Shown here: positions 1-64,000 of the stretch, in pieces
Numbering within the stretch: position 1 is the first letter of the stretch
How the letters are laid out: each line of letters starts with the position of its first letter
DNA from: Bryocella elongata
Lineage (GTDB): Bacteria; Acidobacteriota; Terriglobia; Terriglobales; Acidobacteriaceae
Assembly: GCF_900108185.1 (NCBI RefSeq)
Contig: NZ_FNVA01000001.1
Span: 124,001 to 188,000 of the forward strand
Length of the DNA stretch: 64,000 bases
Direction of reading: 5' to 3'
Program-made: the position numbers and the translations under genes
The notes under the pieces: generated by a model
Seen by the model: the letters and a program-made list of their open reading frames with translations, nothing else
Told to the model about the DNA's origin: nothing
Database searches by the model: none

Positions 1-1443
1 CTGGCGATCGTTCTCGAAGGCGGTGCCGTGTTCGGTGTTGCCGAGCGCGTCGGTGGGAGAGACGGCGAGCTTGGAGTAGTCGCGCCAGTGATCGGGATAG
101 CCGATCTTGTCGGCGACGGCATGGAGCTTGTCCTTGGCCTTGACGCGGGTGGCGGGGCTCATCCATTCGAGGGTGTCGATGTCCTTGTCCATGGCAGCTT
201 CGATGTCGTGGACCATCTCAAGGGTCTTGGGCTTCGAGTCGCCGGCGAAGTACTGCGAGACGTAGACCTGGCCGAGGGCTTCGCCGAGGGAGTTATCGAC
301 CATCTGGGCGCAGCGCTTGTCGCGCGAGCGCTGTTCGGGCTGGCCATTGAGAACGGTGCCGTAGAAGTGGAAGTTCTCGGCGTCGATGGCGTGGGGCAGC
401 TGGCCGGCGAAGGTGGTTAGCACCTGGTATTTGAGGTAGGCGTGGAGGGTTTCGGTATCGGCCTGCATCACGGCAGCGATGGCGGCGGGGAAGAACTTGG
501 GGTTGGCGTTGATGATTGAGTTCGGACCGAGGGGGCCGGGCAGCGCAGAGGGAGCGTGGATGGCCTCGAAGAAGGGCTTCACGTTCATGGGCGCGACGGA
601 GCTTTCGAACTCGGCCAGCGTCTGCGGATGGTAGACGGCGACGGGATCGCGGCGCTCGGTGTTGGTCATCGAGGCTACAGCGAGCTTGGTCTCAAAGGTG
701 AGGATGTTCTTCGCGTCGGTCGCGGCCTTCTCCGGGGTTACTCCGGCGAGGACGAGCATCTTCGCGATGTGGTCGACGTACTGGTCGCGGATCTGCTTAT
801 CCTTGTCGCCGGTGCGGGTGTAATAGTCGCGCTCGGGGAGGCCGAGGCCACCCTGGTCGAAGGTGGCGACCTGCTTGGTGGCGTCCTTGAAGTCCTGCTG
901 CTGGCCGAAGCCGAAGAAGGCGTTGACGCCGATACGCTGCAGCTCGCCGGTGAGGTAGGCGAGGCCGGTCTTGCCGGAGCGGTCGATCTCGGCGAGCAGG
1001 GGCTGGATGGGCGCGAGGCCCTTCTCGTCGATGAGTTTGGTGTTGAGGCAGGCGGCGTAGTAGTCGCCGATCTTCTGTTCGCTGGCGGTGCGGTTGGGCG
1101 AGGGCTCCTTGAACTTATCGAGGATGCCGCTGAGTTCCTGGTTGTTGACGTTGTAGAGCACGTAGAACTGGTCGACGCCGGACTGGTCTGCGGGGATGGG
1201 GTGGTTGGCCGCGAACTTGCCGCAGGCGAACTTGTAGAAGTCCTGGCAGGGATCGGCGGTGGGGTCGATTGCCGAGGTATCGAAGGAGGCGCCGGGGACG
1301 TAGTGGGTTGGGGGCGCGGCTTCGTCGTGGATCTTCGGGGCCGGGGACTGTGCAACGGCCGGACGCGTCGCAAGGGGGGCGAGCACCACGCCTGCGGCGA
1401 GGCCGAGCAGGGCAAAGGGGCCGGAACGGCGGACAGCAATCAT
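1..1443 (-). CDS. M13 (neprilysin/PepO-type) zinc endopeptidase, 3' part outside window
   Basis: Exported metalloendopeptidase, probably periplasmic and cutting peptides. The 481 visible codons start with an arginine-containing signal peptide (MIAVRRSG then a hydrophobic stretch ending PAVAQ, about residue 31). The M13 N-terminal signature is clear: DPCQDFYKFACGKF near residue 64, followed by the helical lid domain (NNQELSGILDKF, GLPERDYYTR, LPHAIDAENFHFYGT). The catalytic HExxH and ExxxD motifs lie beyond the left edge, so activity cannot be judged. Acidobacteria usually carry several M13 paralogues; family members are about 680 residues. It is divergent from the next gene. Confidence 0.9.
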   Translation of the reverse strand, partial: MIAVRRSGPFALLGLAAGVVLAPLATRPAVAQSPAPKIHDEAAPPTHYVPGASFDTSAIDPTADPCQDFYKFACGKFAANHPIPADQSGVDQFYVLYNVNNQELSGILDKFKEPSPNRTASEQKIGDYYAACLNTKLIDEKGLAPIQPLLAEIDRSGKTGLAYLTGELQRIGVNAFFGFGQQQDFKDATKQVATFDQGGLGLPERDYYTRTGDKDKQIRDQYVDHIAKMLVLAGVTPEKAATDAKNILTFETKLAVASMTNTERRDPVAVYHPQTLAEFESSVAPMNVKPFFEAIHAPSALPGPLGPNSIINANPKFFPAAIAAVMQADTETLHAYLKYQVLTTFAGQLPHAIDAENFHFYGTVLNGQPEQRSRDKRCAQMVDNSLGEALGQVYVSQYFAGDSKPKTLEMVHDIEAAMDKDIDTLEWMSPATRVKAKDKLHAVADKIGYPDHWRDYSKLAVSPTDALGNTEHGTAFENDRQ

Positions 1444-1550
1444 CGTCTAACTCCTATGAATCCGACCATCCTGCGACACCACGGTTGCGTTTTGCGGCGG
1501 TGGCTAGGGACGGCCTGTCTGTGCAAGAGTACATGTACGCGGAGAGGGCG

Positions 1551-3161
1551 ATGCGAGTTCCAATGGATCGACGGCTGGGGTTGCCGAACGCTGGCGGGTG
1601 GGAGTTCCTCGTGCAGCGTGCGGCGCTGCTGGGAGCGGTGCTCGGGATCGTGTTTGGGGCTCAGGAGATACAGGCGGCGGATCGCCAGGCGGTGGTGGCG
1701 ACGCGGGTTCCGCTGGAGTCCATCGGCGTGAACGGGGTGTCGCCGGCGCAGCTGAACGCGGGCGCGTCGATGCTGACGGTGCACTTTCTCGACGACACGC
1801 ACCTGCTGGTGACGTACGGCACGCATGGCCTGGTGCGGCGGCTGGAGAACGATCCGAAGGACGACCAGGACCGCATCGTGGCGATGGAGATCGTCGAGCT
1901 GCCGAGCGGGAAAGTGATTGCGAAGGAAGAGTGGCAGGCCCACGACCACGAGCGGTATCTGTGGAACCTTGGCCGGGGGCGGTTTGTGATCCGGACGGGC
2001 TGGGAGTTCTACGCGATCGAACCGATGGCGCACCTGGCTTCGGGGCAGCCGTTTTCACGGGCGCAGATCAAGGCGTTTCAGAAGCCGTCGCTGCTGCTGG
2101 TTTCACCGGACCAGAACGTGATCACGGTGGAGAGTCGGGTTCGGGTGAAGCGGGCGAACGAAGAATGGGGCGACGCGCCTCCGGGGAATGTTCCGGTGAC
2201 GATGCTGGTGGAGTTTTACCGGTTGCGGGGCTCGGGAGATAACCCGAAGTTTTCGATGGAGCTTTCAGGGCGCGTGCTGACGCCGCGGCCGCTGTTTCTT
2301 CCGTTGACCGGGGATGGAGCGCTTTATGCAGAGCCGCCGGGACGGGACCGGCGTTGGCCGGTGAACTTCGTTCCGTTTGGAGGGAAGCCGATCAAGGCCG
2401 CAGAGGTGGAATCGACGTGCGATCCGCAGCTGCAGATGGTGAGCCCGAGCGAGTTCCTGGCGCTGACTTGCCGGGGCGTGAACGACGCGACGGTGCTGAA
2501 GGCGTATGCCTTCGACGGCCACGAGGCATGGGAGGAGCCGCTGAGCGGCATGGACGATCCGGTCTATGCGACGGCGCCCGAAGCGGGGCGGTTTGCGGTG
2601 TTGCGTCACCTGGACTCGGCTCCGGGCTCGATCACGAGCGGTACGGACGCGCCGGTGGATCGGCAGGAGCTGCGGGTGTATCAGACCGAGAGCGGGGACA
2701 TGCTGCTGAAGGTGGATCTGTTTCCGGCGTTCAAGTCGGCGGAGAACTTCGACCTGTCGCGGGATGGTTCGCTGGCGGTAGGGGTTCGGGATCGCGCGCT
2801 GGTGGTGTACAAGCTGCCGGAGCCTGACAAGCAGGACCGTGCCGACATGGCGATGGCGGCGAAGTCCGCGCCGCCGGTGGTGAACGCAGGGCCGATCCGG
2901 CTGCCGGCGGCGGTGGAGACGGCGAGTTTGGAGGGTCCGGGAGGAGGGAGTGCGGCGGCGAAGGCTGCGGATGCTGCTGCGAGACCAGCTCAGGCCAGCA
3001 AGGCGGATCGGACGGAGTCCGCTGCGGTGGCTGCTCCTGCCCAGCAGCCCGTGGCGCGCAGGGTAGCTCCGACGCTGATGAAGCCGGGGGAGAAGCCGGA
3101 GTTCGGGAAGGCGAACCCGCAGCCTGCGGATGACGGGAGTTCCGGGGATCTGCCGCACTGA
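1551..3161 (+). CDS. exported protein of unknown function, possible beta-propeller
   Basis: About 536 residues. The N-terminus holds a hydrophobic segment (ALLGAVLGIVFGAQ) ending near QAA, which fits a signal peptide. The body has repeated beta-rich strands (LHFLDDTHLLVTYGTHGLVRR, LRVYQTESGDMLLKVDLF, FDLSRDGSLAVGVRDRALVVYKL) that resemble blades of a WD/YVTN-like propeller. The last 120 residues are low complexity, rich in Ala, Pro and Lys. The reading frame is open further upstream (to 1269), but that part is antisense to the M13 gene. ATG at 1551 follows GGAGAGG at 1541-1547, which is rather close; 1533 and 1563 are alternatives. No enzymatic motif seen. Confidence 0.75.
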   Translation: MRVPMDRRLGLPNAGGWEFLVQRAALLGAVLGIVFGAQEIQAADRQAVVATRVPLESIGVNGVSPAQLNAGASMLTVHFLDDTHLLVTYGTHGLVRRLENDPKDDQDRIVAMEIVELPSGKVIAKEEWQAHDHERYLWNLGRGRFVIRTGWEFYAIEPMAHLASGQPFSRAQIKAFQKPSLLLVSPDQNVITVESRVRVKRANEEWGDAPPGNVPVTMLVEFYRLRGSGDNPKFSMELSGRVLTPRPLFLPLTGDGALYAEPPGRDRRWPVNFVPFGGKPIKAAEVESTCDPQLQMVSPSEFLALTCRGVNDATVLKAYAFDGHEAWEEPLSGMDDPVYATAPEAGRFAVLRHLDSAPGSITSGTDAPVDRQELRVYQTESGDMLLKVDLFPAFKSAENFDLSRDGSLAVGVRDRALVVYKLPEPDKQDRADMAMAAKSAPPVVNAGPIRLPAAVETASLEGPGGGSAAAKAADAAARPAQASKADRTESAAVAAPAQQPVARRVAPTLMKPGEKPEFGKANPQPADDGSSGDLPH

Positions 3162-3312
3162 GGTGGCTGCGGGCCGGCGTTTGTTTTGTGGCCGGACGCC
3201 TGGTGGTGGCTGAATGGGCGTGGGCTGGAGAGCTTCGGGGTCCTTCAACTGCGCATGGCGCGGCTATGCTGCACCCTGCTTCAGCTCAGGATGACGACGC
3301 AATGCAACCGCA

Positions 3313-3341
3313 AACAAAAAGGCCAGCCCGAAGGCTGGCCT
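3313..3341 (-). terminator. intrinsic terminator of rpsT
   Basis: A 9-bp perfect stem, AGGCCAGCC (3320-3328) pairing with GGCTGGCCT (3333-3341), with loop CGAA. Read on the minus strand the stem is followed directly by a run of five T and then TGTTTG. It lies 25 nt beyond the rpsT stop codon. Confidence 0.9.
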
Positions 3342-3365
3342 CTGATGTTTCAGGGAACGGTGCGC

Positions 3366-3635
3366 TTATGCCTTGACGACGGCCTTGACGCGGGCGTTGA
3401 GGCGGCTCTTGTAGCGGCTCGCGGTGTTCTTGTGGATGACACCCTTCTGCACGCTCTTGTCGAGGGCCGAGACGGTCTTGCGGTAGGTCTCGTTCAGCGT
3501 GGTCTTATCGCCGGCGGTGAGGGCATCGCGCATGGAGCGGAGAGCGGTGCGGAGCTTGGACTTGTTGGCGCGGTTGACACCGGTCTTGCGGACGGTCTGG
3601 CGGGCGCGCTTGAGGGAGGACACATGATTTGCCAT
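3366..3635 (-). CDS. rpsT: 30S ribosomal protein S20
   Basis: 89 residues, the normal length. It binds 16S rRNA in the body of the small subunit. The sequence begins [19 protein letters not shown], has the [14 protein letters not shown] helix typical of S20, and is Lys/Arg rich throughout. It is a single-gene transcription unit: a consensus sigma70-type promoter lies about 120 nt upstream and a strong intrinsic terminator directly downstream. An A/G-rich purine tract (AAGAAGGTAA) precedes ATG and serves as ribosome-binding site. The roughly 115-nt leader could allow autoregulation, but I see no specific S20-binding mimic. Confidence 0.97.
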
Positions 3636-3757
3636 GCGGGATTACCTTCTTTTCTTTTCTGCCGGTTGTCGGAGAAAGGGGATGCAGACTGGTGGCTGTT
3701 GCGGACGCGCCGAATCGTGCGTCAGGACGCAGTGCTAGCCGCTCCTCTGCACTTTCT

Positions 3758-3786
3758 ATTCTAGGGCTTCGAAGGATAGGGGTCAA
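3758..3786 (-). promoter_or_regulatory. sigma70-type promoter of rpsT
   Basis: On the minus strand TTGACC (3781-3786) is followed by exactly 17 bp and then TAGAAT (3758-3763). Transcription would start near 3751, giving a leader of about 115 nt before rpsT. The -35 region touches the promoter area of the divergent gene at 3817. Confidence 0.75.
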
Positions 3787-3804
3787 ACGACGGTGATTCG
3801 CGGC

Positions 3805-3810
3805 TACAAT
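3805..3810 (+). promoter_or_regulatory. -10 element TACAAT for leaderless start
   Basis: TACAAT ends 6 nt before the ATG at 3817, and no Shine-Dalgarno sequence is present. Transcription would begin at or next to the start codon. Confidence 0.55.
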
Positions 3811-3816
3811 CCGGCC

Positions 3817-4746
3817 ATGCGTCTTCGCATGTTCGTCGCCATGTTCGCCCTGTTGAGTGGTTCCGTGGGTTTTGCCCAGGATGCCGCCAAGACTCAGCCC
3901 AAGCCAGCTAAGGCGCCGAAGCCGGATGCTCCGCTGACCGATGCGCTGACGTGCAGCCCATTTCTCTGGGGTGCCGACGGCCCGTCGCGTCCGCAGGCGA
4001 AGATGCTGGTGCCGGTGACGATTGATGGCAAGCCCTTTGTCTATCAGCTGGATACGGGGTCGGATGAAGTGGCGGTGTATGGTGGGCGGTCTCATCCGGA
4101 GTGGAAGCCGCTGGCGCAGGGTGTGCGGATGACGGACCTGCAGTTTGCCGGGGCGACGCTGCCGTCGGTGGTGGCGTATGCGCAGACTGCGGTGCCGGAC
4201 ACCGAGGTGCAGGGTGTGATCGGGCTGGATCCGATGGTGGGGAAGGTGTTGGTGATCGACTTCCCGCGCCGCAGGGTGTGCCTGGTGGAACGGGCGGATC
4301 TGCCGGTGAACGTGGTGCATGCGGCGCAGTGGAGCAACGCCGAGGTGCGGCATGGGAAGTTTTTCGTACGCGCGGATGTGAACGGCAAGCGCTCGAACCG
4401 GCTGGTGTACGACACGGGTGCGAGCGGTGATGCGCTGGTGATGGATGTGGAGCCATGGAAGACGGCGACGGGGAAGAGCGATCCCAAGGAGGCGACCGGG
4501 CACTTTCGTTCGCAGCTCGCGGGAGGTTCGGTGGACTACGTGACGGCTCCGCTGAGCGGGGACCTGACGGTGGCGAACCATGTGTATGAGCATCCCGAGG
4601 TGGCGACGGCGGTGGACCGCGAGCGGGACTACACGGATATCTTTCAGGCGGATGGTGTGCTGGGGAATGCGCTGTTTCACGACAGCATCGTGATCCTGGA
4701 CCTGACGGCGCATGCTCGGTTCGGGTTGATTTATCCGGCGAATTAG
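3817..4746 (+). CDS. exported retropepsin/aspartic-protease-like protein
   Basis: 309 residues. A signal peptide is seen (MRLRMFVAMFALLSGSVG, cleavage after FAQ). Two half-domains each carry an aspartic-protease-like turn: YQLDTGSDEVAVYG near residue 75 and LVYDTGASGDALVMD near residue 200, each followed by hydrophobic-glycine strands (VQGVIGLDPMVG, ADGVLGNALF). This matches the two-lobed D-T-G arrangement of bacterial pepsin/retropepsin-like proteins, so a periplasmic peptidase is inferred. The ATG at 3817 was chosen over the in-frame GTG at 3793 because the signal peptide starts there and a -10 hexamer lies 6 nt upstream. Confidence 0.75.
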   Translation: MRLRMFVAMFALLSGSVGFAQDAAKTQPKPAKAPKPDAPLTDALTCSPFLWGADGPSRPQAKMLVPVTIDGKPFVYQLDTGSDEVAVYGGRSHPEWKPLAQGVRMTDLQFAGATLPSVVAYAQTAVPDTEVQGVIGLDPMVGKVLVIDFPRRRVCLVERADLPVNVVHAAQWSNAEVRHGKFFVRADVNGKRSNRLVYDTGASGDALVMDVEPWKTATGKSDPKEATGHFRSQLAGGSVDYVTAPLSGDLTVANHVYEHPEVATAVDRERDYTDIFQADGVLGNALFHDSIVILDLTAHARFGLIYPAN

Positions 4747-4895
4747 CTAGTCAGCGGGTCAGCGGGTCAGGCCCGAGGCTGCGATTTGCAGGCTCCAGCG
4801 GAGATGCAGGTTTCTCCACTGCGCGGGACGATGAGACTGTCCCGCTCCGGTCGAAATGACACATCCTTTGATGGTTTGGAATATGTCGATACAAG

Positions 4896-5237
4896 CTAGC
4901 TGCAGTTGAGGCAGTTGGGGTGGGCCCAGCCGTTCTCGCCGCAGGTGAGGTAGAGGCTGGCGACGAAGAGGATGGTCATCAGGACGCTGGCCCAGAGAAG
5001 CATCTGGACGGGGAGTGCGGTGAGGAAGGGCTTGCCGCGGTCGGGATTTCGGCGCGAGGGCCAGACGAAGAGCACGCCACCTGCGAGGGCGATGCAGAAA
5101 GCCAAAGACAGCCGGATGAGGCTTGCGAGGACGCGGTCCTCCCAGCGGGTGGCCGGGGTGAAGAACGCGGCCACGCCGACGCGGTAGATCGCGACGATCG
5201 TTCCGGCGGTGAAGGCGGCTTTGAGCAGGTCCAGCAA
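4896..5237 (-). CDS. small integral membrane protein, start inside a repeat-flanked region
   Basis: 113 residues from a TTG at 5237. Three hydrophobic segments are visible (FTAGTIVAIYRVGVAAFF, LSLAFCIALAGGVLFVW, MLLWASVLMTILFVASLYL) and a Cys/Asn-containing tail ending NCLNCS. The open frame continues upstream to an ATG at 5396, but that part is a translation of the AGCGGAAC octamer array (repeating FRCSAVPL) and is unlikely to be ancestral protein. TATTCT, contributed by one repeat unit, lies 6 nt before the TTG. Function unknown; whether the repeat-encoded N-terminus is made is open. Confidence 0.55.
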   Translation of the reverse strand: MLDLLKAAFTAGTIVAIYRVGVAAFFTPATRWEDRVLASLIRLSLAFCIALAGGVLFVWPSRRNPDRGKPFLTALPVQMLLWASVLMTILFVASLYLTCGENGWAHPNCLNCS

Positions 5238-5240
5238 GGC

Positions 5241-5368
5241 AGCAGAATAGCTGAACAGCTGAACAGCGGAACAGCGGAACAGCAGAATAGCGGAACAGCG
5301 GAACAGCGGAACAGCGGAACAGCGGAACAGCGGAACAGCGGAACAGCGGAATAGCGGAACAGCAGAAC
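5241..5368 (+). repeat. octamer array, 16 units of AGCNGAAY
   Basis: Sixteen consecutive 8-bp units, mostly AGCGGAAC, with AGCTGAAC, AGCAGAAT and AGCGGAAT variants at the ends and middle. The unit is not a multiple of three, so translation cycles through frames every 24 bp. Copies of the same octamer recur at 5458-5520 (inverted), 6806-6866, 15986-16018 and 18604-18640. Confidence 0.95.
5244..5249 (-). promoter_or_regulatory. -10-like TATTCT supplied by repeat unit
   Basis: On the minus strand TATTCT ends 6 nt before the TTG at 5237. The hexamer comes from the variant unit AGCAGAAT. This spacing equals that of other candidate leaderless genes in the window. Confidence 0.3.
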
Positions 5369-5457
5369 AGCTGACCGCATCGGAAGGAGCGGGCACGGCG
5401 GCGGGTTTGGATTCCGCTATTTGCTTGCGGCCGTTGGCATTCAGCGATTCTCTTGAA

Positions 5458-5520
5458 GCTATTCGCTATTCGCTATTCGCTGTTCCGCTGTTCCGCTATT
5501 CTGCTGTTCCGCTGTTCTGC
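5458..5520 (-). repeat. inverted octamer array
   Basis: Seven or eight units of GCTATTC(G) and GCTGTTCC, the complement of the 5241-5368 array. The two arrays face each other across 90 bp and could pair over dozens of bases. The remaining sequence of the 369-bp gap before phoH holds its promoter and leader. Confidence 0.9.
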
Positions 5521-5572
5521 CGGTTTCTCCGGGAGTTGACCTGATTTTGATCCTCTTTTGCACCGGGCTCTC

Positions 5573-5601
5573 TTGACGCCGTCATGCTGCGGGGCTAGAG
5601 T
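5573..5601 (+). promoter_or_regulatory. sigma70-type promoter upstream of phoH operon
   Basis: TTGACG (5573-5578), a 17-bp spacer and TAGAGT (5596-5601). Transcription would start near 5608, leaving a leader of about 158 nt before the phoH start. The leader has no open frame of note. Confidence 0.6.
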
Positions 5602-5765
5602 TTCGGCAACCCAACCTTGATGCTCATGGCCAATCCGGCGCCAGCGCGACCCGCAACAGGACGAATGCGGAGAAGCGTGAAGCGCGCGGGCCCAACGTCA
5701 GGCATCGAATTCCCGATAGATGTGTCTAACTCCACGTGGTCCTCTGACGGAGGTCAGGTCCTTAC

Positions 5766-6805
<1,040 letters not shown>

Positions 6806-6806
<1 letters not shown>

Positions 6807-6866
6807 CGGAACAGCAGAGGAGCAGAACAGCAGAACAGCGATTCAGGACTGTTCTGCTGTTCTGCT
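6806..6866. repeat. octamer repeat forming a perfect 18-bp hairpin
   Basis: AGCAGAACAGCAGAACAG at 6821-6838 is exactly complementary to 6849-6866, with a 10-nt loop. It stands between phoH and ybeY, begins at the phoH stop codon, and is built from the dispersed AGCRGAAC octamer. No T-run follows, so it may act as an mRNA processing or stabilising hairpin instead of a terminator. Confidence 0.9.
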
Positions 6867-6892
6867 CTTACGCCGTTCTGCTGCGTTCTTGG

Positions 6893-6898
6893 TAGCAT
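6893..6898 (+). promoter_or_regulatory. -10-like TAGCAT before ybeY
   Basis: TAGCAT ends 8 nt before the ATG at 6907; no Shine-Dalgarno sequence is present. This would give ybeY its own leaderless transcript in addition to any readthrough from phoH. Confidence 0.4.
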
Positions 6899-6906
6899 CG
6901 AAACGC

Positions 6907-7572
6907 ATGATCCTGCTCGACCTTCCGCGACGACAGCAAGCTTTGGCCGATCCGTGGGATGGGACGGGGATGTCGCGCGTGGCGCTGGCGAGGTTCTTTA
7001 CCCGCGCGCGCAAGGCTGTGGGGCTGGCGGGCGAGGTGGATGTGCTGCTGGCGGGCGATGCGGCGCTGAAGCGGCTGAACCGCGAGTTTCGCGGCAAGGA
7101 CAAGGCGACCGATGTGCTCAGCTTTCGCTCGCCGGAGGAGATCTTCGAGCAGCGGGCGGGCGATCTGGCGATCTCGCTGCAGACGGCGGCGCGGCAGGCG
7201 AAGGCCTTCGGGCATGGCGTCGAGGATGAGGTTCGCATCCTGATGCTGCACGGGTTGCTGCACCTCTCCGGGATGGACCATGAGGTAGACAAGGGCGAGA
7301 TGGCGGCACGCGAGGCGGAGCTGCGGGCGGCGTTGAAGCTGCCGGTGGGGCTGATTGCCCGGGTGGAGGAGCCGCGGAAGAAGTCTGGCCCGTCAGCGGG
7401 TTCTGCTAAGAGACGCGGATTCCCTTCGGGAATGACAAGCAAGAAAGACGACAGTGTGCGGGCGGCGGGTCGAGCTCGAGTTCGCCAGACTCCAGTTCGC
7501 CAGATGCCAGTGGTGAAGAGAGCCGTTCCCAAGGCTGTGAAGAAGGCCACGCGTGCGCGGAGGACGGTATGA
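6907..7572 (+). CDS. ybeY: endoribonuclease YbeY with repeat-derived C-terminal tail
   Basis: 221 residues. YbeY is a zinc endoribonuclease acting in 16S rRNA 3' maturation and ribosome quality control. The family signature RGKDKATDVLSF and the zinc motif LHGLLHLSGMDH (three His, about residues 115-125) are intact. The enzyme proper ends near residue 155. The last 65 residues (KKSGPSAGSAKRRG..., RVRQTPVRQMPVV) have no counterpart in ordinary YbeY and are encoded by two dispersed repeats: a 28-bp element at 7412-7439, seen again at 14528-14555 with two mismatches, and GCCAGA-type repeats near 7492-7520. It overlaps the next gene by 4 nt (ATGA). Confidence 0.92.
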   Translation: MILLDLPRRQQALADPWDGTGMSRVALARFFTRARKAVGLAGEVDVLLAGDAALKRLNREFRGKDKATDVLSFRSPEEIFEQRAGDLAISLQTAARQAKAFGHGVEDEVRILMLHGLLHLSGMDHEVDKGEMAAREAELRAALKLPVGLIARVEEPRKKSGPSAGSAKRRGFPSGMTSKKDDSVRAAGRARVRQTPVRQMPVVKRAVPKAVKKATRARRTV

Positions 7573-8960
7573 GCTGGGTCCTTCAGTGTGGTCTGTTCGC
7601 TTTGCTTTGGGTGCTGGCGCTGGCCTCGTACATCGATCGCATGTACTTCGAGATGGGCAAGTTTCTCTCGCGCGAGTATGAGGAGAACATCGACGCGTGG
7701 GAGCGGAGGGTCGAACCGAAGCTGATGATCGGCCGCGATTCGGCTGCGATCTCGGCGAGTCTGCTGCGCCAGATTGCGATGGTGGCGCTGGCGTTTGTGC
7801 TGGCGCTCCGTCTGCGGGGGACGATTGGTCACAGCGCGGCGTCGATTGGGCGCACCGTCTTCGAGCTTCTGCTGACGATCCTGATCTTCGACCGGGTGAT
7901 ACCGGAGCTGTTCTTCACGCGCACGCGGGGGCAATGGATTGTCCGGATCGCGTGGATGGTGCAGGGGCTGTTCTACCTGGTGCTGCCGATTACGCTGACG
8001 ATCGGGCTGCTGCTTTCGATTGTGGGGCTGGCTGAGCCTGAGGCGCAGGAGCCGGAGCATCCGAGTGAAGCGATGGACGCTCTGCTGGAGGCCGGTGAGG
8101 AAGAGGGCATCCTCGAAGAGAGCGATCGCGAATTGGTGCGGTCGGTGGTGGAGTTTGGCGACAAGGTGGTGCGCGAGGTGATGGTGGCGCGGCCGGCGAT
8201 GCTGGCTGTGCCGGGCACGATGACGCTCGAGGAGTTCACGGCCGAGGTGAACGAGAATGGATTTTCGCGCGTGCCGGTCTATGCGGAGTCGATCGATCAC
8301 ATTACCGGGGTGGCGTTTGCGCGCGATCTGCTTGCTGTGCGGGACGAGGATGCCAGGAGACGCACGGTAGCGACGCTGCAGAAGCCGACGGTGTTTGTTC
8401 CTGAGACGAAGAAGGTGAACGAGCTGCTGCGCGAGATGCAGCGCCAGAAGCAGCACATGTCGATTGTGATCGACGAGTATGGCGGCGTGGCGGGGCTGGT
8501 GACGATTGAGGATCTGCTCGAGGCCATCGTCGGGAACATTGAGGATGAGCACGATACGAGCGAGACGCAGCCGATCGAGGAGCCCGAAGGCACGTGGCTG
8601 GTGCCCGGGGACTTCGAGGTCGACCGCTTGCGGGAGCTGTTTTCAGAGCGGGAAGAGCCTGCGAAGGCCGCGATTCTGGGCGATGGAGACGATCCGCCAC
8701 TTGCGGACGAGGACCAGGAACGCGAGGAGGATGAACCTTCGTCGCAGCTGAGTGCCGAACAGCTGCTGGCACAGGTTCTGGACCCGTACGACGCGACGAC
8801 GGTGGGCGGCCTGGTGAGCGAGATCGCGGGGCATATCCCGCTGCCGGGCGAGGTGGTGGAGGATGGCCCGCTGCGGCTGGAGGTGGTTGCGTCGACCGAC
8901 CGGACGGTGGAGCGGGTGCGCGTGGCGCTGAGCGCGTTGAACGAGAGTGAGCCGGAGTAG
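7569..8960 (+). CDS. CNNM/CBS-domain membrane protein (CorC/HlyC family)
   Basis: 463 residues. The family is thought to take part in Mg/Co efflux or membrane ion homeostasis. Order: N-terminal hydrophobic segments (WVLQCGLFALLWVLALASYI; MVALAFVLALRL; a segment near 95; LFYLVLPITLTIGLLLSIVG near 140), then a CBS pair (REVMVARPAMLAVP, GFSRVPVY, GVAFARDLLAV; VFVPETKKVNELL, MSIVIDEYGGVAGLVTIEDLLEAIVG), then the CorC_HlyC domain (GTWLVPGDFEVDRL, VGGLVSEIAGHIPLPGE). An acidic insert of about 40 residues (GDGDDPPLADEDQEREEDEP) interrupts the C-terminal domain. It starts inside the ybeY stop, so the two are translationally coupled. Confidence 0.9.
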   Translation: MSWVLQCGLFALLWVLALASYIDRMYFEMGKFLSREYEENIDAWERRVEPKLMIGRDSAAISASLLRQIAMVALAFVLALRLRGTIGHSAASIGRTVFELLLTILIFDRVIPELFFTRTRGQWIVRIAWMVQGLFYLVLPITLTIGLLLSIVGLAEPEAQEPEHPSEAMDALLEAGEEEGILEESDRELVRSVVEFGDKVVREVMVARPAMLAVPGTMTLEEFTAEVNENGFSRVPVYAESIDHITGVAFARDLLAVRDEDARRRTVATLQKPTVFVPETKKVNELLREMQRQKQHMSIVIDEYGGVAGLVTIEDLLEAIVGNIEDEHDTSETQPIEEPEGTWLVPGDFEVDRLRELFSEREEPAKAAILGDGDDPPLADEDQEREEDEPSSQLSAEQLLAQVLDPYDATTVGGLVSEIAGHIPLPGEVVEDGPLRLEVVASTDRTVERVRVALSALNESEPE

Positions 8961-9110
8961 GGGCTAGCTTCTAGCTGTTAGCTCCCAGCTTCTAGCTGAG
9001 GCCAAAGTATGACGATCGAGTTCCGGGCTCTCAGCTGCGGGTTTCGAGTTGTTAGCGGCGGGTTTTGGGCTGGAAGCGAGAAGCTGGAAGCTAGCAGCTG
9101 TCTTTTCGGT
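8961..9110. repeat. AGCTTCTAGCT-type intergenic repeats
   Basis: Between the CorC-like gene and era lie several copies of GCTTCTAGCT/TTAGCT (8963-9000) and, near the other end, the complementary GAAGCTGGAAGCTAGC (9075-9097), with GGGTTTCGAG/GGGTTTTGGG in between. The opposed copies can pair. No gene is seen. Confidence 0.75.
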
Positions 9111-9124
9111 GTCATCATAGAGAA

Positions 9125-10303
9125 ATGGCATTACGTAGTGGATTTGTTTCGATCGTGGGTCGCCCGAATGCGGGCAAGTCGACCCTGTTGAACGCTCTGC
9201 TGGGGCAGAAGCTGGCGATCGTCACGCACAAGCCCCAGACGACCCGGACACGCATCCAGGGCGTGCTGGAGCTTGCTGTGCGCAAGAAGGCGAAGGGCGA
9301 CCCGGGCCGGCCGGCGGCGCAGGTGATCCTGGTGGATACGCCGGGCGTGCACAAGCCGGAGACGCAGCTGGACAAGCGGATGATGCAGGAGGTTCATGAC
9401 GCGCTGGAGACGCGCGACGTCGTGGTCTTCATGGTCGACGCGACGCACCGCATTCATGAGGAAGAGGCTCCGCGCACCGATGCCGAGGGCAGGACGGTGC
9501 GGACGGTGGGCATGCAGAAGCGTGCGATGTCTCGCGCGGAGGATGACTTCGCGCTGAAGGTGATCTCGCGGCTCGAAGGGCCGGTGGTGCTGGCGCTGAA
9601 CAAGATCGACGAGGTGCCCAGGGCGGCGCTGCTGCCGATTATTGCGCACTGGTCGGCGAAGCATAACTTTGCGGAGGTCATTCCGATCTCGGCGAAGAAG
9701 AAGGAAGGCCTGGAGCTGCTGCTGGATAAGGTGGTGCGGCTGCTGCCGGAGGGGCAGCGCTACTTCCCGAAGGACCAGTTGACGGATCAGCCGGAACGCT
9801 TCCTTGTCGCGGAGATCATTCGCGAGAAGATCCTGATGCTGACCGGCGAAGAGGTTCCTTACGCGACGGCGGTGGTGATCGAGAGCTTTGAAGAGCCTGA
9901 CACGCGCAAGAAGGGCAAGGACGGCAAGCTGCCGGTGACAAAGATCAACGCGGCGATCTACTGCGAGCGGAACGGGCAGAAGGCGATCCTGATCGGCAAG
10001 CAGGGCGCGATGCTGAAACAAATTGGCACGTCGGCCCGTAAGGAGATTGAGGGTCTGCTGGGCACGCGCGTCTTCCTGGAGCTGTTTGTGAAGGTGCAGG
10101 ATGAGTGGCGTACCTCGCGCAGCTTCGTGGAGAACCTGGACTGGCGGCGGCAGCTGGAACAGATCGCGGAGAAGCAGCAGCTGGACCGGTCGCTGGCGGC
10201 GGCAGCGGCCGGGGTTAAGCTGGATGAGTTCGACGAGCAGGATGAGAGCGAAGGCACAGACGAATACGGGACCGAGAATGACAGCGACGTTGAAGAGGAG
10301 TAG
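9125..10303 (+). CDS. era: GTPase Era with internal insert and acidic tail
   Basis: 392 residues against about 300 for typical Era. Era binds the 3' end of 16S rRNA and assists 30S assembly. G1 GRPNAGKST (near 12), G2/switch QTTRTRIQG, G3 DTPGVH, G4 NKID and G5 SAKK are all intact, and the KH domain carries IGKQGAMLKQIG. Two additions are unusual: about 25 residues between G3 and G4 (HEEEAPRTDAEGRTVRT...), and a C-terminal tail of about 50 residues ending in a strongly acidic stretch (DEQDESEGTDEYG). The cluster with phoH and ybeY is conserved in many phyla. Confidence 0.95.
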   Translation: MALRSGFVSIVGRPNAGKSTLLNALLGQKLAIVTHKPQTTRTRIQGVLELAVRKKAKGDPGRPAAQVILVDTPGVHKPETQLDKRMMQEVHDALETRDVVVFMVDATHRIHEEEAPRTDAEGRTVRTVGMQKRAMSRAEDDFALKVISRLEGPVVLALNKIDEVPRAALLPIIAHWSAKHNFAEVIPISAKKKEGLELLLDKVVRLLPEGQRYFPKDQLTDQPERFLVAEIIREKILMLTGEEVPYATAVVIESFEEPDTRKKGKDGKLPVTKINAAIYCERNGQKAILIGKQGAMLKQIGTSARKEIEGLLGTRVFLELFVKVQDEWRTSRSFVENLDWRRQLEQIAEKQQLDRSLAAAAAGVKLDEFDEQDESEGTDEYGTENDSDVEEE

Positions 10304-10308
10304 AGCTG

Positions 10309-10863
10309 TTGCTGAGGCGATGGAAGTTGCCCACGAACACCGTCCGCACAAAGCGGCTTGAGCTTGTTGCGATCAGCGTGGAGATGCTCGAGGCGGATGC
10401 TCGCAGTGATGCTTCGCTAGGCGATCTGCTGGGCGCGCGCGTGACCCATGAGTGGCCCCCGGAGGACTGGGCGCCGCATGTACTTGAGTTCATCCGCAAA
10501 CAGATTGAGGACGAGCCGCACGCCGCCGACTGGCACCGTTACATGGTGCTGCGGGAAGGCCTGTTCCGGCGGACGCTGGTGGGCTGCATTGGTGGCTTCC
10601 CCAAGGAAGCCGGGGATGTGGAGATCGGCTATTCCACGCTGCCGGGGTATCAGCGGCGCGGGCTGGCGACCGAAGCGGCACGGGCGCTGATCGACATGCT
10701 GCTTACGCGGGAGCAGGTGGAGTCTGTGAGCGCGCAGACGTACCATCGCCTGCCGGAGTCCATCAAGGTGATGGAGCGTGCCGGGATGTGCTATGTGGGG
10801 CAGGGCGATGAGGATGGTACCGTCCGGTACCGCAGGACGCGAACGGATACCTTGCAGGCTTGA
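10309..10863 (+). CDS. GNAT family N-acetyltransferase
   Basis: 184 residues from a TTG at 10309; there is no ATG in frame before codon 26. GAGGAG, lying in the last codons of era, is 8 nt upstream and supports this start and translational coupling to era. The GNAT acetyl-CoA loop is visible as GYSTLPGYQRRGLATEAARAL (about 105-125), followed by AQTYHRLPESIKVMERAGM, typical of the RimJ/RimL-like subgroup that acetylates protein N-termini or small amines. The substrate is unknown. Confidence 0.85.
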   Translation: MLRRWKLPTNTVRTKRLELVAISVEMLEADARSDASLGDLLGARVTHEWPPEDWAPHVLEFIRKQIEDEPHAADWHRYMVLREGLFRRTLVGCIGGFPKEAGDVEIGYSTLPGYQRRGLATEAARALIDMLLTREQVESVSAQTYHRLPESIKVMERAGMCYVGQGDEDGTVRYRRTRTDTLQA

Positions 10864-10871
10864 GGCTGGGC

Positions 10872-11867
10872 TTAGCGCGCGGAACGGGAACGGGCGACTA
10901 GGTTCGCTGCGGCGGAAGACCAATCGGGGAAGAGGAACTCAAAGCCATCGCGGAGCAGCAGACCCGGGACGACGCGGCGCGACTTGAGCAGCAGCTCGGT
11001 CTCCGTGCGCATGGCGACTGCGCCGATGGCGAGCATCCAGCTGGCGGCGGGAAGGCCGATGGGCTGCTTCCATGCCTTGCGCAGCTCGGCCATGAACTCG
11101 CGGTTAGGCAAGGGATCGGGTGCCGTGAGATTGACGACGCCCGCGGTGGCATTGGTGATCTCTGGCTCTGCGAGCAGGAGCTCGATGGCGCGGCATAGGT
11201 CGAAGTCGTGGATCCACGAGACGTACTGCGTGCCTGGGCCCAGCGTGCCTCCGAGGCCACGGCGGACGAGGCCTGAGAGCACGCTGAAGACGCCACCGGC
11301 ATCGGGGCTCATCACCATGGAGCTGCGGAGGCGGATCTTCTTTGTGCGGGGCGTGTCGATGGCGGCGAGTGCTGCCTCCCAGCGGTGCGCGACGTCGATG
11401 GAGAAGGACCAGGTCTCGGGGAGATTGGCGGGCTCATTGGTGCCGCGATGCGAGGGGAGGTCGCCGAGGATGCCGGTGAATTCATCGTTCGCAGCGCCGC
11501 GGGTGTCGCGATAGAAGGTGCTGGTGGAGGCGTTGAGCCAGAGCTTCGGCGGGGTGGGCGAGTCGGCGATGAGTCGGCCGAGGAGCAGCGTGGGCTCGAT
11601 GCGGGAGTCGAAGATGGCCTTGCGGTTCTCTGGGGTGTAGCGGCAGTTCACGCTGCGGCCGGAGAGGTGGATGACGGCGTCGGAGCGATGGAGCTCGTCG
11701 ACCCAGTCGCCGGGGGTGCGGCCGTCCCAGGGGAGCGTGGTCCAGAGGTTGCCGGTGTGGGCGGCGGCGTTGCGGGAGAGGACGACTACGTCGTGGCCGC
11801 GCGAGTGGAGGTGCCTGGCGAGGATGGTGCCGACCTGGCCGGAGCCGCCGGGGAGGAGGATGCGCAT
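10872..11867 (-). CDS. TIGR01777-type NAD(P)-dependent epimerase/dehydratase (YfcH-like)
   Basis: 331 residues. A Rossmann glycine motif GGSGQVG opens the protein (residues 7-13). Signatures of the TIGR01777 subgroup follow: DAVIHLSGRSVNCRYTPENR, SRIEPTLLL, the Ser/Tyr region STFYRDTRG, then VARRWE-like AHRWEAAL and RLRSSMVMSPDAGG. The C-terminal DUF1731-like part has GVVNLTAPDPLPNREFM. Substrate unknown. Start chosen at the first Met, directly before the nucleotide-binding strand. Confidence 0.88.
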   Translation of the reverse strand: MRILLPGGSGQVGTILARHLHSRGHDVVVLSRNAAAHTGNLWTTLPWDGRTPGDWVDELHRSDAVIHLSGRSVNCRYTPENRKAIFDSRIEPTLLLGRLIADSPTPPKLWLNASTSTFYRDTRGAANDEFTGILGDLPSHRGTNEPANLPETWSFSIDVAHRWEAALAAIDTPRTKKIRLRSSMVMSPDAGGVFSVLSGLVRRGLGGTLGPGTQYVSWIHDFDLCRAIELLLAEPEITNATAGVVNLTAPDPLPNREFMAELRKAWKQPIGLPAASWMLAIGAVAMRTETELLLKSRRVVPGLLLRDGFEFLFPDWSSAAANLVARSRSAR

Positions 11868-11919
11868 ATGTCATTCTCTCGCGATCCTGCGAGGGAAAGA
11901 CTATGGAATGCGTTGAGCA

Positions 11920-12096
11920 TCAAAGCGCGTCGGAATCGGCGTCGTGCTCGGCGCGGAAGATGGCGACGGGACCTCCGAGGGGAGCGTAGTCGCGTTGCTG
12001 CTCAAGACGAAGGCGGTCGAAGAGCTCCCACCAGGCATCGTGTGTCAGCGCGGGTTCGGCGTCGTTGGAGCTCTGCGGAATGGGGTGAGTCGCCAT
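11920..12096 (-). CDS. small hypothetical protein
   Basis: 58 residues, acidic, beginning MATHPIPQSSND and containing THDAWWELFDRLRLEQQRDY and LGGPVAIFRAEHD. No signal peptide or membrane segment. It lies 53 bp upstream of the TIGR01777 gene on the same strand, and codon use matches that of the neighbours. It is too short for a family assignment; the coding call rests on base composition and position. Confidence 0.5.
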   Translation of the reverse strand: MATHPIPQSSNDAEPALTHDAWWELFDRLRLEQQRDYAPLGGPVAIFRAEHDADSDAL

Positions 12097-12167
12097 GGTT
12101 TCCCTGCGTGAGAGTTTAGCGCGGGGTGGAGTGTGACGCCAGGTCGGATGGGTTTACGTGCGGCTGA

Positions 12168-12208
12168 GGTTCCCATCCGTGATGGTAGAGCTGTCGCGGA
12201 TGGGAACC
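12168..12208. repeat. perfect 12-bp inverted repeat
   Basis: GGTTCCCATCCG (12168-12179) pairs with CGGATGGGAACC (12197-12208) across a 17-nt loop. It is downstream of the M20 amidohydrolase gene. No T-run follows on either strand, so a classical terminator is doubtful. Confidence 0.8.
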
Positions 12209-12275
12209 CGGCTGGTAGTTATGTGCGCATCCCTTTCTGCCATTGAGGATGAGGGGGCATAGAAGGAAGTGCTCG

Positions 12276-13658
12276 TTACTGCAGTAGCGTCAGGGCTTCG
12301 GTGGTTAGGGCTGTTACGCCGACCTCGAGGGTGGGGGTGGGCAGGGGTTCGAACTTGCTGGTGTGGGGGCCGGGCAGGGGGATGCCGGCTTTCTGGGCGG
12401 CGGCGAACTTGGCGGGGTCCATGGCGCCTAGCCAAAGGAAGGCTACGGGGATCTCCTGGGCGGGGGGCTGGCCGGCTACGGCGGGCTTGAAGCCGAGGCC
12501 GAAGACGCCTACGTCTTCTGAGCCCATGACGCGGGTGGACTCGATGACGTTGGCTTTGCCGAGTACTTCAGTGAGCTTCCCTCCCATGCGGCCCATGAGG
12601 GCGGGGTCGTTGTAGAGGACGGGGGTGGACTCGTTGTCGAGCACTGTGACGGTGGCGGCCTTTTCGGGCGGCAGGCCGGCGGAGGTGGTGATGCCGGCGG
12701 CCATCTGGTTGAGGCCGGTGATGACGGTCTGGAGGGCCTTCGCACTGAAGGTGCGGACGGTGAGCTCGAGCTTCACTTCGTTGGGGATGATGTTGCGCTT
12801 GGTGCCGCCGTGGATGTCGCCGACGGTGACGACGGTGGGGTCCTGGGGATCTTCCTCGCGGCTGACGATGGTCTGCATCTGGGTGATGAAGTAGGCAGCG
12901 AGGGTGACGGGGTCTTTGCCGACGTTGGGCGCGGAGCCGTGGCCGCCGATGCCCTTGATGACGACGTCGATGGAGGTGGAGGCGGCGAGGGTGTCGCCGG
13001 GGACGAAGCCGACCTTGCCGGCGGGCAGGGCGTTGGTGTCATGCAGGCCGATGACGAAGTCGGGTTTGCCGAAGCGCTGGTAGAGGCCGTCGGCGAGCAT
13101 GGCCTTGGCGCCGTCGATGGTCTCTTCGGAGGGCTGGCCGACGATCATGATGGTGCCGTGCCATTTGGACCTCATGGAAGCGAGGGCGCGCGCGGTACCG
13201 ATGAGTACCGTGACGTGGACGTCATGACCGCAGGCGTGCATGACGCCGGTGCTCTGGCCGGCGTTCTGTCCGCTGACGGTCTTGGTGACGACGTGCGAGG
13301 CGTAGGGCAGGCCGGTCTCTTCGGTGACGGGGAGGGCGTCCATGTCGCCGCGGATGAGCAGCGTGGGGCCGGGGCCGTTCTTCATGATGCCGACGACGCC
13401 GTAGGCCTGCGAGCCATCGGGGTACTTGCCGACGCGCTCGGTGACGGTGTAGCCGGCGTCGCGGAGGTCTTTGGCGAGGATGCCGGAGGTGCGTTCTTCG
13501 TAGTGGGAGAGCTCAGGGTGCGAGTGGAGGTCCTTGTAGATATCGACGAGGCCAGGGTTCTCGGTGTGCGCGAAGGTGACGACGTCCTGCGCGTAAGCGG
13601 AAATGATCGTCGCGGGTGTGAAGAGAAGGCCGGCGAAAAGGGCTTGTTGGAGACGCAT
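12276..13658 (-). CDS. exported M20 family amidohydrolase (hippurate hydrolase-like)
   Basis: 460 residues with signal peptide (MRLQQALFAGLLFTPATIISAYAQ). Hydrolyses an amide bond of N-acyl amino acids or similar compounds, probably in the periplasm. Di-metal site residues are present: HSHPELSHYE (about 45-55), RGDMDALPVTEETGLPYAS (near 103), MHACGHDVHV with the metal-bridging Cys/His (near 137), QPSEET, and the dimerisation-domain GIGGHGSAPN. The length suits the M20D subfamily plus a leader. It is followed by a perfect inverted repeat. Confidence 0.9.
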   Translation of the reverse strand: MRLQQALFAGLLFTPATIISAYAQDVVTFAHTENPGLVDIYKDLHSHPELSHYEERTSGILAKDLRDAGYTVTERVGKYPDGSQAYGVVGIMKNGPGPTLLIRGDMDALPVTEETGLPYASHVVTKTVSGQNAGQSTGVMHACGHDVHVTVLIGTARALASMRSKWHGTIMIVGQPSEETIDGAKAMLADGLYQRFGKPDFVIGLHDTNALPAGKVGFVPGDTLAASTSIDVVIKGIGGHGSAPNVGKDPVTLAAYFITQMQTIVSREEDPQDPTVVTVGDIHGGTKRNIIPNEVKLELTVRTFSAKALQTVITGLNQMAAGITTSAGLPPEKAATVTVLDNESTPVLYNDPALMGRMGGKLTEVLGKANVIESTRVMGSEDVGVFGLGFKPAVAGQPPAQEIPVAFLWLGAMDPAKFAAAQKAGIPLPGPHTSKFEPLPTPTLEVGVTALTTEALTLLQ

Positions 13659-13768
13659 GTAGGCCTCTTAGAAATTGGAGTTGGTTTGTGTCAGAGTATC
13701 AGCGAAGCATCAGTCGTCTTCAAGACAGCGATCCAGAGGCGGAGTTGGTCGGTCTCAGCGGCCTCGGA

Positions 13769-13774
13769 TACTAT
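13769..13774 (+). promoter_or_regulatory. -10 element TACTAT for leaderless start
   Basis: TACTAT ends 8 nt before the ATG at 13783. TTGGTC at 13745-13750, 18 bp upstream, could be the -35 element. No Shine-Dalgarno sequence. Confidence 0.5.
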
Positions 13775-13782
13775 CTTGGACT

Positions 13783-14433
13783 ATGAACCTTCCGCTGGTG
13801 GTCCTTGTCGTCACTCTTGCCGCGACGCCGGGCCTGGCGCAGCAGGTCGCTGTGACCAATCTACCCGGCATTCGTGACGCTGAAGTGCGGGCCGTTTCTC
13901 CCGCAAATGGCTTTCCTCGCATCGAGGTGCGCGATGCTGAACACCGGATGAGGAAGGTCGTGCGATTTCCGGCCTGGCGGAATCACGCGGACTATGCATC
14001 AAGACCCGCGCTGACAAAATTTAGGGTGTTGGCCGGCCCAGAGGCAGACTCCGAGATCATTCTGGGAGTCTCCGGATCAGGCCGTGCAGACTACTGCAAC
14101 GTCTCGGTTGCGTTGATCGGCGTACGCGCTGGAAAGATCAAGCTGCTGACTCCGGCGCCATTTCGAGGCGATTATCCCGAAGGTCGGTACTACTGGGGCG
14201 AGTTGGGGGATGGCCTGGGACCTGGGCTGGCTCATTGGCAACATGCCAGATCAGAGCGCTTCGACGATCGTATTCGGCTGACGATCTACCGTTACGACAG
14301 TGATCGCAATGCACTCGTGAAGACTAAAGTTATGACAACGCGCCATGTGATCCCATACGACGAACCGAATCCTTTGAGGGAGTTCGGGCTTCAATACAAG
14401 GACGCGGTGGGGGACCTTCTCCCGTCTTGCTGA
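13783..14433 (+). CDS. exported hypothetical protein
   Basis: 216 residues. The signal peptide is clear (MNLPLVVLVVTLAATPGLAQ). The mature part is soluble and beta-rich, with VSGSGRADYCNVSVALIGVRAG, GDYPEGRYYWGELGDG and IRLTIYRYDSDRNALVKTK. No recognised domain. The frame is open upstream to 13675 but the signal peptide and -10 hexamer fix the start. Codon use is slightly less GC-rich than in flanking housekeeping genes. Confidence 0.65.
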   Translation: MNLPLVVLVVTLAATPGLAQQVAVTNLPGIRDAEVRAVSPANGFPRIEVRDAEHRMRKVVRFPAWRNHADYASRPALTKFRVLAGPEADSEIILGVSGSGRADYCNVSVALIGVRAGKIKLLTPAPFRGDYPEGRYYWGELGDGLGPGLAHWQHARSERFDDRIRLTIYRYDSDRNALVKTKVMTTRHVIPYDEPNPLREFGLQYKDAVGDLLPSC

Positions 14434-14527
14434 GAATGGAGCTTGCATATGCGGTATTACGGGGTCCTTTCCTGCCGCAGACTCATAGTGAAGCATGTAC
14501 GCATCGGCCGCGGCGCTGCCGGGATTG

Positions 14528-14555
14528 GACGCAGATTCCCTGCGGGAATGACAAG
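14528..14555 (+). repeat. 28-bp dispersed element, second copy
   Basis: Matches 7412-7439 (inside the ybeY tail) at 26 of 28 positions; core GATTCCCTGCGGGAATGACA contains the short palindrome ATTCCC...GGGAAT. Here it is intergenic, between 14433 and 14583. Confidence 0.8.
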
Positions 14556-14582
14556 GCATGCAGAGGTAACTGCGATGCGCCG

Positions 14583-15980
14583 CTACTCGCCGACGTTGAT
14601 GCCGAGGGTTTTCATCTTGCGGTAGAGGTGGGAGCGTTCGAGGCCTAGGGACTCGGCGGCGCGGGTGACGTTGCCGCCGCAGCGGTCGAGTTCCTTGAGG
14701 ATGTAGTCGCGTTCGTAGGCTTCGCGGGCCTGCTGGAGAGTGGTGGGCTCGGCGGATGCGCCGCGGGCGGGGCCGGAGTCGGTGCGCTGCACGAGCATGG
14801 GCAGGTGCTTGGCTTCGATGCGCTGCACCTTGGGGTTGAGGATGAGGACGCGTTCGATGACGTTGCGCAGCTCGCGGACGTTGCCGGGCCAGCGGTACTG
14901 CTTGAGCTGAGTGAGGGCGGCTTCGGAGATCTCGACGCGGGGGCGGCCGTACTGCTGGCCGAACTCGAGGAGGAACTCGCGCGCGAGGAGCGGGATGTCT
15001 TCCTTGCGGTCGCGCAGGGGCGGGACGAAGAAGGGGATGACGTTGAGGCGATAGAAGAGATCTTCGCGGAAGTTGCCGCGGGCGATCTCCTCTTCGAGGT
15101 CTTTGTTGGTGGCGGCGATGACGCGGGCGTCGATGTGGACGGGAGTCGAAGCGCCGACGGGGTAGAAGCGCTGTTCGTCTAACGCGCGGAGGACCTTGGC
15201 CTGGGTCTTGAGGCTCATGTCGCCGACTTCGTCGAGGAAGAGGGTGCCGCCGTTGGCGCGCTCGAAGGTGCCGCGTTTTTCGTAAGGCTGGTTGGCGTTG
15301 CGTCCGCCGTAGGTGGGACCGGCGCCGTGGCGGTAGCCGAAGAGCTCGGCCTCGATGAAGTCCTCGGGGATGGCGGCGCAGTTGAGCTCGACGAAGACGC
15401 GGTCGCGGCGCAGCGACTCGGCATGAATGCTGCGCGCGATGAGCTCCTTGCCGGTGCCGGACTCGCCGAAGATGAGCACGCGGCCGTTGGTGGGGGCCAT
15501 GAGGCCGATCTGCTGGCGGAGGGCCTTGATGGGGACGCTCTCGCCGGTGATGCGGCTCTGCACCGTGAGTTGGCGGGAGAACTCGAGGTTCTCGTCGCGG
15601 AGGCGGCGCTGCTGCACGGCGTTGCGGAGGACGAGGAGCGTGCGGTCGAGGGAGAGCGGCTTTTCGAGGAAGTCGAAGGCGCCGAGCTTGGTGGCACGTA
15701 CGGCGGCCTCGATGGTGCCGTGGCCGGAGATCATGATGACTTCGGGGGCGTTGGCGCGGGGCTCGGTAGCGTCGCCGCGGATACGGGCGAGGACGTCGAG
15801 GCCATCCATGTCGGGCAGCCAGATATCGAGGAGGACGGCGTCGAAGTCGACATCGCGGGTGAGCTCGAGAGCTTCGCCCGCGGTGCCGGCCGTGGTGATG
15901 GTGTAGTCCTCTTCGCGCAGGATGGCTTCGAGGGAGTCGCGGATGTCAGCTTCGTCGTCGACGATGAGGATGTGGGTCAT
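14583..15980 (-). CDS. NtrX-type response regulator (AAA+ / Fis HTH) without GAFTGA
   Basis: 465 residues. Receiver domain with VDDEAD and phosphoacceptor Asp52 (LLDIWLPDMDG), AAA+ domain with Walker A GESGTGKE (172-179) and Walker B TLFLDEVGDM (246-255), R-finger region FREDLFYRLNVIP, and C-terminal Fis-type helix-turn-helix GGNVTRAAESLGLERSHLYRKM. In sigma54 activators loop 1 has ELFG..GAFTGA; here it reads ELFGYRHGAGPTYGGRNANQ (213-232), so the sigma54-contacting FT pair is missing. It may act on another sigma factor or as a repressor. It is probably cotranscribed with the kinase gene upstream. Confidence 0.9.
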   Translation of the reverse strand: MTHILIVDDEADIRDSLEAILREEDYTITTAGTAGEALELTRDVDFDAVLLDIWLPDMDGLDVLARIRGDATEPRANAPEVIMISGHGTIEAAVRATKLGAFDFLEKPLSLDRTLLVLRNAVQQRRLRDENLEFSRQLTVQSRITGESVPIKALRQQIGLMAPTNGRVLIFGESGTGKELIARSIHAESLRRDRVFVELNCAAIPEDFIEAELFGYRHGAGPTYGGRNANQPYEKRGTFERANGGTLFLDEVGDMSLKTQAKVLRALDEQRFYPVGASTPVHIDARVIAATNKDLEEEIARGNFREDLFYRLNVIPFFVPPLRDRKEDIPLLAREFLLEFGQQYGRPRVEISEAALTQLKQYRWPGNVRELRNVIERVLILNPKVQRIEAKHLPMLVQRTDSGPARGASAEPTTLQQAREAYERDYILKELDRCGGNVTRAAESLGLERSHLYRKMKTLGINVGE

Positions 15981-15985
15981 AAAGG

Positions 15986-16102
15986 CAGCGGAACAGCGGA
16001 ATAGCGGAACAGCGGAACAGCGAAGTGCAAAGACGGTTGCGAGTTATGAGTTGCCAGATGCCAGATGCCAGATGCCAGTTTGCCAGTTTGCCAGTCGCCA
16101 GA
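15986..16102. repeat. octamer array plus GCCAGAT heptamer array
   Basis: Four units of AGCGGAAC/AGCGGAAT (15986-16018), then a run of TGCCAGA and TTGCCAGT units (16052-16102). It fills the whole gap between the kinase stop and the regulator start on the minus strand, so it lies inside the probable ntrYX mRNA. Confidence 0.9.
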
Positions 16103-16113
16103 TGGCCCGTGGG

Positions 16114-18492
16114 CTAATGGATTTGGTGGGCGGGTTCCGGGATGTTGGATGCGGTGGAGGGGTCGTTGTCTTCGGTGGGGGGCGCGGGTTTGAGTTCGAG
16201 GATGAAGCGGGCTCCGGCGGGGACGTTCTTTTCGGCGCGGATGGTGCCCTGGTGTTCCTGGATGATCTTGGCGGCGATGGAGAGGCCGAGTCCGGTGCCG
16301 CGTTCCTTGGTGGAGAAGTAGGGCAGGAAGAGGCGCTCGCGCATGTCGTCGGTGAGGCCGGGGCCGGTGTCGGCGATGGAGAGTTCGATCATTCCGGAGT
16401 CGAGATGGCGGGAGGAGATTTCGAGCTCGCGGAGCAGGGAGTCCTGCATGGCCTCGGCGGCGTTGTCGATGAGGTTGGAGAGCGCACGCTTGAGGGCTTC
16501 GGGATCGGCCATGATGAGCGGCAGGTGCGGCGCCAGCGTGAGGCGCACGCGGATGTGGCTTAGGCGGCCGGCGAAGAGGGCCAGGGAGTTCTCGACGATG
16601 TTGTTGAGGTCGGCAGGCTTGGGGCGCGCGGTGGGGAACTCGGCGAGAGCGGAGAACTGGTCGACGAGGGAGCGCATGGTCTGGACGGACGAGGAGATGA
16701 TTTCGGAACCGCGCTGAATGACGGCGGGCGAGGGGGACTCGACCTGGTGCTCTGAGAGCAGCGTATTGAGGCGGCCGACGTGGCGCTGGATGAGCTCGGC
16801 GTTGAGCGAGATGGGCGTGAGGGGATTCTTGATCTCGTGGGCGACACGGCGGGCGACTTCCTTCCAGGCGCTCTGCTTCTGGGCGCGGAGGAGTTCGGTG
16901 GCATCTTCGAGGACGAGGACGTAGCCCAGCTCTTCGTGGGTGGCCTGCGAGGCGGAGGCACCTTGTTCGAGCAGGGCGACGGTTGCGGAGAGGTGCAGCA
17001 TGCCAGTCGCGGATTGCATCTCCATGGCGGCCGAGGCGGAACCCATGCGGTGGGCGCGGCGCATGATCCGGTCGATGGTTTCGGCGATCTCAGCGGGAAG
17101 GACCTGCGCCAGGGTGAGGCCGACGAAGTGCTTCTGTCCGCCGGGGTCGAGCATCTCGGAGAAGGCACGGTTGGCGACGAGGATTCGTCCACCGGCGGAG
17201 AGCGTGACGACACCGTTGGGGATGGTGTCGACGATGGTCTCGAGCTCGTTGCGCCGCTGCTCGAGCTTGGCGTTGAGGCCTGAGAGCTGCGCGGTGGAGT
17301 GCTCGGCCAGATGATGCGCGGTTTCGAGGTCGGAGGCCATGGCGTTGAAGCTGGCGGTCAGCTCGCCGAGCTCGTCGGTGGCGGATGCGGGAACGCGGTG
17401 CGCGTAGTCGCCGCTGGCGATGGCTTCCATGGCGTCGGCGAGGGACTCGACGGGTTTGGTGACCTGTTTGGCGAGGTTGAGGGCGAGCCAGCAGCAGGCG
17501 AAGAGCGCGAGGCCGGTGATGAGGAGCAGCATCATCAGGAAGAGGCTGCGGATGGCGCGGCGCTCGCGGAAGGTGGTCCAGTAGTTGCTGGAGGCGGTGC
17601 GCATCTCGCGGGTGGTGGCGGTGATGCCGCTGGGGATGGGAAGTCCGACGACGACGATGCCGCCCTGCTTGAGTCCGGCCGTGGCGAGGGTAAAGTCCGT
17701 GCCGCCGATGGTGTAGAAGGGGTCGTCGGCACGGCGCGCGGCGTCGAGAAGGGTCTGCTCCGGGGTGCCGTGGAACGGAATGGTGGGCTCGGGTGCGGGC
17801 GCGCTGTCGTCGGTTGCGGGGGAGAGGGGAGTGAGGGCGCGGATGTGGACGATGCCGCCGCGGACGTCAGGGACCCGGATGGAGGCGAGGGGCCTGTCAT
17901 CGTGAAAGATGATGGCGAAGCCGCCCTGGAGGGTGAGCTCATGGCGGGTGAGCACGGAGCGCACGCGCTCGAACTGCTGCGGTCTTGCTGGGGCACCGGC
18001 CGGCATGGGGACGTCCGAGAGCTCGAGCGCGATGGAGTCGGACTCGGAGCGGGCGTTGGCGGCGGTGTAGTGGAAGAGTTCTTCAGCGAGGCGGGTGGAG
18101 TCGTCGCGCATCTGCGTGACGGGCTGGGAGAACCAGCGGTCGATGGCGCGGTTCATCAGCAGATAGCTGAAGGCGACCATGAAGACGAGTGGAGCGAGGG
18201 AGACGAGGACGGCTCCCCAGAGCATGCGGGTGCGGAGACGGGTGCCGAGGATGCGGCTGCGCTGGTCCGCGTAGAGCTTGAGGACGTTGCGGACCAGCAG
18301 CACCAGCACCGCAACGAAGAGCAGGAACGCCAGGACCGAGAGCGTGATGAAGACGAGCGTCTGGGTGGGGGACGCTGGATTGAGGAACGGCAGGTTGAAG
18401 GCGTTCAGCGTGCCCAGGGCCAGGAACAGCATGAGGGCGCACACGCCGAGTGTGACGATGACGCCCAGACGGCCTCGGAGGCGAATGCCCAT
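16114..18492 (-). CDS. NtrY-type sensor histidine kinase
   Basis: 792 residues from the ATG at 18492, which directly precedes the first membrane segment. Two N-terminal membrane segments (VIVTLGVCALMLFLALGTL; LVFITLSVLAFLLFVAVLVL), a third near 80, a periplasmic sensor region, then a membrane segment (LFLMMLLLITGLALFACCWL), HAMP, PAS, HisKA with VAHEIKNPLTPISLNAELI (phospho-His near residue 550), and HATPase with NLIDNAAEAM, DTGPGL, GTGLGLSIAAKII. This order matches NtrY. The upstream frame extension (to 18855) is a low-complexity artefact. TACACT 7 nt before ATG suggests a leaderless transcript. Confidence 0.9.
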   Translation of the reverse strand: MGIRLRGRLGVIVTLGVCALMLFLALGTLNAFNLPFLNPASPTQTLVFITLSVLAFLLFVAVLVLLVRNVLKLYADQRSRILGTRLRTRMLWGAVLVSLAPLVFMVAFSYLLMNRAIDRWFSQPVTQMRDDSTRLAEELFHYTAANARSESDSIALELSDVPMPAGAPARPQQFERVRSVLTRHELTLQGGFAIIFHDDRPLASIRVPDVRGGIVHIRALTPLSPATDDSAPAPEPTIPFHGTPEQTLLDAARRADDPFYTIGGTDFTLATAGLKQGGIVVVGLPIPSGITATTREMRTASSNYWTTFRERRAIRSLFLMMLLLITGLALFACCWLALNLAKQVTKPVESLADAMEAIASGDYAHRVPASATDELGELTASFNAMASDLETAHHLAEHSTAQLSGLNAKLEQRRNELETIVDTIPNGVVTLSAGGRILVANRAFSEMLDPGGQKHFVGLTLAQVLPAEIAETIDRIMRRAHRMGSASAAMEMQSATGMLHLSATVALLEQGASASQATHEELGYVLVLEDATELLRAQKQSAWKEVARRVAHEIKNPLTPISLNAELIQRHVGRLNTLLSEHQVESPSPAVIQRGSEIISSSVQTMRSLVDQFSALAEFPTARPKPADLNNIVENSLALFAGRLSHIRVRLTLAPHLPLIMADPEALKRALSNLIDNAAEAMQDSLLRELEISSRHLDSGMIELSIADTGPGLTDDMRERLFLPYFSTKERGTGLGLSIAAKIIQEHQGTIRAEKNVPAGARFILELKPAPPTEDNDPSTASNIPEPAHQIH

Positions 18493-18499
18493 GGGAGAG

Positions 18500-18505
18500 A
18501 GTGTA
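18500..18505 (-). promoter_or_regulatory. -10 element TACACT before ntrY-type gene
   Basis: On the minus strand TACACT ends 7 nt before the ATG at 18492, with no Shine-Dalgarno sequence. Confidence 0.55.
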
Positions 18506-18534
18506 CGCGGGAAGGCAGCGGCTGCGCCGTGAGC

Positions 18535-18645
18535 GCTTCGCGGTAGCGGCTTTGCCGTTAGCCGCTTCGCGGTTAGCAGGACCGATGGAGCGCATTCCGG
18601 CGTTGCAGAACAGCTGAGGAGCAGAACAGCGGAACAGCGTGAAGG
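18535..18645. repeat. CGCTTCGCGGTTAGC and AGCAGAAC repeats
   Basis: Three imperfect copies of GCTTCGCGGTTAGC (18535-18580) and then AGCAGAAC/AGCGGAAC octamers (18604-18640). They fill the gap between the kinase and the M24-like gene. The first type recurs at 26343-26420. Confidence 0.8.
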
Positions 18646-18652
18646 GCTGCGG

Positions 18653-20110
18653 CTAGAGCTTCGGAGGTGTTGCGGGAGCCGCGGCGGGCTTGGTGTCGGC
18701 TGGCTGGGCGTCGGGTGCGGCGGTGTCCTTCTTCTGGGGCAGGACGGCGGGGATGGCGAAGGGATCCTGGAGGCTGGGGCTCTGCCAGAGGAAGAGCTCG
18801 GCGCCGTGGTCGGAGATGACGATCTCGTCTTCGAGGCGGATGCCGTAGTGGCCACGGGAGTACAGGGCCGGGCCGTTGGAGAAGACCATGCCGGCCATCA
18901 TCTTCTGCTGGTTGGCTTCGACGAGGTAGGGCCACTCGTGTTTGTCGAGGCCGACGCCGTGGCCGAGGCGGTGGGTGAAGAGCTCGTAGCCGCCGCCGAA
19001 TTTGGCGTCGCGGAAGACCTGGCGGGCTGCCTTGTCGGGGATGTCCATGGGAACGCCGGGGCCGGCGGCGCCGAGGGCCGCGGACTGGGCGTTGTGGACG
19101 GCGTCGAAGAGCGCCCGCTGGGCCTCGGTGGGCTTGCCGAAGACGAAGGTGCGGGTGATGGAGGACCAGTAACCATCGACGGCGCAACCACCACTGACGA
19201 CGATGAGTTCAGCGTCGCGGAAGGTCTGGCTCTTGTTGCCGGGGTGGGAGTCTGCGGCGTCGGCGCCGGCCTTGCAGCTGATGATGCCGTGGACCCCGGA
19301 ACGCTCGTAGCCGCGCTGGACGAGCTGCTCGAAGCGCTGGGTGGTGTCTCCCGCCTGGCAGGCGAGGTAGGCGGCCTTGAAGACATCGAAGGCGATGTGG
19401 CTGGCGAGGCGAAGGAGCTCGATCTCAGCCGGCGACTTGACGCTGCGGCAGCCGGCGGTGACGGGCGTGGCGGAGACGAGCTTGACGCCCGGGCAGGCGT
19501 GGCCGATGCCTGCGACGAAGCCGAAGGCGGTGTGCTCGTCGACGCCGAGGGTGGCGGAGGTGAGGTTGAACTCGCCCAGGACGCGCAGGAAGGTGGCGTA
19601 GGGATCGTCTTTTTCGGCCCAGAGATAGAAGTTGGTGGTCTGGCGCTCGGGCAGGATGGACTCCAGCTGGCCATCGGAGGCGCGGGGCTGCATGATGGCG
19701 TCATTGAGCCACTCATTGTCGATCTGGGGAGCGATGACGAAGGGCGCGGCGGACTGCGGAAGGATCCAGGCGAAGAAGCGGTCGGACTGCTCCCAATCGA
19801 GGCCGGTGAAGTACTTGAGGGACGCTCCGGTGGTGAGGACGATGGCGTCGAGGCCGTACTGCTTCATGAGCGCGCGGGCGAGGTCGAGGCGATCGTCACG
19901 CTCGGTGACGCGGATGGGCTTGATGTCGGCGCGTCGGTCCTTGAGGTCTAGCAGGGAGGGTGGGAGATCGGGCTCGCAGGCGGCCTCGGGCTTTGCGGGG
20001 ACGGCGTCGGCGGGCTTCGCTGCTTCGGGCTTTGTGGGGGCGTCCTGCGCGTAGAGCGAGAGAGCGGGGGCCGTTGCGGCGGTGACCAGGAAGCGGCGGC
20101 GCGTCAGCAT
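18653..20110 (-). CDS. Tat-exported M24 (creatinase/aminopeptidase P) fold protein, metal site degraded
   Basis: 485 residues. A twin-arginine leader (MLTRRRFLVTAATAPALSLY) is followed by a Pro/Ala linker, a creatinase N-domain (70-220) and the pita-bread domain (225-445). Of the five M24 metal ligands, three are replaced: the first Asp by Ser306 (LIVVSGG), the second by Ser317 (GYWSSITRTF), and the first Glu by Gly413 (FSNGPALY). The His (RLGHGVGLDKHE, His384) and last Glu (GIRLEDE, Glu427) remain. Thus it is probably not a metallopeptidase; a creatinase-like metal-free reaction or binding role is possible. The tail is Ala/Pro-rich. TACAAT lies 6 nt before ATG. Confidence 0.85.
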   Translation of the reverse strand: MLTRRRFLVTAATAPALSLYAQDAPTKPEAAKPADAVPAKPEAACEPDLPPSLLDLKDRRADIKPIRVTERDDRLDLARALMKQYGLDAIVLTTGASLKYFTGLDWEQSDRFFAWILPQSAAPFVIAPQIDNEWLNDAIMQPRASDGQLESILPERQTTNFYLWAEKDDPYATFLRVLGEFNLTSATLGVDEHTAFGFVAGIGHACPGVKLVSATPVTAGCRSVKSPAEIELLRLASHIAFDVFKAAYLACQAGDTTQRFEQLVQRGYERSGVHGIISCKAGADAADSHPGNKSQTFRDAELIVVSGGCAVDGYWSSITRTFVFGKPTEAQRALFDAVHNAQSAALGAAGPGVPMDIPDKAARQVFRDAKFGGGYELFTHRLGHGVGLDKHEWPYLVEANQQKMMAGMVFSNGPALYSRGHYGIRLEDEIVISDHGAELFLWQSPSLQDPFAIPAVLPQKKDTAAPDAQPADTKPAAAPATPPKL

Positions 20111-20116
20111 GGGTGG

Positions 20117-20122
20117 ATTGTA
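20117..20122 (-). promoter_or_regulatory. -10 element TACAAT before M24-like gene
   Basis: On the minus strand TACAAT ends 6 nt before the ATG at 20110, with no Shine-Dalgarno sequence. Confidence 0.55.
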
Positions 20123-20287
20123 GGTCGTAGTGCGCGGTGGATAAACGGGACGGACGGTCAGGTGAGATTGGTCGCCGTGCGCGATTACGGAACGATGGGG
20201 GTTTGCGAATGGCTTGTGCGGATGCTATTTTCGCCGTGTCTTCGGGGAAACGCTTTCTGTCCCGAGCCGCAAATAAAGGAGCCAGCG

Positions 20288-21292
20288 ATGATCATTACCG
20301 TGCAGCAGCACCTGCTGCAGCAGCAGCGCAACGTCAGTGAAGCGACCGGCCGCTTCACGTGGCTGATGCATGGCATCACGCTGGCGACCAAGATGGTGGA
20401 GTCGAAGATCCGGTCGGCGGGGCTGACGAACATCCTGGGCGCGTACGGCGAGACCAACGTGCAGGGCGAGCAGCAGCAGAAGCTGGACGTCTACGCGAAC
20501 CAGGCGCTGCTGCATTGCCTGGGGCTGGCGGAGGGCGTGGCGGCGCTGGTGTCGGAAGAGGACGCGAACCCGATTACGGTGGATCTGAACCCGGACAACG
20601 GCAAGTACCTGGTGGTCTTCGATCCGCTGGATGGATCCTCGAACATTGATGTGAACGTGAACGTCGGCACGATCTTCAGCGTGCTTCGCCGGCCCGAGGG
20701 CACGGAGGCGAACGTCGGCGATGTGGCGAACTGGGCGCTGCAGCCGGGCTACAAGCAGGTGGCGGCGGGGTATGTGTTGTATGGGCCGTCGACGATCCTG
20801 GTGTACACGGCGGGCAATGGAGTGTTCGGGTTCACGCTGGATCCTTCGGTGGGTGCGTTCGTGCTGACGAACGAGAAGATGTGCATGCCGGAGCAGGGGC
20901 CGTACTACTCGACCAATGAAGGCAATGCGCACGACTGGCCGGAGGTGTACCGCGAGTACATCCGGCGCATTACGAGCGGCGCGTTGGGGCAGCCTTATGG
21001 CGGGCGGTACATTGGCAGCCTGGTGGCGGACTTCCATCGCACGCTGCACAAGGGTGGGGTGTTTCTGTATCCGCCGACGAAGAAGACGCCGGGCGGCAAG
21101 TTGCGGCTGTTGTATGAGGCGAATCCGTTGGCGTTCATCGCAGAGCAGGCGGGCGGCATGGCGGTGACGGAGACGGGACGTATCCTTGACATTGAGCCGA
21201 CGTCGATCCACCAGCGCACCCCGTTTGTGGTGGGCAGCATGGTGGAGGTGAAGGCGTTCAAGGATCTTGTTGCGGAGATGGGCAGCAAGTAA
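20288..21292 (+). CDS. fbp: class I fructose-1,6-bisphosphatase
   Basis: 334 residues, normal length. Hydrolyses fructose 1,6-bisphosphate to fructose 6-phosphate in gluconeogenesis. Metal and phosphate sites are intact: EEDANP near 93, VFDPLDGSSNIDVNVNVGTIF near 115, YTAGNGVFGFTLDP, GGRYIGSLVADFHRTL, and GGKLRLLYEANPLAFIAEQAGG. AAAGGAG at 20276-20282 precedes the ATG at 20288, which settles the start; the upstream extension to 20162 lacks homology. The AlaX-like gene follows after 14 nt. Confidence 0.97.
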   Translation: MIITVQQHLLQQQRNVSEATGRFTWLMHGITLATKMVESKIRSAGLTNILGAYGETNVQGEQQQKLDVYANQALLHCLGLAEGVAALVSEEDANPITVDLNPDNGKYLVVFDPLDGSSNIDVNVNVGTIFSVLRRPEGTEANVGDVANWALQPGYKQVAAGYVLYGPSTILVYTAGNGVFGFTLDPSVGAFVLTNEKMCMPEQGPYYSTNEGNAHDWPEVYREYIRRITSGALGQPYGGRYIGSLVADFHRTLHKGGVFLYPPTKKTPGGKLRLLYEANPLAFIAEQAGGMAVTETGRILDIEPTSIHQRTPFVVGSMVEVKAFKDLVAEMGSK

Positions 21293-21306
21293 GTGGAGCT
21301 TCAGCT

Positions 21307-22269
21307 TTGAGTAGTGTTTCGGAACGCCTCTATTACGACTCGCCGGCGCTGACGTTTGCGGCTGAGGTCACGGATATTCGCCTGCACTCGGCTGAGGCCG
21401 ATGAGAGTGGCGTGAAGCGGCAGCTGTGGCAGATTGCGCTGGACCGGACGGCGTTCTATCCCGAGGGTGGTGGACAGCCGTGGGATACGGGCGTGCTGGT
21501 GGCGACGGCGCCCAGCGGAGCCACGCTGGAGGTTGCGGTCGAGCGCGTGGAAGAGGATGAGGCGGGCGAGGTGTGGCACTTCGTGCGCAAGCCGCTGATG
21601 GCGGGCACGGTGATCGAAGGCCGCGTGGATGCGGCTCGGCGCATGGACCACGCGCAGCAGCATACGGGACAGCATCTGTTGAGCGCGGTGTTCCTGCGTG
21701 AGCTTGGCGCTCGCACCGTGTCCTTTCACCTGTCGGCGCTGAAGAGCGGTGCGGAGAGTTCGACGATTGATCTGGCGCTGGCTGAGGGTGAGAGTGCGTT
21801 GATCGCGGAGGATCTGGCGCGGGTTGAGGATGTAGTTGCGCGGGAGATCTATGCGGACCGTGCGATGACGCCGCGATGGGTTTCTCCGGAAGAGGCGAAG
21901 GCCATGCTGGAGCGCGGTGAGCTTCGGAAGCTGCCGGAGCGTGAAGGGCCGATGCGGATTGTGACGATGGAGGGCATCGAGCACAATGCCTGCGGTGGGA
22001 CGCATGTGGGGGCGACCGGTGCGATTGGCGGGCTGCTGATTCGCAAGGTGGAGAAGAACAAGAAGGCCTGGCGGGTGGAGTTTGTGTGCGGGCTGCGTGC
22101 GGTGCGGGCGGCTCGGCGGGATTTTGCGTTGCTGGGTGGTGTGGCTCGGACGCTGAGCGTGGGCGCGGTGGATGTTCCTGGGCGGGTGGAGAAGCTGCTT
22201 GAGGAGCGGAAGGCGCTGGCGAAGGACGTAAAGAGGCTAACGGCGGGCTCTCGTACAAGTGCCGGGTAA
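21307..22269 (+). CDS. alanyl-tRNA editing protein (AlaX-like), C-terminus apparently truncated
   Basis: 320 residues from a TTG at 21307 (MSSVSERLYYDSP). The editing domain removes mischarged Ser or Gly from tRNA-Ala. Zinc and active-site motifs are present: EGGGQPWDTG (near 50), HTGQHLLSAVF (near 118), and the second zinc half CGGTHVGATG (near 230). After a coiled-coil linker (VEKLLEERKALAKDVKRLTAG) the frame stops abruptly with SRTSAG. Long AlaX/AlaRS-like editing proteins normally continue into a DHHA1 domain at this point. The stop falls at the edge of a stretch of different composition (22270-23500), so a deletion or insertion is likely. Confidence 0.88.
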   Translation: MSSVSERLYYDSPALTFAAEVTDIRLHSAEADESGVKRQLWQIALDRTAFYPEGGGQPWDTGVLVATAPSGATLEVAVERVEEDEAGEVWHFVRKPLMAGTVIEGRVDAARRMDHAQQHTGQHLLSAVFLRELGARTVSFHLSALKSGAESSTIDLALAEGESALIAEDLARVEDVVAREIYADRAMTPRWVSPEEAKAMLERGELRKLPEREGPMRIVTMEGIEHNACGGTHVGATGAIGGLLIRKVEKNKKAWRVEFVCGLRAVRAARRDFALLGGVARTLSVGAVDVPGRVEKLLEERKALAKDVKRLTAGSRTSAG

Positions 22270-22290
22270 TTGCCGCGCAGTCAAGCTACC

Positions 22291-22905
22291 ATGGTAGCGG
22301 CAAACATGATGCCTCACAAAATCACGATGGTGGCCCTCATTGGTGGTGTCGTTTTTGGTGCGGCGGTTACGGAGGGCATTGACCTCTATCGCCGATCCCA
22401 AGAAAGCTATCGCCAGTCGCGCGACGGCCAGACCTTCCAAGAGCGAGCGCACTGTAAGTCTGTTGCTGACGTTTATGTGAGACAGAACACCGATCTCGGG
22501 GACGACGGTGCTACTGGGACAAGCGTGACCCTAGAGAAGGTCGATTACAGTCCGGGGAGAAATAGCTGCGTTGCCGAGGTAGAGGCCGTTACTTTCTTGG
22601 GCAAAGAAGCGGTTGCAGTCGACAGCGTTAAAGACGTGCTTTCGGGCGAGACTCTTTTCTCAGTGCGGGGCAAGGATGCCGACGCGTTCCGGATCGTGTT
22701 TCTACCGCGCGTTTGGGATTACGTGATGAACAACGCTGATGAACCTCTTGAGCTGGAGAAGGAATACTCGCGGGTGAACTCGGAACCTGCGCCCCAAGCA
22801 GCTGCCCCTGCATTCCCAGAGGCGAGGCCGAAAGACTTGCAGACCCTACCGGCTCCGGAGTACGACGCCCAGGGAAAGCCGATTACTTCGCCACAACGGA
22901 AGTAG
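22291..22905 (+). CDS. membrane-anchored hypothetical protein
   Basis: 204 residues. One N-terminal hydrophobic segment (ITMVALIGGVVFGAAVTEGI) with a short positive cytosolic side suggests a signal anchor; the rest is soluble, with two Cys (AHCKSVADVY and GRNSCVAEVE) and a Pro-rich tail. Third codon positions are visibly less GC-rich than in neighbouring genes, and no family is recognised. ATG 22291 is preferred; 22306 is possible. Together with the lipoprotein gene it forms a short segment between the truncated AlaX gene and priA that looks acquired. Confidence 0.6.
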   Translation: MVAANMMPHKITMVALIGGVVFGAAVTEGIDLYRRSQESYRQSRDGQTFQERAHCKSVADVYVRQNTDLGDDGATGTSVTLEKVDYSPGRNSCVAEVEAVTFLGKEAVAVDSVKDVLSGETLFSVRGKDADAFRIVFLPRVWDYVMNNADEPLELEKEYSRVNSEPAPQAAAPAFPEARPKDLQTLPAPEYDAQGKPITSPQRK

Positions 22906-22977
22906 TCCCTCGACTCAACTGCGGGCCAGCCGATTCAGTGCACGGATTTCCGGGCCTGATGGGCCTGTGCGGATAGG

Positions 22978-23322
22978 TCAGCTACAGCCAAACTGCTGGC
23001 CAGAACATGTGACCTGATCCGCAGCGCATACTGTGCCGCAATCCTTTCCATTATCTTTCTTCTTCCAGCAATACTTCTCGTACGTCCTCCCGTTGCTGCA
23101 CTTCACTGTTCCGGCTGAAACACGCTGGGCGAAGGCACAGGAACATGAATTGGAGGCGGGTTTACCTTTGGCATCGATTGCGGTGATCTTGCCGGATAAG
23201 TCAATTGTCTGCGGAGACATCGGTTCAGTTTTCACCGCGTGTTTGCAACCGAGCGACTGAAAGGCCAATGCCCCGCAAAGAAGCAGGGGTGTGATAGATG
23301 AAAGCTTCTCAAGACGAAACAT
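22978..23322 (-). CDS. cysteine-rich lipoprotein, possible Kazal-like motif
   Basis: 114 residues. A lipoprotein signal peptide ends in a lipobox SLGC with Cys26 (MFRLEKLSSITPLLLCGALA...). The mature part has about ten Cys in 65 residues (SNSCSCAFAQ, VKCSNGRTYEKYCWKKK, KDCGTVC, VTCSGQQFGCS), implying several disulfides. The CSNGRTYEKYC arrangement recalls the Kazal C-x-N-G-x-T-Y-x(3)-C core, but this is only a resemblance. The frame opens further upstream, but the lipobox fixes the start. Function unknown. Confidence 0.7.
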   Translation of the reverse strand: MFRLEKLSSITPLLLCGALAFQSLGCKHAVKTEPMSPQTIDLSGKITAIDAKGKPASNSCSCAFAQRVSAGTVKCSNGRTYEKYCWKKKDNGKDCGTVCAADQVTCSGQQFGCS

Positions 23323-23522
23323 TGGCTGTACCCTCGTTCGGTGGTGATGATGTCGGAAGCAACGTGCCCGTAGATTGTTATCGAATGTCAAGCCCACCGC
23401 AATGACTTTCGTCCGAGTGGGTGGCGTGGTGGGAACTGGGCGAAAGGCAGGAGTCTCAAATCTGGGCACTTTGCCCTGCAACTCGGCCACCCGCTCACAG
23501 GGCGTCGAAGTAGGCTGGTGAT

Positions 23523-26342
23523 GTGCCTCGTTTTGTTGATGTAGCGTTGCCGATTCCTCTGGACCGTGCGTTTACGTACGGGCTGGGGGAGTTGGAGGCG
23601 TGCGTCGGGGCTCGGGTGCTGGTGCCGTTCTCGGGGCAGAAGCTCATGGGGATCGTGGTGCGGGTGCATGATGAGGCGCCCGTCGCGGACGATCCCAGCA
23701 AGCCGATTGAGATCAAGCGGGTCGAGCAGGTGCTGGATGACGAGGCGCTGCTGTCGGATGAATTGATGGAGCTGGGGCGGTGGATTGCGGCTTACTACTG
23801 CGCTCCGCTGGGGGAGACGCTGCGCGGCATGGTGCCTCTGATGGCGGAGGTCAAGCGGCACTTTGTGTACCGGATCGGCGAGCGGGGCAGGGCGGTGTTG
23901 TATGAGGGCGCGGCGAAGGGGTCTTCGCTGCGGTCAAAGTTGTCGGCCGACGATCAGAACCGGGAGTATGCCGCGCTGAATTATCTCGAGGCGGGCGACG
24001 CGGTGAAGGCTGCGACGATCCGGAGTGCGACGGGGGCGAACAAGGCTCTGCTCGACGGGATGGTGAAGAAGAAGTGGCTGGTGCGGGAGGCGGTGGCGGA
24101 GTCGCGGGACGCGCGGCGGGTGGAGATGGTGGCTGTCCTGAGGGACAGCCAGGGATTAGGGATTAGGGAACAGGGATTAGGGGGCGAGGGTTCAGGGCCC
24201 AGGGTTCAGGGCCCAGGGCCCAGGGCCCAGGGTTCAGAGGGCGATTCGGTGGCGGTGAGAGGAATCGAACCCGAGCCAGAAGTTCCGGACGCGGGGCATC
24301 CGGATGGTGCGGGTGCTGGGGAGAATGTCGATCGGGTTTCGGGTTTGGAGTTTCGGGTTTCGGGTTTGGGGCCGGTTTCTGAAGGGCCAGTTGGTCAGAC
24401 TCCAGATGGCCAGATACCAGCGGAGCTCTCGGTGGCTGCGCGGCGGCTGCCGAAGCTGAATGAGAACCAGCTCGCCGTGATGGCGGAGCTTGCAGGTTGT
24501 GGCGGGCGGGAGCTGGTGCGGGAGCTGCGGGTGCGTTTGGAGCGTGCGGGGGTGCCGGAGTCGACGCTGGGCACGCTGGTGAAGCGGGGCTTGGTGCGGC
24601 TGGAGGAGGTCGCGCAGTCGTTCAGCGTGAGTGGGCTGGGGGCGCATGGGCGGAGGTTTGCGCATGAGCATCGGCTGAACGAGGCGCAGACGGCGGCGCT
24701 GGCGACGATCGTGGCGGCGATGGACAAGGGTGGGTTTGCGCCGCACCTGCTGTTTGGCGTGACGGGGTCGGGCAAGACGGCGGTGTACATTGCGGCGATT
24801 CAGCAGGCGTTGGATCGCGGCCGCTCTGCCCTTCTTCTCGTCCCGGAGATTGGGCTGACGCCGGGGACGGCGATGCACATGGTGGCGGCGTTCGGTGGCG
24901 AGGTGGCGCTGCTGCACTCGCAGCTGACGCCGGATAAGCGTGCGGAGCAGTGGCACCGGATACGGCGGGGCGAGGCGCGGGTGGTGATCGGGACGCGGTC
25001 GGCGGTATTTTCTCCGCTGACGAATCTGGGGCTGATCCTGGTCGACGAAGAGCATGACGGGGCGTACAAGCAGGAGGAGACGCCGCGGTATCACGGGCGT
25101 GATGTGGCGGTGATGCGGGCGAAGCTGGCGGGGTGTGCCGTGGTGCTGGGGTCGGCGACGCCTTCGCTGGAGAGCTGGCATAACGCGGAGCGCGGGCGGT
25201 ATGCGCGGATCGACATGCTGGAGCGGGTGTCGAACCGGCCGATGCCTGCGGTGGAGCTGGTCGATATGCGCGAGGAGTTTCGCGCGACGGGGCAGGAGCA
25301 GATCTTCTCACGCAAGCTGCTGGAGGAGACGCAGGCGACGCTGGACCGCGGGGAGCAGGCGATCATCCTGTTGAACCGGCGCGGATACAGCTTCGTGGTG
25401 ATGTGCCGCAAGTGTGGCGAGAAGATGGAGTGCGAGAACTGCGCGATCTCGCTTACGTACCACAAAGGGCAGGGATCAGGGATTAGGGAACAGGGATTAG
25501 AAGGCGATGTGGCGCCTCCGGGGAGCCGGTTGGAGTGTCATTATTGCGGGTTCAAGGTGGGTGTGCCGAAGGCTTGTCCGCATTGCACGAGCGAGCACTT
25601 GTATTTTCTGGGTGCGGGGTCGCAGCAGGGTGAGGAGCGGCTGGCGGGGTTGTTTCCGGGTGCGCGGATCGGGCGGATGGACCGTGACACGGTGCGGACG
25701 CGTGGCGATATGGAGCGGCTGCTGGAGCGGCTGCACTCGGGCGAGATCAACCTGCTGGTGGGCACGCAGATGATCGCGAAGGGGCATGACATCCACGGGG
25801 TGACGTTTGTGGGCGTGGTGGGTGCGGACTTTGCGCTGGGGCTGCCGGACTTTCGATCGGCGGAGCGGGTGTTTCAGCTGCTCACGCAGGTGAGCGGACG
25901 GGCGGGGCGTGGGGATCTGCCGGGCAAGGTGCTGGTGCAGACGTATCAGCCGGCGCACTATGTGCATGAGTTCTCGCAGCGGCATGACTTTGTGGGCTTC
26001 GCGGCGCGGGAGATGTACTTCCGGCGGGCGATGAAGTATCCGCCGCTGAGTGTGCTGGCGAATGTGCTGGTGCAGGGAGAGACGCTGGAAGAGGTGCTGG
26101 GCTGGTCGGCGAGGATTGGGCGGTGGCTGGAGCGGAAGAAGTTTCCCGGCGTGCGCGTGCTGGGGCCGGCGCCGGCGCCGATCTCGCGGATCAAGCGGAT
26201 CTATCGGTATCACCTGCTGCTGAAGGCGGAGCAGCGGTCGAGGCTGGGTGTGCTGCTGAAGGAGTTTGTGCCGTGGCTGGAGGCGGAGGAGATTCCGCGG
26301 CGGAACGTGGTGGTGGATGTGGATGCGGTGCACCTGATGTAG
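23523..26342 (+). CDS. priA: primosomal protein N' (PriA helicase), enlarged by repeats
   Basis: 939 residues against about 730-830 usually. PriA restarts stalled replication forks as a 3'-5' helicase. The start is GTG at 23523 (MPRFVDVALPIPLDRAFTYG, the 3'BD domain). Walker A GVTGSGKTAVY (near 415), DEEH box LVDEEHDGAYKQEETPRYHGRD, zinc-binding Cys pairs (CRKCGEKMECENC; CHYCG; CPHC) and GTQMIAKGHD are intact. Two additions come from short repeats: residues about 205-302 ([39 protein letters not shown]) and about 17 residues inside the zinc domain (GQGSGIREQGLEGD). Confidence 0.95.
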   Translation: MPRFVDVALPIPLDRAFTYGLGELEACVGARVLVPFSGQKLMGIVVRVHDEAPVADDPSKPIEIKRVEQVLDDEALLSDELMELGRWIAAYYCAPLGETLRGMVPLMAEVKRHFVYRIGERGRAVLYEGAAKGSSLRSKLSADDQNREYAALNYLEAGDAVKAATIRSATGANKALLDGMVKKKWLVREAVAESRDARRVEMVAVLRDSQGLGIREQGLGGEGSGPRVQGPGPRAQGSEGDSVAVRGIEPEPEVPDAGHPDGAGAGENVDRVSGLEFRVSGLGPVSEGPVGQTPDGQIPAELSVAARRLPKLNENQLAVMAELAGCGGRELVRELRVRLERAGVPESTLGTLVKRGLVRLEEVAQSFSVSGLGAHGRRFAHEHRLNEAQTAALATIVAAMDKGGFAPHLLFGVTGSGKTAVYIAAIQQALDRGRSALLLVPEIGLTPGTAMHMVAAFGGEVALLHSQLTPDKRAEQWHRIRRGEARVVIGTRSAVFSPLTNLGLILVDEEHDGAYKQEETPRYHGRDVAVMRAKLAGCAVVLGSATPSLESWHNAERGRYARIDMLERVSNRPMPAVELVDMREEFRATGQEQIFSRKLLEETQATLDRGEQAIILLNRRGYSFVVMCRKCGEKMECENCAISLTYHKGQGSGIREQGLEGDVAPPGSRLECHYCGFKVGVPKACPHCTSEHLYFLGAGSQQGEERLAGLFPGARIGRMDRDTVRTRGDMERLLERLHSGEINLLVGTQMIAKGHDIHGVTFVGVVGADFALGLPDFRSAERVFQLLTQVSGRAGRGDLPGKVLVQTYQPAHYVHEFSQRHDFVGFAAREMYFRRAMKYPPLSVLANVLVQGETLEEVLGWSARIGRWLERKKFPGVRVLGPAPAPISRIKRIYRYHLLLKAEQRSRLGVLLKEFVPWLEAEEIPRRNVVVDVDAVHLM
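24155..24425 (+). repeat. composite repeat insert in priA
   Basis: In order: GGGATTA units (24155-24182), GGGTTCA/GGGCCCA units (24190-24236), TTTCGGG/TTTGG units (24336-24372), then CCAGATGGCCAGAT-type units (24390-24420). The reading frame remains open across all of them. Confidence 0.9.
25478..25502 (+). repeat. GGGATTA repeat insert in priA zinc domain
   Basis: The unit GGGATTAGGGAACAGGGATTA occurs both here and at 24160-24180. It encodes GIREQGL in both places, in the same frame, and lies between the first and second half of the zinc-binding cysteines. Confidence 0.9.
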
Positions 26343-26604
26343 CAGCGCTTCGCGTTAGCCGCTGCGCGGGTAGCGTCGCGCGCTTCGCTCGCGATGATAG
26401 CGCTGCGCGTTAGTGGTGCTCTGCACTGATCGTCGCTGTCCCAAGCAACCCATACCTCAGGGGCTAAGGCCCTGTGATTGCGGGCCTCTTGCAGCGAGAC
26501 TGAAGCCGAGCCCTGACAAGGCGCGACTCATGCCGAGGCTTCTCACCCGCTGCGCGGGTAGCATCGCGCGCTTCGCTTGCGACGTTAGTGCTGCCCGTTA
26601 GTGG
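26343..26604. repeat. intergenic direct repeat pair downstream of priA
   Basis: Copy 1 (26359-26415) and copy 2 (26547-26604) share CCGCTGCGCGGGTAGC, TCGCGCGCTTCGCT and GTTAGTGG in the same order and spacing. Between them lies another repeat-like block with CCTCAGGGGCTAAGGCCC. Copy 2 runs into the 3' end of the M50 gene. No gene is seen in 26343-26597. Confidence 0.8.
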
Positions 26605-27626
26605 CGGTGGGGCGGATGTGGTGTGTGCCGATGGAAGGGCCACTCGATTCCGGTGCGCTGGATCTTGTGGATCGTCTCGATCAGCCCGGAGTGGCCAAAG
26701 GGCTGGGGTGTGGCGCTGAGCAGGAAGATGGCGAGGCATGCGGGGCCGAGGAGTGCGAGCTTCCAGCTGAGGGGTGTGCTCTCGCTGATGCGGGGATGGC
26801 GCATGCCGGGCAGCAGCAAGAGGCAGGCCCAGAGGATCCAGCCGATCCAGTAGATGACCCCGAGGCAGAGCAGGGTGGCGATGGTGGCCCAGGTGAACCA
26901 GCGATGGGCCCTCGGCGAAAAGGCATAGAGCACGTGGCCGCCATCGAACTGGCCGGCAGGGACGAGGTTCAGCGAGGTGATGAGCACTCCGATCCAGGCG
27001 GCGACCAGCACGGGGTGCCAGGTCAGAGCGGAGGCGGGGACGTGTGGGTGGATCCACGCGGAGAGCAGACGCAGCAGGAGCGGGAAATGGAACTCGACCA
27101 GGCCGGGAGCGATGGGCAGACCGGCGCGGGAGAGGTGCAGTCCGAGGATGCCTGCGGCGATGGCGACGAGGAAGCCGGAGACCGGCCCCAGGGCACCGAC
27201 GGCGAGCAGGGCGGACCGGGAGGTCACGCGGCCCTCGAGCCGGATGATGGCGCCGGCGGTGCCGCTGAGCGAGGGCGCTGGGATGACGTAGGGCAGCGTC
27301 GCGCTGATGGCGTACCTTCGCGCGGCGAGGTAGTGGCCCATCTCATGGACGAGCAGGATGGTGAGCAGCGTGAGCGAGAAGGGAAGTCCGCTGGCGGCGG
27401 CGTGGGCGTGCGCGAAGGCCCATCCGTAGGGCAGGACGTCGTTATCCGAGGCGATGGGCGGCAGTCCGGCGCGGAAGTTCGCCATGTAGCGCATCCCCAC
27501 CACGGTGGTGGAGAAGAGCGTGACCAGGAGGAGAAGGGCCTGGAACCAGAGCCGGGAGCGATGGGGCCGCGCGGTCTCCGGCGGAGTGGCACCACTGCCG
27601 TCTTGCAGGATCGCAGGGGTCGCCAT
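26598..27626 (-). CDS. M50 family site-2-type membrane metalloprotease
   Basis: 342 residues, polytopic. Zinc motif HEMGH (ILLVHEMGHYLAARR, near 95) in one membrane segment and the second ligand motif NLVPAGQFDGGH (near 220) in another match the M50B zinc proteases that cut inside membranes. At least six hydrophobic segments are seen. No PDZ domain is present, unlike RseP. The C-terminus is His/Pro-rich (FHRHTPHPPHRH), which is encoded by a copy of an intergenic repeat, so the tail may be a late addition. Substrate unknown. Confidence 0.88.
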   Translation of the reverse strand: MATPAILQDGSGATPPETARPHRSRLWFQALLLLVTLFSTTVVGMRYMANFRAGLPPIASDNDVLPYGWAFAHAHAAASGLPFSLTLLTILLVHEMGHYLAARRYAISATLPYVIPAPSLSGTAGAIIRLEGRVTSRSALLAVGALGPVSGFLVAIAAGILGLHLSRAGLPIAPGLVEFHFPLLLRLLSAWIHPHVPASALTWHPVLVAAWIGVLITSLNLVPAGQFDGGHVLYAFSPRAHRWFTWATIATLLCLGVIYWIGWILWACLLLLPGMRHPRISESTPLSWKLALLGPACLAIFLLSATPQPFGHSGLIETIHKIQRTGIEWPFHRHTPHPPHRH

Positions 27627-27679
27627 GGACTGCGTGAGCCTTAAAGCGCTGGCCGCGCAGGAAGCGCGGCCGCAGGGGA

Positions 27680-27949
27680 TTAGTCGAGGAGGTGGAGCTC
27701 TTTGCCGGGCTTGAAGCGGACGGCTTTGCCGGGAGAGATGCTGACTTCAGCGCCGGTGCGCGGATTGCGGCCTACGCCGGTCTTGCGGGGCTTGACGGTA
27801 AAGACGCCAAAACCTCGCAGCTCGATGCGATCGCTACCGGTGAGGGCTCGCTTCATGGACTTGAAGATGGTGTCCACTGCAGCCTCGGCTTTGATGCGCG
27901 GGAGACCCGTGCGTTCCACGACCCGCTGGATGAGGTCCTGCTTGATCAA
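27680..27949 (-). CDS. HU/IHF family DNA-binding protein
   Basis: 89 residues from a TTG at 27949. Nucleoid protein that bends DNA. Sequence features: IKQDLIQRVVERTGLPRIKAE at the N-terminus, IELRGFGVFTVKPRKTG, the DNA-binding arm motif GRNPRTGAEVSISPGKAVRFKPG, and a normal end. The frame continues to 28111, but a consensus promoter lies inside that upstream part (28020-28048), and AGGCAGG 8 nt before the TTG serves as ribosome-binding site. It is divergent from dcd. Confidence 0.92.
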   Translation of the reverse strand: MIKQDLIQRVVERTGLPRIKAEAAVDTIFKSMKRALTGSDRIELRGFGVFTVKPRKTGVGRNPRTGAEVSISPGKAVRFKPGKELHLLD

Positions 27950-28019
27950 GAAGGTAGCCTGCCTGTTCCCGGTACGCCTGGCGTCCGTTAGGTGTAGCGT
28001 GGGAGTGCCCGCTCTCCCG

Positions 28020-28048
28020 ATGGTAGGCAGGGCGATATGGCTTGTCAA
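28020..28048 (-). promoter_or_regulatory. sigma70 promoter of the HU gene
   Basis: On the minus strand TTGACA (28043-28048), a 17-bp spacer, then TACCAT (28020-28025). The transcript would begin near 28013 and have a leader of about 64 nt. It also excludes longer versions of the HU reading frame. Confidence 0.8.
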
Positions 28049-28194
28049 CGTAGCAGCAGGTACCTTCAGCAGCCCACAGGGAGTTACGATAGGCTCAAAT
28101 CGAGCAATCATTTTGAATCATTGCGTGCGGCTGGCGGACGTGGTGGCGGCCCTGGCCGGGCATAGCGATGTAATGGTGGAGAGACAGCGGGACG

Positions 28195-28749
28195 ATGTCG
28201 ATCAAGAGTGACAAGTGGATTCGGCAGCAGGCGCTCGAGCACGGCATGATCGAGCCCTTCAGCGAGAAGCAGGTGCGTGAGGGTTGCATCTCCTACGGCC
28301 TGTCATCGTATGGCTACGACCTTCGCGTCGCGGATGAGTTTGCGATCTTCACCAATGTGAACAGCGCGATCATCGATCCGAAGAACTTCGACGATCGTTC
28401 GTTCGTGCGGGTGAAGGCGGAGAGTGTGATCGTTCCGCCGAACTCGTTCGCGCTGGCGCGGTCGATCGAATACTTCAAGATCCCGCGGGACGTGCTGACG
28501 TTGTGTGTGGGCAAGAGCACGTATGCGCGCTGCGGGATCATCGTGAACGTGACGCCGTTCGAGCCGGAGTGGGAAGGCTACGTCACGCTGGAGATCTCGA
28601 ACACAACGCCGCTACCGGCGCGGATCTATGCCAATGAGGGCCTGTGCCAGATCCTCTTCTTCCAGGGAGACGAAGCCTGCGAGGTCAGCTATGCGGACCG
28701 CAAAGGCAAGTACCAGGCACAACACGGAATCACCTTGCCGCGCATGTAG
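28195..28749 (+). CDS. dcd: dCTP deaminase
   Basis: 184 residues. Deaminates dCTP to dUTP for thymidylate synthesis. Family motifs are intact: [13 protein letters not shown] (near 42), [31 protein letters not shown] (near 95), the catalytic-Glu region [23 protein letters not shown], and the C-terminal Tyr/Lys lid ([19 protein letters not shown]). The Gly-rich lid and length resemble dCTP deaminases that release dUTP. A purine-rich GGAGAGACAG precedes the ATG. Confidence 0.95.
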
Positions 28750-28887
28750 ATCAACTTCGCCGTGACGGGATTCCTGAAACGGTGCGGGTGGCGTTTTCAT
28801 CACAGGAAAGCGTCCAGAGATTCGAATGGCCGGTAGCTACCGGCAGTGAAGATGTTGTAGTTGCTGAAGGAGCCAGCACCTCGGGCT

Positions 28888-29580
28888 ATGGAGCAGGGAA
28901 CGTCCAATTCAACACGCAGCCGGGTGGGAATTGTTGCCGCTGATCCTCTGCGTTCGCTGGGACTGGAGGCGATCCTTGAGACGGAGCCTCGGCTTGAGCC
29001 GCTGGTGATCGAACTCGACAAGGTTCTCTCGCTGGAGGACCTGTCCGCAGTTCTGCTGGACGAGCGTTCTACCGGGGGCAAGCTGACGGAGGTGATTGCG
29101 CGTCTGCGCCGGGATCGCATTGCGATGAAGATTATCGTGATGGGAGAGATGGGCGACCCGGACCATGTGCAGGCTGTAATCGCTGCAGGGGCGAAGGGGT
29201 ATCTGGCCGAGACGGCCGGGGAGAGTGAGATCCGCATGTGCCTCGAGGTTGTCCTCGATGGTTCGGTGTGGGCACCAAGAAAGGTTCTGGCGCGGTTGAT
29301 CGATGCGGGTGGTGTTCAGTCCGTGACCCAGCCGCAGGGACAGCTTTCGGGGGATTCGGTGGAGAACAAGATGACGCCGCGGGAGCTCGACGTGCTGCGT
29401 CTGCTGATGGACGGCCGTTCCAATCGCGACATTGCCGTGGCGATGGGAATCGACGAAGTGACCGTAAAGGCGCACCTGGGACGCATGCTGCGCAAGGCGG
29501 GCGCGAGCAATCGCGTCGAGCTGACGCTGCGGGCGATGGAAGAGCGGCGCACCGCGATGGGGCAGGCACCACGACGTTAG
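28888..29580 (+). CDS. LuxR/NarL-type response regulator with degenerate receiver
   Basis: 230 residues from the ATG at 28888; TTG 28861 is an alternative. The receiver-like domain (about 15-130) has the strand RVGIVAADPLRS, where the usual acidic pair is reduced, LLDER with a possible phospho-Asp, and GYLAET where the conserved Lys of the GYLLK loop is absent. The C-terminal helix-turn-helix is typical: MTPRELDVLRLLMDGRSNRDIAVAMGIDEVTVKAHLGRMLRKAG. Phosphorylation-independent control is likely. No kinase gene is adjacent. The terminator at 29727-29761 ends the unit. Confidence 0.88.
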   Translation: MEQGTSNSTRSRVGIVAADPLRSLGLEAILETEPRLEPLVIELDKVLSLEDLSAVLLDERSTGGKLTEVIARLRRDRIAMKIIVMGEMGDPDHVQAVIAAGAKGYLAETAGESEIRMCLEVVLDGSVWAPRKVLARLIDAGGVQSVTQPQGQLSGDSVENKMTPRELDVLRLLMDGRSNRDIAVAMGIDEVTVKAHLGRMLRKAGASNRVELTLRAMEERRTAMGQAPRR

Positions 29581-29594
29581 CAGCGTCGGCTGAA

Positions 29595-29726
29595 GCTGAG
29601 CATGGGGATTGGTTGCCTGAAAAAAGGCTTGTTCCTTGCTTCCCGCCAAAGGTATACAGCCCTCGGTACTCTTGCGACCAAAGGTCGTACTCAAGCAGAG
29701 TCGTGAAAGTACAGACCTGGGAGAAC
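29595..29726 (+). other. structured intergenic region, candidate small RNA or long 3' UTR
   Basis: Several short inverted repeats are visible (GCCT-GAAAAA-AGGC near 29616; GCGACC-AAA-GGTCGT near 29678; ACTCTTG/CAAGCAGAGT-like pairing near 29668-29705) and the region runs into a strong terminator. No convincing reading frame. It does not match the 6S, SRP, RNase P or c-di-GMP riboswitch cores that I can recall. Confidence 0.35.
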
Positions 29727-29761
29727 GGGGTTGCGATCACATCGCAACCCCCATTTTTTTT
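29727..29761 (+). terminator. strong intrinsic terminator
   Basis: Stem GGGTTGCGAT (29728-29737) / ATCGCAACCC (29741-29750), loop CAC, followed by CCA and eight T. It ends the LuxR transcript or a small RNA encoded in 29595-29726. Confidence 0.92.
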
Positions 29762-29886
29762 CCCGGTGCAACCTCGCATAGAACCCATCCCATCTACCTC
29801 TTACGTGCGGTGATTTGTTGAGTGCCCTGTGAACATGAATTCACTGGCGGCCGCAGAGGTTTTGTATTTCAGAAAGGTTAATTGCG

Positions 29887-30585
29887 ATGAAGACGAAGCT
29901 GATCGGATTGATGTGCACTATGGCGATGGGCGCCACCGCTGTTGTGTCGCAGGCGCAGGACCCGAAGCTGACGGAGCGTCTGAACAACGCGTCTGCCGTG
30001 TTGCATGAGGTGATGGATACCCCGGACAAGGGCATTCCGCAGGGCATTCTTTCCAACGCATATTGCGTGGTGGTGGTTCCGGCTTACAAGAAGGGCGCTT
30101 TCGTTGTGGGCGCACAGTATGGCCAGGGTGTCGCTACCTGCCGCACGCCGCGTGGCTGGTCGGCTCCGGTGTTCGTTCGCGCAGAGGGTGGAAGCTTCGG
30201 TTGGCAGATCGGTGGGCAGTCGACGGATCTCGTCCTCGTGGCGATGAACAAGAATGGCCTTGAGCACATGCTCTCCAGCAAGTTCAAGCTTGGTGGCGAC
30301 GCCTCGGTTTCTGCCGGCCCGGTGGGTCGTAACGCTGCGGCTGACACGGATGCCAGCATGCATGCGGAGTTTCTCACCTACTCGCGTAGCCGCGGCCTAT
30401 TCGCGGGTATCGATCTGACGGGTGTTGTGCTCTCGCAGAATGCGGATGATACCCGCAGCGAGTATGGTGCGAACGTGCCGTTCGGCGTGGTGCTTCACGG
30501 CGGTCAGGCTACCCCTGGCAATGCTGTGAACTTCGTCCACACGGTTGCGCGCTACTTCGTGGTCGCACGCGCCGCACAGAACTAA
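29887..30585 (+). CDS. exported SYLF (YSC84-like) domain protein
   Basis: 232 residues. A signal peptide (MKTKLIGLMCTMAMGATAVVSQAQ) leads to a SYLF/Ysc84 domain: GIPQGILSNAYCVVVVPAYKKGAFVVGAQYGQGVATC, GGSFGWQIGGQSTDLVLVAMNKNGLEHML, KFKLGGDASVSAGPVGRNA, and YSRSRGLFAGIDLTGVVL. SYLF domains bind lipids; bacterial exported members are of unknown role. AGAAAGG is the ribosome-binding site. A terminator follows 21 nt after the stop. Confidence 0.9.
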   Translation: MKTKLIGLMCTMAMGATAVVSQAQDPKLTERLNNASAVLHEVMDTPDKGIPQGILSNAYCVVVVPAYKKGAFVVGAQYGQGVATCRTPRGWSAPVFVRAEGGSFGWQIGGQSTDLVLVAMNKNGLEHMLSSKFKLGGDASVSAGPVGRNAAADTDASMHAEFLTYSRSRGLFAGIDLTGVVLSQNADDTRSEYGANVPFGVVLHGGQATPGNAVNFVHTVARYFVVARAAQN

Positions 30586-30606
30586 TCACGGATGTCATGG
30601 CGTTCG

Positions 30607-30632
30607 AGGGGCGGCTTCGGCCGCCCCTTTGT
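30607..30632 (+). terminator. intrinsic terminator of the SYLF gene
   Basis: Stem AGGGGCGGC (30607-30615) / GCCGCCCCT (30620-30628) with a TTCG loop, followed by TTGT. Confidence 0.8.
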
Positions 30633-30709
30633 CATGTTCGCAGCGATATCGTAGCGTGGGACGCGGGCTATCCTTCGTCGCTGCCGGGGCCTGGCGGGAT
30701 GGTTTTGCG

Positions 30710-30715
30710 TACACT
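30710..30715 (+). promoter_or_regulatory. -10-like TACACT before lpxL-like gene
   Basis: TACACT ends 8 nt before TTG 30724. GGAAGG lies between them but would be too close to act as a ribosome-binding site for this start. Confidence 0.35.
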
Positions 30716-30723
30716 GGAAGGCG

Positions 30724-31701
30724 TTGGGAACGACAAACCAGAACGTGGGATTGGCGGAAGAGACGGCGGTCGATGGCCGTGCGCGACCGCGATTTTCGTT
30801 GCGGGAGTGGTTTGAGTATGCGATCGTCCGGGGCGTGATGGCGATCTTCGGAGCGTTGCCACGATCGGCGGCGCGGGGACTTGGCGCGGGTGTTGCGGCG
30901 CTGCTCTATCGGGTGCTGGGACGACTTCGGGGCGTAGGGGAGCGCAATCTCGCGCTGGCGTTTCCGGAGATGAGCGGCGCGGAGCGGGATCGGATTCTTC
31001 GCGAGGAGTTTCGTTCGCTGGGCTGGCAGCTGGCTGAGTTTCCGCGCATGTCGAAGCTCACGCGCGAGTCTGCCGAGACGTTCATCCGCTACGAAGGCCT
31101 TGAGAACTATCTTGCCGCGCGCGACAAGGGCCGCGGGGTGTTTGTGCTGACGGCGCATCTGGGCGCGTGGGAGCTTTCGAGCTTCTTCCACTCGCTGATG
31201 GGCTATCCGATGTCGATGGTGATCCGCCGTCTGGACAATCCGCTGGTGGATGGGCTGGTGAACGGCGTGCGGTCGATGCATGGGAATCGGGTGCTGCACA
31301 AGGACGACTTTGCTCGCGGGCTGCTGACGGCGATGCATCGCGGGGAGACGGTGGGCATCCTGATGGATACCAATATGACGCCACCGCAGGGTTTGTTTGT
31401 GCCGTTCTTTGGCGTGGACGCTTGCACGGCGTCGGGCCTCGCGCGGGTGGCGTTGCGCACGAATGCTGCGGTGCTGCCGGGGTTTCTGTTGTGGGAGTCG
31501 AGCGAGCAGCGTTATGTGCTGCACTTCGGCGAGGAGCTGGAGCTGGTGCGGACGGGTGTGAACGAGAAGGATGTGCTGGCGAACACCGCGCTGTTTACGG
31601 CGACGCTGGAGAGCTGGATCCGTCGCTATCCGGGGCAGTGGCTGTGGGTGCATCGGCGCTGGAAGACACGCCCCGAGGGTGGGGAGAAGATCTACCGATG
31701 A
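30724..31701 (+). CDS. lysophospholipid/lipid A acyltransferase (LpxL/HtrB family)
   Basis: 325 residues from TTG 30724; GTG 30745 or TTG 30751 are possible. Inner-membrane enzyme adding a secondary acyl chain to lipid A. One N-terminal hydrophobic region ([28 protein letters not shown]), then the H-x4-E acyltransferase motif [11 protein letters not shown] (near 140), [12 protein letters not shown], the substrate segment [20 protein letters not shown], and the C-terminal [15 protein letters not shown]. It overlaps lpxD by 4 nt (ATGA), so the two form an operon for outer-membrane lipid A. Confidence 0.88.
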
Positions 31702-32645
31702 CGTACACGAGAGGGATGCGTTCCATTACCGTACAGGAGATCGTGGCGCTTCCTGGGATGCAGGCAGCGGAGGATGTCGTCGCGACGGAGCGTGCCTTCT
31801 CGAGGCTGTCGGGCTTCGACGAAGCTATGGGTGAGGCGATTGTCTTCGCACAGGATGAAGCTTCTCTGGTGAAGGCGCTGGAGAGTAAGGCGGGGCTGGT
31901 GCTTGCTCCGCTTCGCGCCGAGACGGAGGATGTGCGCGTGCTGCGGGTGAAGCATCCGAAGCTGGCGTTTGCGCTTATCTCGGAGTGGTTCGATCAGTTT
32001 GAAGAGGTGCGGATTCATGCGGCTGCGCACATCGATCCGGCGGCCAAACTCGGCGTGGGCGTGAGCGTGGGAGCGGGAGCTGTGATCGAGGCCGGTGCAG
32101 TGGTTGGCGACGGCTGCATCATCGCGTCGAACGTGACGATCTATGGCTGCGTGACGCTGGGGGCCCGGTGCCTGATCCAGGCGGGAGCGGTGCTGGGCGC
32201 GATGGGCTTTGGCTACGTGAGGGCATCCAGCGGACGGTATACGCGGTTTCCGCAGCGGGGCACATTGGTGATCGAGGACGATGTCGAGATCGGTGCGAAC
32301 ACGACGATCGATCGCGGAGCGCTGGGTGAGACGCGCATCGGAAGCGGAACGAAGATCGACAACCTGGTGCACATTGGGCACAACTGCAACGTCGGCCGGA
32401 ATGTGGTGATCGCGTCGCAGGTGGGCATCTCGGGATCGTGCGTGATCGAGGATGGAGCGGTGCTGGCGGGGCAGGTAGGTCTTGGGGATCATGCGAGGAT
32501 CGGGCCTGGAGTGATTCTCGGCGGAGCTTCGGGAGTCTTTCCGCACAAGCGTGTCGAAGGGCCGGGACAGATGTTCATGGGGGTTCCCGCGGAGCCGGTG
32601 AAGGACTACCTGAAGACCATCGCGAAGGTGCGGCGGTTGAAGTAG
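31698..32645 (+). CDS. lpxD: UDP-3-O-acylglucosamine N-acyltransferase (LpxD-like)
   Basis: 315 residues. Adds the N-linked acyl chain in lipid A synthesis. A shorter than usual N-terminal uridine-binding domain (about 1-105) precedes a left-handed beta-helix of hexapeptide repeats ([27 protein letters not shown]...). The catalytic segment [21 protein letters not shown] followed by [11 protein letters not shown] keeps the His that acts as general base. Family members usually have about 340 residues. ATG 31698 overlaps the preceding stop codon. Confidence 0.88.
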
Positions 32646-32709
32646 GCGAGGTCCCGAGGTGAGCTGTCGAGGGGCGAGGTCTTCAGGTGCTCAGGTGCGA
32701 GGTTGTTCT

Positions 32710-33339
32710 ATGGCGGTTGTTGTTATCGGCGGGCACACGCGGAATATCGGGAAGACGAGCGTGGTTGCGGGCCTGATTGCGGCGATGCCGGAGCGTCGCT
32801 GGTGGGCGGTGAAGATCACGCAGTTCGGGCATGGGGTTTGCTCGGCCAACGGGGAGCCATGCGATTGCGAGACGGCGGGCCACACGATTGCGGTGAGTGA
32901 GGAGCGCGAGCGGGCGTCGGGGACGGACTCGTCGCGCTATCTGGCGGCTGGTGCGGCCAAGTCCTTCTGGGTGCGAACGCGGCAAGGGCAGCTGCAGGAG
33001 GCGATGCCTCGCGTGCGAAAGCTGATGGACGAGGCGGCGCAGGCGGGCAGCGACGTGATTGTCGAGTCCAACAGCGTGCTGCGATTCCTGCGGCCGGATG
33101 TTTTTGTGAGCGTGGTGGATGCGAGCGTGGCGGACTTCAAGCCGTCGGCGCTGCGGTACCTCGATCGCGCGGATGCACTGGTGCTGACGGGCGGCGAGCT
33201 GGAGCATGTGGCCTGGAGCGGGGTGGCTCCGAGCTTGCTGCGGACGAAGGTCGTGCGGGTGGCGCCGCCGGAGTATGTGAGCGCTGAGCTGGTGGAGACG
33301 GTGCGGGCGAGGCTACCGGTGCTGTCGGTATCGCGCTAG
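32710..33339 (+). CDS. P-loop NTPase, MobB-like, unknown function
   Basis: 209 residues. The N-terminus is MAVVVIGGHTRNIGKTSVVAGL, a Walker A of SIMIBI/MobB type with TRNIGKT. Downstream are KITQFGHGVC with CDCE (possible metal-binding Cys), SGTDSSRYLAAGA, DVIVESNSVLRFLRPDVFVSVVD (Walker B-like) and a base-recognition-like LVLTGGELE. MobB binds GTP in molybdenum-cofactor maturation, but no Mo-cofactor genes are nearby, so the role is unknown. The gap before it is a run of GAGGTC/CAGGTG words. Confidence 0.7.
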   Translation: MAVVVIGGHTRNIGKTSVVAGLIAAMPERRWWAVKITQFGHGVCSANGEPCDCETAGHTIAVSEERERASGTDSSRYLAAGAAKSFWVRTRQGQLQEAMPRVRKLMDEAAQAGSDVIVESNSVLRFLRPDVFVSVVDASVADFKPSALRYLDRADALVLTGGELEHVAWSGVAPSLLRTKVVRVAPPEYVSAELVETVRARLPVLSVSR

Positions 33340-33445
33340 CCTGCGGTGGTGACCACTGGAAGCGGCGAATGCCCTGGCGAGAAGCAAGAACGAATGATTG
33401 AGCTTTGAGTTGCGAGCTTCGGGTTTCGAGTTTCCAGATGCCGGT

Positions 33446-34219
33446 TCAGATGCTCGGGGAGCCGAGGGTCATGAGGTCGTCGACGCGTTCGACCTCGCGT
33501 TGCACGAAGGGTTCGGCGTACTTGACGCCGGCGAGCAGGCCGTAGTGGCGTGCCGTGGCGAACATGCGTTCGCGGATATCTTCTTCGGGGACGAAGAGGC
33601 CTGAGCCGACGGTCTGGGCGCCGTACTGGGAGCGGTAGGCGAGCAGGGACTCGAGGCGGGTCTCGATGTGCTTCGTGATGTCGACGACGAAGGTCGGGCG
33701 CACGTCGCTGTAGAGCGAAGCGTAGAGGATCTTGTAGGGGCGATGGGGTGCGAGGTCGTCGACTCGAAGCTCGGGAGGGAACTCGGCCTTCTTGAGGCCC
33801 GCCACGAAGCAGGCTTCGTAGCCCAGCGTTGATGCCCGGTAGTGATCGGGATGACGGCCCTGCCAGTAGGGAAGGATGACGACGCGCGGGCGCAGGCGGC
33901 GGATGGCTGCGGCGAGCTTGAGGCGATTGGCCTGGGTGTTCTCCACGTTGCCGTCGGGGAGGTCGAGAGCTTCGCGATGGCTGACGCGGAGAATCTTCGC
34001 GGCGGCGGCGGCCTCGGCGGCACGATCGGCGGCGGTTCCGCGGGTGCCGCCTTCGCCCTGGGTGAGGTCGACGATGCCGGTATGCCAGCCCAGGTCGGCC
34101 TGGGCGAGCAGTGTGCCGCCGCAGGTCTGTTCGACGTCGTCGCGATGGGCCGCAATCGCAAGAACGTCGACGGTGGCCGGAGTGTTGCTGGAGGCCAGAG
34201 CGTCGACGTTCAAGGTCAT
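33446..34219 (-). CDS. bshB1: LmbE-family deacetylase, bacillithiol biosynthesis BshB1 type
   Basis: 257 residues. Zinc deacetylase of GlcNAc-malate in bacillithiol synthesis, as judged by family signatures: AIAAHRDDVEQTCGGTL (the usual AHPDDVE has Pro replaced by Arg), DLTQGEGGTRGTAADRAAEA, LDLPDGNVENT, PYWQGRHPDHYRAS and SGLFVPEEDIRERMF. The zinc ligands His, Asp and His are retained. Other LmbE-like enzymes share parts of these motifs, so BshB1 is a good but not exclusive call. The gap 33340-33445 has GGGTTTCGAGTTT/CCAGATGCC repeat words. Confidence 0.85.
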   Translation of the reverse strand: MTLNVDALASSNTPATVDVLAIAAHRDDVEQTCGGTLLAQADLGWHTGIVDLTQGEGGTRGTAADRAAEAAAAAKILRVSHREALDLPDGNVENTQANRLKLAAAIRRLRPRVVILPYWQGRHPDHYRASTLGYEACFVAGLKKAEFPPELRVDDLAPHRPYKILYASLYSDVRPTFVVDITKHIETRLESLLAYRSQYGAQTVGSGLFVPEEDIRERMFATARHYGLLAGVKYAEPFVQREVERVDDLMTLGSPSI

Positions 34220-34234
34220 AGGGGCTTGAGGTGG

Positions 34235-35833
34235 CTAGTTGTTGGTGTTGGTCGTGGCGTCCATGTAGACGACGTCCAGCACGGTGCCCTGCACGGTGAA
34301 GTTGTAGTTGTTCAACTCCGTTCCTGCGGCGGGCGTGGTGTTGTAGCCGGGCTCGAACTGGTCGGTGATGGCTGCGCCGGTGTAGAAGGCGTGAACCTGT
34401 CCACCGTAGGCGGTATACATCTTGCCCTTCGCCTCGACCCAGCAGAGGCCGGTGAGGCTTCCGTAGTAGTAGAGGTTCTGGTTGGTGTTGGGGTAGCCGA
34501 CGGTAACGGCTGCGACCGAGGAGACGTTGGACTGGACGACGGCGGGGATGATCGTGGCGGTGGGACCAGAGGAGCCGATGCCGGTGACCATGGTGAGGCA
34601 GTTGTAGTTGCCTGCCTGGTCGGTGTAGCCCTGTGCGGCGAGCTCCGAGGTGGCCTTGGCCGCGCGGACGCCGTTGGCGCATTGGGTGGAGCCGATCCAG
34701 AGGGTGTTGTTGTCACCGAAGAGGATGCGTGTCTTGGTGCCGTCGGAGATCGGGATCGCCTTGCCTACGGCTCCGGTCGAGAGGTTGATCAGCGTCAGGT
34801 TGCCGCCGAGCAGACCGTTGGAGGTGACGTTCTGTCCGGTGACGTAGAGATACGACGCGTCAGAGAGCACGAGCGTCGCGCCACCGGGGACAGGGATGGG
34901 ATTGGCGACCGGCAGCAGCGTGGACAACGGCGCAGGCTGGGTGCTGGGATCGACCGTGGGGACGTTGTTGATGTTCAGGGCGCTGGCCTGGAGGGCGAGC
35001 ACGCTGGAGGTCGTACCGCCGCACTCGGGGCCGCAGTTCATGACGTAGATCGTGCTGGCATCGAGCGAGGAGTACGCGTAGATCGGGTGATCGTAGTCTG
35101 CGTTCGCGCCGGCTGGATTGCTGGTGGGGGTGGGGCCCACGGGGACGACGCAGTAGGTGGGCAGGAGCAGCGGCTGGCAGTCGACGGCGCCAGGGGGCGG
35201 CGTCGGCGTGCCGCTCGCATTGATCTTGACCACGCGATAGAGCGCGTTGGTGTTCCGGACCATTGCGAGAACCACGGTCGCGCCGGGGTTGATGTAGGTG
35301 CGGTAGACGCCGGGGAGGCTGAAGATGTACTGGCCGCCACTGGCGGTCATGATGAGCTCGCCTGCACCTTCAGCGGCGCCGGCAAAGATAGCTCCGTTGG
35401 GAGCGGCGGCTGCACCGGCCGGGCTGGCGCCGAAGTTTGCCACGGCGCCGTTGCTGGCCTCGGTGGCATAGCTGATACCGGTCAAAGAGCCATCGACCTG
35501 GTTGAGCACGTAGCCAACCTGCTCTTCGGGATAGTTGAAGATCTCGAGCGGGTTGCCGCCTGCGTAGCCGGAGATGCTGAACGAGGTGATCGTGTTCTGC
35601 ACGTTGCGGCGCAGGTCACGCAGGCCGTCGAGGATCTCGAGACCGCCGCTGGAACCGTTGACGGTGTACGAGGCCAACACACGCTCCAGCAGGCCGCTGG
35701 GCGGGGTGGTACGACCGGCGTAGTTATCCGCGGGGTTGTAGTAGATCTTATGGGCGCATGAAGTGAGCCCAAGCACGCCTGCCGCGAGGACAAGTGCGGC
35801 GAGAAGCTGGGCTGAGATCCTACTTTTCTTCAA
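34235..35833 (-). CDS. lipoprotein with propeller-like repeats, unknown function
   Basis: 532 residues. Lipoprotein signal (MKKSRISAQLLAALVLAAGV) with lipobox LTSC, Cys26. The mature protein is rich in Gly, Ser, Thr and Asn, with recurring strands such as LYRVVKINASGTPTPP, STIYVMNCGPECGG, LTLINLSTGAVGKAIPIS and LYYYGSLTGLCWVEAKGKM, resembling YncE/SMP-30-like beta-propellers. A surface binding function is possible; no catalytic motif. The start codon region is divergent from the 35968 gene over 134 bp. Confidence 0.75.
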   Translation of the reverse strand: MKKSRISAQLLAALVLAAGVLGLTSCAHKIYYNPADNYAGRTTPPSGLLERVLASYTVNGSSGGLEILDGLRDLRRNVQNTITSFSISGYAGGNPLEIFNYPEEQVGYVLNQVDGSLTGISYATEASNGAVANFGASPAGAAAAPNGAIFAGAAEGAGELIMTASGGQYIFSLPGVYRTYINPGATVVLAMVRNTNALYRVVKINASGTPTPPPGAVDCQPLLLPTYCVVPVGPTPTSNPAGANADYDHPIYAYSSLDASTIYVMNCGPECGGTTSSVLALQASALNINNVPTVDPSTQPAPLSTLLPVANPIPVPGGATLVLSDASYLYVTGQNVTSNGLLGGNLTLINLSTGAVGKAIPISDGTKTRILFGDNNTLWIGSTQCANGVRAAKATSELAAQGYTDQAGNYNCLTMVTGIGSSGPTATIIPAVVQSNVSSVAAVTVGYPNTNQNLYYYGSLTGLCWVEAKGKMYTAYGGQVHAFYTGAAITDQFEPGYNTTPAAGTELNNYNFTVQGTVLDVVYMDATTNTNN

Positions 35834-35967
35834 CGTAAATCACTCCGGGAACAACGCACTTCCGCGCAAATTTGGCCTATGCAGGCTATGGCTGAGTATA
35901 GCAGGGGGAGGCCAGCCGCCCTGTTGGGAATGCCTGCTGCAGCGTTATACGATGGACGGATAGACCT

Positions 35968-37878
35968 ATGAAGACGTCATCGTCCCCCATCGAAATCGAA
36001 AGACTCTTTACCAGCCAGACCGTACTGTGTGACGGCGCGATGGGCACCATGTTGTACAGCTGCGGCGTGTTCATCAACCGCTGCTACGACGAGCTGAACG
36101 TGACCCAGCCGGATCTGGTCCGCAGCGTGCACCAGCAGTATCTGCAGGCCGGGGCGGAGGTGATCGAAACGAACACCTTTGGCGCCAACGTCTTCCGTCT
36201 GGCGCACTATGGGCTTTCGGACAAGGTGCACGCCTTCAACCTGGCCGGAGCGAAGATCGCGCGGCAGTGTGTGGACGCGATCCACGAGAAGCAGGGAACG
36301 AAGGCGTGGGTGGCAGGGGCGATCGGCTCGCTGGGCGTGAAGCTGGCGCCTGAGGGTGAGGTGACGGCAGACGAGGCGCGGGCGGCGTTTGCGGAGCAGA
36401 TCAAGGCTCTGGCGGAGGGCGGGGTGGACCTGCTGATCGCCGAGACGATGATGAGCGTGGCAGAGGCGGAACAGGCGATCCTGGCCGCCCGCGAGGTCGC
36501 GCCGCAGCTGAAGATTGTGGTGCTGATGACGGCGGGAGAGGACGACAACTGCCTCGACGGGACGTCTCCGGAGGATGCAGCTAGACGCCTGACGGCGGCG
36601 GGCGCGGATGCGATTGGCTGCAACTGCTCGACGGGGCCCATTACGGTGCTTGAGGTGATTCAGCGGATGCGTCCGGTAACGAACCTGCCGCTGGTGGCGA
36701 TGCCCAATGCGGGTATGCCGCGCCAGGTGGAGGGCCGGCACATCTACATGACGTCGCCGGAGTACATGGCGCGGAATGCGCGCAAGCTGGTGAGTGCGGG
36801 AGCGGCCTGGGTGGGCGGCTGCTGCGGAACGACGCCGGCGCACATCCGGGCGATTCGCAGCGAGCTGCGGGCGATGACGGCACAGGCGGTGGGCGAAGCT
36901 TCCGTGGGAAGCTCTGCGGTGGCAGGTGTGGCTCGCAGCGAGGAAGTTTCGGTCGAGCCACCGGCGCTGGAAGAGCGGTCGCTGATTGGGCGGAAGATCG
37001 CTCGGGGCGAGTTTGTGACGATGGTGGAGATTGTGCCGCCGCGTGGGTTCGATCCGTCGAAGGAACTTGCGGGTGCTGCTCTGCTGGCGCGTGCCGGGGT
37101 GGACGCGATCAATGTGCCGGACTCGCCGCGAGCCAGCGCGCGCATGAGTGCTGCGAGCCTGTGCCTGCAGATCCAGCAGAAGGTTGGGATCGAGACGATT
37201 CTGCACTACACGTGCCGGGATAGGAACATCCTGGGAATCCAGGGCGACCTGCTGGGCGCGGCGTCGTCCGGGCTGAAGAACATTTTGTGCCTGACGGGCG
37301 ATCCTCCGAAGATGGGCAACTATCCGGATGCGACGGCGGTCTTCGACGTGGACGCGATTGGGCTGGTGCGGATCGTGCAGGGGCTGAACCACGGGCTCGA
37401 CATTGGGCGTGGACCGATTGGTGGCTCGACCGGCTTTACGATCGCGGCAGCGGCGAATCCGGGCGTACCGGATATTGACCACGAGGTCCGGCGGTTTGCG
37501 GCCAAGGTGGAGGCGGGTGCGGAGTACTGCATCACGCAGCCGGTGTTCGATCTGCGGCTGCTGGAGACCTTCCTGCGGCGGATCGAGGGCTTCCGGATTC
37601 CGGTGATCGCGGGGATCTGGCCGCTGACGAGCCTGCGCAACGCGGAGTTCATGAAGAATGATCTCAAGGTGGCGATGCCGGACGAGATCATGGAGCGCAT
37701 GGCGACGGCGAAGAACAAGGAAGCGGGGCTCGCTGAAGGGCTGGCGATTGCGCGCGAGATGCTGGCTGCGGTGCGGGACGAGGTGCAGGGCACGCAGGTG
37801 AGCGCGCCGTTTGGCAAGTTTGGCGCGGCAGTCGAGGTTCTTGGACTGGCAGTAAGCCAGAGCGCGGAGGTGGCGTGA
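35968..37878 (+). CDS. bifunctional homocysteine S-methyltransferase / methylenetetrahydrofolate reductase
   Basis: 636 residues, two enzymes of methionine synthesis in one chain. Domain 1 (about 10-305): LCDGAMGTMLYSCGV, ETNTFGANVFRL, and zinc-thiolate Cys in IGCNCSTGP and GGCCGTTPAHI. A linker of about 40 residues follows. Domain 2 (about 345-630) is MetF-like: MVEIVPPRGFDPSK, VDAINVPDSPRASARMS, HYTCRDRNILGIQGDLLGA, ILCLTGDPPKMG, GGSTGFTIAAAANP, and YCITQPVFDLRLLETFL. The start is ATG 35968. xseB begins in the stop codon. Confidence 0.92.
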   Translation: MKTSSSPIEIERLFTSQTVLCDGAMGTMLYSCGVFINRCYDELNVTQPDLVRSVHQQYLQAGAEVIETNTFGANVFRLAHYGLSDKVHAFNLAGAKIARQCVDAIHEKQGTKAWVAGAIGSLGVKLAPEGEVTADEARAAFAEQIKALAEGGVDLLIAETMMSVAEAEQAILAAREVAPQLKIVVLMTAGEDDNCLDGTSPEDAARRLTAAGADAIGCNCSTGPITVLEVIQRMRPVTNLPLVAMPNAGMPRQVEGRHIYMTSPEYMARNARKLVSAGAAWVGGCCGTTPAHIRAIRSELRAMTAQAVGEASVGSSAVAGVARSEEVSVEPPALEERSLIGRKIARGEFVTMVEIVPPRGFDPSKELAGAALLARAGVDAINVPDSPRASARMSAASLCLQIQQKVGIETILHYTCRDRNILGIQGDLLGAASSGLKNILCLTGDPPKMGNYPDATAVFDVDAIGLVRIVQGLNHGLDIGRGPIGGSTGFTIAAAANPGVPDIDHEVRRFAAKVEAGAEYCITQPVFDLRLLETFLRRIEGFRIPVIAGIWPLTSLRNAEFMKNDLKVAMPDEIMERMATAKNKEAGLAEGLAIAREMLAAVRDEVQGTQVSAPFGKFGAAVEVLGLAVSQSAEVA

Positions 37879-38183
37879 TGGCGGGTGCGAAGGTGACATT
37901 TGAGCAGCAGCTTGCGGACCTGGAGAAGGTCGTTGAGCAGCTGGAGCGGGGGGATCTTCCGCTGGAAGAGAGCGTGGGTTTGTTCGAGCGCGGGATGGCT
38001 CTGTCGAACGCGTGCCGTGGTCAGCTGGCGAGCGCGGAGAGCCGCATCCAGGTGCTGCTGAACCCGACGGAGAATGGGCCGGTGGAGGTGGAAGACCTGG
38101 CGATGGCTGTTGCCGAAGGTGAAGGGGATGTGGAAGAGGATGAGTACGCAGACGACGATGATTCGGACGTAGACAACGAGTAG
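37878..38183 (+). CDS. xseB: exodeoxyribonuclease VII small subunit
   Basis: 101 residues. XseB pairs with XseA in the single-strand exonuclease ExoVII. The conserved helical pair is present: TFEQQLADLEKVVEQLERGDLPLEESVGLFERGMAL, followed by CRGQLASAESRIQVL. The last 25 residues are strongly acidic (GEGDVEEDEYADDDDSD), longer than in most homologues. ATG 37878 overlaps the previous stop by one base; the in-frame GTG at 37875 is less likely. xseA is not in the window. Confidence 0.88.
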   Translation: MAGAKVTFEQQLADLEKVVEQLERGDLPLEESVGLFERGMALSNACRGQLASAESRIQVLLNPTENGPVEVEDLAMAVAEGEGDVEEDEYADDDDSDVDNE

Positions 38184-38197
38184 TTCCGGGTCTCACG

Positions 38198-38749
38198 TTA
38201 GTGGCGAATCTCGACGGGCGTTCCGACGGGCACCGTAGCCCAGACCTCATCCATTTCATTGTCAGTTAGTGCGATACAGCCGTCGGTCCAGTCGGCATGA
38301 CGCTGTAACCCGCCGAGCCAGCCGAGTCCGTTGCGGATGCCGTGAATCATGATGTCGCCGCCGGGCGGTGCGTTCAGCTTCGCGGCGGTGGCTCGGTCTG
38401 CGACGTTTGGATAGGAAAGATGCAGGGCGTGATGGAATCGACTGTGGTCGTTGCGGGAATCGACCGTGTACAGGCCCTCGGGCGTGTTGTGGTCGCCTTC
38501 GCGGACTTTGGCCGCTCCGGTGCCTCGGCCGAGTGAGACGCGGTAGATAGCGGTCGGCTGGCCGTGGGCGTAGAGCGTCATCGTGTGGGTGGATTTCACG
38601 ACTACGATACGGTCCGCCTGGCGGATGGAGCCTGGAGCTGTGCGTGCGCAACCGGCGAGGGAGAGCGTAAACGCAAAGGCGAAGCTCATCCAAAGGCCCG
38701 CGTGACGCGCTATTGTTCTCTGCGCCGGACGATGTGGAATCATGAGCAT
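38198..38749 (-). CDS. L,D-transpeptidase lipoprotein (YkuD domain)
   Basis: 183 residues. A leader with lipobox LAGC (MSFAFAFTLSLAGCA) suggests membrane anchoring. The YkuD domain spans about 45-183: IVVVKSTHTMTLYAHG, RVSLGRGTGAAKVREGDHNTPEGLY, and the active site MIHGIRN...HADWTDGCIALTDNEM with catalytic Cys in DGC. Forms 3-3 peptidoglycan crosslinks or attaches proteins. It is convergent with xseB, with only 14 bp between them. Confidence 0.88.
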   Translation of the reverse strand: MLMIPHRPAQRTIARHAGLWMSFAFAFTLSLAGCARTAPGSIRQADRIVVVKSTHTMTLYAHGQPTAIYRVSLGRGTGAAKVREGDHNTPEGLYTVDSRNDHSRFHHALHLSYPNVADRATAAKLNAPPGGDIMIHGIRNGLGWLGGLQRHADWTDGCIALTDNEMDEVWATVPVGTPVEIRH

Positions 38750-38817
38750 CCTGCGGACCCACGTCTCTTCGAGACATGGGGCACCCAGATCATACTGAGT
38801 TTGGGGGCTACTTCGGC

Positions 38818-39855
38818 TTACCGGTCGCGGCTGGTAACGAAGCCGGGTACCCAGAGGAGGGCTCGTTTGTATTCGCCGTCGGGGAGATCGGCGATGGACT
38901 GGCGGGCGGCTTCGGCGTAGGCGCAGGCGGTGTCCATGGCGTAGGCCAGCGAACCGTGGCGGAGCAGGATTTCGAGGATCTGCTGGTGAGTGACGTGTTC
39001 GAAGCTGCGGTCGGCGAGGACGGTGCGGATGGCCTCGCGGTCGGCTCCGGTGCCGCGTTCGAGGGCGTGGATGACGGCCAGCGTGGCCTTGCCTTCGCGG
39101 AGGTCGGATGCGGCGGGCTTGCCCAGCACATTGTCGTTGGCGGTGAGGTCCAGCATGTCGTCGATGATCTGGAAGGCGAGGCCGAGGTTGCGGCCATATT
39201 CTCCGAGCGACTGCTCTTCTGCGGTGAGCGGCTCACCGGGGGTGGCCGAGATGGTGTCGGCCGAGTTGCCGGTGTTGCCAGCGGAGATCGCCGCTCCGAG
39301 CTGCATCGAGACCTTGAAGAGGCAGGCGGTCTTGCGGTAGATCAGGTCGAAGTACTCTTCCTCGTTGATGAGGTGGCCGAGCTTTTCCATCTGCAGCAGC
39401 TCGCCTTCGACCATCTGCTGGGTGAGCGAGATGAGCAGGTCGAGGACGCGGAAGTTGCGCTCGTTGAGTGCGGTCTGGAAGGCTTCCATGTAGAGCCAGT
39501 CGCCGGCCAGGACGCACTTGGAGTTGCCCCAGGTGGTGTTGGAGCTGGGGCGGCCGCGACGGGTGGAAGCTTCGTCGATGATGTCGTCGTGAACCAGCGT
39601 GGCGGTGTGCAGCATCTCGACCACGGCGCCCATGCGGATACGGGCGTCGGTCTTGCATCCCAGCGAGCGCGCGCCCAGGAGCAGAAGCATGGGGCGAATG
39701 CGTTTCCCGCCGCCTGACATCAGGTAGTTGGCGATGTCTGTGACTACCTGTACGGGGGACTCGGACTGCCGGGAGAACTCTTTCTCTACCAGCGCCAGAT
39801 CGTCACGCAACAGGTCGAAGACCTCAGATGCCGTCGCAATGGAGATGGAGCTCAC
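38818..39855 (-). CDS. polyprenyl diphosphate synthase (long-chain, IspB-like)
   Basis: 345 residues from a GTG at 39855. Adds isopentenyl units to allylic diphosphates to make a quinone side chain or carrier lipid. The two Asp-rich motifs are intact: HDDIIDEASTRRGRPS (FARM, near 92) and QIIDDMLDLTANDNVLGKP (SARM, near 225); GGGKRIRPMLLLLGA and KTACLFKVSMQLGA also match. Chain length cannot be read from sequence with certainty; homologues of this size make C35-C40 products. Confidence 0.9.
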   Translation of the reverse strand: MSSISIATASEVFDLLRDDLALVEKEFSRQSESPVQVVTDIANYLMSGGGKRIRPMLLLLGARSLGCKTDARIRMGAVVEMLHTATLVHDDIIDEASTRRGRPSSNTTWGNSKCVLAGDWLYMEAFQTALNERNFRVLDLLISLTQQMVEGELLQMEKLGHLINEEEYFDLIYRKTACLFKVSMQLGAAISAGNTGNSADTISATPGEPLTAEEQSLGEYGRNLGLAFQIIDDMLDLTANDNVLGKPAASDLREGKATLAVIHALERGTGADREAIRTVLADRSFEHVTHQQILEILLRHGSLAYAMDTACAYAEAARQSIADLPDGEYKRALLWVPGFVTSRDR

Positions 39856-39909
39856 GCTTTATCAAGAGTAGCAGGTTGAAGCTGAGGAGCAAGCCCCCCA
39901 AGAGTGTAG

Positions 39910-39931
39910 GATCGGACCACACAGTCCGATC
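39910..39931. terminator. hairpin downstream of yajQ
   Basis: GATCGGAC (39910-39917) pairs with GTCCGATC (39924-39931), loop of 6 nt. It follows the yajQ stop on the minus strand but has no T-run. Confidence 0.4.
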
Positions 39932-39989
39932 TTGCGACGTTGCGCGAAAATCGCCTGCCTGGCGAGATCCGCATGAAACGAGAGCTCTC

Positions 39990-40484
39990 TTAGCGGTAGT
40001 TGGTGAACTGGAGATCGAGTCCGAGGTCCTTGGCGCGGAGCATGGCCATGATCTCCTGCAGGGTGTCGCGGTCCTTGGAGGTGATGCGGACGACGTCGCC
40101 CTGAATGCTGGCCTGGGCCTTCTTCTTGGACTCCTTGACGAGGGCGACGATCTTCTTGGCGACGTCGGAGCTGACGCCCTGCTTGAGCTTGATTTTCTGG
40201 CGCACGGAGGAGCCGGCGGCGGGCTCGATCTTCTCGTACTCGAGGTTCTTGAGCGGCACGTTGCGCTTGACGAACTTGGTCTGGAGTATGTCGATGATGG
40301 CCTTGAGGGTGTACTCGTCCTCGCTGGCGAGCTGCACGGTGTCCTGGCCTTCGAGGACCATGGTGGACTTGGAGTTCTTGAGGTCGAAGCGGGTGAGCAG
40401 CTCCTTGGTCGCCTGATCGAGGGCGTTCTTCACTTCCTGTACGTCGACCTTGCTTACTACGTCAAAACTGCTATCGGCTGCCAT
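39990..40484 (-). CDS. yajQ: YajQ family nucleotide-binding protein
   Basis: 164 residues, normal length. YajQ-family proteins bind RNA or cyclic di-GMP, and some act as c-di-GMP effectors. Motifs: DSSFDVVSKVDVQEVKNALDQ at the start, TRFDLKNSKSTMVLEG, KLKQGVSSDVAKKIVALVKESKKKAQASIQGD and VRITSKDRDTLQEIMAML. The start MAADSSFD (ATG 40484) matches the family; the longer frame (to 40544) does not. Confidence 0.93.
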   Translation of the reverse strand: MAADSSFDVVSKVDVQEVKNALDQATKELLTRFDLKNSKSTMVLEGQDTVQLASEDEYTLKAIIDILQTKFVKRNVPLKNLEYEKIEPAAGSSVRQKIKLKQGVSSDVAKKIVALVKESKKKAQASIQGDVVRITSKDRDTLQEIMAMLRAKDLGLDLQFTNYR

Positions 40485-40572
40485 ATAGTTCTTTTTCCTC
40501 GCAAAGGTATGGATGCGCTGGATAAGCGCATGGTCGCTGTCCATTGTCCCACGTGCGCGTGGTGGTTTCTTT

Positions 40573-40640
40573 TGCCGGGGCTGAAGCCCGGCTCATGATT
40601 CATCTGGAACCGCGGGCTGAAGCCCGCTGCTACTCCGATA
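40573..40640. repeat. GGGCTGAAGCCC palindromic repeats
   Basis: Two palindromes, CCGGGGCTGAAGCCCGG near 40575 and GCGGGCTGAAGCCCGC near 40612, separated by ATGATTCATCTGGAA. The second ends inside the 3' end of tatD. The same palindromes occur inside metG (43808-43945). Confidence 0.9.
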
Positions 40641-41490
40641 CGTTGTGCTCGGCCTGCGCTGTAGTGGGAAACAGGCGCTCGAAGTTGGCGGTGGTCTGCG
40701 CGGCGATTTCATCCGCGGAGACGCCGCGAAGGTCGGCGAGGAAGCGCGCGGTGAGCGAGGTGTGGGCGGGCTCGTTGCGCTGGCCGCGGAGGGGGATGGG
40801 CGTAAGGAAGGGAGCGTCGGTCTCGACGAGGATGCGGTCGGCGGGAGCGGTCTTGGCGACGTCCTGGATGGCGACGGATTTGGGGTAGGTGAGGTTGCCG
40901 GCGAAGGAGAGATAGAAGCCCGCGGCGAGCGATTGCGCGGCCTGCACGGCGTTGCCGCTGAAGCAGTGCATGATGCCGGGAAGGCCGGTGGGAACCCAGT
41001 GCTTCTGGATGAGGTAGATGAGGTCGTCGAAGGCGAGGTGCGGGTTACCGGCTTGCTCGAATTTCTGCTTGGCCTGCGGTGTGGCTAACTCCGACGTCCG
41101 GCAGTGGATGGTGATGGGCTTGCGTGCGGCGGCGGCGATCTCCATCTGGGAGAGGAAGGCTTCCTGCTGGATGGCGGGATCGGGGTTGTCGAGGTGGTAG
41201 TAGTCGAGACCGATCTCGCCGATGGCGATGCACTTGGGGTCGGCCGCCAGCTCTTCGAGCTTGCGGAGCGCCGTGCCGTCGGCGCGGTGGGCTTCCTGGG
41301 GGTGGATGCCGGCGGTGGCGAAGATGTTCTCGTGCGCGCGGGCGATCTCCAGGGCGCGGTGCATGTCGTCGGGGCCGTTGCCGATGCCGATGGCGAGGAG
41401 GCGGGTGACGCCGGCGGCGTTGGCGCGGGCGATGACCTCGGGGAGGTCTTCGTAGTCGTCGAGGTGGCAGTGGGAGTCGATCAGTTGCAT
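40630..41490 (-). CDS. TatD family metal-dependent DNase
   Basis: 286 residues. TIM-barrel metallohydrolase with 3'-5' exonuclease activity in known members. Metal and catalytic motifs: DSHCHLDD at the start, AIGEIGLDYYHLD (near 95), TIHCRTS (near 132), GIMHCFSGN (near 182), and LVETDAPFLTP (near 228). The frame opens to 41520, but MQLIDSHCH at 41490 is the normal start, with TACCCT 7 nt upstream. Confidence 0.92.
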   Translation of the reverse strand: MQLIDSHCHLDDYEDLPEVIARANAAGVTRLLAIGIGNGPDDMHRALEIARAHENIFATAGIHPQEAHRADGTALRKLEELAADPKCIAIGEIGLDYYHLDNPDPAIQQEAFLSQMEIAAAARKPITIHCRTSELATPQAKQKFEQAGNPHLAFDDLIYLIQKHWVPTGLPGIMHCFSGNAVQAAQSLAAGFYLSFAGNLTYPKSVAIQDVAKTAPADRILVETDAPFLTPIPLRGQRNEPAHTSLTARFLADLRGVSADEIAAQTTANFERLFPTTAQAEHNVSE

Positions 41491-41497
41491 CTTTGAC

Positions 41498-41503
41498 AGG
41501 GTA
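41498..41503 (-). promoter_or_regulatory. -10-like TACCCT before tatD
   Basis: On the minus strand TACCCT ends 7 nt before the ATG at 41490; no Shine-Dalgarno sequence. Confidence 0.45.
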
Positions 41504-41644
41504 TCGCGGGGAGGTTGCACGGTGGTTGGTTTGCGTCCTCAGCTGTAAGGGCAAGCCGAACGGAAAAGCCTTGCTGTAGAGGTGCGAGGGGTGAGGTCTT
41601 GCAGGGGCGAGGGACTCGCCGTGACGGATCCTGCTGTGGCGGGG

Positions 41645-41650
41645 TAGGAT
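41645..41650 (+). promoter_or_regulatory. -10-like TAGGAT before first cupin gene
   Basis: TAGGAT ends 7 nt before ATG 41658. GGGGTAGG could also serve as a weak ribosome-binding site, so a leaderless start is not certain. Confidence 0.45.
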
Positions 41651-41657
41651 GTCTGCC

Positions 41658-42059
41658 ATGTTGGAAACCGGACAGACAGCCTCTTCTCCTCATGCACCGA
41701 CGATTACGCCGGTGTCGCGGGTCTTTCACCTGAGCGAGATTCCTCTGCGCAAGACCGCGAATGGCGGCGTGAGTTGGGATTTCGGCGGAGGACAGCTGAC
41801 GACGGGCGAGTGGGTCCGCGTGCACGAGAGTGCCCAGATGGCGGGCGGGCAGCCGAGCCCGGCACACACGATCGACCATACGGAGCTGATCTGCATCTTG
41901 GAGGGTGAGATCGAGTTCCTGCACAACGGCACGGTCGATCACTGCGTGCTGGGAGACATCCTGCTGGTGGCGAAGGGGACGAACCATCAGCTGAAGAATG
42001 TGGGCACGACGACGGCGCGGTATTTTGTGCTGGCGATTGGAGGCGACGTCCATGTCTAA
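41658..42059 (+). CDS. cytosolic cupin-domain protein
   Basis: 133 residues, one cupin barrel. Core: WVRVHESAQMAGGQPSPAHTIDHTELICILEGEIEFLHNG and VLGDILLVAKGTNHQLKNVG. Metal ligands appear reduced compared with a standard cupin (one His in PAHT, then DHTE). No signal peptide. Closely similar in order and spacing to the next gene's product, so the pair arose by tandem duplication. Overlaps it by 8 nt. Substrate unknown. Confidence 0.8.
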   Translation: MLETGQTASSPHAPTITPVSRVFHLSEIPLRKTANGGVSWDFGGGQLTTGEWVRVHESAQMAGGQPSPAHTIDHTELICILEGEIEFLHNGTVDHCVLGDILLVAKGTNHQLKNVGTTTARYFVLAIGGDVHV

Positions 42060-42567
42060 CGAGATGAATAGCGTGAAGGGGACCGAGCAGCCGACGCGGC
42101 GCGAGATGCTGGCGCTCATGACGGCGTTTGCGGCGATGGCAGGCGTTGATGGTGCGCTGGCTCAGGCGACGCCGTCGGGTGTCGATCTGGCGCATGCGAA
42201 GGTGTTTCGCTTCGCGGATCTGAAAGAGCACAAGAACGACAACGGAGGCTGGTCGCGGGCGGTGGTGGAGGGCGCGCTGCCGTCGGGGGAATGGATTGAG
42301 CTGCACCAGTCGATGGTGCCTCCGGGCAAGATGCCGCACCCGCCGCACAAGCACTCGAACTCGGAGTTTATTGTGCTGCGGGAGGGTACCATCCAGTACC
42401 TGCGCGACGGCAGCCGCGAGGAGCTGAAGCCGGGGGATGTGATCTATACGGCGTCGCTGCAGCCTCACGGGATGCTGAACACGGGGACGGTGAACGCGGT
42501 GTACTTTGTGCTGAGTGTGGGGAAGAAGGATGCGGCGGTGTTTGTGGATTTGAAGGGAAGTGAGTAG
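42052..42567 (+). CDS. exported cupin-domain protein
   Basis: 171 residues. The leader PTRREMLALMTAFAAMAGVDGALAQ contains an Arg pair and may be a Tat signal. The cupin core is WIELHQSMVPPGKMPHPPHKHSNSEFIVLREGTIQYLRDG, with the HxH-x(n)-E ligands of motif 1, and ELKPGDVIYTASLQPHGMLNTG with the His of motif 2, so a metal can be bound. It is the exported twin of the preceding cupin. The 8-nt overlap means coupled translation. Confidence 0.82.
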   Translation: MSNEMNSVKGTEQPTRREMLALMTAFAAMAGVDGALAQATPSGVDLAHAKVFRFADLKEHKNDNGGWSRAVVEGALPSGEWIELHQSMVPPGKMPHPPHKHSNSEFIVLREGTIQYLRDGSREELKPGDVIYTASLQPHGMLNTGTVNAVYFVLSVGKKDAAVFVDLKGSE

Positions 42568-42590
42568 AGGGTAGTGAGTACTGAAATGCG

Positions 42591-42627
42591 AAAACCGAAC
42601 GGCCTCGTGAGAATCCCGAGGCCGTTC
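42591..42627. terminator. bidirectional intrinsic terminator
   Basis: An 11-bp perfect stem GAACGGCCTCG (42597-42607) / CGAGGCCGTTC (42617-42627) with a 9-nt loop. On the minus strand it is followed by GGTTTTCG (end of metG); on the plus strand by TGCTTTCTG (end of the cupin pair). Confidence 0.8.
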
Positions 42628-42642
42628 TGCTTTCTGCGAGTG

Positions 42643-45186
42643 CTACTTGAGGCGGGTGCCTACGGGGACACCTTCGGGCACGGTGGCGAGGAAGGGCTTG
42701 CCGCCCTCTTCGCTGGCGGCGAGGAGCATGCCGTGGGACTCGAGGCCGCGCATCTTGCGGGGGGCCAGGTTGGCGATGATGAGGATGCGGCGGCCGATGA
42801 GCTCTTCGGGCGTGTACCACTCGGCGATGCCGGAGAGGATCTGGCGCGGGGGCAGAATGTCGCCGAGGGAGACCTCGAGGCGAAGGAGCTTGTCGGCCTT
42901 GGGTATGCGCTCGGCGAGGGTGATCTGGGCGATGCGGAGCTCGACTTTGATGAAGTCGTCGATGGCGATCTGAGGCGAGGCGTCGGCCGGGGCTGCGGGA
43001 GCGGCGGACACGACGGGCGTTTCGGGGGTGTTGGTTGTTGGTTGTTGGGTGTTGGGTGCGAAGGCTTCGCTCGGTGCGGGAGCGGACGCAGGAGTCTCGG
43101 GTGCTGCGGTTGCTGCGGGTGTGGGGTTTTCCATTTCGATCATGAGGTCTGCGAGTCCTTTGTCGGCGCGGGGCAGCACAGGCCCCAGCGTGCCGAGTTT
43201 TGTTCCGGGGGCGAGGCCGCCCCAGTGCATGTCGCCGAGTTCGCCGGAGGTGGCGGCCTCTTCGATGCTGCCGAGTCCGAGCTGCGCCCAGACCTTCGCG
43301 GTGACGAAGGGGCAGTAGGCGTGGAGTGCTGCAGTGGCCCAGCGGACGGCTTCGGCGGACACATAGAGAACTGTTGCCAGGCGGCCGAAGTTGTCAGGAT
43401 CCTTGGCGAGTTTCCACGGGGCGTTGGCGGTGATGAAGCCGTCGGTGATGGTGATGAAGGCGGCGATCTCGGTGAGTGCGGTGGAGAAGTCGGTGGGGCC
43501 GAGCTGCGCGAGCTTTGCGAGCAGGGCGTTGCCGGCGTCGCCGAGGACACCAGCGTTGAAGCCGTCCTTCGTGGCGGCGGGGCCTTCGAAGACGGGCGTG
43601 GGGACTTCGCCGTCGAAGTACTTCTCGATCATGGAGAGGGTTCGGCTGACGAGGTTGCCGTAGCCGTTGGCGAGGTCGGCGTTGTAGCGCGTGACCATGG
43701 CGTCGAAGGAGAAGCTGCCGTCCTGGCCGAAGGGGATCTCGCGGAGGAGGAAGTAGCGGAGTACGTCGGCGGCGAAGTGATCTTTTTCCGCACGGGTTGG
43801 AGCGCGGAAGCCCGGGGCTAAAGCCCCCTTCTCGGGTGGGGTGGTTCCCGCGGGCTGAAGCCCGCTGCTACTCCCGGGTCCCTCATGGGCTGAAGCCCCT
43901 GCATCTTCAACGGGGTTTACGGCACGGCTGAAGCCGTGCCCTTCCGTTTGTGCCTCCACCCCGATGAAGACGGGCGGACAGAGGGTGCCGAAGGCTTCGA
44001 GGATGGTTTCGCTGCGGACGACGTTGCCGCGCGACTTGGACATCTTGGCGTTGTCGAAGAGGAGCCAGCCGTTGGCGGTGATGGCCTTGGGCGTGGGGAT
44101 GCCGGCGGCCATGAGGAAGGCGGGCCAGTAGACGCAGTGGAAGCGCGTGATCTCTTTGCCGACGAGGTGGAGGTCGGCGGGCCAGTACTTGGCGAACTCG
44201 GCTTGGCCCTTGGGGTCGTCGCTGCCGTAGCCTACGGCGGTCATGTAGTTGGCGAGGGCGTCGAGCCAGACGTAGACGACGTGCTTCTGGGTGGCGCCTT
44301 CCTTCTGGAGAATGTCGTCGGGGACGGGGATGCCCCAGGTGAAGCTGCTGCGGGAGATGGAGAGGTCTTTGAGGGCGCCGGGGACACACAAGGCACCGTC
44401 CGACCTCCGCTGCAACTTCCCCTCCGCTACGAGCGCTTCTTCGAGTGCGAGGTGATCAGGCCCCGCAGGTTCTATCAACGGTCGATCACCGGCGGAGTCG
44501 ACGCTCGGTTCGATGATTAGATCAGGCTCCTTCGTCCAATCAAACTCAGCGTTTATTTGTTCAATGATTGCTTCGTCGAAGATGGGCTTGGCATTACCTA
44601 GAACAAAGCTTCGTACCTCATTGCGTGCAGTAGCCGGGGTGATGGCGAGCGCACTCGACTCGATGAGATCGAGCAGCTGCTCCTGGAACGCGCTGAGCTT
44701 GAAGAAGAAGTTCTCTTCGGTGACTTCTTCGAGGGTGCGGCCGCAGTCGGGGCAGGGGGTTCCCACGGGGGCGTCGACGAAGGCTTCGTCGGAGACGCAG
44801 TAGGCTCCGGTGTACTTGTCGAGGTAGATGAAGCCCTTCTCGTACAAGGTGCGGAAGAGGTGTTGCACGCCGCGCTTGTGGCAGTCGTCGGTGGTGCGGA
44901 TGTAGCGGTTGTAGGTGAGGCCCATGCGGTCCCAGAGGGCCTTGAACTGGGCGGAGACCTGGTCTGTAAATTCCTGCGGCGGTACTCCCGCCGCAAGAGC
45001 AGAGCGCTCGATCTTCTGACCGTGCTCGTCGGTCCCGGTGAGGAAGAAGGTGTCGTCACCGCGCTGGCGGTGCTGGCGTGCGAGGACGTCGGCAACGATG
45101 GTGGTGTACGCGTGGCCGATGTGCGGCCGGGCGTTGACGTAGTAGATCGGCGTGGTGAGGTAGAACTTGTTTGGCTGGTCTGACAT
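42643..45186 (-). CDS. metG: methionyl-tRNA synthetase with two unusual insertions
   Basis: 847 residues. Charges tRNA-Met. HIGH motif NARPHIGHAYTTIVADV (near 18), TGTDEHGQKIERSA, KMSKSRGNVV (near 395), and C-terminal tRNA-binding (EMAP/Trbp111) domain IDDFIKVELRIAQI...RKMRGLESHGMLLAASE. Insertion 1 (about 195-265) splits the connective-peptide segment between FVLGN and LKDLSISRSSFTWGIPVP and has lower GC. Insertion 2 (about 414-460) follows ILEAFGT and is encoded by GGGCTGAAGCCC repeats. A Pro/Ala linker (about 690-735) separates the last domain. The start is ATG 45186; TTG 45192 is less likely. Confidence 0.95.
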   Translation of the reverse strand: MSDQPNKFYLTTPIYYVNARPHIGHAYTTIVADVLARQHRQRGDDTFFLTGTDEHGQKIERSALAAGVPPQEFTDQVSAQFKALWDRMGLTYNRYIRTTDDCHKRGVQHLFRTLYEKGFIYLDKYTGAYCVSDEAFVDAPVGTPCPDCGRTLEEVTEENFFFKLSAFQEQLLDLIESSALAITPATARNEVRSFVLGNAKPIFDEAIIEQINAEFDWTKEPDLIIEPSVDSAGDRPLIEPAGPDHLALEEALVAEGKLQRRSDGALCVPGALKDLSISRSSFTWGIPVPDDILQKEGATQKHVVYVWLDALANYMTAVGYGSDDPKGQAEFAKYWPADLHLVGKEITRFHCVYWPAFLMAAGIPTPKAITANGWLLFDNAKMSKSRGNVVRSETILEAFGTLCPPVFIGVEAQTEGHGFSRAVNPVEDAGASAHEGPGSSSGLQPAGTTPPEKGALAPGFRAPTRAEKDHFAADVLRYFLLREIPFGQDGSFSFDAMVTRYNADLANGYGNLVSRTLSMIEKYFDGEVPTPVFEGPAATKDGFNAGVLGDAGNALLAKLAQLGPTDFSTALTEIAAFITITDGFITANAPWKLAKDPDNFGRLATVLYVSAEAVRWATAALHAYCPFVTAKVWAQLGLGSIEEAATSGELGDMHWGGLAPGTKLGTLGPVLPRADKGLADLMIEMENPTPAATAAPETPASAPAPSEAFAPNTQQPTTNTPETPVVSAAPAAPADASPQIAIDDFIKVELRIAQITLAERIPKADKLLRLEVSLGDILPPRQILSGIAEWYTPEELIGRRILIIANLAPRKMRGLESHGMLLAASEEGGKPFLATVPEGVPVGTRLK
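43808..43945. repeat. palindromic repeat insert in metG
   Basis: Four related palindromes: CGGGGCTAAAGCCCC, GCGGGCTGAAGCCCGC, GGGCTGAAGCCCC and GGCACGGCTGAAGCCGTGCC, with intervening GCTACTCCCGGG and CATCTTCAACGGGGTTTAC. The metG frame stays open through it. Confidence 0.92.
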
Positions 45187-45220
45187 TTTCAAATGCCAGT
45201 TTACCGCCTTGGCGGGGAGG

Positions 45221-45283
45221 GATTAGGGGTTAGGGATTAGGGATTAGGGAAAACATTGTGCCAATCCTTAATCCCTAACCCCT
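45221..45283. repeat. GGGATTA repeat forming a 15-bp hairpin
   Basis: AGGGGTTAGGGATTA (45225-45239) is exactly complementary to 45269-45283. Additional GGGATTA units fill the loop side. It lies between metG and the MFS gene, directly downstream of the latter. Confidence 0.9.
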
Positions 45284-45295
45284 GGGCCCTCGTTC

Positions 45296-46636
45296 TTACG
45301 CTGCCAGTTCTTCGCGCCAGGCGCCGAGCTTCGGGACCAGCAGGTGGAAGATGGCCAGCGAGATGAGGTAGAACGAGGCGGCGGCGAGGAAGACCGTGAG
45401 CGGGTGCAGCGAGAGGTTGTGCTTCACGATCCAGGTGAAGGCCGCTCCGCCGGCGGCACCGGCGGCACCGCCGATACCGACGACGGTGGAGACGGCGCTG
45501 GCGGGGAACATGTCGCCGGTGGTGGCGAAGAGGTTGGCGCTCCAGCCCTGGTGGGCGGCGGCGGCGAGCGCAATGATCATCGCAGCGGGCCACGCGTTGT
45601 GCGGCGAGATCTTGTCCATGTGGGGAACCAGCACGAGCGGGAGCACGAGCAGGGCCATGGCGAACATGGTGATCTTGCGGCCCCAGTTCACGGAGAAGCC
45701 GTGATTCATCAGGAAGCCTGAGAGCGTGCCGCCGAAGATGGAGCCAACCGATGAGATGACGTACACGGCCAGGATGTAGACGTAGGCCGAGTGGGTGTCG
45801 AGGCCGTAGTTCCGGTTGAGGAACATGGGCAGGTAGAAGAGGTAGAACCACCAGACGCCGTCGGTGAGGCCCTTGCCGATGGCGAAGGCGTAGGTGCCGC
45901 GGTTAGTGAGGATGTCCGAGAGCGGGTGCGACTTGCTGACGACGGGCTCGAGGGCCTGCTGGGTCATGGTCGCGGTGCGCTTGTACTTGTTGTAGGGGAA
46001 GATGAGCCAGATGACGAGCCACATGAGGCCGAGCGAGCCGGTGGCGAGGAACGCAGCGCGCCAGCCGAGGCTGGAGTGGCCGGTGACGAAGTTGACCAGC
46101 GGGAGAGCGACGAAGAAGCTGACGTTGGCGCCGGAGTTGAAGAGGCCGACGGCCTTGGCGCGCTCCTCGGTGGGGAACCACTCGGTGATGGCCTTGATGG
46201 CGGCGGGGAAGTTGCCGCTCTCGCCGAGGCCGAGGAAGATGCGGGCGATGCAGAAGCCGGCGACCGAGGTGACCAGCGAGTGGGACATCGAGGAGAGGCA
46301 CCAGACGAGGATGGCGAGGGTGTAGCCGAGCTTGGCGCCGAGCTTGTCGATGACGCGGCCGGCGAAGAGGAAGCCGATGCCGTAGGCGATCTGGAAGTAG
46401 ATGAGGACGTTGCCGAAGTTGTTATCGAAGACCGGCTGGTGGAACTTGTCGGCCAGCGGGTTCCAGCCCATGAAGGTGGCGTTGTGCAGCATCGGCTCGA
46501 TGTTGGAGAACACCGAGCGGTCCATGTAGTTGATCGTCGTGGCGAGGAAGACGAGGAAGCAGACTACCCAACGGATGTTGGACTTCTCGGGCGCGGTGAC
46601 GGTGAACTCTTCGGCGGTGCTGTGGGCAGCGGACAT
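45296..46636 (-). CDS. MFS transporter, anion:cation symporter (hexuronate ExuT-like)
   Basis: 446 residues, about 12 membrane segments. Signature of the ACS subfamily: INYMDRSVFSNIEPML at helix 1, GFLFAGRVIDKLGAKLGYTLAI (loop 2-3), ARIFLGLGESGNFPAAIKAITEWFPTEERAKAVGLFNSG (helix 4-5), and a cytosolic loop before SDILTNRGTYAFAIGKGLTDGVWWFYLFYLP. These resemble hexuronate/galactonate:H+ symporters. Sugar acid uptake is an inference; no catabolic genes are adjacent. ATG 46636 is chosen, as the upstream extension is non-homologous. Confidence 0.9.
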   Translation of the reverse strand: MSAAHSTAEEFTVTAPEKSNIRWVVCFLVFLATTINYMDRSVFSNIEPMLHNATFMGWNPLADKFHQPVFDNNFGNVLIYFQIAYGIGFLFAGRVIDKLGAKLGYTLAILVWCLSSMSHSLVTSVAGFCIARIFLGLGESGNFPAAIKAITEWFPTEERAKAVGLFNSGANVSFFVALPLVNFVTGHSSLGWRAAFLATGSLGLMWLVIWLIFPYNKYKRTATMTQQALEPVVSKSHPLSDILTNRGTYAFAIGKGLTDGVWWFYLFYLPMFLNRNYGLDTHSAYVYILAVYVISSVGSIFGGTLSGFLMNHGFSVNWGRKITMFAMALLVLPLVLVPHMDKISPHNAWPAAMIIALAAAAHQGWSANLFATTGDMFPASAVSTVVGIGGAAGAAGGAAFTWIVKHNLSLHPLTVFLAAASFYLISLAIFHLLVPKLGAWREELAA

Positions 46637-46798
46637 GCGGGAACCTGACTCCGAACAGATAGGGGTGGCTGCTGCCTTCTTGGCGCGTGGAGCTCCAGAG
46701 CCTGAAAGGGAACGCTGCCAACGAGGATCACGGTGCGGACACACGCATGTCAAGCCAACATCCGATGCGGACTGACAGCACGCGACGGGGCACTGACG

Positions 46799-47191
46799 TT
46801 ATTGCGCGCCCGACACGGGGATGAAGTAGGGATAGATGAGAAAGAAGGCGATGAGCACGGCGACCATGAGGTCCGCGTAGAGCAGGAGCAGGACGCCACC
46901 GTGGTACCAGCTCCAGCGCTTCTGCAGGCAGCGTGTGGTTTCGGCGGCGCCCCACATGGCGAGGAGCAGCGGAGGCAGCAGCCAGAGTGTGGGGCGCAGC
47001 TCGGGGACGTGGGAGATCCAGACCGCGGAGGCGAGGCTCACCGCGACGAGGATGTTGCCTCGCACGAGCGAGACGTGACGAAGCTGGAAGACGTGAGACC
47101 GCAACCGTTGCCCCTGAGGTTGGATGAGGATGGCGGGCTCGGGATGCTTCGCGTCATGGCTGCGATCGGGCTGCGTCCGAAGATCGTTCAC
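46799..47191 (-). CDS. small membrane protein, unknown
   Basis: 130 residues from a GTG at 47191. Three or four hydrophobic segments are seen: GNILVAVSLASAVWISHV, TLWLLPPLLLAMWGAAE, WYHGGVLLLLYADLMVAVLIAFFLIYPYF. The N-terminal 40 residues are polar and basic. It starts 17 nt after the VWFA gene stop on the same strand and is likely cotranscribed. The start is uncertain since no ATG is available before residue 60. Confidence 0.55.
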   Translation of the reverse strand: MNDLRTQPDRSHDAKHPEPAILIQPQGQRLRSHVFQLRHVSLVRGNILVAVSLASAVWISHVPELRPTLWLLPPLLLAMWGAAETTRCLQKRWSWYHGGVLLLLYADLMVAVLIAFFLIYPYFIPVSGAQ

Positions 47192-47207
47192 GGGTAAGGT
47201 TCGACCT

Positions 47208-49106
47208 TCAGGGCTTCGGGGGAGCGGGGTTGCTGGCCGGCGGTGGAGGCGCAGCCGGGGCGGGCGGCAGATGGCTGATGCGCGAGGTGGGGATCTCCAC
47301 AACGCCGAAGCGGTTGCTGCTGAGGTCGTGCACGCCGATGCGAAGGAAGGTTTCGCCCTTCGCGGGTGTGCTGAGCTGCGTGTGGTACTGCAAGCCGTTT
47401 TGGAGCAGCAGCTTGAACTTGTCTGCGGGGAGCTTGATCTGCGCGGTCTGGCCAGCGACGTTGAGCAGATTGCCATCGGTGTCGTAGAGGTTGAGCTTGA
47501 CCTCGATGGTGTCGCCGATCGTGCCGTCCGCGTTCTTCGTGAAGGCGAAGTCCTGCGTGAGAGCGACGAGATCGACCTGATAGCGGCGATACGGTGGCTT
47601 CAGAGGCTTCGCGGGGTTGACCACGTTGCCGGTCGCGAGCGTGTCGTCAGGCTTGTCGGAGACAGGCAGGACGCGGACCTTGATCAGGATGTCGTGCGGT
47701 GTTGGAGCTCCGCGCTGCATGGCGAGCCGGGCGTAGTTGGAGGCGCTGCCTGGCGCGGCAGCGACGGCTTCGCTGACGACAGCCGACTGCTCGGGCTTCT
47801 TTGCGTTGTCGGGGCTGAGAGCATAGTAGCCGCGGCGATAGGTGAGCGTGAGTCCCTGGGCCCTGGCCGCGTCGCTCAAGGCGACCTTGATGCTCCGGTA
47901 CTTGCCGTTCCATTCGTGGTTGGAAGGGCTATAGGTGAGCGTGTAGTAGTTGGAGCCGGACTCGATGGCTTTGGCCGTGGCATCGGAGAGGCCGTTAGTG
48001 TTGTAGAAGGCCTTGCCTCCGGTGGCATCGGCCATCTGATCCATGGTGGAGTGCTCGTCGAACTGGCTCTGCGAGAACTTCTGGATGTCGGCGCCGAAGG
48101 CCTTGGGGTTGGTGACGTATTTTGAACCGCTGTTGGCGGCGCTCATGGAGGGCAGCGTCATGAGGCCGCGAGCGTCGACGGGGAAGACGGAGACCTGGGC
48201 CCGCGTCAGCAGGTTGGTGGTTTCGCGGAACTCTTCTTCCATGTCAGCGATGACCGCGAAGGGGTCGCTGATGTCGGGATTCGGCGAGAGCGAGAGGGGG
48301 AATGAGCCGGAAAACCAGATGAGGTTCTTGCGGCCAGGGAAGCCCTGGAGATAGTGAGCGAGGGCGTTGAAGGCATCGAGTGTGAAGCGTACGCGGAACT
48401 GCGTCTGCACGCTCTCCTGCTCGGCTTCGAACTGCTGCAGGTTGGCGACGACCTCGGTAGGGGCGCCGGAGTCGCTCGCGATGTCGGACATATTGGTGGC
48501 GTCCGCGCCGGTGCCGACGGGATCGTCCAGCAGGGAGGAGGCGCGAGGAATGAGCTTGTGCTCGACGGCGTCCTTGAGCATCTCGGGGTCCGCGGTAAAG
48601 CCCTGCAAAAGGTAGAGGCGCGTGCTCATGCCGAAGATGGCGATGTGTGTGCCGGGGGCCGCTTTCTTGACGTACTGCGTGAGCTGGTCGCGGAGGAAGC
48701 TCTGGTCCTTCATCGGGGTGTTGAGTGTGTCGATGAGGAGTACGTTCAGTGTGCTGTCGGCAGGCACTGCTGTGTAGTTGGTGAACATCCCCGGAGGCAT
48801 TGCGGGCATCTGCGGGCCGGCGGGCTTATCGCTGGCGCTGTGCTCCTCGAAGTGGCGAACGTCCTGCGGTGTCTTGTCCTCGGTGAGGATGAGGTCGCCC
48901 TGCTTGAGGCCGTGGACGGGGTTGCCGTTGTGGTCGCTGACGCTTACGTCGACGATGACGAGCTGTGTGCCGGTGCGGATGGTCGGCGTGGCCGGTGATG
49001 GCGTCTGCGACGGTGTGGACTGCGCGGCGAGAGAGGTCGTCAGCAGCCATAGGCAGCACGAAGGCAGCGTAAGTTTCAGGGAGTCGAGCCGGGGAAGAGC
49101 GAACAT
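47208..49106 (-). CDS. exported VWFA-related acidobacterial protein
   Basis: 632 residues with signal peptide (LTLPSCCLWLLTTSLAAQ). Resembles the VWFA-related acidobacterial domain family (TIGR03436): TQLVIVDVSVSDHNGNPVHGLKQGDLILTEDKTPQ near the start, LNVLLIDTLNTP in the MIDAS position (DTLNT in place of DxSxS, so metal binding is doubtful), GFPGRKNLIWFSGSFPL, STMDQMADATGGKAFYNTNGL and NYYTLTYSPSNHEWNGKYRSIKV. The C-terminal 230 residues form a second beta-rich region and end in a Pro-rich tail. Function in these bacteria is unknown. ATG 49106 precedes the signal peptide. Confidence 0.87.
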   Translation of the reverse strand: MFALPRLDSLKLTLPSCCLWLLTTSLAAQSTPSQTPSPATPTIRTGTQLVIVDVSVSDHNGNPVHGLKQGDLILTEDKTPQDVRHFEEHSASDKPAGPQMPAMPPGMFTNYTAVPADSTLNVLLIDTLNTPMKDQSFLRDQLTQYVKKAAPGTHIAIFGMSTRLYLLQGFTADPEMLKDAVEHKLIPRASSLLDDPVGTGADATNMSDIASDSGAPTEVVANLQQFEAEQESVQTQFRVRFTLDAFNALAHYLQGFPGRKNLIWFSGSFPLSLSPNPDISDPFAVIADMEEEFRETTNLLTRAQVSVFPVDARGLMTLPSMSAANSGSKYVTNPKAFGADIQKFSQSQFDEHSTMDQMADATGGKAFYNTNGLSDATAKAIESGSNYYTLTYSPSNHEWNGKYRSIKVALSDAARAQGLTLTYRRGYYALSPDNAKKPEQSAVVSEAVAAAPGSASNYARLAMQRGAPTPHDILIKVRVLPVSDKPDDTLATGNVVNPAKPLKPPYRRYQVDLVALTQDFAFTKNADGTIGDTIEVKLNLYDTDGNLLNVAGQTAQIKLPADKFKLLLQNGLQYHTQLSTPAKGETFLRIGVHDLSSNRFGVVEIPTSRISHLPPAPAAPPPPASNPAPPKP

Positions 49107-49152
49107 ACGGGCAGCAGCCTCGAGCCGATAGGGTGACAGCAACGGCTGGATA

Positions 49153-49184
49153 ACTCCTGCAGCATACATGGATGCTGCAGGAGT
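49153..49184. repeat. perfect 13-bp inverted repeat
   Basis: ACTCCTGCAGCAT (49153-49165) pairs exactly with ATGCTGCAGGAGT (49172-49184), loop ACATGG. Located between mtnA (upstream on the minus strand) and the VWFA gene. Probably ends the mtnA transcript, although only GTTATCC follows. Confidence 0.85.
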
Positions 49185-49204
49185 CTCCGTATGTCTTTTG
49201 ACGG

Positions 49205-50248
49205 CTAGAGCTGGGCGGCGGCCGCGATGGACTCGGTGTAGGGTGCGCGCAGTACGCCACGCTCGGTGATGATGCCGGCGATATACTTTGCCGGCGTCAC
49301 GTCGAAGGCGGGGTTTTCGATGCGTACGCCGTCGGGGGTGACCTGCTTGCCCTGGAAGTGCGTGACCTCGGTGGCCGCGCGCTGCTCGATGGGAATCATG
49401 TCGCCGTGGGCGGTGTCGGGGTCGATGGTGTTGAAGGGCGCAGCGACGTAGAAGGGCACGCCGTGCTCCTTGGCCAGGATGGCGACGGAGTAGGTGCCGA
49501 TCTTGTTGGCGGCGTCGCCGTTGGCGGCGATGCGGTCGGCACCGACGATGACGGCCTGGATGCGGCCCTTGGACATGAAGTAGCCGGCCATGTTGTCGCA
49601 GATGAGGGTGGTGGGGATGCCGTCGTGGACGAGCTCCCAGGCGGTGAGGCGTGCGCCCTGGTTAAAGGGGCGGGTCTCGTCGGCGAAGACGTCGATCTTC
49701 TTGCCGGCCTCGACCGCGGCGCGGATGACGCCGAGGGCGGAGCCGTAGCCACAGGCGGCGAGGGCGCCGGCGTTGCAGTGGGTGAGCACGGTGGCTTCGT
49801 CGGGCAGCAGGGCAGCGCCGTTAGCTCCGAGGATCTTGAGGTTGGCGATGTCCTCGTCGTAGAGCTGCTGGGCGAGGGCGATGCACTGGGCCTTGATCTC
49901 AGGGATGGGGGTGTCGCGTGCGGCGAGCGAGGTATAGAGATTGCGCACCTGCGCGATGCCCCAGAAGAGATTCACGGCGGTGGGCCGGGTCTCAGCCAGG
50001 GTGCGGCAGACCTCGTCGACCTCGGTGGTGAGTTCGGGGATCGTGGTGGCGGTGGAGCGGTCAATGCCGAGGGCAACGCCCATGGCTGCAGAGACGCCAA
50101 TCGCCATGGCGCCGCGAACGATCATGTCGCGGATGACGATCGCCACCTGCTGGTAATCGGTGGCGAGGACGTAGGTCTCTTCGAGGGGGAGTTTCGTCTG
50201 GTCGAGGAAGCGGACGCCTTCAGGGGTCCATTCAAGCGTAGGAATCAT
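49205..50248 (-). CDS. mtnA: S-methyl-5-thioribose-1-phosphate isomerase
   Basis: 347 residues. Isomerises methylthioribose 1-phosphate to methylthioribulose 1-phosphate in methionine salvage. Signatures: [19 protein letters not shown] (near 50), [11 protein letters not shown], the catalytic Cys in [20 protein letters not shown] (near 155), [14 protein letters not shown], and the catalytic Asp in [21 protein letters not shown] (near 240). ATG 50248 gives the standard N-terminus; TACAAT lies 10 nt upstream. No other mtn genes are nearby, but the fused methionine-synthesis enzyme is in the window. Confidence 0.95.
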
Positions 50249-50258
50249 GCCGCCTCTG

Positions 50259-50264
50259 ATTGTA
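50259..50264 (-). promoter_or_regulatory. -10-like TACAAT before mtnA
   Basis: On the minus strand TACAAT lies 10 nt before ATG 50248, implying a 5' leader of only a few bases. Confidence 0.4.
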
Positions 50265-50309
50265 CTTGGAGAGAGGCGGCGTCTGAGGGACGGGCCCGAT
50301 TCGTCTCCA

Positions 50310-50462
50310 TTACTGGCCCCTGGAAACAGAGTGGAAACGCCGAGAGCAGGACTGGCAACGGTAAGGCTTGAGCCAGAAAAGGAGTCTTTCGTAGATCCGG
50401 CGACGAGATCGGGAGACATCTCCGGAGTTGCAGCTGGGACACTTTAGCGAACGCGCTGGCAT
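50310..50462 (-). CDS. small zinc-ribbon protein, copy 1
   Basis: 50 residues: [19 protein letters not shown], then [26 protein letters not shown]. Two CxxC knuckles 28 residues apart and an Arg-rich linker suggest a nucleic-acid or protein-binding zinc ribbon. A longer version from 50501 is possible. The protein at 50769-51065 shares the same pattern (RSRRR, LL, LKP/LRP, [YF]RC, CxxC, RRF). Function unknown. Confidence 0.65.
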
Positions 50463-50768
50463 GGGATTCCTGGGGTTTATAAAGTCCAAACGCATATGCA
50501 TCCCAAAGTGCTTCGGATGCGGTGGTCACGTCGATATGCTTGAAAATGCGATAGGCGTCAGCGAAGTTTGCGAATCGATGCCCCACCGGCGCCGACTGCA
50601 CCTTGCTCACGGATTCTGCGTGGCCCGTGGCCGCGAATCGACACTGACAGTGTCGAATATTCGCTTTACGGTAGGAATAACACAATTCCATCGCACCACG
50701 AAAGCTAGTTGAAAAATCTTTCGGATGCGGGCAACCCGGGATGATATTTCCGGATTTTGTGAGTGCTT
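50463..50768. other. gap between the two zinc-ribbon genes
   Basis: No credible gene. It contains a short palindrome CGACACTGACAGTGTCG at 50639-50655, about 180 nt upstream of zinc-ribbon copy 1, which could be an operator. Base composition is lower in GC than in the flanking genes. Confidence 0.4.
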
Positions 50769-51065
50769 CTAGTGCCCGTCAGGTGAGATTTTACTGGTAG
50801 CCATGTCCTGGATGAGGAACCATTTGCTCGGGGCTGGGACGCGTTGTGGGGTTGGGGGTTGAAGTGAGGCCGCCACGACGACACCCGATGGCTCGATGTA
50901 ACGAACGGCAGCGGTAGCCGGAGTGTCCTTGGCGCCATAAAAGCGCCGTTGGCAGGTCAGGCAGCGAAAGGGCCGCAGCCCCACGAGCAGATATTCGACA
51001 GATCGACGCCGCGAGCGCGTTCGAGCGGTAGATCCGCAGCCGGGGCATTGCTTGGTAGAACCCAT
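50769..51065 (-). CDS. small zinc-ribbon protein, copy 2
   Basis: 98 residues. The first 45 form a zinc ribbon: MGSTKQCPGCGSTARTRSRRR, VEYLLVGLRPFRCLTC, QRRFYGAKD. The remaining part (AVRYIEPSGVVVAASLQPP...) is of low complexity. AGAGGTAAATCG precedes ATG 51065. It is a paralogue of the 50310-50462 product. The two genes point the same way, with a 306-bp gap; an ancestral duplication is likely. Confidence 0.65.
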   Translation of the reverse strand: MGSTKQCPGCGSTARTRSRRRSVEYLLVGLRPFRCLTCQRRFYGAKDTPATAAVRYIEPSGVVVAASLQPPTPQRVPAPSKWFLIQDMATSKISPDGH

Positions 51066-51159
51066 CGATTTACCTCTTGCAACGATTTTATTGGGTCGCA
51101 AGGGGCGCAGGGGAGAGCGACTGCGGAATCAATGGTCACCACGGCGGCTGTTACTTGCC

Positions 51160-52059
51160 CTAGTTTCCCAGCCGTTCAAGATGTCGAAATGCGCCTGTCG
51201 AGATACATATCTCGAGGAAGATCAACGAATCGTAGGCGATGTGAACGAGGCCGGCTGCGGCGACGGAGCGGAAGCGTACGCGCACATAGCAGAAGACCAG
51301 GGACGGAAGATAGAGGACGGTCAGCGCACCGACGGACCAGTGCAGCTGGGGCCCGTGGATGGAGACGAACAGGGCGCTGGTAACGATGGAGGAGAAGATC
51401 CACGCGCCGCGAGTCTGGTCCGTGGTCTGCTGCCAGCGTTGCACGGCTGCGGGAGTGCGCTCCATGCTCAGCCAGTCGTAGGCCGTGGCGACGGCGGGGA
51501 GAAGGAAGCCGCGAAATCCAATCTCTTCGTATACGGGAACGAACAGGCTGCCGAAGATCGTCGTCACCCAGGCGGAGACGGGGTTGCGGAAGAGGCTGAG
51601 GATCTCGGTCTCTTTCGGTAGCTTCACGAAGTGCTCGACGACGTGCTCCCCGACCTGGGCGAGGCCGCTGAGCGCGAAGCCGAGGGCCAGCAGCTGCCAC
51701 CAGTGCAGGCGAGCCTGCCGCCAGGTCCAGTGGATGCCGTCGAGAAAGCTGCGCTGCCAGAGCAGAGGGAACAGCGGGAAGGAGACAGCGAGCGCGAGGA
51801 CGTAGCCGAGCAGCTGGCTGGCGCCGCTGACGTAGAGCTTGACGTCGTTGTTGGAGAAGACCGTCCGGTGGAAGGCGAGGAAGAGGACGATGGCTACGCC
51901 GAAGAAGCAGGCGATGGTAAGCGCGAAGAACAGCAGAGCGTGCCCGAGGTGGGGAATGCGCCTGGCGACACCGTGGTCGTGTGCCGGGTCGGTGTCGTGC
52001 TGCACGTCGAGCGCCTGGTCGTGATGACCGACCGGCTTGGGCAACGGAAGATCGCTCAT
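51160..52059 (-). CDS. CPBP family intramembrane metalloprotease
   Basis: 299 residues, about seven membrane segments after a polar His/Asp-rich N-terminus. CPBP (CAAX protease and bacteriocin-processing) motifs: motif 1 VPVYEEIGFRGFLLPAV (EExxxR, near 165), motif 2 ALFVSIHGPQ with the catalytic His, and motif 3 GLVHIAYDSLIF. The catalytic residues are retained. Bacterial members take part in immunity to peptides or protein processing, but the substrate is not predictable. The gene follows uvrA with a 78-bp gap. Confidence 0.9.
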   Translation of the reverse strand: MSDLPLPKPVGHHDQALDVQHDTDPAHDHGVARRIPHLGHALLFFALTIACFFGVAIVLFLAFHRTVFSNNDVKLYVSGASQLLGYVLALAVSFPLFPLLWQRSFLDGIHWTWRQARLHWWQLLALGFALSGLAQVGEHVVEHFVKLPKETEILSLFRNPVSAWVTTIFGSLFVPVYEEIGFRGFLLPAVATAYDWLSMERTPAAVQRWQQTTDQTRGAWIFSSIVTSALFVSIHGPQLHWSVGALTVLYLPSLVFCYVRVRFRSVAAAGLVHIAYDSLIFLEICISTGAFRHLERLGN

Positions 52060-52137
52060 GTCTTCGCTATGATCGCACCCTCGCGCGAATGTGTGAAAGC
52101 AGACGAAAGGTGGGAGGCGGTCGGCGATGCGTGAGAG

Positions 52138-55326
<3,189 letters not shown>

Positions 55327-55634
55327 AGACAGGGGCTCATCAAGGAACTACAGGCCACAGGGGCCAAGCTCTTAGGGTATCAAGGTTTGGGGGTGAGGGT
55401 GTCTGTGGCCGGGAGTGCCGGCGTGGGCCAGGCGGGGGAGACCCGTCCTGTGCCGCACGGGATTTCCAGGCATGAACCGACAGGAACCGCGAAAAGCAAC
55501 AACATTTGCAGGATTTTGGTAAATTTCCTGTGCGATTCGGGGCACACTACAAGAGGTCGCAACGCATCCTACCGGCAGTTGTCCTGTAGTGAATCTGCGA
55601 CGTGGCTTGGGCCCTTCCCAGGAGTTTTGTTGTG
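55327..55634. other. uvrA upstream region
   Basis: No gene seen. Probably contains the divergent control regions of uvrA and of the small membrane protein at 55635. AT-richer words (AAATTTCC, CACACTACAAG near 55540) may belong to promoters, but no confident -35/-10 pair could be assigned. Confidence 0.35.
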
Positions 55635-55802
55635 ATGGTCATGTTGATGTTGTCGTGTGCGATCGCTGTATCCCTGGCGCTCGGTGTTCTGTTCGCTTAC
55701 GGGCTTTGCCTTGGTCTTTTCCGGCTGTTCCGGTGGCACTCGATCTCGGCGGCGCGGGAGCGCATGCAGTCCGCTGGCACGCGGATTGCGATCGAAGGCT
55801 AG
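55635..55802 (+). CDS. small single-pass membrane protein
   Basis: 55 residues: a long hydrophobic helix (MLSCAIAVSLALGVLFAYGLCLGLFRLF) followed by a basic soluble tail (RWHSISAARERMQSAGTR). AGGAG at 55620-55624 lies 10 nt before ATG 55635 and 7 nt before the in-frame GTG 55632. No family recognised. Confidence 0.6.
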   Translation: MVMLMLSCAIAVSLALGVLFAYGLCLGLFRLFRWHSISAARERMQSAGTRIAIEG

Positions 55803-55922
55803 CGCCCCGATCGGCTGAGAAGATCGCGGTACACGGGCGATGGTTCCCTCGTCTGTGGCTGGATGTGTCCAGCTCGTCGACGCCTGAGCCGGAATGAAGT
55901 TATTGCCGTACCCGCCGCCGCC

Positions 55923-56825
55923 CTATTGGGGCGGCGTTGTTGTTGTCGAAGTCGAGCCGGAGGTGCTCTGCTGCAGCTTGAGCAGCTGCTGGTAGATCTG
56001 CTCTGGTGTTGAGACTCCGTTGGGCGAGGTCGCGGTGGTGGTACCGGTCGCCGGCGGGTTGGGCGAATCCACGATGCCCTGCTGGGTTTCGGTGGTCGTT
56101 GACGGCGTGGGCAGCGCGTCGGTCGGCACGGAGTTTGTGGTCGGCATGGTGGAGACGGTGTTGGTCGTGTTGTCCGGGCTGCCGAGAGGATTGTTCAACG
56201 GTGGATTCCCGGCAGGAGGAGTTCCGCCCGGGGGACCGGCGCCGTCTCCCGGGCGCTGCTGAACGGGAGGCTGCCGCAGGCCGCCACGGCCCATCACGGA
56301 AGGCTGCGGCGGAGGAGTGAGGCTGTCCGACGAATAGCTGGGAGCGGATGGACTGGGGGGCGTGACGCCACCGGTGCGCGGGGTCAGGACGAGCTCCACC
56401 GGGCCGAGGCCGTCGTCTTCCTTCAGCAGCATGTTCGTGCCGGTGCCGAAGAGCAGGGTGGCGAGGACGTCCGAGGGAGCTGCGGGTCCATAGTGGCCGA
56501 AGACGCGCTGATCGTTGACGCCGCCGTGGATCTTCATGCCGGTAGCCCGGGAGATCTCGAAGAGGATGTCGTTGAGGCTGGAGTTCTCGGCCCGGACGTC
56601 GAGCTCACCGCCGACATAGCTGACCTGGGCGCGCTGAGGCCGGGTGTATGCGGTGGTGACCGAGGTGGCCGTCAGCGGTGCGGTGGTGGCTTCGGGGGCT
56701 GGGGTGGATGTCGGAGCGGTCGCGGGAAGCTGAGCGGCGAGGGGAAGAGCTGTCGCGGACAGCAGCGTCGCCGCCGCAAGCAGGAGCTTCGGGCTGGACA
56801 TGGCGGGTTGGCGCTGAGCTGGCAT
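55923..56825 (-). CDS. exported protein with secretin/TonB short N-terminal (STN)-like domain
   Basis: 300 residues. A signal peptide (MSSPKLLLAAATLLSATALPLAAQ) starts at residue 9; ATG 56801 is an alternative start. Residues about 68-135 resemble the STN fold: VSYVGGELDVRAENSSLNDILFEISRATGMKIHG, then FGHYGPAAPSDVLATLLFGTGTNMLLKED. The remainder (about 150 residues) is disordered, rich in Pro, Thr, Ser and Asn. No secretin or TonB-dependent channel domain follows, so it may be an accessory periplasmic protein. Function unknown. Confidence 0.7.
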   Translation of the reverse strand: MPAQRQPAMSSPKLLLAAATLLSATALPLAAQLPATAPTSTPAPEATTAPLTATSVTTAYTRPQRAQVSYVGGELDVRAENSSLNDILFEISRATGMKIHGGVNDQRVFGHYGPAAPSDVLATLLFGTGTNMLLKEDDGLGPVELVLTPRTGGVTPPSPSAPSYSSDSLTPPPQPSVMGRGGLRQPPVQQRPGDGAGPPGGTPPAGNPPLNNPLGSPDNTTNTVSTMPTTNSVPTDALPTPSTTTETQQGIVDSPNPPATGTTTATSPNGVSTPEQIYQQLLKLQQSTSGSTSTTTTPPQ

Positions 56826-57044
56826 CTAAAGTGTGGGACGTGGGCCGGAGCCTGAAGGTAGCCTACAGCGTCCGGGGTATTGGTGGATGGTACGCGCTGG
56901 ATGGTTGTGAGGCCGCGGCTGATCGCTGGACGCTTCCGCCCGGTCTTCGTATGCTTGGCTCTGAACGTGCGCTGCGTCGCGCGGCGTGAGGATTGGATGC
57001 GAGACGATCAGTTGCAAGACGAGTATGGGATTGGCCGGGGCAGA

Positions 57045-58061
57045 ATGACGAGAGCGAGAGCGATGACGGCGGCGATCACCCTGGCGGCGATCGCGACGCT
57101 CGCCGGTTCCGTGCTGGAGGCGACGGCGCAGACGTGCACCACCCAGGCGAAGATGGCGGACGACGTGCGGTCGTCGCTCGCGGACCAGGCGCTGGCCATC
57201 GCGCTGGATATCAAGGCCAACAATGGGGCGAAGGTACAGGGCGAATCCGCCCCGGCGCTGACGGGAAACTTTGCGCCGACGGCCTTCTTGCTGCGGACGA
57301 CGTCGGAAAGGATCGCTGCCGATTCCCTGGCTGTCTCACAGCTGTACCTGCTGGATGCGTCGAAGGTGAGCGGGACGGCCGAAGTGGACTTCTCGTGTCC
57401 CCTGACGGCTACGACGTCCGAGACGGACTTTACCTTTGGCACCTTGCCGGCGGGGACGTATGCCTTTGCGATGGTGGAGGCCACAGGGCCGCGACCGTGG
57501 CTGCTGAGCCTGCTGCTGCAGCAGGATGGCAGCGCGTGGAAGCTCGCGGGACTTTATACGCATGCCCGGATGGTTGGGGGGCGGGATGGGCTCTCGTACT
57601 GGACGGCGGCTCGTGAGGCTGCCAAGGCGAAGCAGTCGTGGCGCGCGTGGCTGTTGTATGCGGAGGCCGACGCCCTGCTGGCGCCAGCGCCTTTTATCGA
57701 CTCCACCCACCTGGACAAGCTGCGCTCCGAGCAGCGCGAGGCTCTGCCTCCGGAGCTGGGGGACGGACTGAACGCCCAGACGCCGCTGGTGTTGAAGGAT
57801 GCGAAGGGCGAGTCGATCGCCTATACGGCGGTTGCTCCGGACTCTTCCGACGATGGCTCCAAGCTGCGGCTGGCGGTGCACTATCGTGCGACGCCGCTGG
57901 CGGACCCTGCGGCTGCGGGGGCGCGGAACCTCGATGCGGCCCGTACGTTGCTGGACGCCCACAAGGACCTTCGGACGGGCGTGGACTCGGTCTTCGTCTT
58001 CGCCGATCTCGAAGGGCAGGCGCCGTTCGCGACGGAGATACCGATGAGCCAGATCCCGTAA
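57045..58061 (+). CDS. exported hypothetical protein
   Basis: 338 residues. A signal peptide is seen (MTAAITLAAIATLAGSVLEATAQ; ATG 57045 or 57063). The mature part combines a region with FAPTAFLLRTTSERIAADS, YTHARMVGGRDGLSYWTAAREAAKAKQSWRAWLLYAEADALL (a TPR-like helix pair) and a final beta region LRLAVHYRATPLADP...VFVFADLEGQAPFATEIPM. No named family is recognised. Confidence 0.65.
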   Translation: MTRARAMTAAITLAAIATLAGSVLEATAQTCTTQAKMADDVRSSLADQALAIALDIKANNGAKVQGESAPALTGNFAPTAFLLRTTSERIAADSLAVSQLYLLDASKVSGTAEVDFSCPLTATTSETDFTFGTLPAGTYAFAMVEATGPRPWLLSLLLQQDGSAWKLAGLYTHARMVGGRDGLSYWTAAREAAKAKQSWRAWLLYAEADALLAPAPFIDSTHLDKLRSEQREALPPELGDGLNAQTPLVLKDAKGESIAYTAVAPDSSDDGSKLRLAVHYRATPLADPAAAGARNLDAARTLLDAHKDLRTGVDSVFVFADLEGQAPFATEIPMSQIP

Positions 58062-58182
58062 GGGCCGTCTGGAAATGTCTTTTCCGATCCTCCGCAAGAC
58101 CTGTTCATTGTCTGTTGATGAGGAGAAGAGAACTGGATCGCTGGTTCCACCAAAGAGGTCCGAGGTGAGACACTAAGCCCCG

Positions 58183-58830
58183 ATGGGTACCACACTGAAA
58201 TCTCTCGCGCAGGCGATTCGCGACCGCCGTGCGACGCCGAGCTTCGATGGCGAGCCGATCCCCGCCGGGGACCTGCGCCAGATCCTCGATGCAGGCCTTT
58301 CGATGCCCAGCGGCTACAACATCCAGCCGTGGCGTTTTGTCGTCGTACAACACCCCGAGCAGCGGAAGCGGCTGCGTGCCGCGAGCTATAACCAGGCGAA
58401 GGTCGAAGAGGCCTCGGCTGTGATCGTCGCGTGTGGTGACCGCGATGGCTGGCGCAAGGACCTCGATGAGGTGCTGCGGATGGGGCGCGCCGGCGGTATG
58501 AGCGAAAGCTATGCTGCCCAGGCGGAAGAGTTCGTGCCCTCTTACCTCTCGAGCTTCAATGCAGACCAGATGGCGGCATGGTTGAACAAGCACGTCATGA
58601 TTGCCTTCACCGCGATGATGCTGATGGCCGAAGTGATGGGTTACGACACCGCGCCGATGGAAGGCTTCGAGCAGCAGAAGGTGTGCGAGACGCTGCGGCT
58701 GCCGATGAGCTATCACGTGGTGGCGCTGCTGGCGATCGGAAAGAACCAGGGGCCGGACAAGTTCAACGGTGGGCGTTTCGACATGGCGCACACGGTCTTC
58801 GGCGAAGAGTATGGCAAGCCGCTGAAGTAG
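58183..58830 (+). CDS. nitroreductase family protein
   Basis: 215 residues. FMN-dependent NAD(P)H oxidoreductase fold: AIRDRRATPSFDGEPIPAGDLRQILDAGLSMPSGYNIQPWRFVVVQ gives the FMN-binding RR-xS-P and SxxNxQPW motifs, followed by MIAFTAMMLMAEVMGYDTAPMEGF and LPMSYHVVALLAIGK. The natural electron acceptor cannot be read. It stands alone, with no clear operon partner. Confidence 0.9.
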   Translation: MGTTLKSLAQAIRDRRATPSFDGEPIPAGDLRQILDAGLSMPSGYNIQPWRFVVVQHPEQRKRLRAASYNQAKVEEASAVIVACGDRDGWRKDLDEVLRMGRAGGMSESYAAQAEEFVPSYLSSFNADQMAAWLNKHVMIAFTAMMLMAEVMGYDTAPMEGFEQQKVCETLRLPMSYHVVALLAIGKNQGPDKFNGGRFDMAHTVFGEEYGKPLK

Positions 58831-58928
58831 ACCTGTTCCGCATAGGACTCCGGTGCAGCGGAGACGTGAATTTTTGTGCATAGCCTGTGCAGCGGCTGGC
58901 ATCCTAAACAGCAAGCGAGAGGATTGAG

Positions 58929-59897
58929 ATGCAACGAATCGGCCGGTTGCTGTTGTGGGTTGTACTGCTTGTAATCGTGGCAGGCGTCACGTTCTATGAG
59001 CGCCCACTGTGGGTCAATCTGCAGATCACGCACTTCGAGCTGTTCCTCTCCCGCGTGCAAAGCAACTATGTGCTGACGCCGGAGGGCCGCGTGCACTACT
59101 ACGACGCGGAGCCACGGTTTGCCCCGGAGCATGGCATTCCGCTGGTGCTGGTGCATGGTCTTGGCGACCGCGACGAGAGCTGGGCTCCCATGCTGCGCCG
59201 CCTGAAGCGCGCTGGCTTTCATGTGTATGCGCCGGATCTGCTCGGTTACGGGCGCTCACCCAAGCCGGGCGATTCGGACTACTCGATCGCGACGCAGGAG
59301 AAGTTCGTTGCGGACTTCATCCAGGCGCTTGGGCTGCAGAAGCCGGATATCGGTGGCTGGTCGATGGGTGGCTGGGTGGCGCTGAAGCTGGCGACCGACC
59401 ATCCCGACATGGTGGACCGGGTTGTGGTGTACGACGCGGCGGGCATTCAGCCGGATTCTCCGGTGCCGAGCGATGCGTTCCATCCCAGAGATATCCAGGG
59501 AATGCAGCGGCTGGCATCGTTGCTGGAGCCCACAGCGAAGCCGCTGCCGAACTTCGTTCTGCGCGATGCGCTGCGGGTGTATGGCGACCAGCAGTGGGTG
59601 GTCGACAAGGGCGTGACTGCCATGCTGACGGGGCACGATGCGGTTGACGCAACGTTGCCGCAGCTGCAGAACCCGCTGCTGATCGTGTGGGGAAGCGTGG
59701 ATGGGATGCTGCCCCTGGCGATGGGGCAGAAGATGCACACGCTCGATCCGCGCTCGGAGCTGGATATCGTCGAAGGCTGCGGACACCTTGCACCGAAGAC
59801 GTGCTCGGGACGCGTTGCGCAGGCTACTGCGGACTTTCTGAAGTCGAATCCCGCGCCGAGTGGTGGTGTGCGGACGCTGGCGGCGATGAACAAGTAG
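58929..59897 (+). CDS. membrane-anchored alpha/beta hydrolase
   Basis: 322 residues. One N-terminal hydrophobic segment (LLLWVVLLVIVAGVTFY) probably anchors it in the membrane. The hydrolase core has the oxyanion region VLVHGLGDRDESW, the nucleophile elbow IGGWSMGGWVAL (Ser near 150), the acid in LIVWGSVDGMLPLAMG and the His in DIVEGCGHLAPKTC. Closest in style to esterase/epoxide-hydrolase-like proteins; substrate unknown. GAGAGG is the ribosome-binding site. Confidence 0.88.
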   Translation: MQRIGRLLLWVVLLVIVAGVTFYERPLWVNLQITHFELFLSRVQSNYVLTPEGRVHYYDAEPRFAPEHGIPLVLVHGLGDRDESWAPMLRRLKRAGFHVYAPDLLGYGRSPKPGDSDYSIATQEKFVADFIQALGLQKPDIGGWSMGGWVALKLATDHPDMVDRVVVYDAAGIQPDSPVPSDAFHPRDIQGMQRLASLLEPTAKPLPNFVLRDALRVYGDQQWVVDKGVTAMLTGHDAVDATLPQLQNPLLIVWGSVDGMLPLAMGQKMHTLDPRSELDIVEGCGHLAPKTCSGRVAQATADFLKSNPAPSGGVRTLAAMNK

Positions 59898-60070
59898 GGC
59901 GCGGTGCTGGTGGTCCGTTCTCTGTTGTCCGGTGTCTGTTCTTGGGGCCGGCTCTGCGTTGGCTCCGGACCTCGCGCTGTCTGCTCAGTTGGGAAAATGC
60001 GGATGATCGAGTCGCGGGTCTTGAGTTGTGAGCTGCGAGTCAGTCTCAGCCTGGCAGGAGCGTGCGACTT
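59898..60070. other. intergenic, degenerate repeat words
   Basis: Contains GTCCGTTCTCTGTTGTCCGG and GAGTTGTGAGCTGCGAGTC, similar in style to repeats near 9020-9060 and 33400-33440. No gene. Confidence 0.4.
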
Positions 60071-60694
60071 CTACTCTGATCCCCAGACGTAGGCGTCGCT
60101 CTGTTCCAGTCCGATGTGCGCGAGCACTCGCTGGACGTAGGTGCGGACCATCTCTTCCATTGACTGCGGCTTGGCGTAGAAGGCGGGAACGACCGGAAAG
60201 ACGGTAGCTCCGGCTTCGGCGACGGCCGTCATGTTGCGCAGGTGGATGAGGTTGAGCGGCGTCTCGCGGACGCAGAGGACGAGCTTGCGGCGCTCCTTGA
60301 GGCAGACGTCGGCGGCGCGCTCGATGAGGTTTGAGGCGAGGCCATGCGCGATGCCGGCGAGCGTGCCCATGGAGCAGGGAATCACGATCATGGCGTCGAT
60401 GGGGTAGGAACCGGAGGCGATGGCCGCGCCGACATCTTCGTGAGCGTGCTGCAGAACCTTGGGGCAGGGATGCCCGGCGAGCTTTTCGGCGAGGTCGATG
60501 CGCCCGGAGATTCCTGTCTCCTCGGCCAAGACGCGGAGTGCTGACGGCGAGGCTACGAGGTGCACACGAGCGACGCGGGCGTCCGCCTCAAGCGCGCGGA
60601 GAGCTTCTGCGGCGAGCGCGGCTCCGCTGGCGCCGGTGATAGCGAGAGTGACGATGGTTTGCCCTGGCTTCCGGTAGCTATGTGTCAGTTCCAT
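60071..60694 (-). CDS. ubiX: flavin prenyltransferase UbiX
   Basis: 207 residues. Makes prenylated FMN for UbiD-type decarboxylases. Signatures: LAITGASGAALA at the start, HEDVGAAIASGSYPIDAMIVIPCSMGTLAGIAHGLASNLIERAADVCLKERRKLVLCVRETPLNLIHLRNM, then FPVVPAFYAKPQSMEEMV. ATG 60694 is chosen over the preceding GTG. A ubiD partner is not in the window. Confidence 0.95.
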   Translation of the reverse strand: MELTHSYRKPGQTIVTLAITGASGAALAAEALRALEADARVARVHLVASPSALRVLAEETGISGRIDLAEKLAGHPCPKVLQHAHEDVGAAIASGSYPIDAMIVIPCSMGTLAGIAHGLASNLIERAADVCLKERRKLVLCVRETPLNLIHLRNMTAVAEAGATVFPVVPAFYAKPQSMEEMVRTYVQRVLAHIGLEQSDAYVWGSE

Positions 60695-60876
60695 CACTCT
60701 TTATCTTTGCATCCTTCACCATCTTTGCACCCCTCGGCGCGACTTTCGCTAACCGAACCGCTTTAATGGAAAGAGCGATGGAGCGGTCGCAGTGCGCCAC
60801 CGAGTGAGCGTCCAATCCATCGAAGGAACGTTGGAGAAGAGGGTTATGTGGAGGCGCTTTTGAAGGTTGGCGGTCG

Positions 60877-62031
60877 ATGCGTCGACGGTGGGAGGAGCGA
60901 GTGAAGGTACGAACGCAGGCGGGACGCTTCAGGCTGGGATGGTGGGCGGTGCTCGCGATTGCTTTTGGTTCCGCGATTCCGCACTCGCAGGCATCCGTGG
61001 CGGTGCTGGTGGAGCAGCCGTATGGGCACCTCGGGACGTTTTCGCCGGGCGGGCACTCTGCGATCTTTCTGGATCACGTGTGTGCGGAGACGCCGGTGAA
61101 GTTGCGTCCCTGCCAGCCGGACGAACTGGGCGTGGTGATCAGCCGCTACGATGGGATTCAGCACCTGGACTGGCTTGCTGTGCCGCTCACGGGCTACTTG
61201 TATGCAGTCGATACCGCGGCGGACATTCCCGCCTCGATGGACCGCGAACGCGAGGTTGCGTTGCGCGACATTTACCGGCGGGCGCACCTGGAATCGATCG
61301 CGCCGGATTTGCCGGATGGCAAGGCTCCTGGTGGAAACTGGTATGAGCTGGCAGGCTCTGCTTACGACCGGGCGATCTTTGGCTTCAGCGTGAAGACGAC
61401 TGCCGAGCAGGATGCCGGGCTCATTGCGCTCTTCAACGACCGCCGAAATGTGGAGCGTTACAACGGAGCGTTTACCAACTGCGCCGACTTTGCGCGGGTC
61501 ACCATCAACCGCTTCTACCCGGGAGCGATCCATCGCAACTTCATTGCTGACTTCGGTGTGACTTCGCCGAAGCAGGTCGCCAGGCAGCTGACGAAGTACG
61601 CTTCGCGCCATCCTGAGGTGGAGCTGGAGGTCTTCAAGGTGCCGCAGGTGCGCGGGTCGCTGCCGCGTAGTCATGCCAACGAGGGCGTGAGTGAAGCGCT
61701 GGTGCGACGCTACGGCCTGCCGATCGTGCTGATCTCGCCTGTTACCGCCGCGCTGATGCTGACTGCCTACATCGGGGATGGGCGGTTCGAGATGCCGCGG
61801 CACGCGCCGATCCTGGACGTTGGCGTGCTCGAGGCCGAGGCGAGAGTGCTGCCTGCGCTGGTGGCTCCTGCCGGCGGCCCGGAGCAGGAGGCGATGCTGA
61901 CGCGGTCTCTTCGGCTGCCGGAGCCGGAGGCTGCACTGCCGTTTCCCGATCCGCCGTCGATGCCTCGAGTGGAGGTCGTTGCGGTACCGCAGGGAAAGAC
62001 GGAGCCAGCCGGAGCATCGCAGCCTTTCTAG
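60877..62031 (+). CDS. exported protein, possible permuted NlpC/P60-type hydrolase
   Basis: 384 residues (GTG 60901 is an alternative start). Hydrophobic leader (LGWWAVLAIAFGSAIPHSQA). Two motifs suggest the circularly permuted papain-like fold (YaeF/LRAT style), in which His comes before Cys: SPGGHSAIFLDHVC (near 65) and RYNGAFTNCADFARVTINRFYPG (near 205). If so, Cys in TNCADFA is the nucleophile and His in GGHSAIF the base. The C-terminus (after about 320) is Pro-rich. Amidase or peptidase activity is an inference. Confidence 0.7.
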   Translation: MRRRWEERVKVRTQAGRFRLGWWAVLAIAFGSAIPHSQASVAVLVEQPYGHLGTFSPGGHSAIFLDHVCAETPVKLRPCQPDELGVVISRYDGIQHLDWLAVPLTGYLYAVDTAADIPASMDREREVALRDIYRRAHLESIAPDLPDGKAPGGNWYELAGSAYDRAIFGFSVKTTAEQDAGLIALFNDRRNVERYNGAFTNCADFARVTINRFYPGAIHRNFIADFGVTSPKQVARQLTKYASRHPEVELEVFKVPQVRGSLPRSHANEGVSEALVRRYGLPIVLISPVTAALMLTAYIGDGRFEMPRHAPILDVGVLEAEARVLPALVAPAGGPEQEAMLTRSLRLPEPEAALPFPDPPSMPRVEVVAVPQGKTEPAGASQPF

Positions 62032-62115
62032 GCGACGCGGGGTGGATGCGCGGTGAAGGCTGGCGCAGTCCCAATGGCTGGACGCGGCCTAAGCGCAAAA
62101 TGCGACAATAGCGAT

Positions 62116-62373
62116 ATGGAAGTTCTGGTCTATTCGGCTGACTGGTGCCGTGACTGCCGCGAGGCGAAGCGTTTTCTGAACCTGCATTCGATCCCGTACC
62201 GGGAGATCGATATCGAGCGTGAGCCTGGCGCAGCCGAGGCCGTGATCGAAGCGACAGGGAAGCGGGCGATCCCCCAGTTTGTGATTGATGGACGCTGGGT
62301 GCAGCCGTACCGCCCGGGGCAGGGCTTTCTCCACCACGAGATGGCTGAGTTGTTCGGTGTGAAGCACCCGTAG
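62116..62373 (+). CDS. glutaredoxin-like protein
   Basis: 85 residues. Thioredoxin fold with redox motif CRDC (YSADWCRDCREAKRFL), the cis-Pro strand RAIPQFVIDGRWVQPY and a final helix. Mycoredoxin/NrdH-like proteins have the same size. It may work with bacillithiol (see bshB1) or a thioredoxin reductase. ATG 62116 is chosen; GACAAT 6 nt upstream may be its -10 element. Confidence 0.9.
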   Translation: MEVLVYSADWCRDCREAKRFLNLHSIPYREIDIEREPGAAEAVIEATGKRAIPQFVIDGRWVQPYRPGQGFLHHEMAELFGVKHP

Positions 62374-62441
62374 TTGCATCGGTGTGACGTTCCGCGGGGT
62401 CGTCACCCCGCGGCCATCTGCCGCGACAGCGATGCTCTACG

Positions 62442-63014
62442 TTAGCTGCTTTCAGCTTCCCCGGTGCCCTGTGACTGTCCCGCGATCTGAAGTTCGTGGA
62501 GCGCGTGCATGAGCATTTCGCTCTTTGGACCGAGCTCTTTCAAGTGTTCGACCACGAGACGGTGGAGCAGTTCCTCTCCCTGCTGCGTGAGGAGTACGAG
62601 AGACCGGCGAAGGTCCTTTTCATCGTGCTCGCGCCGCACCAGTCCCTTGCGCTCGGCCCGGTCCACGAGTTCCACCATGCTGTTGTGACGCAGAATCATC
62701 CGTTCGGCCAGGTAGCCGATCGATGCCTTTTGCCCCTCCGGCATGGAGGCAATGACCTGCATCAGTTGATATTGTTGAGCGGCGATACCTGCCCGCTCAC
62801 TCGCCATTTCGCTGAAACTAAGGAACTTTCGCAGCTGAAAGCGAAACTCCGCAAGTGTACGCAACCGGCTCAGGTACGTGCCGTTGCTGTTGTTGGTGTC
62901 CATTGAAGATGTAGCCTCGTTCTTCGATGCACGCGAGTTTTCCAGCCAAGGTAAATAATTTGGCTCGGTTTGAAACTTTCTCGCGTGCTGATTCGTAATC
63001 GTACCCTCGTTCAT
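62442..63014 (-). CDS. MarR family transcriptional regulator
   Basis: 190 residues. Winged-helix region: YQLMQVIASMPEGQKASIGYLAERMILRHNSMVELVDRAERKGLVRREHDEKDLRRSLVLLTQQGEELL, typical of MarR with recognition helix and the DxRR wing. GGAGG five bases before ATG 63014 supports that start; it adds about 45 polar residues (MNEGTITNQHARKF...) before the usual dimerisation helix, more than in most MarR proteins. It is divergent from purB; its ligand is unknown. Confidence 0.88.
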   Translation of the reverse strand: MNEGTITNQHARKFQTEPNYLPWLENSRASKNEATSSMDTNNSNGTYLSRLRTLAEFRFQLRKFLSFSEMASERAGIAAQQYQLMQVIASMPEGQKASIGYLAERMILRHNSMVELVDRAERKGLVRREHDEKDLRRSLVLLTQQGEELLHRLVVEHLKELGPKSEMLMHALHELQIAGQSQGTGEAESS

Positions 63015-63155
63015 ACCAGCCTCCATTAGAAAAGTCCAACGTCTTTCGATATATGAGCTTGCGCTTGTCGTCCCGCGAAGAAAGCTCTGTCCGGAATTAG
63101 GCCCGTCAAATACTGGGGTCCGTTCCTCCGGTGCGGCGAAGGTGGTTGAGCCCGT

Positions 63156-63161
63156 TACACT
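63156..63161 (+). promoter_or_regulatory. -10 element TACACT before purB
   Basis: TACACT ends 7 nt before ATG 63169; no Shine-Dalgarno sequence. No convincing -35 is seen 17 bp upstream. Confidence 0.5.
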
Positions 63162-63168
63162 AAAAGCT

Positions 63169-64000
63169 ATGATTCCCCGTTACACGCGGCCTGAGATGGC
63201 CGCACTGTGGTCTGAGCAGACCCGATTCGCGAATTGGTTACGTGTGGAGCTGGCGGCCACCGATGTGTTGGCAGAGGCCGGACTGGTTCCTCCTGAGGCT
63301 GCCAAAGAGCTGCGGCAACACGCGGCGTTCACGATACCGCGTATCCATGAGCTGGAAAGTGATCTTCGTCACGATGTTTTAGCTTTCACAACGTGTGTGG
63401 CCGAGCATGTTCGCGGAGCTGGGTCGGATGCCGCCCGATGGCTACACTTTGGTCTTACCTCCACGGATGTCGTCGACACGGCGCAGGCCCTAACGTTGCT
63501 GGAGGCCTCGGCGAGCATTCGGAAGGGGATCGTGGCATTCCGCGAGACGCTGAAGGCCCGGGCGATCGAGTTCAAGCTGACGCCGACGATTGGACGCACG
63601 CACGGTATCCACGCCGAGCCGACGACCTTCGGGCTGAAGCTGCTGCTCTGGTATGCGGAGATGGGCAGGAATCTGAAGCGCTTCGACCTGGCAGCGGAAG
63701 ACCTGCGCGTTGGGAAGCTTTCGGGAGCCGTGGGGACATTCGGGCATCTTGAACCGCGGCATGAGGTGGCGATCCTTGCGAACCTGGGCCTGCGCCCGGC
63801 GGAGGTCTCGACCCAGGTGCTGCAGCGCGACCGCCATGCTGCGTATCTGGCGACGCTGGCTGTGATCTGCTCGACGCTGGACAAGATTGCGACGGAGGTG
63901 CGTCACCTGCAGCGGACGGAGGTTCGTGAGGCGGAGGAGTACTTCTCGCCGAAGCAGAAGGGATCGAGCGCGATGCCGCACAAGCGCAACCCGATTACTG
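63169..64000 (+). CDS. purB: adenylosuccinate lyase, 3' part outside window
   Basis: 277 codons visible, cut by the window edge. Cleaves SAICAR and adenylosuccinate in purine synthesis. Motifs: MIPRYTRPEMAALWSEQ at the start, HFGLTSTDVVDTAQAL (near 85), GRTHGIHAEPTTFGLK (near 142, catalytic His), and the fumarase/aspartase signature GSSAMPHKRNP at the very end. Length so far is in line with family members of about 430 residues. Confidence 0.96.
   Translation, partial: MIPRYTRPEMAALWSEQTRFANWLRVELAATDVLAEAGLVPPEAAKELRQHAAFTIPRIHELESDLRHDVLAFTTCVAEHVRGAGSDAARWLHFGLTSTDVVDTAQALTLLEASASIRKGIVAFRETLKARAIEFKLTPTIGRTHGIHAEPTTFGLKLLLWYAEMGRNLKRFDLAAEDLRVGKLSGAVGTFGHLEPRHEVAILANLGLRPAEVSTQVLQRDRHAAYLATLAVICSTLDKIATEVRHLQRTEVREAEEYFSPKQKGSSAMPHKRNPIT

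Follow-up and report, generated by a model that had tools for sequence, protein, structure and literature searches.

Degenerate heptamer arrays scattered over the genome are familiar from the STRR heptamers of heterocystous cyanobacteria, and we know of no account in which these form modules of a fixed four units within essential proteins. The palindromic elements of Rickettsia, likewise short dispersed repeats, occur in frame in protein genes, where they are tolerated in surface loops. Heptameric G-rich repeats have been described as GGGAATC in Xanthomonas and as GGGGA(C/T)T in Nostoc/Anabaena (Rehm et al., 2015; PMC4692102). These show a bias towards four units, form inverted pairs and have intragenic copies (7-11% in xanthomonads, about one third in Anabaena); in xanthomonads they are overwhelmingly intergenic, and no preference for a replication strand was reported (PMC4692102). 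TAACTGA heptamers are known from Beggiatoaceae, cyanobacteria and Bacteroidetes (MacGregor, 2015; PMC4679880). The repeats of Bryocella elongata described here are of the heptameric kind already known from Xanthomonas, Nostoc and Beggiatoaceae; a literature search of limited reach found no report of heptameric repeats in Acidobacteriota. With the Xanthomonas/Nostoc class they share a 7-base unit with a G-run (a GGG tract, at least two units), mixed words, inverted pairs and some intragenic copies. With the TAACTGA repeats they share the occurrence of heptamer arrays across unrelated phyla, mostly between genes and occasionally in open frames, but the TAACTGA repeats have one fixed word, in-gene copies mainly at protein ends, and no 30-bp module (PMC4679880).

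The window, by which we mean the whole stretch of 64,000 nucleotides that was analyzed, contains priA, the gene for the replication restart helicase (23523-26342, forward strand), as a single open frame of 939 amino acids without a stop. The product scores 593.6 bits against TIGR00595 (cut-off 230), as expected of a PriA helicase; its helicase core aligns to Klebsiella PriA (4nl4) with an E-value of 9e-118, and its N-domain matches 2d7e with an E-value of 4e-11. The linker, which follows the 3' DNA-binding domain (residues 6-108) and precedes the helicase core (starting at residue 381), remains unaligned to 4nl4. An earlier note on this DNA had placed repeats between these two domains and had stated that the frame stays open despite them, and both statements hold. 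It had also described four repeat families lying end to end, which is only partly so. The arrays are present, all on the forward strand: array 1 (24151-24180) consists of four heptads plus AG, 30 bp in total (AGGGATT, AGGGATT, AGGGAAC, AGGGATT, AG); array 2 (24187-24237) of seven heptads plus AG, 51 bp in total, with the words AGGGTTC and AGGGCCC; and array 3 (24332-24371) of about five CGGGTTT-type heptads (TRF score 59). However, a non-periodic stretch of about 94 bp (24238-24331) parts the second array from the third, and the fourth repeat (24386-24420) is weak and irregular, a CAG every 7-8 bases with a TRF score of only 40. Clean arrays keep a word skeleton that recurs every 7 bases, and the remaining letters vary. 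The same inventory overlooked a clear 30-bp array at 25471-25500, also on the forward strand (AGGGATC, AGGGATT, AGGGAAC, AGGGATT, AG), in the zinc-binding loop of 20 amino acids, where it sits between the zinc-binding cysteine pairs; the segment is a gap in the 4nl4 sequence between HQAQ and HLRCHHC. A perfect stem-loop, GGCTGTCC-TGAG-GGACAGCC (24131-24150, forward strand; DNA fold z = -5.4), lies directly 5' of array 1 and is absent at priA of the relatives compared. The non-periodic stretch at 24238-24331 matched none of the tRNAs of the contig, and Rfam gave no match over 23300-26600.

The earlier note expected the repeat segment to differ among relatives rather than to be conserved in sequence and length. 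The alignment bears this out: in seventeen PriA proteins from the same genus whose linker is complete, the segment is missing, shorter or swapped for other repeats, and the linker spans 12-65 residues in these relatives as against 101 here. In three of them (G002, G023 and G022) the same linker site holds related words, likewise in frame. In G001 and G017 it is occupied, again in frame, by an unrelated dispersed repeat, GACGATGARGCCGYCGYRARRATGGGGCACCC; each of these two genomes has 6-7 copies of it, G015 has as many as 23, and a search of this genome allowing three mismatches found none. The zinc loop has 20 residues here and 13-15 in relatives, the net gain being +15 bp, not 30, and several relatives have native sequence that resembles the array end, GAGCAGGATCTC where PriA here has GAACAGGGATTAG. 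Judging by the sequences compared, the arrays thus lodge in two PriA loops that were already variable across the genus, and the insert probably has no function of its own in PriA.

PriA is not the only protein concerned. The reverse-strand gene for methionyl-tRNA synthetase (metG, 42643-45192) has an in-frame heptad array at 43026-43058, before the C-terminal tRNA-binding domain, and a second class of insert at 43814-43940, namely three REP-like palindromes, GGGGCTAAAGCCCC, GCGGGCTGAAGCCCGC and GGCACGGCTGAAGCCGTGCC, also in frame. A few further copies of these palindromes occur between nearby genes. Rickettsia palindromic elements are longer and palindromic, whereas the heptad arrays are tandem and not palindromic; the REP-like palindromes, here in MetRS and in the AlaRS of G016, are nearer to the Rickettsia type. 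The uvrA gene (52138-55326, reverse strand) holds two arrays in frame (53895-53924, 54561-54590) and, in inverted orientation, a third (54615-54644). The two oppositely oriented arrays within 54561-54644 could form a long imperfect hairpin, and inverted array pairs are frequent between genes too. Further in-frame arrays were found in AlaRS, a LolC/E-type (lipoprotein-release) permease, MMSDH and a Dpp5-like peptidase, and ortholog alignments place the array sites of these genes in loops that vary across the genus. One AlaRS loop is filled differently in four species: by an octamer array in this genome; by a 30-bp AGNNNCG module in G002 (C1:4800738-4800767, reverse strand; L253), which makes exactly ten codons, SSELREASIE; by REP-like palindromes in G016; and by a dispersed repeat of about 65 bp in G007 (C1:1310075-1310158). 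The last has 42 matches in the G007 genome and is also found inside uvrA of that species (C1:690113-690169), that is, in two essential genes. A native GAGATGTCGTTGGAG stands at the site where the AlaRS of G002 has GAGGCGAGTATCGAG. Since UvrA, MetRS and AlaRS show the same thing as PriA, and since the repeats in one AlaRS loop differ among four species, pre-existing permissive loops are recurrently colonised by repeats, with frame-preserving copies kept by selection.

That selection retains only in-frame copies had been proposed in the earlier note, and our data are consistent with this, within limits. Wherever the syntenic region offers a comparator, the in-gene array is spanned in frame, with no frame shift in any case. 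Words that could form a stop never stand in the stop phase of in-gene arrays (0/15 versus 17/37, Fisher p 0.0009), a test that is partly circular because the genes were called as open frames, and an open frame demands the avoidance of stops anyway; the frame-retention statistics are conditional on the same gene calls. Moreover, 30 bp is divisible by three, which makes the module harmless to the frame as far as length goes. The arrays do not behave as phase-variable simple sequence repeats, since their units differ and no frame shift is seen relative to relatives.

Array analyses covered 1.2 Mb of the contig plus selected 20-kb pieces, and several of the associations reported here came up during exploration. 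At lag 7, autocorrelation over the 1.2 Mb picked out 42 arrays, and at lag 8 it found 15, whereas lags 4, 5, 10, 11 and 13 gave 1-2 and Markov sequence 0-2; the arrays are therefore not due to chance. Running the pattern search on the sequence read backwards does not give a neutral control, since heptads look almost alike when reversed. Three consecutive AGGGNNY words (AGGGNNYAGGGNNYAGGGNNYAG) have 148 matches genome-wide, and the module types occur both between genes and in other genes, in agreement with the earlier claim that the words of priA recur elsewhere. Noncoding DNA holds 33 of 54 arrays and genes hold 21, including mid-gene sites of essential genes, unlike in xanthomonads; AGGGNNY arrays of at least three units are split evenly (10 in-gene, 10 noncoding). 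In 80 kb of this genome there are 19 period-7/8 arrays, as against 0-2 in most syntenic segments (20-60 kb) of relatives and 5 in one. Eight of 19 arrays share the word order TT-AC-TT (ATT-AAC-ATT), a recurrence with a permutation p of about 0.001. Together with the lineage-specific density, this lends partial support to the active spreading process that the earlier note had inferred, with the qualification that the arrays occupy loops already hypervariable in the genus and not conserved sequence.

The number of units is far from free. Among the matches listed for this genome, AGGGNNY arrays have three units in 12 cases, four in 36 and five or more in 3; four units plus AG make 30 bp, or 10 codons. 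This bias (36 of 51 among the matches listed) recalls the Xanthomonas/Nostoc class, but, unlike in that class, a family without G-tracts, AGNNNCG, has the same four-unit mode (19 arrays in G002 and 17 in G023, only 2 longer), less clearly so in this genome, where 11 arrays have three units and 8 have four. Octamer arrays of CAGCGGAA at window positions 5240-5371 and 15986-16022 reach about 16 units and, unlike the heptads, show no four-unit limit. An identical 23-mer composite, AGGGATTAGGGAACAGGGATTAG, occurs in Acidobacteriota, rumen Selenomonadaceae/Clostridiales (Firmicutes), cyanobacteria, Brevundimonas and Phycisphaerales (L031-L110), with a chance expectation far below one in the searched collection. 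Four units is again the mode at loci that a three-unit 23-mer picked out in rumen Selenomonadaceae/Clostridiales and in further Acidobacteriota. Because the same 23 bases appear in several other phyla, the repeat generator seems to be widespread or convergent.

The orientation of the arrays follows the replication skew, again unlike what is known from xanthomonads: the G-rich strand agrees with the local GC skew in 49/54 arrays (p 4e-10), and array density correlates with the absolute skew (rho 0.63). In the array-rich part, third-position skew changes sign with the gene strand, and this is therefore an effect of the replication strand, not of transcription. The GC skew of this contig (G000:C4) varies in patches: it is about +0.2 where arrays are dense (80-500 kb), lies around zero or changes sign in the rest, and shifts abruptly near 80-100 kb. 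Skew is not a sufficient cause of arrays: strong skew is found in the relatives' syntenic segments as well, yet few arrays lie there, which makes skew permissive at most and the burst of arrays lineage-specific. Confinement of the arrays to a foreign island is unsupported as well, as core genes carry them. Hairpins with arms of at least 8 lie directly upstream of 3/7 in-gene AGGG sites, including the one at 24131-24150 in priA, as against 0.18% of random genic positions, an association that was noticed post hoc, concerns few sites and is weak in the set spanning several phyla (p 0.06).

Together, our data suggest a model that we consider likely as a whole: dispersed heptad modules have entered PriA loops that were already variable, by copying linked to replication, and copies that damage frame or fold have been lost. 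The modules would arise or be copied during replication within the lineage, as suggested by their lying on the strand that replication skew enriches in G, sometimes directly after hairpins. Template switching or short-homology copying, which would lengthen near-matching native sequence, is the probable route. Insertion of intact 30-bp blocks is too simple a picture, since net insertions often have other lengths (+15 bp in the PriA zinc loop, +84 and +114 bp in the Dpp5-like peptidase). Any copy that caused a frameshift, introduced a stop or upset the protein fold would be lost, and essential genes would thus be left with frame-neutral copies in flexible loops only. A stronger version can be put forward no more than tentatively, and we would not yet rely on it: four-heptad 30-bp modules may form a distinct class of dispersed elements, comprising at least two unrelated sequence families, that is made or copied as a unit by a replication-linked process other than slippage, and whose 10-codon length aids its spread through essential genes.

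Alternatively, four G-tracts might be kept as a G-quadruplex or protein-binding site with a role in regulation or replication, PriA merely tolerating its copies. AGGGNNY modules do hold exactly four GGG tracts, a predicted quadruplex motif, the orientation of their G-strand is non-random, and the four-unit bias in Xanthomonas has been put down to quadruplex formation with evidence from CD (PMC4692102). We nevertheless regard this account as unlikely, since the AGNNNCG family reaches the same four-unit mode without G-tracts; as the sole or general reason for four units, quadruplex selection is ruled out by that family. Polymerase slippage, that is, ordinary tandem-repeat expansion inside priA of the kind seen in phase-variable simple sequence repeats, appears doubtful to us. 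The dominance of period 7 is already known and has been attributed to slippage (PMC4692102), and long near-uniform arrays do exist, such as ten AGGGATT-type units at C4:873716 or the long CAGCGGAA octamer arrays. Typical arrays, however, end at four units, with four outnumbering three, the same word order returns at distant places, and adjacent words are identical in only 1/38 cases in the AGNNNCG arrays of G002. Slippage alone fails to account for the four-unit mode and the differing neighbour words, and it is disfavoured for the four-unit arrays.

A specific function of the repeats in PriA, for example as a binding linker, would fit the intact frame and the Gly/Arg/Gln-rich composition of the linker, but we hold it to be very improbable, as sequence, length and repeat family are all unconserved in the genus and similar fillers occur in unrelated enzymes. 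Although repeats are error-prone and the assembly is in 16 contigs, an assembly or sequencing artefact is scarcely credible, given the gene-specific flanks, the open frames and similar arrays with the same words in independent assemblies, the single-contig genome of G002 among them.

What is new in the heptad modules described here is that loops of essential proteins are occupied, that orientation follows the skew, that arrays cluster at four heptads even without G-tracts, and that neighbouring words differ. The 30-bp, four-unit quantisation in the absence of G-tracts challenges both standard accounts of bacterial heptamers, slippage and G-quadruplex selection. Within one genus, several families of short repeats have repeatedly come to lie in the same permissive loops, which makes their spread and the selection on frame testable across strains.
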